Source: a virus. Taken from it: DNA of 22,305 bases. Shown one piece after another: positions 1-22,305 of this stretch (positions are counted from its first letter, which is position 1; every line of letters begins with the position of its first letter). The notes under the pieces are model-generated. The model was given only the letters and a program-made list of their open reading frames with translations. It made no database searches and was not told where the DNA came from. Position numbers and translations under genes: made by a program. The stretch spans positions 1 through 22,305 of the IMG/VR virus record IMGVR_UViG_3300021962_009101; one strand, 5' to 3'.

Positions 1-1
1 A

Positions 2-616
2 AACAATCCTTTTGATGTTAAAAACTACAAGAGTCAATTGCCTACAAAACCAGGCGAAAAGGCTGGTTTTGATTCCAAAAAAATCTCTACAGGTACTGTT
101 TATTCTAGAAAGCCTGTTAAAGATGAGCCAATGAAAAAAGAAGAAGTTGAACAGATTGATGAGTTGAAAAAAACAACAGTTAAATCATATCTCGCAAAAA
201 AGATGGCGAGTTTGCCCGGCAAAGATCCGAAAAAAGATCAAAAAGATATGATGAAAGCGCATCATCGTGTAACTGGTGTTAAACCAACATCGGAAGAAGT
301 TGAACAGGTTGATGAGCGTACTTTAACCAAAGGCGAAACCAAAGAAAAAGAGCGCATCGTTAAAGGCATGAAAAAATCTTTCAAAGGGTTCAAACAGCGT
401 TACGGTGAAAAAGCAAAATCAGTAATGTATGCTACTGCTACAAAGGCAGCTAAAAATGAAGAAGTTGTAACAGAAGCAAAAAGACCAGAAAGTGACACAG
501 TGCCTTTTCTCACAAACGGTGATAGTAAACCCTTAGCTCATGCAAAAGATTTGGCCAAAAAATCTCTAAAAAGATTAAAAAGTGAAATGATGGGAAAAGC
601 AGGAACTTCTGAATAA
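2..616 (+). CDS. Lys/Glu-rich phage protein with EEVEQ(I/V)DE repeats, 5'-truncated
   Basis: The reading frame is open to the left edge, so the N-terminus lies outside the window; a TTG inside it at 38 is not a convincing start. The visible 204 residues are highly charged and rich in Lys and Glu, with no membrane segment. Two copies of EEVEQ(I/V)DE occur (visible residues 47-54 and 98-105). After the first comes an LKKTTVKSYL segment of a kind I recognise from low-complexity proteins in marine T4-like phages. The next gene carries the same motif 10 nt downstream, so the two probably act together. Known: T4-type prohead protease cuts after (I/L)-x-E. Inferred: the IDE/VDE ends may be processing sites in a head-internal or scaffold-like protein. 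The function is not established. Confidence 0.75.
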   Translation, partial: NNPFDVKNYKSQLPTKPGEKAGFDSKKISTGTVYSRKPVKDEPMKKEEVEQIDELKKTTVKSYLAKKMASLPGKDPKKDQKDMMKAHHRVTGVKPTSEEVEQVDERTLTKGETKEKERIVKGMKKSFKGFKQRYGEKAKSVMYATATKAAKNEEVVTEAKRPESDTVPFLTNGDSKPLAHAKDLAKKSLKRLKSEMMGKAGTSE

Positions 617-1681
617 GGTATTTTCATGAAAAAGTCAGAACTAATCAAGACAATATTGAAAGATCGTAAGCCAACATTTGGCACCGATCCAAATGATCCT
701 TGGTCAGCAAAAGCAAATATTACGGAAGATGCTTATTTAAACAAATATCTGAAATCAAGAGGCATCAACCCTGAATTTGCAACAAAAGATCAAAAAGTTG
801 CACATTCAAAAACTGGTGAATTTAAAAAATGGAAAAATGATCATTTATCTGATGTATCCATTAAAACAGAAGCGTATGTTGATAAAAGAGATGTTGTTAC
901 ATTTGATATTCCATTCTTAATTCGTGTTTTAGAATATTCCCGTGAAGATGCAAAGACGGATATGGATTTGCACAATGTTGTGACAAAGTTAATACAAATT
1001 CGTAATAAGGGTGTCTTGACAATGAAAGACTATTCTTTCGTCACTAGATTAAAAGAACATTTTGAAATTACTGATATTATAACAGAACAAGAAATAAAAA
1101 ATCCTGTTAAAAAAGATTGGGAAAAATACGCTCAAAATCGTTCTGAAATTTGGAGAAGAAAGAGATTAAAGATTGATGAACTTGATGTAAGCACGTTAAA
1201 AAGTTATGCAACCAAAGCAAGAGCCGATGCAGAAAAATTAAGTAAACAAGGTGATGCAGCATCTAAACGTTCTTCTACAAAGTCTATGCAAACTGCACTT
1301 GATAAGTTTAGAAAAGCAACAAAACGAAATATGGGTGCTGCGAGCGCAGAATCTAAAGCAAGAGTAAAAGAAGAAGTTGAACAAGTTGATGAAGATTTAC
1401 GCAAATGGTTTAGCAAATCTCATCCAGAAGGTGGTTGGAAAAGAATTAATAGCAAAGGTGAAGCCATAGGTCCTTGTGCTAGAGAACCCGGTGAACCAAA
1501 ACCTAAATGTATGTCTAATGAGAAACGTGCCAAATTAAGTAAGAGTGAACGAGCTTCTGCCGTTGCTGCAAAACGCAAACATGATCCAGTTGCAGATCGT
1601 TCTGGTAAGGGTGGTAAACCGGTTAATGTATCCAATTTTGGCAAAGGTAAATTGGGTGAAGAAGTTGATCAACTAGATGAA
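140..1681 (+). repeat. Dispersed 24-nt repeat encoding EEVEQ(I/V)DE, four copies in two genes
   Basis: Copies lie at 140-163, 293-316, 1370-1393 and 1658-1681, all in the same coding frame as their gene. The nucleotide sequence is close to gaagaagttgaacargttga in the first three; the fourth has diverged (EEVDQLDE). An extra short match, IDELDVST, lies at 1172-1195. Each copy sits between otherwise different modules, so the motif looks like a linker or a processing site rather than a fold. Confidence 0.75.
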
Positions 1682-2140
1682 AAGAATAAACCCACCAATC
1701 CATCACTTTGGTCAAGAGCAAAATCTATGGCTCGTTCTAAGTTTGATGTTTATCCATCAGCATATGCAAATGGTTGGGCATCAAAATGGTATAAGTCTAA
1801 AGGTGGTGGTTGGAAGTCTGTAAAAGAAGATAAATTTCAAGATCCTTATGCAGCCACACAAACTGTTGGTTCAGAAGTAGATACTGATGTTTTACCAACA
1901 AGAAAACGTGAAATGACTAAATCTGCGAGAATGATCAAGTCAATTTACAAAAAAAAGAGAGTCAAAGAAGAATTATACGACCACGAAAAAGAAAATAAAG
2001 GCGGAAAATATGGTGAAAAATCAGACGCAGCTTTTGTTTTAAGGGGTGGCAAAACAATGACGGGAACAAATCGAGATACAATAGAAATTGATCCGATGAT
2101 GAAACCTAGACCAGGGAAACCTGATCCTTTAAAAAGATAA
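626..2140 (+). CDS. Large Lys-rich modular phage protein with DE-ending repeats, probable virion or head-associated
   Basis: 504 residues, ATG start. Modules in order: an N-terminal region (1-80); a hydrophobic conserved block with DVVTFDIPFLIRVLEYSRED (about 88-140); an IDELDVSTLKSYATKA segment (from 183); EEVEQVDE (249-256); a Trp/Gly/Cys block containing GPCAREPGEPKPKC (about 263-296); EEVDQLDE (345-352); and a Trp/Tyr-rich block with FDVYPSAYANGWASKWYK (about 359-398). The last two blocks resemble short basic modules that recur in proteins of marine T4-like phages and large viruses; I do not know their function. The motif repeats and segment style match the upstream gene, which suggests a shared origin. 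Its position before a structural gene supports a virion role. No enzyme motif is seen. Confidence 0.8.
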   Translation: MKKSELIKTILKDRKPTFGTDPNDPWSAKANITEDAYLNKYLKSRGINPEFATKDQKVAHSKTGEFKKWKNDHLSDVSIKTEAYVDKRDVVTFDIPFLIRVLEYSREDAKTDMDLHNVVTKLIQIRNKGVLTMKDYSFVTRLKEHFEITDIITEQEIKNPVKKDWEKYAQNRSEIWRRKRLKIDELDVSTLKSYATKARADAEKLSKQGDAASKRSSTKSMQTALDKFRKATKRNMGAASAESKARVKEEVEQVDEDLRKWFSKSHPEGGWKRINSKGEAIGPCAREPGEPKPKCMSNEKRAKLSKSERASAVAAKRKHDPVADRSGKGGKPVNVSNFGKGKLGEEVDQLDEKNKPTNPSLWSRAKSMARSKFDVYPSAYANGWASKWYKSKGGGWKSVKEDKFQDPYAATQTVGSEVDTDVLPTRKREMTKSARMIKSIYKKKRVKEELYDHEKENKGGKYGEKSDAAFVLRGGKTMTGTNRDTIEIDPMMKPRPGKPDPLKR

Positions 2141-2149
2141 ATATAAACA
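2136..2149 (+). promoter_or_regulatory. Candidate T4-type late promoter
   Basis: GATAAATA (2136-2143) overlaps TATAAACA (2142-2149), about 30 nt upstream of the Ig-like structural gene. T4 late promoters have TATAAATA, and NATAAATA has been described for T4-like cyanophages. It overlaps the stop codon of the upstream gene. Such octamers occur by chance in AT-rich DNA, so the position before a structural gene is the main support. Confidence 0.4.
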
Positions 2150-2176
2150 TAACCCTCGGTTAAAAGGAGAATAAAA

Positions 2177-2872
2177 ATGTCGTCTTGGGGAAATAATGAC
2201 AATGCAGCTAACGCGCCTTATTGGGCCGTTAACTCAACAATAGTAAATGCTGCCGATGCAAAATCTGTAGCTGCAGCGCCTACAGCAGCCAACGTAGCAT
2301 TACTTTATGGTAATACAACAGCTGATGTTTATACAACTGGAGAAACGATTGGTCTTTTTGGTGTTGATGCACAAGAAGCTGATGTTGCCGGTAATGGTAC
2401 TGTTCACACTGGCTGGGTATTAAAAACCACAGGTTCAGGCGGCCGGGCTGGTCGAGTTCAACAAGAAGTTCTCGTAGCTCTTTCAGAAATGAAAGGACCA
2501 GATGGTGATGCTCAACAATATGCAAATGTGTCAATTACACTGGCTAGTCCATCCAATGCTACAGTTTTTGCAAGTGCTTCTAATGCTAATTCCGCCACAT
2601 TTACTGTTGGCACAACATTAACTGGAAATACATCTGCAACATTATCTTATCAATGGCAGGTCAACAGCAACACAGGTGCTTTGGGTTGGACAAATGTTGC
2701 AAACAGCACACCAACCAACACAGGTTACCTTGGTGAAACAACAGAAACACTGCTTGTTTATCCAAAAACAGCCGCAGCAAACCAATATGTGGTTCGTGCC
2801 ATCGTTACAGCCGCAGATCAAGGTGTTTCTGCAACATCTTCAAATGCAACAGTAACAATCATTACACCTTAA
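2177..2872 (+). CDS. Virion structural protein with C-terminal Ig-like domain
   Basis: 231 residues with a strong ribosome binding site (aaggag, about 10 nt before the ATG). The N-terminal part (1-110) starts MSSWGNNDNAANAPYWAV, a form I recognise from abundant structural proteins of T4-like aquatic phages, and is rich in Ala, Asn, Thr and Gly. The C-terminal part (about 115-231) is Ser/Thr/Ala-rich with YQWQV and regular beta-strand spacing, as in Ig-like surface domains of virions. The gene is monocistronic in appearance: a late-promoter-like sequence lies before it and a strong terminator after it, as expected for a highly expressed virion protein. Ig-like domains in phage virions are thought to bind cell-surface glycans; the exact location in the particle is not visible. 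Confidence 0.75.
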   Translation: MSSWGNNDNAANAPYWAVNSTIVNAADAKSVAAAPTAANVALLYGNTTADVYTTGETIGLFGVDAQEADVAGNGTVHTGWVLKTTGSGGRAGRVQQEVLVALSEMKGPDGDAQQYANVSITLASPSNATVFASASNANSATFTVGTTLTGNTSATLSYQWQVNSNTGALGWTNVANSTPTNTGYLGETTETLLVYPKTAAANQYVVRAIVTAADQGVSATSSNATVTIITP

Positions 2873-2879
2873 TAGAACT

Positions 2880-2907
2880 GGGGGTGGCGTAAGCCATCCC
2901 CTTTTTT
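2880..2907 (+). terminator. Strong intrinsic terminator after the structural gene
   Basis: A 9-bp stem GGGGGTGGC/GCCATCCCC (one G-T wobble) closes a GTAA loop of the stable GNRA type and runs directly into six T (2902-2907). It begins 7 nt after the stop codon of the Ig-like protein gene. Confidence 0.92.
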
Positions 2908-2913
2908 CGATAA

Positions 2914-3300
2914 ATGTTTGATGATTTGAATGAAAATAATTTTTTAATGTATGCAATGAAGTGTTATACATCACCGCAATACATTGTTTCTGAGTTTGAA
3001 GGAGATATCAAACGAACTAAGTATTTGAAAAGACTTTTTAGAAGATATAAAGTAACAAAATTACTAAAAGAACGCTTGATATTAAATCACATCATATTAT
3101 TAAACAATGTTTTTGGACCAGAAGCAACATCTAGAATATTGTTTTATAAAATAGATGAAAAAGATTATGATATATTAAAAACTTTTCTTTGTTATCTAGA
3201 TATAATGCCGGATTTTATTTACGGCATAAATGGAAAAAACATTTCAACAGCTGAAATACCTTTAGATTTAAAGGCTGCAGAAATATTAAGGAACATATGA
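2914..3300 (+). CDS. Conserved phage protein of unknown function (MYAMKCYTSPQ family)
   Basis: 128 residues, probably soluble and alpha-helical. The segments FLMYAMKCY near the N-terminus, LKERLILNHIILLNNVFG in the middle (about residues 48-66) and ILKTFLCYLDIMP (about 87-99) are typical of a small protein found throughout T4-like marine phages. I know of no function. There is no clear ribosome binding site because the terminator lies just upstream; the ATG at 2914 is the first in frame. The stop overlaps the next start (ATGA). Confidence 0.8.
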   Translation: MFDDLNENNFLMYAMKCYTSPQYIVSEFEGDIKRTKYLKRLFRRYKVTKLLKERLILNHIILLNNVFGPEATSRILFYKIDEKDYDILKTFLCYLDIMPDFIYGINGKNISTAEIPLDLKAAEILRNI

Positions 3301-3545
3301 AAAATTTTAAAGATTTTTTAAATGAAAGATGTTGGCCAGGCCACCGGCCAGTTCCAGGCAAAAGGCCTTATTCAAAAGGTAGTTGTGTCAAAGAAGATGG
3401 AATGTCTGCTGCACCAGCAAATGTTGTTTCAAGTGGAGCAGTAGCTGGTTCTGGAGGTCTTGGTGGTGAACCAGGAGTTAAACCAAAAAGTAAAAAAACT
3501 TCAATTATGATGAATATGTTTAAACGCAAATTACCGAAGGTGTAA
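3297..3545 (+). CDS. Small phage protein, Cys/Pro-rich N-terminus
   Basis: 82 residues. It begins MKNFKDFLNERCWPG and continues with GHRPVPGKRPYSKGSC, a pattern recognisable from small proteins of T4-like aquatic phages. The middle is a Gly/Ala/Ser linker (about 35-60) and the C-terminus is basic (KKTSIMMNMFKRK). No membrane segment or enzyme motif is present. It overlaps the upstream gene by 4 nt, which suggests translational coupling. The Cys pair (residues 12 and 30) could bind metal or form a disulfide, but this is a guess. Confidence 0.7.
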   Translation: MKNFKDFLNERCWPGHRPVPGKRPYSKGSCVKEDGMSAAPANVVSSGAVAGSGGLGGEPGVKPKSKKTSIMMNMFKRKLPKV

Positions 3546-3546
3546 A

Positions 3547-4029
3547 ATGTGGATACTACAATGGTTGCCTGACTGGATTTTCTACGCAATTCTCACACTA
3601 GGCATACTAGGGTTTATCGTCACCTATTTGCTTAAGTTCATACCAATTCCTGGTTTATACATGTATAAGACACCTATACAGGTTGTGTCTTTAATTTTTA
3701 TTGTTGTTGGTGTTTATATGTCTGGTTCAATTGCGAACGAACATGCATGGCAAGCAAGAGTAAAAGAATTGGAAGTAAAACTTGCAGCAGCAGAAGCCGA
3801 AGGTGCAAAAGAGTCTGTAAAAGTTGTTGAAAAGGTTGTCACTCAACAAAAAGTAATAAAAGAAAAAGGTCAAGAAGTAATTAAGTATGTTGATCGTGAA
3901 GTTGTAAAATATGATACTAAGTTTTTACCCGGTGGTGAGTGCGAGATACCAAAAGAATTTTTAAAAGCGATTAACGAAGCAGCCAAAGCGCCTGAGGGTG
4001 GAGTTTGGGGTCTGGAGAAAAAGAAATGA
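3547..4029 (+). CDS. Inner-membrane spanin-like protein (Rz-like)
   Basis: 160 residues. Two hydrophobic segments (about 8-31 and 42-63) are followed by a long charged coiled coil (about 66-120) and a C-terminal periplasmic-type tail containing LPGGECEIP. The next gene overlaps it and encodes a lipoprotein, and the endolysin follows: the usual i-spanin/o-spanin/endolysin arrangement of Gram-negative phages. Spanins fuse the inner and outer membranes in the last step of lysis. Two membrane segments instead of the single N-terminal anchor of lambda Rz is unusual, so the topology should be treated as open. The assignment rests on architecture and neighbours. Confidence 0.68.
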   Translation: MWILQWLPDWIFYAILTLGILGFIVTYLLKFIPIPGLYMYKTPIQVVSLIFIVVGVYMSGSIANEHAWQARVKELEVKLAAAEAEGAKESVKVVEKVVTQQKVIKEKGQEVIKYVDREVVKYDTKFLPGGECEIPKEFLKAINEAAKAPEGGVWGLEKKK

Positions 4030-4292
4030 AATATCTTGTTGTCTTGATTGCATTCTTTCTAACAGGTTGTGCTACCGTTTCTGTTCCAGTTAAAGCAAAG
4101 TTTCCTATTATGCCAGACACTTTACTTGTTAAATGCCCACAATTAGAACAAACAAAAGAAGACGCAAAATTAAGTGATATAAGTAAAGTTATTGCAAGTA
4201 ATTATACAACATACTATGAGTGTGCTGTGAAGCATGATGCGATTGTTGAATGGTACAAAATTCAAAAAACGATTTATGAAAGCGTAAAATAA
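4026..4292 (+). CDS. Outer-membrane spanin-like lipoprotein (Rz1-like)
   Basis: 88 residues from the ATG at 4026. The frame is open to 4005, but the signal sequence begins at MKYLVVLIAFFLTGC and ATG 4026 overlaps the upstream stop as ATGA, with ggag 10 nt before it. The lipobox LTGC (residues 12-15) predicts lipidation of Cys15 after signal peptidase II cleavage. The mature part contains KCPQLE and ends with a Tyr/Lys-rich helix. As an outer-membrane lipoprotein directly after a coiled-coil membrane protein it fits an o-spanin. It is longer than lambda Rz1 and not proline-rich, which lowers certainty. Confidence 0.68.
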   Translation: MKYLVVLIAFFLTGCATVSVPVKAKFPIMPDTLLVKCPQLEQTKEDAKLSDISKVIASNYTTYYECAVKHDAIVEWYKIQKTIYESVK

Positions 4293-4915
4293 TGGAACTC
4301 ACAAAAGATCAACTTAAAAAATTGTTACCAAAAAATCCTTATATTGATCAGTGGCATAATGCATTATCTCAATTACTTCCTGATTATGAAATAAACACAC
4401 CACAAAGAATTGCCGCATTTATTGCACAATGCGCTCATGAATCAGGAAATTTCACGTTGTTGCAAGAAAATCTTAACTACAGACCGGCCACACTTAGAAA
4501 GATATTTCCAAAATATTTTCCAACAGACGAATTAGCAAATCAATATTGTAACCGTCCAAACAAACAAGAGGCGATTGCAAATAAGGTTTACGCAAGTCGT
4601 ATGGGTAATGGTGATGAATCATCAGGTGATGGTTATCGTTACCGTGGCCGAGGACTTATTCAATTGACTGGTAAAGATAACTACACATTTTTTGCTGGTT
4701 CTCTTGGCATTACTGTTGAAGAAGCCGCAGAATATACTCAGACATTTGAGGGTGCTGCACAGTCAGCTTGTTGGTTTTGGGAAACGAATAAACTAAATCA
4801 ATGGGCTGACAAAGGTGACATTGTAACATTAACAAAGCGTATCAATGGTGGCACCATTGGTCTTGAAGATCGTATTAAACATTATGAACACGCATTACAT
4901 GTTCTAGGAGTTTAA
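4292..4915 (+). CDS. Endolysin, GH19 chitinase-like lysozyme
   Basis: 207 residues, the usual length for a single-domain GH19 phage endolysin. Visible motifs: AAFIAQCAHESGNF (about 41-54, catalytic Glu50 in HES), GDGYRYRGRGLIQLTG (about 112-127) and TKRINGG (about 185-191), all hallmarks of family 19 glycoside hydrolases. It would hydrolyse the peptidoglycan glycan strand. No signal peptide or SAR domain is present, so release needs a holin, and several candidates lie just downstream. The ATG at 4292 shares one base with the stop of the lipoprotein gene. Confidence 0.92.
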   Translation: MELTKDQLKKLLPKNPYIDQWHNALSQLLPDYEINTPQRIAAFIAQCAHESGNFTLLQENLNYRPATLRKIFPKYFPTDELANQYCNRPNKQEAIANKVYASRMGNGDESSGDGYRYRGRGLIQLTGKDNYTFFAGSLGITVEEAAEYTQTFEGAAQSACWFWETNKLNQWADKGDIVTLTKRINGGTIGLEDRIKHYEHALHVLGV

Positions 4916-4916
4916 T

Positions 4917-5216
4917 ATGGTCAATGATAGAAAGTTATTTTTATCGTTATTGGTGCTGATAGCTTTGCCTGTAGGTCTTGCATTTTTTGGCAGTGATAGG
5001 TTTCGTTACCCCTGTCAAAACCCAGAAAATTGGGAAAAAAATATATGTAAATTCCCAACATGTGATGTAACAAGAACTTGTCCAGAACATGTTTTTAAAG
5101 GCCAACGTGATCCAAGATTAGGACCACCACCAACTAGAACAGAAGGAACAATGCAGAACACACCAACTGCACCGAATTGTCCTGCACCAGCACAAGGAGC
5201 GAATTGTGGAAAATAA
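4917..5216 (+). CDS. Small single-pass membrane protein with Cys-rich periplasmic domain
   Basis: 99 residues. An uncleaved-type hydrophobic segment (about 7-24) is followed by a domain with eight Cys, including RYPCQNPENWEKNIC and CDVTRTCPEH, and then a Pro-rich tail. This pattern is familiar from T4-like aquatic phages, where it lies near lysis genes; its role is unknown. The paired Cys suggest disulfides or metal binding outside the cytoplasm. It starts 2 nt after the endolysin stop, and its own end overlaps the next gene by 11 nt. Confidence 0.7.
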   Translation: MVNDRKLFLSLLVLIALPVGLAFFGSDRFRYPCQNPENWEKNICKFPTCDVTRTCPEHVFKGQRDPRLGPPPTRTEGTMQNTPTAPNCPAPAQGANCGK

Positions 5217-5685
5217 TACATTCATTTATACAGAAGAACAGTTGATGGCTAGATTGAAATTCTTCATTGGTGTTTGTCTTGCACTTACACTAACGGGAAT
5301 TGTTTTTGTTGTTTTATATTCTCTAATTTTCGTTACACAACCACTCAATGCCATTTCACCAATTGATCAAAAGTTTTTTGAATTAATTGTGCCTATTGCA
5401 ACATTCTTGACTGGTACTCTATCTGGTATCATGTTGGCCGGTGCTAAGAAGGAAGACCAAGAAGCAATGCTTGCTGCGAACAAACAAGCACAGGAAAACT
5501 TTGCTGAAACAAAGAAAGCAATGACTGCTCCACCAAAAAAGGAACCAGCATTTGATTTTTCTTTACCTGGCGTTCCTATGGGTGGTGGTAATGCACCTGC
5601 ACCGGCACAAGAATTGACACCATTAATCATAAATGGTTTTGGTGGTAAACCAGCACCATTACAACCACCACAACCATTACTATGA
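5206..5685 (+). CDS. Two-TM membrane protein, holin candidate
   Basis: 159 residues from a GTG start at 5206 with an aaggag site 6 nt before it. Hydrophobic segments lie at about 17-42 and 62-82, followed by a charged helix (KKEDQEAMLAANKQAQENF) and a Pro/Gly-rich tail. FIYTEEQLMARLKF and LIFVTQPLNAISP are segments I recognise from a conserved membrane protein of T4-like aquatic phages. Position after the endolysin and two membrane spans fit a class II holin, but the long cytoplasmic tail is unusual, so this is inference. Confidence 0.68.
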   Translation: MENNTFIYTEEQLMARLKFFIGVCLALTLTGIVFVVLYSLIFVTQPLNAISPIDQKFFELIVPIATFLTGTLSGIMLAGAKKEDQEAMLAANKQAQENFAETKKAMTAPPKKEPAFDFSLPGVPMGGGNAPAPAQELTPLIINGFGGKPAPLQPPQPLL

Positions 5686-5918
5686 TATATGGATTATTAA
5701 ACGATAGTCACAATGGCACACTAAGTAGCAAGAGAGTTGTTACATTTCTTGCTTTCTTATTGTGTGGTGTTGCTTTTATTGCAAATTTGTTCTGGGGTTT
5801 TGAAGTGAAACAATTCATGTTTGATAGCATGATATATCTAACAATGGTCGGGCTTGGTGTCACAGCATCTGAAAAATTTGCACCAATAAATAAAGAAACA
5901 AAAAAGGGGATACTATGA
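5682..5918 (+). CDS. Small two-TM membrane protein, alternative holin candidate
   Basis: 78 residues. Two hydrophobic segments (about 19-37 and 46-65) flank a short loop, with a charged C-terminus (EKFAPINKETKKG). Size and topology are those of a class II holin. It overlaps its upstream neighbour by 4 nt and the downstream gene by 4 nt. Which of the several small membrane proteins here forms the lysis pore cannot be decided from sequence alone. Confidence 0.65.
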   Translation: MIYGLLNDSHNGTLSSKRVVTFLAFLLCGVAFIANLFWGFEVKQFMFDSMIYLTMVGLGVTASEKFAPINKETKKGIL

Positions 5919-6136
5919 AAAAAATTATTCTATCACTATTCATTTCAGCAGCATCACTTGGTCTGACAACTTCAGTCTATGCAGAAGCAAAAGAGACCAA
6001 AAAAGTTTGTGTTGATGTAAAAGACAAAGAAGGTAAACCCGTTAAAGATGCAAAAACAGGTAAAGTGAAACAGAACTGTAAAGAAATGATAGTTCACAAG
6101 AAACTTGAAGGCACGAAAGTTCCGGAGAAAAAATAA
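5915..6136 (+). CDS. Small exported Lys-rich protein
   Basis: 73 residues. A clear Sec signal peptide (1-23; MKKIILSLFISAASLGL, then VYA before EA as the likely cleavage site) leaves a mature periplasmic peptide of about 50 residues, rich in Lys with two Cys (VCVDVK and QNCKE) that could form a disulfide. A strong aagggg site lies about 8 nt before the ATG. No family is recognised. Its place in the lysis cluster suggests an envelope role. Confidence 0.65.
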   Translation: MKKIILSLFISAASLGLTTSVYAEAKETKKVCVDVKDKEGKPVKDAKTGKVKQNCKEMIVHKKLEGTKVPEKK

Positions 6137-6442
6137 ATGGCATCAACCGTAGAAAGAATCGGTATTGTTGAAACAAAAGTTGAGAATCTAAACGAAAAGT
6201 TAGATGAACTCAAGACTGATGTTAAAGACGTACATGAATGTTTGGACAGAACAAGAGATGATCTAACATCAAAACTTGACGAGATGTACCAGGCTTCGTG
6301 TACACAACATGCCGAACTGGCAAAGAAAATTAATGGATTAGAAAAAGTGAGAGAAAAAATAACTTGGACAGTTGCTGGTGCTGTGGCTTTTGGTGGAATA
6401 CTTATTGGGCACTTGGATAAAGTTGTTGCTTTCCTAAACTAA
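6137..6442 (+). CDS. Coiled-coil protein with C-terminal membrane anchor (XhlA-like layout)
   Basis: 101 residues. A heptad-type coiled coil covers about residues 5-75 (VERIGIVETKVENLNEKLDEL and following), then one membrane segment (about 77-97, TVAGAVAFGGILIGHL). This layout matches hemolysin XhlA-like phage proteins that help holins, although sequence identity cannot be judged here. It starts directly after the upstream stop, is the last gene of the lysis operon, and its TAA is part of the following terminator. Confidence 0.65.
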   Translation: MASTVERIGIVETKVENLNEKLDELKTDVKDVHECLDRTRDDLTSKLDEMYQASCTQHAELAKKINGLEKVREKITWTVAGAVAFGGILIGHLDKVVAFLN

Positions 6443-6454
6443 AGACTTTATAAT
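6426..6454 (+). promoter_or_regulatory. Sigma70-like promoter of the primase-nrd operon
   Basis: TTGCTT (6426-6431), a 17-nt spacer and TATAAT (6449-6454) followed by AC. The first gene of the operon starts about 30 nt downstream of the -10. The -10 lies inside the terminator hairpin, so termination of the lysis operon and initiation of this one use the same bases. Support comes from two further promoters in the window with the same spacing and TA(T/C)AATAC. Confidence 0.6.
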
Positions 6455-6475
6455 ACACCATAAAGTCTTTTTTCT
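6441..6475 (+). terminator. Intrinsic terminator closing the lysis operon
   Basis: A perfect 11-bp inverted repeat AAAGACTTTAT (6441-6451) and ATAAAGTCTTT (6460-6470) with an 8-nt loop is followed by a T-rich run (6468-6480). The first arm includes the last two bases of the upstream stop codon. The same bases contain the -10 box of a promoter for the next operon. Confidence 0.8.
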
Positions 6476-6483
6476 TTTTTGTT

Positions 6484-7497
6484 ATGACCGTTTTTATTGA
6501 TCGTTCTTTCCTGTTACAAATTTCACCCAAACTTAAAAAGTTCTCTCAGAAAAAAGAGGACCTGTATAATTTTAGGTGTCCATTTTGTGGCGACTCTCAA
6601 AAAAATAAACACAAAGCTCGCGGTTATGTTTATCGCAAAAAGAATGGCTATTTTTATACATGCCACAATTGTGGACTATCCACAACATTTTATAATTTAT
6701 TGGAAAATGTTGATTCCAATCTACTTAAAGAATACACATTAGAAAGATATAAAAATGAATCTGGCAACAATAATATACCACAACCAGATTTCAAAGAGTT
6801 TCAAACAGAAACACCAAAATTTAAAAAGAAATTGGATATACCATCTATAGAATCTTTGCCAGATGGCCATTTTGCAAAAAATTATGTTTTATCAAGAAAG
6901 ATACCAAAAGAATTTCTTTCTGAATTGTATTTTGCTGAGGATTTTAAAATTTTTATTGATAGTTTAGGAATACAAAAAGAAGGTCTCAAAGAAAATGATC
7001 CTAGATTAGTTATACCATTCTATAATGAAAACAAAGAACTCATTTGTTTACAAGGAAGGTCTTTGGGTGAATCTAAGCTTAGATATATAACTGTCAAAGC
7101 AACAGAGGATGATTACAAAATTTTTGGTCTTGATAGAGTCAATAAAGAAGAAATGATCTGTGTCGTAGAAGGACCCATAGATTCTCTGTTTTTAAAAAAT
7201 GCATTGGCCACGGCCGATTCCAATCTATCCTCGATAGAGAAATTGTTTGACAAAACAAAAGTAACACTAGTATTTGATAATGAACCAAGAAATAAAGATA
7301 TATGCAACATAATGGAAAAAGCAATTGAAAATCATTTTAATGTTGTAATATGGCCAGAAATGATGGAAGAATATAAAGATTTAAATGAAATGATTCTTGG
7401 TGGTTTTTCACCGGACGAAATACAAGATATCATAAGTAAAAGTACATTTGTTAATTTAAGAGCAAAAATGGAGTTTATATCATGGAAAAAAGTATGA
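6484..7497 (+). CDS. DNA primase, T4 gp61-like (Zn finger plus TOPRIM)
   Basis: 337 residues, close to the 342 of T4 gp61. An N-terminal zinc-binding module has C32-P-F-C35 and C60-H-N-C63. The TOPRIM catalytic core shows VVEGPIDSLFL (about 228-238, acidic Glu) and VFDNEPRNKD (about 260-270, DxE-like acidic cluster). The enzyme makes the short RNA primers for lagging-strand synthesis with the hexameric helicase, which is not in this window. It is the first gene of the operon, with the promoter inside the terminator just upstream, and overlaps thyX by 4 nt. Confidence 0.88.
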   Translation: MTVFIDRSFLLQISPKLKKFSQKKEDLYNFRCPFCGDSQKNKHKARGYVYRKKNGYFYTCHNCGLSTTFYNLLENVDSNLLKEYTLERYKNESGNNNIPQPDFKEFQTETPKFKKKLDIPSIESLPDGHFAKNYVLSRKIPKEFLSELYFAEDFKIFIDSLGIQKEGLKENDPRLVIPFYNENKELICLQGRSLGESKLRYITVKATEDDYKIFGLDRVNKEEMICVVEGPIDSLFLKNALATADSNLSSIEKLFDKTKVTLVFDNEPRNKDICNIMEKAIENHFNVVIWPEMMEEYKDLNEMILGGFSPDEIQDIISKSTFVNLRAKMEFISWKKV

Positions 7498-8162
7498 AGG
7501 TAAAGTTGGTTAATTATTCTAATTCGGGTGACGGTAAAAGTTTATTAGAACAAATTGCATACATTGCAAGAGTATCAAATCCAGGAAACCAAGATAATGA
7601 TGCAACAGCAGAAAAATTAGTTCGTTATTTGATTAAACATAAACACTGGTCACCACTCGAAATGGTGAATGTGTGTTTAGAAATCAACACCACAAGAGAT
7701 ATTGCTAGGCAAATTTTGAGGCATCGTTCTTTTTCCTTTCAAGAATTTAGTCAAAGATATGCTGTCGCTGATTTAGGGTGGGAGTATAAAGAAGCAAGAA
7801 TGCAAGATTTTAAAAATAGACAGAATAGTGTGAATCTTGATATGTCAAATGATGATGATAGACGAATTTCGTGGATGTGGTCCGCGTTACAAGAAAAAGT
7901 TGTACACTCGGCAATGGATACTTACAAATGGGCTATTGAAAATGGAATAGCAAAGGAGCAAGCTAGATCTGTATTACCTGAAGGCATTACACTTTCTAGA
8001 ATGTATATGAACGGAACTTTAAGATCATGGGTACACTATATACAACTCCGAAGTGCAAACGGAACTCAAAAAGAACATCAAGAAATTGCAATTGCATGTA
8101 GTGAAGCAATTAAACCAATTTTTCCTATGATAGAGGAGTTTGCAAATGAATACAAAGAATGA
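7494..8162 (+). CDS. thyX: Flavin-dependent thymidylate synthase
   Basis: 222 residues from the ATG at 7494, which overlaps the primase stop as ATGA; an in-frame ATG at 7482 is possible but inside primase. The ThyX signature RHRSFSFQEFSQRY (residues 76-89) matches RHRxxSxxxxSxRY, which binds FAD and dUMP. The enzyme methylates dUMP to dTMP using methylenetetrahydrofolate, with FAD/NADPH as reductant. It works with the RNR and MazG-like genes that follow to provide dNTPs for phage replication. Confidence 0.95.
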   Translation: MKVKLVNYSNSGDGKSLLEQIAYIARVSNPGNQDNDATAEKLVRYLIKHKHWSPLEMVNVCLEINTTRDIARQILRHRSFSFQEFSQRYAVADLGWEYKEARMQDFKNRQNSVNLDMSNDDDRRISWMWSALQEKVVHSAMDTYKWAIENGIAKEQARSVLPEGITLSRMYMNGTLRSWVHYIQLRSANGTQKEHQEIAIACSEAIKPIFPMIEEFANEYKE

Positions 8163-8505
8163 TGTTAAAACTTTTATGAACGCATGTGATCAAAAAGAAA
8201 CAAATTTTGGAACACAAGCCGAATTATATGTTGATTTAATTATTGAAGAATTTAAAGAATTGATGCAGGCTTATGGAAATCGTGACATTGTTGAAATAGC
8301 AGATGCATGTGCAGATTTGAGATGGGTGATTGAGGGTCTAGAACACACACTAGATATACCTCAACAAAAAGTTTGGAATGAAGTTGCAAGAAGCAATCTT
8401 GCAAAAATTTCTTCAGATGGAAAAGTGCATAAACGAAGTGATGGAAAAGTATTGAAACCTGATGGTTGGACACCACCAAATATCAAAGACATTATAAAAA
8501 AATAA
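8146..8505 (+). CDS. MazG/HisE-like nucleoside triphosphate pyrophosphohydrolase
   Basis: 119 residues from the ATG at 8146; gaggag about 10 nt upstream decides against the TTG at 8140. All-alpha NTP-PPase motifs are present: EEFKEL (Glu34, Glu35, Glu38) and EIADACAD (Glu50, Asp53, Asp57). The C-terminal EVARSNLAK and DGKVLKPDGWTPP are typical of the phosphoribosyl-ATP pyrophosphohydrolase-like phage proteins. Likely action: hydrolysis of (d)NTPs to monophosphates, for example dUTP to dUMP for the adjacent ThyX, though the substrate is inferred. It overlaps thyX by 17 nt. Confidence 0.85.
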   Translation: MNTKNDVKTFMNACDQKETNFGTQAELYVDLIIEEFKELMQAYGNRDIVEIADACADLRWVIEGLEHTLDIPQQKVWNEVARSNLAKISSDGKVHKRSDGKVLKPDGWTPPNIKDIIKK

Positions 8506-8516
8506 TAGGAAAAAAT

Positions 8517-10316
8517 ATGGAATATATGGGCATTAAAATTGATTTGGAAAGAGACAAATTATTTGATGAACTTGGAATCAGACGTTTAAAAGAATCTTAT
8601 ATGAAAGAGGAAGAAAATTCTCCTCAAGAAAGATTTGCATTTGTTTCTGCAAAGTTTGGTTCAAATCCGGAACACGCACAAAGATTGTATGAGTATTCTT
8701 CTAAACATTGGCTGTCATACTCCACACCAATACTTTCATTTGGGCGTTCAAAGAAAGGTATGCCCATATCTTGTTTTTTAAACTATATTGAAGATACTGC
8801 GGAGGGTCTAGTTGATAATCTATCTGAAACTAATTGGCTTAGTATGTTGGGTGGCGGTGTCGGTATCGGTTTTGGTATCAGGTCTTCTGATGACAAATCA
8901 ACTGGTGTCATGCCGCACCTCAAAATTTATGATGCGTCCTCATTGGCTTACCGACAAGGTCGTACTCGCCGAGGCAGTTACGCTGCTTATCTTGACATAT
9001 CTCATCCTGATCTTATCCCTTTTCTAGAAATGCGTAAACCAACAGGTGATCCAAATGTGCGATGTTTAAATCTACATCACGGCATTAACATCACCGATGA
9101 CTTTATGCAAATCATTGAAAAGTGCATGATTGATCCCAATGCATCTGATGATTGGGAACTGAAAGATCCACACACAGGCGAAGTGCGTGAGGTTGTTTCT
9201 GCTAAACATCTTTGGCAACAAATTCTAGAACTGCGTATGCATACAGGTGAGCCATACATTCACTTTATTGATACAAGTAACAAACACTTGCCACAATTTC
9301 TAAAAGATAAAGGATTGAAAGTACATCAATCAAATCTTTGTTCTGAAATTATTCTTCCTACGAATGAAGAACGTACTGCGGTGTGTTGCCTGTCTTCTCT
9401 CAACTTGGAGTATTATGATGATTGGAAAAATGACGGACTTTTTCTTCGGGACGTTGCTGAGATGCTTGATAACGTTCTACAGTATTTCATTGATAATGCT
9501 CCTGATAGCATATCACGCGCAAGATATTCTGCTTCTATGGAACGCTCTATTGGTGTTGGTGCCCTCGGCTTCCATGCATTACTACAAAAGAAAAACGTTG
9601 CATTCGAAGGTGTGATGGCAAAAGTTTTAAACAATCAAATATTCAAACATATTAGAGGTAAATTGGATGAAGCGAATATTCAACTCGGTTTGGAACGTGG
9701 TGAAGCACCCGATGCTAAGGGTAGTGGGCAGCGTTTTAGTCATCTTATGGCTATCGCTCCAAATGCTTCTTCGTCTATCATTATGGGAAATACTAGCCCT
9801 AGTATTGAGCCTTATCGTGCTAATGCTTACCGTCAGGACACTCTATCGGGCTCATTTTTAAATAAGAATCGTTGGCTTGATAAAGTAATTAGAGAACATT
9901 TATCTTTAGAAGAAGGTATGGATTCTGGAAAATATTCAGATATATGGTCTTCAATTATTGCTAATGATGGTTCTGTACAACACCTTGAATGGATGGACGA
10001 AAACACGAAAGAAGTTTTTAAGACTTCAATGGAAATTGACCAACGTTGGATTATTGAACACGCTGCGGATCGTCAACAGTACATTGACCAAGCACAATCG
10101 TTGAATGTATTCTTTAGACCAGATTCTCATATCAAATATATACATGCTATTCACTTCATGGCGTGGAAAAAAGGATTGAAGACACTGTATTACTGCCGTT
10201 CAGAAAAGTTGGCCAAGGCCGATAAAGTTTCCAAAAAAATTGAACGCAAAGTAATTGAAGAAATTGATATGTCACAAATTGCTCAGGGTAACGATTGTAT
10301 TGCTTGTGAGGGTTAA
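8517..10316 (+). CDS. nrdA: Class I ribonucleotide reductase, large (alpha) subunit
   Basis: 599 residues from the ATG at 8517, with an agga site 7-8 nt before it; the frame extends to 8466 only inside the previous gene. Active-site elements: Cys86 in PISCFL and Cys290 in AVCCLSSLN (redox pair), NLCSE (273-277, thiyl-radical Cys275 with Asn and Glu), LYYCR near residue 560 (radical-transfer tyrosines) and C-terminal CIACEG (Cys594, Cys597) for re-reduction by thioredoxin. It reduces NDPs to dNDPs with NrdB, encoded 3.4 kb downstream. It lacks the ~100-residue N-terminal ATP cone of T4 or E. coli NrdA, so dATP overall inhibition is probably absent. Codon choice in the central part (many CGN arginine codons) differs from its AGA-rich neighbours. 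Confidence 0.96.
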   Translation: MEYMGIKIDLERDKLFDELGIRRLKESYMKEEENSPQERFAFVSAKFGSNPEHAQRLYEYSSKHWLSYSTPILSFGRSKKGMPISCFLNYIEDTAEGLVDNLSETNWLSMLGGGVGIGFGIRSSDDKSTGVMPHLKIYDASSLAYRQGRTRRGSYAAYLDISHPDLIPFLEMRKPTGDPNVRCLNLHHGINITDDFMQIIEKCMIDPNASDDWELKDPHTGEVREVVSAKHLWQQILELRMHTGEPYIHFIDTSNKHLPQFLKDKGLKVHQSNLCSEIILPTNEERTAVCCLSSLNLEYYDDWKNDGLFLRDVAEMLDNVLQYFIDNAPDSISRARYSASMERSIGVGALGFHALLQKKNVAFEGVMAKVLNNQIFKHIRGKLDEANIQLGLERGEAPDAKGSGQRFSHLMAIAPNASSSIIMGNTSPSIEPYRANAYRQDTLSGSFLNKNRWLDKVIREHLSLEEGMDSGKYSDIWSSIIANDGSVQHLEWMDENTKEVFKTSMEIDQRWIIEHAADRQQYIDQAQSLNVFFRPDSHIKYIHAIHFMAWKKGLKTLYYCRSEKLAKADKVSKKIERKVIEEIDMSQIAQGNDCIACEG

Positions 10317-10721
10317 ATGGCATATTCAGATAAAGTATTAGATCATTATGAAAGTCCAAGAAATGTTGGTTCGTTTGATAAAAACGAAAACGACATAGGA
10401 ACCGGCATGGTCGGCGCGCCGGCTTGTGGTGATGTAATGAAATTACAAATAAAGGTGGATAAAGATGGCATTATTAGAGATGCTCGTTTCAAGACATATG
10501 GATGCGGTTCCGCAATCGCTTCTAGTTCACTCATTACAGAGTGGGTTAAGGGAAAATCTTTGGATGAAGCCGAATCGATTAAAAATAGTGAAATTGCTAA
10601 AGAACTTGCTTTGCCGCCGGTAAAAATACATTGTTCGATACTAGCAGAAGATGCAATTAAAGCAGCAATAAAGGATTACAAAAATAAAAATGATATCAAT
10701 AACAGAACCGGCACAAATTAA
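10317..10721 (+). CDS. iscU: Fe-S cluster scaffold protein IscU
   Basis: 134 residues. Key residues fall at the same numbers as in E. coli IscU: Cys37 and Asp39 (GAPACGDV), Cys63 ([13 protein letters not shown]), His105 and Cys106 ([12 protein letters not shown]). The HscA-binding motif LPPVK is intact at 99-103. The protein is therefore expected to assemble [2Fe-2S] clusters with host IscS and to pass them on with host HscA/HscB. The C-terminal tail after about 125 ([13 protein letters not shown]) is added over the erpA start, which overlaps by 32 nt. It begins directly after the nrdA stop. No iscS, fdx or hscBA is in the window. Confidence 0.95.
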
Positions 10722-11001
10722 AATATTAGATATTTTATCTGAAGAAAACAATTCAAAATTAAAAGTCAGAGCATTTGTTCAAGGTGGCGGATGTTCAGGA
10801 TTTCAATATGGTTTTACTTTAGATGAAGAAATGAACGAAGATGATTTTGAAATCAACGGAATATTAATAGATGCTATGAGTATGCAATATCTTTCTGGTG
10901 CTACAATTGATTACAAAGATGACATAGATGGCAGTCAATTTGTTATTCAAAATCCTAATGCCACTTCTACTTGTGGATGTGGTTCCAGCTTTGCAATATG
11001 A
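10690..11001 (+). CDS. erpA: A-type Fe-S carrier protein, ErpA-like
   Basis: 103 residues. The three cluster-binding cysteines are Cys35 ([11 protein letters not shown]) and Cys95/Cys97 ([11 protein letters not shown]). [17 protein letters not shown] and [14 protein letters not shown] are closer to E. coli ErpA than to IscA, but the short N-terminus lacks the first ~10 residues of ErpA. ErpA receives Fe-S clusters from scaffolds such as IscU and delivers them to target proteins, notably isoprenoid enzymes in bacteria. It overlaps iscU by 32 nt and iscA by 4 nt, so the three are probably translated together. Confidence 0.93.
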
Positions 11002-11324
11002 TAAGTCTAACAGAAAATGCTGCTGAAAAAATAAAAGAACACCTAAACCGTAGAGGTAAAGGTTTAGGAATTCGTATTGGTGTCAAAACAACAGGGTGTT
11101 CTGGTCTTGCTTATGTTTTAGAATATGTAGATATAAAACCCGTTACAAGAGATCAATTTGTATATGAAAGTAATGGAGTAAATGTTTGGGTTGATGGCAG
11201 AAGTACACCTTATGTAAATGGTTTATTGATTAATTGGAAAAAAAATGGACTTAATGAGGGTTTTGAATTCATTAATCCAAATGAAAGAGATAGATGTGGT
11301 TGTGGAGAAAGCTTCAGAATTTAA
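10998..11324 (+). CDS. iscA: A-type Fe-S carrier protein, IscA-like
   Basis: 108 residues from the ATG at 10998 (ATGA overlap with erpA); the frame upstream to 10971 lies inside erpA. Cys34 ([13 protein letters not shown]) and Cys100/Cys102 ([10 protein letters not shown]) are the conserved ligands, and [13 protein letters not shown] matches IscA closely (E. coli IscA has 107 residues). A notable change is in the middle ([19 protein letters not shown]), where the usual acidic DY/DF of the dimer region is replaced. It probably shuttles iron or clusters between host ISC parts and client proteins. Confidence 0.93.
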
Positions 11325-11334
11325 AGAATAACAA

Positions 11335-11979
11335 ATGGCATTTTTAATCGCAAATTTACCTGTTGTAAAATGCTTTGTTCGCAAAGAATATTTGTATGAC
11401 TTTGAAAAAGGATTTGATGAACTGGAGCCTTGCTGGTGGGTCAGTATTAAATCACTGAGAGGTCAAGCATTTCGTATTGAATCATATCTGAATCAGTATG
11501 GTGCATTGTATGATAAACTACCAATCAGTGCATACTGTTGGAAGCCAATTGAAGGTGAACCATTACCTCTTGATTATCTGCAATTGTGGGACAGTTTGAG
11601 TTATGATATTACAGTATTGAAGAAGGCACAACTTCAGTCAATGAAGTGTAAATTCAAATTGAAAGATGGTGGCTGGATGTATGGTGAATATATGTTCACA
11701 GTAGATTCGGCTCATCCGGATTTTAATGTTATTGATACTGGTTTCTCCGAAGATGTTGAAGACCACAAATCATATAATTTTATCAAATGTGATAATGGAC
11801 AATTTGCTTGTCAACCTAACAACAGAATGATTGTGTTTGAGCCTTCTAGTAATCCGAGAGAATTAAAATATCCCGATTTCAAAGTTGCAACAAAGCGATG
11901 GTCTGTTGAAACAGAGTCTAAATGGGCATTAGGCGACACAGATACTTTCATGTATGAAAGAACAGAAAAGAAAACTTAA
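11335..11979 (+). CDS. Conserved phage protein of unknown function (MAFLIANLPVVKC family)
   Basis: 214 residues with no signal peptide or membrane segment. It opens MAFLIANLPVVKCFVRKEYLYDF and has YGALYDKLPISAYCW (about 55-69), LDYLQLWDSLSYD (about 79-91) and a C-terminal half rich in aromatic residues and beta-strand patterns. I recognise this as a protein widespread in T4-like aquatic phages without a known role. No catalytic motif can be identified. It lies between iscA (10 nt gap) and the desaturase gene (1-nt overlap). Confidence 0.8.
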   Translation: MAFLIANLPVVKCFVRKEYLYDFEKGFDELEPCWWVSIKSLRGQAFRIESYLNQYGALYDKLPISAYCWKPIEGEPLPLDYLQLWDSLSYDITVLKKAQLQSMKCKFKLKDGGWMYGEYMFTVDSAHPDFNVIDTGFSEDVEDHKSYNFIKCDNGQFACQPNNRMIVFEPSSNPRELKYPDFKVATKRWSVETESKWALGDTDTFMYERTEKKT

Positions 11980-12692
11980 TGCCAGAATTAATCTATTTAC
12001 TCATTGCGACACACATTACAATATTATGCGTTACAATTTATTTACACCGAGGTCAGGCACACAGAGGGCTTGAATTTCATCCAATACTAGAACACTTCAT
12101 GCGTTTCTGGCTTTGGTTGACAACAGGCATGGTAACTAAACAATGGGTCGCCACGCACCGTAAACATCATAGATTCAGTGACAAAGAAGGAGACCCACAT
12201 AGCCCTCATGTTTTCGGTATCTGGAAAGTATTATTCAAAGGAGCTTTACTCTATAATGACGCATCAAAAGATAAAGATATGGTTAATACATATGGTAGTG
12301 GCACTCCTTCTGATTGGCTGGAGTGCAACATATACAGTCCTCACTCCAGACTTGGCGTTAGCATTCTCCTTTTGTTCAACATCTGGTTATTCGGTTGGGT
12401 GGGTGCCTTAATATGGCTAATACAAATGCTTTGGATTCCATTTTGGGCTGCTGGTGTTGTGAATGGTGTCGGCCATTGGTTTGGTTATCGTAATGGTGAA
12501 ACAAAAGATAAGAGTTGCAATATCAGCCCAATTGGTGTTATAATCGGTGGAGAAGAACTACATAATAATCATCATTTAGAACCTGCAAATCCAAAAATGA
12601 GCAGGCGTTGGTTTGAATTTGATATTGGTTGGTTATACATAAAGTTTTTTAGTTTAATAGGCTTAATCAAAAACAAACAGGAAAAAATATGA
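11979..12692 (+). CDS. Membrane fatty acid desaturase (acyl-lipid/acyl-CoA delta-9 type)
   Basis: 237 residues. All three histidine boxes of di-iron membrane desaturases are present: HRGQAH (23-28), HRKHH (60-64) and HNNHH (195-199), plus NGVGHWFG (162-169) with the additional conserved His. Hydrophobic stretches at about 1-21, 40-54 and 125-160 fit membrane insertion. WVATHRKHHRFSDKEGDPHSPH is typical of the delta-9 stearoyl type. The enzyme introduces a double bond into an acyl chain using O2 and an electron donor. It is shorter than cellular homologues (about 300) but keeps all ligands. It overlaps the following gene by 4 nt. Confidence 0.93.
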   Translation: MPELIYLLIATHITILCVTIYLHRGQAHRGLEFHPILEHFMRFWLWLTTGMVTKQWVATHRKHHRFSDKEGDPHSPHVFGIWKVLFKGALLYNDASKDKDMVNTYGSGTPSDWLECNIYSPHSRLGVSILLLFNIWLFGWVGALIWLIQMLWIPFWAAGVVNGVGHWFGYRNGETKDKSCNISPIGVIIGGEELHNNHHLEPANPKMSRRWFEFDIGWLYIKFFSLIGLIKNKQEKI

Positions 12693-13009
12693 AAAAACTC
12701 CTCGCAATATTCTTGGTTTTTTTATGTGTCAAGAGTTTTGCTGAGGTAAAACTTAATTTAGAAATAACTTGTGTTACATCAGATGAACTTTTTGTGATAT
12801 TAAAAGAATATGAAGAAGTGCCATTTTCAATAGGGCAAACTTTGAGAGATAATCAATCAGATGAAAATGCAACCATGTTTTTCGTAAATCCAAATACATT
12901 AACTTGGACTATGGTTGAAAAATTAAAATTAAACAATTCAATAATGTATTGCGTTTTAGCAGCAGGTTCTAAATATCAAATTATATTTAAAAGAGGAAGA
13001 GGAAGTTAA
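12689..13009 (+). CDS. Small exported protein of unknown function
   Basis: 106 residues. The signal peptide MKKLLAIFLVFLCVKSFA is probably cut before EV (residue 19). The mature domain has a Cys pair (ITCVT and MYCVL) and an extended beta pattern, ending in KRGRGS. Similar small secreted proteins occur in aquatic phages; no function is known. It starts inside the desaturase stop (ATGA) and lies 3 nt before another exported protein, the nuclease. Confidence 0.7.
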   Translation: MKKLLAIFLVFLCVKSFAEVKLNLEITCVTSDELFVILKEYEEVPFSIGQTLRDNQSDENATMFFVNPNTLTWTMVEKLKLNNSIMYCVLAAGSKYQIIFKRGRGS

Positions 13010-13012
13010 GAC

Positions 13013-13444
13013 ATGAAAAAACTATTACTAACATTACTGTTTGTTCCTTTAATTGCATTTGCTCAAAAAGAAAAGGCCGGTGTCACATACGATGTACTAC
13101 TCACAAGAGTCATCGATGGCGACACCGTAGCCTTTCAAGCCAATTGGTTGCCAGACCCTCTTAAAAAAGAGTTGTCAGTCAGAGTCTTTGGCGTTGATAC
13201 TCCAGAAAAAGGACATAGAGCAAAATGTCCCCAAGAAGATGCTAGAGGGCAAGCAGCAACAGCATTCACTAAAGATGCGATTAATAAGGCTCAAAAACGA
13301 CAAATCATACTCATGGATTGGGACAAATATGGTGGTCGTGTATTGGGAGATGTATTACTAGATGGCAAAAGCTTACGAGCAATGCTGATTACTAACGGTT
13401 TCGCAAGAGAGTACTATGGTGAAGCCAAAACTTCATGGTGTTAA
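13013..13444 (+). CDS. Exported Staphylococcal nuclease-like (thermonuclease) protein
   Basis: 143 residues. The signal peptide MKKLLLTLLFVPLIAFA ends before QK. The SNase core shows VIDGDTVAF (Asp for Ca2+), VRVFGVDTPEKG (catalytic Arg and Glu) and WDKYGGRVLGDV (second catalytic Arg). It would cut DNA or RNA with Ca2+ outside the cytoplasm, which is odd for a phage enzyme inside a nucleotide-metabolism operon. Extra Cys (AKCPQ and the terminal SWC) may form a disulfide in the periplasm. Possible jobs are degradation of competing extracellular DNA or scavenging nucleotides; these are inferences. Confidence 0.88.
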   Translation: MKKLLLTLLFVPLIAFAQKEKAGVTYDVLLTRVIDGDTVAFQANWLPDPLKKELSVRVFGVDTPEKGHRAKCPQEDARGQAATAFTKDAINKAQKRQIILMDWDKYGGRVLGDVLLDGKSLRAMLITNGFAREYYGEAKTSWC

Positions 13445-13445
13445 T

Positions 13446-13694
13446 ATGAAAAAGATTTTAAGATTTACTGCTTCATGGTGTCAACCATGTAAAACAATGA
13501 CAGCGATGTTGGAAGAAATTAAACCAAATATTTATTTTGAAGTTGTTGATGTGGATGTTCATCCAGATGTTGCAATGGAATTTGGTATTCGTTCGGTACC
13601 AACACTAATAATGATGGATGAAACAATAGAGATGAAAAGACTTACTGGAATCAAAACGAAAGAACAACTAACGGAGTGGCTTGAAGATGCTTAA
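13446..13694 (+). CDS. Thioredoxin/glutaredoxin-like protein
   Basis: 82 residues from the ATG at 13446, 1 nt after the nuclease stop; the frame is open to 13416 inside that gene. Active site W11-C-Q-P-C15, with Gln in place of the common Gly of WCGPC, and the cis-proline loop SVPTL (about 56-60). It is shorter than cellular thioredoxin (about 105), as many phage thioredoxins are. It overlaps nrdB by 8 nt, so the probable role is to reduce the C-terminal CIACEG cysteines of NrdA. Confidence 0.9.
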   Translation: MKKILRFTASWCQPCKTMTAMLEEIKPNIYFEVVDVDVHPDVAMEFGIRSVPTLIMMDETIEMKRLTGIKTKEQLTEWLEDA

Positions 13695-14670
13695 GAAAAC
13701 ACAATTCAAATTAACGGATGAGAGAAGTAATTTCAAACCATTCAATTATCCGTGGGCATATGATGCGTGGCTAAAGCATGAACAAAGCCATTGGTTGCAC
13801 ACAGAAGTTCCAATGTCGGAGGACGTTAAAGATTGGAAAAAACATTTATCGGTTGAAGAAAAACAATTTTTAACACACATCTTTCGTTTCTTTACTCAAG
13901 GTGATATTGATGTTGCTGGTGGTTATGTTAAAAACTATTTACCACATTTTCCACAACCTGAAGTTCGTATGATGTTGGCTGGTTTTGCTGCCAGAGAAGC
14001 ATTACATGTCGCCGCATATTCACATCTGATTGAAACTCTTGGTCTACCTGAGACAACATACAATCAATTCTTAGAATACGAAGAAATGAGAGCCAAACAC
14101 GATTATGTCACCGACATTTCATCTAAGAATGGCACGATTGAATCGACAGCAACACACATTGCCGTATTCTCAGCATTCACCGAAGGTATGCAGTTGTTCT
14201 CATCATTCATCATGTTATTGAATTTTCCAAGGCATGGTAAGATGAAGGGTATGGGTCAGATTGTTACTTGGTCTATTGTTGATGAAACGATGCACGCCGA
14301 GTCTATGATTAAATTATTCAGAACATACATAGAAGAAAACAAAGAGATTTGGAACGACGAACTCAAGGGAAAAATTTATGTAATTGCTGAAAAGATGGTT
14401 CAGCTTGAGGATAAATTTATTGACCTTGCTTTCTCCATGGGAGCTATGCCTGGCCTTTCTAGTGATGATGTTAAACATTACATCCGTTATATTGCTGATC
14501 GTCGCCTTATTTCTTTGGGTTTAAAAGGTATCTTTAAAGTTAAAAAGAATCCATTGCCTTGGGTTGAAGAAATGATTAATGCACCCACGCACACAAATTT
14601 CTTTGAAAACAGAGCAACAGATTATGCTAAAGGTGCAACAAAAGGAACTTGGGATGAAGTATGGGCTTAA
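13687..14670 (+). CDS. nrdB: Class I ribonucleotide reductase, small (beta) subunit
   Basis: 327 residues from the ATG at 13687; a TTG two codons earlier is also possible. All six metal ligands and the radical tyrosine can be placed: Asp73 (TQGD), Glu104 and His107 with Tyr111 (REALHVAAY), Glu166 (FTEGMQLF), Glu200 and His203 (VDETMHAES). The spacings 73-104, 104-111 and 166-200 equal those of E. coli NrdB (84-115, 115-122, 204-238). It should therefore be a tyrosyl-radical type di-metal protein and not a radical-less variant. It generates the radical passed to NrdA. It overlaps the thioredoxin gene. Confidence 0.95.
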   Translation: MLKKTQFKLTDERSNFKPFNYPWAYDAWLKHEQSHWLHTEVPMSEDVKDWKKHLSVEEKQFLTHIFRFFTQGDIDVAGGYVKNYLPHFPQPEVRMMLAGFAAREALHVAAYSHLIETLGLPETTYNQFLEYEEMRAKHDYVTDISSKNGTIESTATHIAVFSAFTEGMQLFSSFIMLLNFPRHGKMKGMGQIVTWSIVDETMHAESMIKLFRTYIEENKEIWNDELKGKIYVIAEKMVQLEDKFIDLAFSMGAMPGLSSDDVKHYIRYIADRRLISLGLKGIFKVKKNPLPWVEEMINAPTHTNFFENRATDYAKGATKGTWDEVWA

Positions 14671-14681
14671 AGGAGTAAAAA

Positions 14682-14873
14682 ATGAAAAATAAAATAATTA
14701 CAGCAGAATGTGATAGCTGTGAATCGAGTTATGATATTCAATATACTGAAGAATTAACTTCACAGGATTATCCAGAGTTTTGTCCTTTTTGCGGAGAAAT
14801 TATAGAAGATATCACAGAACAAGAAGATAATGAAGATGACGATGATGACTGGCATGATGAGTGGACAAAGTAA
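14682..14873 (+). CDS. Small zinc-ribbon protein with acidic tail
   Basis: 63 residues with a strong ribosome binding site (aaaggag, 8 nt before the ATG). Two Cys pairs, C10-D-S-C13 and C34-P-F-C37, form a zinc ribbon typical of small phage DNA- or protein-binding proteins. The tail after residue 48 is nearly all Asp, Glu and Trp. The partner is unknown. It lies between nrdB and the GIY-YIG gene and ends at the base before the latter's ATG. Confidence 0.75.
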   Translation: MKNKIITAECDSCESSYDIQYTEELTSQDYPEFCPFCGEIIEDITEQEDNEDDDDDWHDEWTK

Positions 14874-15284
14874 ATGGAAGATTGGATATACAATGGTCAA
14901 ACTTTTTTGGATGAATCAATAGATGATAATTACGGTTTCGTTTATCTAATCACTAATTTAATAAACGATAAAAAATATATTGGCAAAAAGTTTTTCTATT
15001 CTTCAAAAACAAAACAAGTGAAGGGTAAGAAAAAAAAGTTTAAGATTTCAAGTGATTGGAAAGATTACTATGGTTCAAATGAAGAATTAAAGAAAGATGT
15101 TTTGTTACATGGTAAAAACAATTTTAAAAGAGAAATACTTTTTCTTTGCAAGTCAAAAGGTGAGTGTGCTTATCTAGAAGCAAAAGAACAATTTATTCAC
15201 GGCGTCTTAGAATTTGAAGATTATTATAATACGTGGATAATGGTGAGAGTCAGAAAATCACACATCAAAGGTTTAATCAAATGA
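14874..15284 (+). CDS. GIY-YIG-like nuclease
   Basis: 136 residues. The N-terminal GIY-YIG motif is degenerate but visible: GFVYLI (21-26) and KYIGKK (34-39), followed by SDWKDYYGSNEELKKDV (about 60-76) and a Glu in YLEAKEQF (about 101-108) that fits the metal-binding position. Single-domain proteins of this form are common in T4-like phages and resemble T4 Seg homing endonucleases without a clear DNA-binding domain. It does not interrupt another gene here. It could be a free-standing homing or host-DNA nuclease. The catalytic Arg cannot be placed with certainty. Confidence 0.75.
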   Translation: MEDWIYNGQTFLDESIDDNYGFVYLITNLINDKKYIGKKFFYSSKTKQVKGKKKKFKISSDWKDYYGSNEELKKDVLLHGKNNFKREILFLCKSKGECAYLEAKEQFIHGVLEFEDYYNTWIMVRVRKSHIKGLIK

Positions 15285-15616
15285 ATTTAATAAATGCACT
15301 GGAAAAAATTAAAGACTTCGATGTTCTTTTTTTTCTCCCAAAAGGCGAAAATTCCTTAAAAATAGAATTGTGTGAATATACAAATCCTGGTGAACAAGTT
15401 GGTGGAAATCATATGGGAAAAGAGTATCACATAGTTCTATTTAAGTGTGATGATGAAGGAACATACGATCACGATTCATTTGATGCAATTCTTGCGGATC
15501 CAAAAACTTATGTGTCAATGTTAATTCCACAGGATTGGTATGGTTTTGTTGCAAGAAAAACAACAACATCATTGAGCTTTGTCAAAGAAACCATTGACAA
15601 GATCAAAGAAAATTGA
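15281..15616 (+). CDS. Phage protein of unknown function
   Basis: 111 residues from the ATG at 15281, which overlaps the upstream stop as ATGA; a GTG at 15233 in the same frame is inside the previous gene and unlikely. No signal peptide. The sequence has an amphipathic N-terminus, HMGKEYHIVLFKCDDEGTY in the middle and DWYGFV near residue 85. No family is recognised. The last 7 codons contain the -35 box of the next promoter. Confidence 0.7.
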   Translation: MNLINALEKIKDFDVLFFLPKGENSLKIELCEYTNPGEQVGGNHMGKEYHIVLFKCDDEGTYDHDSFDAILADPKTYVSMLIPQDWYGFVARKTTTSLSFVKETIDKIKEN

Positions 15617-15622
15617 TACAAT
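15594..15622 (+). promoter_or_regulatory. Sigma70-like promoter of the RNase H operon
   Basis: TTGACA (15594-15599), a 17-nt spacer, TACAAT (15617-15622) followed by AC. The -35 is a perfect consensus and the -10 has 5 of 6. Transcription would start near 15629, leaving a leader of about 22 nt with taaggt before the ATG at 15651. Confidence 0.75.
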
Positions 15623-15650
15623 ACTTTCCTTCTTTATCTAAGGTTTTATA

Positions 15651-16514
15651 ATGATTCTCATTGATCTCAATCAGGTTCTATTGTCAGGTTTGATGGCACA
15701 AATTTCAAACCAAAAAGGTGTCGAATTGGAAGAAGGATTGATTCGCCATATGATTCTTAATATCCTAAGGACACACCTAAAAAATTTCCGAAATGAATAT
15801 GGTGAAGTTGTGTTGTGTTGTGACAACAGAAAATATTGGAGAAAGGAATATTTTCCTTTTTACAAAGCGGGTAGGAAAAAAACAAGAGAAAAATCCGATC
15901 TAAATTGGCACCTTATATTTGATATGTTATCAAAATTCAAACAAGAACTGAAAGATTACTTTCCTTACAAAGTAATTGATGTTGAGGGTGCTGAAGCTGA
16001 TGATATCATTGGCACATTAGTACCACAAAAAATTATGCATGAAAACATACTTATAATTTCTAGTGATGGTGATTTTCTTCAATTGCAACAGTGGAACAAT
16101 AAAAGTAAATATCAAGTTAAACAATATAATCCAGCACAAAAGAAATTAATTTTTTCCGAAAATCCATTGATGGAATTAAAAGAAAAAATTATTAAGGGTG
16201 ATAAAGGTGATGGCATACCCAATATATTATCTTCTTCGGATTGTTTTGTTAGAGATGTTAGACAAGCCACAATCTCAAAACAAAAACTTTCAAAGTTAAT
16301 GGAAAGCAATCACACATTGTGGGAAGATGAAACTGCAAAAATTGGTTTTTCAAGAAATAGTATTTTGATTGATCTAAACAATATACCAGTTGATATTAAA
16401 GAGAAAATCATAAATACTTATGAGGAAACAAAACCAGCTTCTAAGAAAAATATTCTAGATTATTTTATTGCAAACAAGTTAAAAAACTTAATGGATGTTA
16501 TTGAGGAATTCTAA
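15651..16514 (+). CDS. rnh: RNase H / 5'-3' exonuclease, T4 Rnh-like (FEN-1 family)
   Basis: 287 residues (T4 Rnh has 305). Metal-binding acids of the FEN family are visible: Asp5 (LIDLN), Asp58 (CCDNR), AEADDIIGTL (115-124, Asp117/118), SSDGDFLQL (137-145, Asp139/141) and KGDKGDGIPN (182-191). The enzyme removes RNA primers and adjacent DNA during lagging-strand synthesis, working with the phage polymerase and with the primase encoded 9 kb upstream. It is the first gene after the promoter at 15594-15622, and its stop overlaps the next start by 1 nt. Confidence 0.92.
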   Translation: MILIDLNQVLLSGLMAQISNQKGVELEEGLIRHMILNILRTHLKNFRNEYGEVVLCCDNRKYWRKEYFPFYKAGRKKTREKSDLNWHLIFDMLSKFKQELKDYFPYKVIDVEGAEADDIIGTLVPQKIMHENILIISSDGDFLQLQQWNNKSKYQVKQYNPAQKKLIFSENPLMELKEKIIKGDKGDGIPNILSSSDCFVRDVRQATISKQKLSKLMESNHTLWEDETAKIGFSRNSILIDLNNIPVDIKEKIINTYEETKPASKKNILDYFIANKLKNLMDVIEEF

Positions 16515-16939
16515 TGAAATCTATGTATGAAATTTTTGATGATTTTGAGTCAGCAAAAAATAAAAAAGAAAAAATGCAAGTGATAGAAAAAAATCTATCA
16601 CAAACTCTAGTTGATATTTTAAAGTTAACCTATCATCCAAATTTTAAATGGAAAATAAAAGAACTTCCAGAAAACTATAAAGTACCAAATGATATTTTAC
16701 CAGGTATCACTTATGATAGTTTGAATGCACAAATCAGAAGGCTTTATCTTTTCTTAGAAGGAAATTCTACCGCCGAATCAATAAGTGATAAAAGACGCAC
16801 AGAACTACTGATACAAATGTTAGAATCAATTGAACCCAGAGAAGCTGAAATAATACTAGGCATCTTTCAAAAAGACCTAGGTGTTAAGGGATTGGATTAT
16901 AAATTTGTAAAAGAAGCTTTCCCAGATTTAATACCATGA
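16514..16939 (+). CDS. Conserved T4-like phage protein of unknown function (DUF6433-like)
   Basis: 141 residues, all-alpha and soluble. It resembles a family next to replication genes in T4-like aquatic phages, which I believe is DUF6433: an N-terminal FDDFESAKNKKEKMQVI, a FKWKIKELPENYKVP region (about 46-60) and a C-terminal GVKGLDYKFVKEAFPDLIP (about 123-141). The RRTELLIQMLESIEPREAEIILGI block (about 93-116) is the most conserved-looking part. The function is unknown. It is translationally coupled to rnh and to the next gene (4-nt overlap). Confidence 0.75.
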   Translation: MKSMYEIFDDFESAKNKKEKMQVIEKNLSQTLVDILKLTYHPNFKWKIKELPENYKVPNDILPGITYDSLNAQIRRLYLFLEGNSTAESISDKRRTELLIQMLESIEPREAEIILGIFQKDLGVKGLDYKFVKEAFPDLIP

Positions 16940-17307
16940 CATTAAAAGAAAAAATAGTTGTTGTGTGTGGAGAATTTGATCCTTTTACTCCAGATGATTT
17001 AACTTTCCTTAAAAAATGCAGAGAAAAATGTGATTGGTTGGTTGTTGGAATATATTCCGACATTTGGATGGCCACTAATAGAGGAGGTTTCACATTCAAC
17101 TATGAATCCAGAAATGAATTATTAAAAAACATAAAATATGTAGATGAAATATTTCAATTTAATGATTCGGACGGAACAGTTTGTAATTTATTAAAAATAG
17201 TAAAAGTTTGTTATCCTAGAGCTTATATAACTTTTGTGTCCGAACAGGACATGCACAATATGCCCGAAACAAAAATTCGTGGAATTAATTTTGAAATATT
17301 AAAATAA
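16936..17307 (+). CDS. Nucleotidyltransferase-fold protein with altered HxGH motif
   Basis: 123 residues with the alpha/beta pattern of the cytidylyltransferase family: VVVCGEFDPFTPDDL (8-22), DWLVVGIYSD (about 33-42), a RNELLKNIKYVDEIF block (about 55-69) and a terminal ETKIRG resembling the ISSTxIR motif. In active members the segment is FDPxHxGH; here residues 18-21 read TPDD, so both catalytic His are missing. It may bind nucleotide without transfer activity or have a changed reaction. Length is close to the glycerol-3-phosphate cytidylyltransferase type (about 130). It overlaps its upstream neighbour by 4 nt. Confidence 0.75.
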   Translation: MTLKEKIVVVCGEFDPFTPDDLTFLKKCREKCDWLVVGIYSDIWMATNRGGFTFNYESRNELLKNIKYVDEIFQFNDSDGTVCNLLKIVKVCYPRAYITFVSEQDMHNMPETKIRGINFEILK

Positions 17308-17319
17308 GGAGATTTTTAA

Positions 17320-17511
17320 GTGTCAAAATATGTAGCTAAATTTCGTAAGAATAGGGACTACGATGAAGAATATAGTTTTTATGAAGAAAAAAAGAAAAAA
17401 ACAGATTATTCAAAATATAGAAAAATGAAAAACTATCGTTATGAAGATTTGGATTATTATGGTGATGATTATGTGAACACAAAGAGAAAAAAAGAAAAAA
17501 GTGTTTACTAG
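17320..17511 (+). CDS. Small charged Tyr/Lys/Asp-rich protein
   Basis: 63 residues from a GTG start with a full taaggag site 8 nt upstream, which decides this start. About two thirds of residues are Lys, Arg, Asp, Glu or Tyr (for example YDEEYSFYEEKKKK and YEDLDYYGDDYV). No family is recognised. It is the last gene before an intergenic region holding a strong promoter. Confidence 0.6.
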   Translation: MSKYVAKFRKNRDYDEEYSFYEEKKKKTDYSKYRKMKNYRYEDLDYYGDDYVNTKRKKEKSVY

Positions 17512-17535
17512 CGTTGTTGAAAAACAACAATAAAC

Positions 17536-17564
17536 TTGACTGGTGTTGGATTTTGAAGTATAAT
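17536..17564 (+). promoter_or_regulatory. Strong sigma70-like promoter of the 17.6-22 kb operon
   Basis: TTGACT (17536-17541), a 17-nt spacer and a perfect TATAAT (17559-17564) followed by AC. The -10 overlaps an inverted repeat GAAGTAT (17555-17561)/ATACTTC (17571-17577), which could be an operator or a hairpin at the 5' end of the mRNA. The first gene starts at 17588 with cgga about 9 nt upstream. Confidence 0.82.
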
Positions 17565-17587
17565 ACAAAAATACTTCGGAATGAAAA

Positions 17588-17920
17588 ATGATTATTTACA
17601 CCAGATTACAAAAATCAAAATCAAAACGCAAGCCCAAAGCTGTGCGTGAACAATATGAGCAATGGTTGGCGTCACATCAGCCAATAAAAAAAATAAAAGC
17701 TGTAAAAAATGAAAAATTAGTTTACAGTTTAACGGCACCTGCCGGCCGCGAGCCGGTTTACATTCCTTCACTCAATAGTGGTGTCGGAAACACAGCCAAA
17801 GCAAATCCTAAAGTTTATACAGGCGAAAAAATGTTGGGCATCGCTACGATGCACAAATCCAACGCTGTTCCTGTTTTTAATAGTGAAGAAGCAGTACAAA
17901 TTTCGAGCATGAGGCGATAA
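17588..17920 (+). CDS. Conserved basic phage protein of unknown function
   Basis: 110 residues. A Lys/Arg-rich N-terminus (about 8-45, including REQYEQWLASHQP) is followed by LTAPAGREPVYIPSLNSG (about 49-66) and the well conserved KVYTGEKMLGIATMHKSNAVPVFNSEEA (about 76-103). This last block is one I recognise in small proteins of many aquatic phages. The function is unknown; the basic character suggests nucleic acid binding. It is the first gene downstream of the strongest promoter in the window, so it is probably made early. Confidence 0.8.
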   Translation: MIIYTRLQKSKSKRKPKAVREQYEQWLASHQPIKKIKAVKNEKLVYSLTAPAGREPVYIPSLNSGVGNTAKANPKVYTGEKMLGIATMHKSNAVPVFNSEEAVQISSMRR

Positions 17921-17921
17921 A

Positions 17922-18074
17922 ATGAAGAAAAAAATGACAATTGTTGTAAAAAAACAACGACCGGTGTGCAGAACTCCAATCAAGCCTGTACAAAAACATA
18001 AAAATGACGTAAAATTTAATCGTAAACAAAAACATACGATGAATTTGTCATGTTTTTTAATCAAGGAAGCATAA
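17922..18074 (+). CDS. Very small basic protein
   Basis: 50 residues, starting 1 nt after the preceding stop (gataaaATG) and ending 1 nt before the next ATG, so it fits exactly into the operon. It is strongly basic (MKKKMTIVVKKQRPVCR and several further Lys/Arg) with two Cys. No family is recognised. Support is position and spacing only. Confidence 0.55.
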   Translation: MKKKMTIVVKKQRPVCRTPIKPVQKHKNDVKFNRKQKHTMNLSCFLIKEA

Positions 18075-18075
18075 A

Positions 18076-18351
18076 ATGTCACAAAAATATGAATTTGATG
18101 AGTTGGATCAAGCAGTCCGAGAGTGGGCCGTCATGTCACAATGGGAAAAAGATCAAGAATGGTATGAAAATTTGCAAAAACAAAGTTGGCCAGCTCAAAT
18201 TTTTGATACTGATGATGGTTCCGGTGATGGAATTCTACAATTTCCCGATGAATTGATTAGATTGAAGGGCTGGAAAGAAGGAACTGTTTTGAATATGATG
18301 GTTGAAGAAGGTCCAACAGGAAATATTTTAATTATTACGGAGAAAAATTGA
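18076..18351 (+). CDS. Small protein with AbrB/MazE-like C-terminal domain
   Basis: 91 residues. The N-terminal half is acidic and helical with many Trp (REWAVMSQWEKDQEW). The C-terminal half (about 49-89), DGILQFPDELIRLKGWKEGTVLNMMVE then GNILII, has the pattern of the swapped-hairpin SpoVT/AbrB or MazE antitoxin fold (PxELxxxxGWxxGxxL). Such small proteins occur in T4-like aquatic phages; a DNA-binding or antitoxin-like role is possible but no toxin gene is adjacent. A gaagcataaa spacer precedes the ATG. Confidence 0.65.
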   Translation: MSQKYEFDELDQAVREWAVMSQWEKDQEWYENLQKQSWPAQIFDTDDGSGDGILQFPDELIRLKGWKEGTVLNMMVEEGPTGNILIITEKN

Positions 18352-18352
18352 A

Positions 18353-20428
18353 ATGGAATTGGTTGAATCAAAATCTTTGCTTGCAAAATTGATGGCCACT
18401 GAAAATTTGATCATTGAACAAAGAAATGTAAGGACTGCCGCATTTGATGTGAAAAATAGGATTCTTGTGGTTCCTATTTTAGATAAAAATCTTTCTTCTG
18501 AAATTTATGATCTTTTTATGGGCCATGAAGTTGGTCATGCTCTTTATACACCAGAAGCCGGTTTGATTCGTGCTAGAGATTCAGGAATCAATTTGATGGT
18601 GGCAAATATAGTTGAAGATTCACGAATTGAAAGAAAAATCAAGTACAAATATCCTGGTCTGAAGCGATCTTTTGTCAAAGCTTATAAAGAGCTTTTGAAT
18701 AAAGATTTCTTTGGCACAAAAGATGTGAATATCAACAAAATGAATTTACTTGACCGCATCAATTTACATTGTAAAGGTGGTGCAAGTCTGAATATTCTTT
18801 TTTCTGAAGAAGAAAAAAATATTGTTGAAATGGTTGAAAATACTGAAACATATGATGATGTTATTGATGTTTCAAAAAAAATCATGGATTTTATAAAACA
18901 AAAAAATGAAGAACGAAAAAAACAATTCAAAGAAGAATCAGACGAATATGATTTCGATGGAGATGGTGAATCGGATATTGAATTTGATGATGATTTTGAT
19001 GAACAACAAAACGATTCATCTTCAAAAGAAGATGTAAGAAAAAATTCTAAAGACGACTTGATGGATGATACATCAAGTGAATCGGAAACAGATAAAACAA
19101 AAAATGTTTTTGATGATACAAAAATGGATGAAAGAGAATTTCGTTCTTTTACTGAAGAATCTTTCTCACAAAATCAAACAAAACTTTTTGATGAAAAATC
19201 TAGAGGTTATAACTATATCAATGTTCCTGATTTTGACATGAAAAGTATTTTTGATTACAAAAAAGTATGGAAACAATACAAAGAATCAAATTATGAAATT
19301 GATAAGACACTATACAAAAAAGTCCGTAATGAAGGAAACAAAGTAGTTTCATATCTTGTCAAAGAGTTTGAAATGAAGAAGAATGCGGATCAATTGAAGC
19401 GAGCAACAACAGCCAAAACTGGAGAATTGGATGTAAACAAGTTGTTCTCTTATCAATTCAGTGAAGATATCTTCAAAAAACTTAGTATTATTCCTGGTGG
19501 CAAATCACATGGTCTGGTCATATTTCTTGATTGGTCTGGCTCTATGCATGAACATTTGGGTAACACCATCAAGCAATTGATTAATCTAACTTTCTTTTGC
19601 AAGAAGGTAAACATTCCTTTTGAAGTATATTGTATCAAAGAAGCTGTCGGCAATTCTATTAAATTCTCTTTGAAAGAGGGTGATTTGGCTTGCGGCGGTT
19701 TGGAACTGATGAATATCATTTCTAGCCGAATGAATGCAGCGGAATTCAATTATGCTTGCTCTGCATTGATTAACATGTCAGTAAACAATGGTTACAGGAT
19801 TTACAATCGATTCATTCCAGATTGGATGCAATTGCATGGCACGCCGTTAAATGAAGCTATTGTTTGTGCAATGAAAATTGTTCCTGAGTTTCAAAAGAAA
19901 AACAAATTGCAAATTGTCAATACAGTATTTTTGACAGATGGTGAGGGGCATACAATATACAATAAAATTGGTGAAATCAGAAGTGTTACTGGTTCTTCAG
20001 AATTTATCGTTTTGCGGGATCCCGTAACAAAGAATCAAGAACAAATTCATATCAAAGAATATGCTGCAAAGCAAACAGATGCATTGATTCATTTGCTCCG
20101 TAAAAGAACCAATTCTAATGTGATGGGATTCTATATCATTAGTGGTCGTGATTTTAATCGTAAACTGAGTGTTTGGTTTAAAAACACCAACGACCATGAA
20201 GAAATTAAAACCGAATTTAAAAAGAATAAATTTAAGGTTCTAGAGAATACTGGTTATAACGAATATTATATTCTGCACAGTAACAGTATGGATACAGAAG
20301 AAGATTTGGAAATGAAAACGCCTGATAATCTAACCACAAGGAATCTGGTGTCTGCATTTACAAAATATGCTGGTGCTCGTGTTGCAAACCGAGTTGTGTT
20401 AAATCGTTTTATTCATTTGATTTCTTGA
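18353..20428 (+). CDS. Metallopeptidase-like plus VWA domain protein (CobT-like)
   Basis: 691 residues. An N-terminal HEVGH zinc motif (58-62) is followed by NIVEDSRIERK (85-95), which could give the third ligand. A long acidic, Ser-rich linker (about 195-260) follows, then a CobT-like region (ATTAKTGELDVNKLFSYQF) and a von Willebrand A domain with the MIDAS sequence DWSGS (393-397), GTPLNEAI (about 495) and LTDGEG. Homologues in T4-like aquatic phages are annotated as peptidase or cobaltochelatase CobT and usually accompany a MoxR/CobS AAA ATPase, which is not in this window. It is probably a protein-remodelling or processing partner of that ATPase; a role in cobalamin synthesis is not shown. 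Confidence 0.88.
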   Translation: MELVESKSLLAKLMATENLIIEQRNVRTAAFDVKNRILVVPILDKNLSSEIYDLFMGHEVGHALYTPEAGLIRARDSGINLMVANIVEDSRIERKIKYKYPGLKRSFVKAYKELLNKDFFGTKDVNINKMNLLDRINLHCKGGASLNILFSEEEKNIVEMVENTETYDDVIDVSKKIMDFIKQKNEERKKQFKEESDEYDFDGDGESDIEFDDDFDEQQNDSSSKEDVRKNSKDDLMDDTSSESETDKTKNVFDDTKMDEREFRSFTEESFSQNQTKLFDEKSRGYNYINVPDFDMKSIFDYKKVWKQYKESNYEIDKTLYKKVRNEGNKVVSYLVKEFEMKKNADQLKRATTAKTGELDVNKLFSYQFSEDIFKKLSIIPGGKSHGLVIFLDWSGSMHEHLGNTIKQLINLTFFCKKVNIPFEVYCIKEAVGNSIKFSLKEGDLACGGLELMNIISSRMNAAEFNYACSALINMSVNNGYRIYNRFIPDWMQLHGTPLNEAIVCAMKIVPEFQKKNKLQIVNTVFLTDGEGHTIYNKIGEIRSVTGSSEFIVLRDPVTKNQEQIHIKEYAAKQTDALIHLLRKRTNSNVMGFYIISGRDFNRKLSVWFKNTNDHEEIKTEFKKNKFKVLENTGYNEYYILHSNSMDTEEDLEMKTPDNLTTRNLVSAFTKYAGARVANRVVLNRFIHLIS

Positions 20429-20429
20429 T

Positions 20430-20708
20430 ATGAAAATTGACAAACAAACAAAAGAGATTTTCTGTATTACACAGGAAGAGTGTGCTGAGGTGACACAAGC
20501 CATTTCTAAAATTTTTAGATTTGGCTTTGAATCAATGAATCCTCATACCAATAAAACAAACAAACAATCCTTAGAAGAAGAAGTTGGTGATCTTCTTGCC
20601 ATGGTTGACATTCTTGTGGAGAAGTGTATAATCTCTGACAACAACCTAAACATTGCAAGAAACGCAAAGAAAGAAAAGCTCAAGAAGTGGTCGAGCATTG
20701 AGGTGTGA
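20430..20708 (+). CDS. MazG-like NTP pyrophosphohydrolase (second, unrelated to the one at 8146)
   Basis: 92 residues. EECAEVTQAISKIFRFG gives Glu16, Glu17 and Glu20, and LEEEVGDLLAMVD gives Glu50/51 and Asp54: the ExxE(12-28)ExxD metal-binding pattern of MazG-type enzymes, with FRFG as in phage MazG-like proteins. Likely hydrolysis of (d)NTPs or of (p)ppGpp-like alarmones; the substrate cannot be told. It starts 1 nt after the VWA gene stop and contains a consensus promoter sequence. Confidence 0.83.
   Translation: MKIDKQTKEIFCITQEECAEVTQAISKIFRFGFESMNPHTNKTNKQSLEEEVGDLLAMVDILVEKCIISDNNLNIARNAKKEKLKKWSSIEV
20605..20632 (+). promoter_or_regulatory. Possible internal sigma70-like promoter inside the MazG-like gene
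   Basis: TTGACA (20605-20610), a 16-nt spacer and TATAAT (20627-20632), both perfect consensus hexamers, within coding sequence. It would transcribe the cupin gene (20710) and downstream genes. Unlike the other three it is not followed by AC, and it may be a coding coincidence (codons of VDILVEKCIIS). Confidence 0.45.
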
Positions 20709-20709
20709 T

Positions 20710-21162
20710 ATGAATTCGTTATTCCATAGATTTATGAACAAGTTAGGTCGGTATCGATTGATACCTGATCGGAATACTGGTGAAGATTACATGCATCGGT
20801 ATTATTTGTTTCTCAAGGACAGAGAAACATTTCCTTTTAATATTACTTTACATAAGATTTTAAAGTCTGATGAACCTGTGATGCATGACCATCCGTGGCC
20901 ATATATCACCATCATACTCAAAGGTGGTTATTGGGAACACACACCAGTTTTCGATGCTGATGGAAAGATATTTGCTGAATACACTCACTGGCGAGGTCCT
21001 GGTTCAGTTATCAAACGATCCGCCAAAGAGTATCATTGGCTAGAACTGGACGAATCTGTTGGTCCAGCCACCACACTTTTCATTATGGGTCCCCAGCAGA
21101 AAGAATGGGGCTTTTTTAAGAACGGTTGGATTCCGTATCAAAAGTATCTTGGTAAAAAATGA
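20710..21162 (+). CDS. Cupin-like protein
   Basis: 150 residues from the ATG at 20710; the frame is open to 20653 inside the MazG-like gene. A metal-type cupin motif shows HDHPWPYITIILKGGYWEH (59-77), with His59, His61 and Glu76/His77 as possible ligands, and a second motif near YHWLEL. FFKNGWIPYQKYL ends the protein. The family occurs as single-copy genes in T4-like phages; whether it acts on sugars, peptides or metals is not known. A dioxygenase- or isomerase-like role is possible. It overlaps the next gene as ATGA. Confidence 0.78.
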   Translation: MNSLFHRFMNKLGRYRLIPDRNTGEDYMHRYYLFLKDRETFPFNITLHKILKSDEPVMHDHPWPYITIILKGGYWEHTPVFDADGKIFAEYTHWRGPGSVIKRSAKEYHWLELDESVGPATTLFIMGPQQKEWGFFKNGWIPYQKYLGKK

Positions 21163-21332
21163 TTGATGAAGAAACCAAGAAACGCCTCATTTCGTATATG
21201 AAAGAGGCTCCAGACTTACCGCATTCGGAACACGAACCAGTCCGATTTGATTACTACATCAAACTGTATTACCACACCTACATTAAAAATGGAAACACCA
21301 ACTCCACCAGTCAAGATAAAGAGGTACTATGA
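21159..21332 (+). CDS. Small phage protein of unknown function
   Basis: 57 residues, ATG overlapping the cupin stop (ATGA). It contains LISYMKEAPDLPHSEHEP and DYYIKLYYHTYIKNG, an amphipathic, Tyr-rich helix. No family is recognised. Its 3' part overlaps the start region of the next gene in another frame. Confidence 0.55.
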   Translation: MIDEETKKRLISYMKEAPDLPHSEHEPVRFDYYIKLYYHTYIKNGNTNSTSQDKEVL

Positions 21333-21555
21333 CCTTCACATTAAATGGAAGCATGGGTTTCAATATCACAATTACATACCAGATCATGCACTCAAATCCA
21401 CCAAAAGTTCATTGGAAAAATTAGAATGGTTTAAAGAAATGGAAATAACAGAGATTACAGAAGAAGAATACCACCGTAAACTTGACATAACATACGAATC
21501 TAACTCAAGCGCTTCCGGCACTTCCAAGAAAAAACGTAAGAAGAAAGAAGAATAA
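21289..21555 (+). CDS. Small phage protein with Lys-rich tail
   Basis: 88 residues from the ATG at 21289, which I prefer over the in-frame ATG at 21247 because the latter lies deeper inside the previous gene and adds a Thr-rich stretch (MITTSNCITTPTLK) with no ribosome binding site. METPTPPVKIKRYYDLHIKWKHGFQY leads, then LEWFKEMEITEITEEEYHR, and a terminal GTSKKKRKKKEE. The function is unknown. The overlap with the previous gene is 44 nt. Confidence 0.6.
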   Translation: METPTPPVKIKRYYDLHIKWKHGFQYHNYIPDHALKSTKSSLEKLEWFKEMEITEITEEEYHRKLDITYESNSSASGTSKKKRKKKEE

Positions 21556-21556
21556 T

Positions 21557-21868
21557 ATGTTTGACGATATTGAGTTTAATATCAAAGAGTATCCAATTAA
21601 AGGCCAAATGGTTGTAGGCCAAATTGTTATCAAAGAAATTGACCTAGTCATGATACCTCTTGGTGTTGATATTAAAACACACATCAAAGAGAACCTACTG
21701 AAAAGACTGGTAAATCACATGCTCGAAAATAAACTTGCAGAATTTACAGTTACCGATGATCCTGTGGGTGTATCTAAATTATACCGTGTAAGATGCTTTG
21801 TGACACCAGATGAACAGGTGAGATTGATACGAAAGATATATGATTCGGAAAATTCAAAAACCCCTTAG
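21557..21868 (+). CDS. Conserved phage protein of unknown function
   Basis: 103 residues beginning 1 nt after the preceding stop. MFDDIEFNIKEYPIKGQM, LVMIPLGVDIKTHIKENLLKRLVNHML (about 30-57) and VSKLYRVRCFVTPDEQVRLIRKIY (about 71-94) give an alpha/beta pattern without a known signature. I cannot name a family. It is the last clearly phage-like gene of normal size before the composition change. Confidence 0.65.
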   Translation: MFDDIEFNIKEYPIKGQMVVGQIVIKEIDLVMIPLGVDIKTHIKENLLKRLVNHMLENKLAEFTVTDDPVGVSKLYRVRCFVTPDEQVRLIRKIYDSENSKTP

Positions 21869-21873
21869 AGGGG
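21861..21873 (-). terminator. Short hairpin, T-tract present only on the - strand
   Basis: CCCCT-TAG-AGGGG (5-bp stem, 3-nt loop). On the + strand it is followed by ctccg and not by T, so it would terminate poorly. Read on the - strand it runs into TTTTTG, as an intrinsic terminator should. It could stop - strand transcription coming from the gene at the right edge. Confidence 0.45.
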
Positions 21874-22047
21874 CTCCGAAAAAATTTTTATGGTAACTAA
21901 AGTATGGGAAATTTATTTGGAAGAATCATTCGAACTGTGGGTAGTTTTAAAATCACTAAGACTATGAATAAGAAAACGGGTAGAGTTAAGACAAAGATTA
22001 CGAGAATGAAAGTAAAACCGAAAATTCGAAAATCCTCTCGGAGCCCC
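21870..22047. repeat. Inverted repeat of 10 bp flanking a small gene
   Basis: GGGGCTCCGA (21870-21879) and TCGGAGCCCC (22038-22047) are perfect reverse complements 158 nt apart. They enclose almost the whole of the 50-codon gene at 21904-22056. The GC content of both arms is far above that of the region between them. Confidence 0.7.
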
Positions 22048-22056
22048 AGAAAATAA
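21904..22056 (+). CDS. Very small strongly basic protein
   Basis: 50 residues: MGNLFGRIIRTVGSFKITKT followed by a Lys/Arg-rich part and ending in KSSRSPRK. The charge suggests binding to nucleic acid. The second arm of the inverted repeat encodes its last codons. No clear ribosome binding site. Another ATG (21890-21967, 25 codons in a different frame) overlaps it and looks less like a gene. The residue pattern is plausible for a phage protein, but the call is tentative. Confidence 0.5.
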   Translation: MGNLFGRIIRTVGSFKITKTMNKKTGRVKTKITRMKVKPKIRKSSRSPRK

Positions 22057-22148
22057 AAAATGGAAAAAAAGAGTTTGACCTGGTGGAGCTTTTTTAGCTA
22101 ACGCCCTTCCTGGGGCCCCCACCATCCACCACCAACTGCTGCCTCCGC
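22057..22148. other. Intergenic GC-rich stretch at the composition break
   Basis: No convincing gene. It holds a 13-codon frame at 22060-22101 encoding MEKKSLTWWSFFS with two adjacent Trp codons, then a GC-rich stretch with the palindrome GGGGCCCCC. TGGTGG (22081-22086) can pair with the CCACCA sequences at 22116-22132, so a folded RNA is possible. About 55% G+C over 22081-22305 by my count. Confidence 0.5.
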
Positions 22149-22304
22149 TTAGCCCACCAGACGGATGCTCAGCAAATGCGTGAAGCCCCAGCCATCCGCC
22201 ATTTTATAAAATTTAGACTCAATTTCCGCCATGGTCTGGCCTTCCATCACCAAGTCCTCCACCGGAGTACTGGGATCCGCAGGATTACCCACGCAATATT
22301 CCAA
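22149..22304 (-). CDS. 3' end of an unidentified gene on the - strand, truncated by the window
   Basis: The reading frame on the - strand runs from the window edge to a TAA at 22151-22149 and encodes 51 residues ending in DGWGFTHLLSIRLVG. The composition (many Gly, Ala and Leu codons, high G+C) and strand differ from everything to its left. I do not recognise the product. It may be a host-derived gene joined to the phage sequence by assembly, or a true neighbouring module. Alternatively the frame could be non-coding. Confidence 0.5.
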   Translation of the reverse strand: MEYCVGNPADPSTPVEDLVMEGQTMAEIESKFYKMADGWGFTHLLSIRLVG

Positions 22305-22305
22305 G

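Follow-up and report, generated by a model that had tools for sequence, protein, structure and literature searches.

Two adjacent genes of a viral DNA fragment encode strings of small modules joined by short acidic linkers. The best reading of the evidence is that their products are head-targeted polyproteins, which the prohead protease gp21 likely cuts in trans, giving small peptides that are mostly basic. An earlier note, made from the sequence alone, had proposed that each polypeptide is cut into several small head-internal or packaged peptides; this remains the best-supported reading and now extends from a single locus to an arrangement across the clade, but the cleavage itself is inferred and no cut has been observed. 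The analyzed DNA, hereafter called the window, is the whole 22,305-base IMG/VR virus record.

Modular proteins and octapeptide linkers in the window

The gene order of the window matches a segment of T4-like cyanophages (compared with Syn9, S-SM1, and S-SZBM1) that runs from the cytidylyltransferase neighbourhood to an Ig-like head protein and a DUF7207 protein and on to primase and nrdA/nrdB. T4-like phages rank with the most abundant marine viruses. The full-length form of ORF1, with 265 residues (MINIKK...VKEILQQEALKGDQHKID...), was obtained from a near-identical relative. No Pfam family was found for ORF1 or ORF2, the sole matches being PHROGs of unknown function, and modular genes of this kind currently carry only hypothetical annotation. 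An AlphaFold model of ORF2, for which 13 sequences were aligned, reached a mean pLDDT of 52.5 and a pTM of 0.20 and was uninformative on linker exposure.

Table 1. Modular proteins, candidate prohead-protease sites, and modules of the window (a slash marks the cut site or module junction)
Feature	Position	Strand	Remarks
ORF1	2..616	+	Modular Lys/Glu-rich protein; 5' end cut off by the contig; 204 of ~265 aa present
EEVEQIDE	140..163	+	ORF1; predicted prohead-protease site, cut predicted after 163, ahead of LKKTTVKSY module
EEVEQVDE	293..316	+	ORF1; predicted site ahead of RTLTKGE module
Module M5 (RTLTKGETKEKERIVKGMKK...MYATATKAAK)	317..454	+	Glu immediately upstream in 42/42 distinct junctions
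VTE/A (VTEA)	467..478	+	ORF1; further candidate site
ORF2	626..2140	+	Modular protein; complete; 504 aa; at least 5 candidate sites
NITE/DAYLNKYL	716..727	+	ORF2; candidate site
IITE/QEIK	1076..1087	+	ORF2; candidate site
KIDE/LDVSTLKSY	1169..1180	+	ORF2; candidate site ahead of M1 module
EEVEQVDE/DLRKWF	1370..1393	+	ORF2; predicted site ahead of module M12
Module M12 (DLRKWFSKSHPEGGW...)	1394..1630	+	In other proteins directly after an N-terminal targeting sequence (MKSFKQFVNE/DLRKWF)
EEVDQLDE/KNKPTNP	1658..1681	+	ORF2; predicted site ahead of module M3; variant octapeptide
Module M3 (KNKPTNPSLWSRAK...FDVYPSAYANGW)	1682..1816	+	Site missing from the same module in non-T4 viral contigs
Small protein	3297..3545	+	T4-type capsid-targeting N-terminus MKNFKDFLNE/ (3297-3326), then RCWPGHRP module (RCWPGH at junction)

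The earlier note had reported four octapeptide copies in the two adjacent Lys/Glu-rich proteins, and this held: three are exact EEVEQ(I/V)DE copies and one is the variant EEVDQLDE, all correctly placed. When the two proteins were shuffled 20,000 times with their composition preserved, none arose. That the copies are encoded by near-identical 24-nt sequences also held as an observation, the later copies differing from the first by 1, 3, and 5 bases. What is not supported is that this near-identity points to recent DNA duplication: the idea was rejected, as the similarity is explained by codon bias and by the diversity of coding sequences elsewhere. Codon bias in the window is strong (GAA 84%, CAA 83%, GAT 84%, GTT 55%) and, we infer, would alone give much of the 24-mer identity. 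In the wider data set the motif is encoded by 90 different 24-mers with free third positions, and the octapeptide is therefore conserved at the protein level.

The note had also overlooked further sites of the same logic (NITE, IITE, KIDE, and VTEA) and the capsid-targeting-like N-terminus of the nearby small protein (Table 1). At the position aligned with NITE, other family members have INE, LNE, IDE, LDE, IAE, ISE, ITE, or VTE. Among the window sites, IDE, LDE, and ITE fit the (L/I)-x-E rule and VDE is a conservative departure from it. The predicted pieces are 31-152 residues long and every one has a net positive charge.

Conserved residues at module junctions across IMG/VR

A degenerate DNA search for EEVEQxDE in IMG/VR recovered at least 120 stretches. 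Of the predicted proteins that were read, nearly all are strings of small modules in differing orders, and hundreds of IMG/VR contigs encode proteins of such interchangeable modules. The linkers that join them include EEVEQ(I/V)DE, EEVELDE, EEAEQIDE, EEVEYIEE, and similar sequences. Module content differs strongly between relatives, with modules shuffled among proteins. One pattern match, in contig L027, was discarded because the protein is unrelated and its acidic stretch fits only by chance.

As a safeguard against circularity, relatives of three unrelated window modules (M3, M5, and M12) were fetched without the use of the motif, the residues just upstream of each module were read, and distinct upstream sequences were counted (n = 143). 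These motif-independent junctions showed Glu at P1 in 143/143 cases and I, L, V, or M at P3 in 126/143. For M3 (KNxPTNPxLW), all 57 distinct upstream sequences had Glu at -1, with I or L at -3 in 56 and V in one; for M5 (RTLTKGE), 41 of the 42 had I, L, V, or M at -3. For M12 (DLRKWF), Glu was again found at -1 in 44/44, while -3 was I, L, V, or M in 28/44 and mostly T in the remainder (ITRE, ITKE). Junctions of the latter kind, such as HITRE/DLRKWF, count against the gp21 reading. Positions -2 and -4 and the EEVEQ part vary widely, and EEVEQ is present in only 13/143 upstream stretches. Junctions such as LME, IEE, LVE, and FISE have almost no DNA in common, yet x-E is kept. The junction rule is thus directly shown by the counts. 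T4 gp21 cleaves after L/I-x-E (PMC9026906), and the conserved junction positions, P1 Glu and an aliphatic P3, match this rule.

One rival explanation is that the octapeptide is a flexible acidic linker that merely serves as a spacer, or a recombination seam whose brief DNA homology lets modules be shuffled. In its favour, modules are clearly shuffled between proteins and the window copies are near-identical in DNA. Against it stand the many motif 24-mers with their free third positions and the junctions that share almost no DNA. It also leaves unexplained why P1 Glu never varies, why non-T4 contigs lack the site, and why there is a link to the N-terminal targeting sequences described below. 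We consider this explanation very unlikely.

Depletion of sites inside modules was given only limited weight. A first test on three modules found 3 internal sites against ~40 expected. A wider test counted internal [ILV]xE sites in 15 module families thinned at 80% identity, where depletion held only for M1 (2 observed vs 15 expected), M5 (2 vs 7), and M12 (1 vs 9). The opposite was seen in M7 (12 vs 5.5), M13 (3 vs 1.6), M15 (7 vs 4), and M17 (20 vs 13.6), and all 15 families together gave 50 sites vs 64 expected.

Two side observations concern individual modules. M2 and M6 (e.g., in L015, L026, and L013; HKIDANKNGKIDAHDF and DPVGQEDxDIDNDGDxD) resemble the calcium loops of EF-hands. In Syn9 gp114 (L001, 20088-21419), the annotated GTG start falls inside an RTL...VMYATA module, so the public record probably places the start of this gene too far downstream.

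Co-occurrence with gp21 and lack of the site in contigs without T4 markers

Among 34 module-chosen contigs of at least 60 kb, 16 carried the S77-type protease gp21 (PF03420) together with gp23 (PF07068) and 18 carried neither, with no discordant case. Likewise, in earlier motif-chosen sets gp21 was present in all eight contigs with a complete gp23. In the propeptide region of gp23, where T4 has FLTE/A, L-x-E was found in 12/12 examined contigs and isolates (eight motif-bearing contigs plus Syn9, S-BM3, S-SM1, and S-SZBM1). Both the co-occurrence and the L-x-E of gp23 are shown. Most gp21-negative contigs are T4-like genome fragments, as judged by gp43 (~50% identity) or gp17 (70%). No gp21 gene lies in the window itself, a 22-kb fragment that does not include the head block.

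As a control, we took six large contigs (L209, L211, L217, L219, L221, and L222) that carry M3 and have no gp20, gp21, gp23, gp17, or gp43; their non-T4 status rests on these missing markers. The site was absent in 6/6, with M3 either starting the protein (MANKPNNPALW) or coming after AKGG or RGKQ. Ten M3 contigs with a T4 marker had Glu before the module in 10/10, and P3 was I or L in all but one, which had F. The contrast between T4-like contigs (10/10) and contigs with no T4 marker (0/6) is shown with a Fisher exact p = 1.2e-4.

These results bear on several claims of the earlier note. The prohead-protease reading, based on the resemblance of the IDE, VDE, and LDE ends to the (I/L)-x-E site of gp21-type proteases, held up in every comparative test run. 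The note had suggested asking whether gp21 accompanies the motif in related phages and whether a known cleaved protein of the same phages shares it: gp21 is present wherever head genes are, and gp23 has L-x-E at the matching place. It had held that the motif in phages without gp21 would refute its proposal. The contigs that lack gp21 are mostly T4-like fragments, and the six non-T4 contigs lack the site.

In the contigs without T4 markers, M3 (FDVYPSAYANGW) forms an N-terminal or internal domain of other proteins (L209, L211, L219, L221, L222 (around 4001), and L217). Some M3-bearing contigs without T4 markers have proteins that, judged by eye, resemble those of crAss-like phages, and L217 also encodes a stand-alone M12-like module (SLNEWFGKGKKGDW). 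The presence of M3 and M12-like modules in such contigs indicates that modules move among unrelated groups of viruses. The divergent T4-like contig G082 (114 kb) carries LSE ahead of M5, has no detected gp21, and is possibly incomplete. In the divergent T4-like contigs L256 and L257 (114 and 67 kb), modular proteins and MKLTELLTE-type N-termini were seen, and gp20, gp21, and gp23 were not found; it is possible that these contigs house a divergent head protease.

Capsid-targeting N-termini and their exchange with the linker

The N-terminus of T4 IPII and IPIII is MKTYQEFIAE/A, and in the targeting sequence of IPIII residues 4 and 7 are reported to serve targeting and residues 8 and 10 processing (PMC9026906). 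We defined the register of this capsid-targeting sequence (CTS) as hydrophobic or aromatic at 4 and 7, aliphatic at 8, and Glu at 10. The pattern M..[FYWL]..[FYWL][ILVM].E was found at 149/2,332 distinct N-termini of the fetched contigs and at internal Met in only 8/13,229 cases, with a shuffle maximum of 5, an enrichment of ~100-fold at N-termini. V occupied position 8 in 14 of the 149. This test against internal Met and shuffles took the place of a coarse N-terminal comparison of modular with other proteins, which found no difference because targeting N-termini occur on both protein classes.

The small protein of the window fits the register (MKNFKDFLNE vs T4 MKTYQEFIAE). ORF1 and ORF2 do not have it and show only amphipathic starts (MKKSELIKTILK in ORF2, MINIKKFDSVALTVKEILQQE in full-length ORF1). 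The same modules are shown to follow either an N-terminal targeting sequence or the internal linker: M12 occurs behind an N-terminal targeting sequence (Table 1) and behind the octapeptide, M3 in MLRFKDFIVE/KSIPTNP and EEVDQLDE/KNKPTNP, and the RCW module in MKKLKDFISE/RCWPGYKP and EEVEQVDE/RCWSGYKP. Modules also recur as stand-alone proteins behind targeting N-termini. The linker therefore looks like the processing half of the CTS without its targeting half.

The second rival explanation is a docking motif, already offered as the alternative when the octapeptide was first described. An acidic octapeptide would bind scaffold, the inner capsid wall, or another partner and gather the modules uncut. 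In support of this, EEVEQ upstream of x-E is conserved beyond a bare protease rule, acidic stretches could bind basic core proteins, and related proteins are present in virions. On the other hand, only P1 Glu is invariant and only P3 restricted to aliphatic residues at the 143 junctions, the remainder being variable; the octapeptide lies in register directly at the module start; it has no aromatic residues at the equivalents of 4 and 7, which carry targeting in T4 IPIII; and it is interchangeable with a processed N-terminal sequence. The pure docking version is weakened because the internal motif keeps the CTS processing residues (8, 10) and not the targeting residues (4, 7), and we regard it as unlikely.

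Targeting-like N-termini (MKFRDFI-x-E; e.g., in L019, L034, L364, and L385) were also observed on enzyme-like proteins of T4-like contigs, which are cytidylyltransferase-like, ligase-like (LKHIHHAEDRP...MKYDGSPS), or HAD-like. This suggests that enzymes are packaged in these heads. In the open-access literature searched, we found neither a description of a CTS in cyanophages nor a paper printing the EEVEQ(I/V)DE motif.

Related proteins in published virion proteomes

Virions of S-SM1 contain T4-GC190, a cytidylyltransferase (PMC3037559), and the S-SM1 gene labelled GC190 starts with MKKFSAFLNE/AERS. In virions of S-SZBM1, S-SZBM1_139 (4 peptides, 10.5% coverage) and S-SZBM1_140 were detected (PMC9146016). 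The former is a modular protein at a place syntenic to the window ORFs and contains several (I/L)-x-E sites as well as a CW module; the latter starts with MRFRQFIIE/AV. The large modular protein S-SZBM1_194 is not among the proteins reported in these virions (PMC9146016). The published proteomes thus place a related modular protein and cytidylyltransferases with targeting-like N-termini in virions and do not show cutting, as they give coverage only and no fragment N-termini.

These data bear on a third rival, in which the modular proteins are gp67/gp68-like scaffold or core proteins cut into pieces that leave the head to free room for DNA. Consistent with it, gp67 and gp68 are absent from cyanomyoviruses (PMC2984593), and in T4 the core proteins are cleaved to multiple fragments, most of which leave the head (PMC9026906). 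Against it, a modular protein and proteins with targeting N-termini were detected in mature virions, modules recur as stand-alone proteins behind targeting N-termini, and composition varies strongly among relatives, unlike that of a core scaffold. We judge this rival improbable.

Comparison with known systems

The substrates of T4 gp21 (gp22, gp67, gp68, gp23, gp24, Alt, and IPI-IPIII) follow the same (L/I)-x-E/ logic, and the likeness extends to head genes beside gp21, small basic internal products, and L-x-E at the same place in gp23. However, each packaged internal protein of T4 is a single protein from which one or both ends are trimmed, whereas here many different modules are strung together and every junction has a site; module content differs between phages, and VDE widens the P3 rule. 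The CTS of IPII and IPIII has the same key positions (4, 7, 8, and 10) as the MKxFKxF(I/L)xE N-termini of the small window protein and of many proteins of related phages. In T4 it is found on three small internal proteins, but here each clade has dozens of unrelated bearers (cytidylyltransferases, ligase-like and HAD-like proteins, and short modules), and the cleavage half is also present inside proteins, where the targeting half is lacking.

Polyvalent proteins of phages and conjugative elements (Iyer et al. 2017, PMC5512222) are likewise multi-domain proteins with shuffled modules. Their packaging, and their release in the form of separate units, is either predicted or known, and the authors compare them with polyproteins (PMC5512222). 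Unlike the modules described here, which have 25-100 residues and no embedded peptidase, polyvalent proteins combine large enzymatic domains with a peptidase of their own, and cutting in our case would be in trans by the prohead protease. Neither an embedded peptidase (MPTase) nor named conflict domains were found in ORF1 or ORF2, with no Pfam match and PHROGs only. The ejection proteins of phiKZ and SPN3US (PMC5694885) are also head proteins cut after Glu before ejection, by a distant gp21 homologue; their motif is A/S-x-E, and mostly one long N-terminal propeptide is removed, without serial cuts between modules.

Proposed mechanism and implications

Under the polyprotein reading, ORF1 and ORF2 would be made as module strings by a T4-like phage and would enter the prohead core during head assembly, by a route that is unexplained since the CTS register is missing. 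A gp21-type protease would cut in trans after the Glu of (I/L/V)-x-E, at the end of each EEVEQ(I/V)DE-type linker, giving about four pieces from ORF1 and about six from ORF2. Within the proteins, the linker would correspond to the cleavage half of the T4 CTS (MKTYQEFIAE/). The pieces would stay in the head with the DNA or be ejected into the host, as the basic internal proteins of T4, and a role in DNA condensation or early host take-over is inferred for them. Among the points against the proposal, VDE lies outside the strict T4 L/I rule, and EEVEQ is more conserved than a bare L/I-x-E needs.

A bolder reading, to which we incline by a modest margin, is that this is a general polyprotein system of T4-like marine and freshwater phages, in which the prohead protease also processes a large, fast-shuffling set of small modules placed behind an N-terminal CTS or in tandem behind EEVEQ(I/V)DE linkers. 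If this is true, each virion would carry dozens of different short peptides, most of them basic, which accompany the DNA into the host. The polyprotein reading, if right, would assign the modular genes to the head interior, with gp21 as their processing enzyme and with exactly defined product ends, and long proteins that cannot now be interpreted would become a predictable catalogue of packaged peptides. It would also provide a sequence rule for spotting injected proteins in any T4-like genome.
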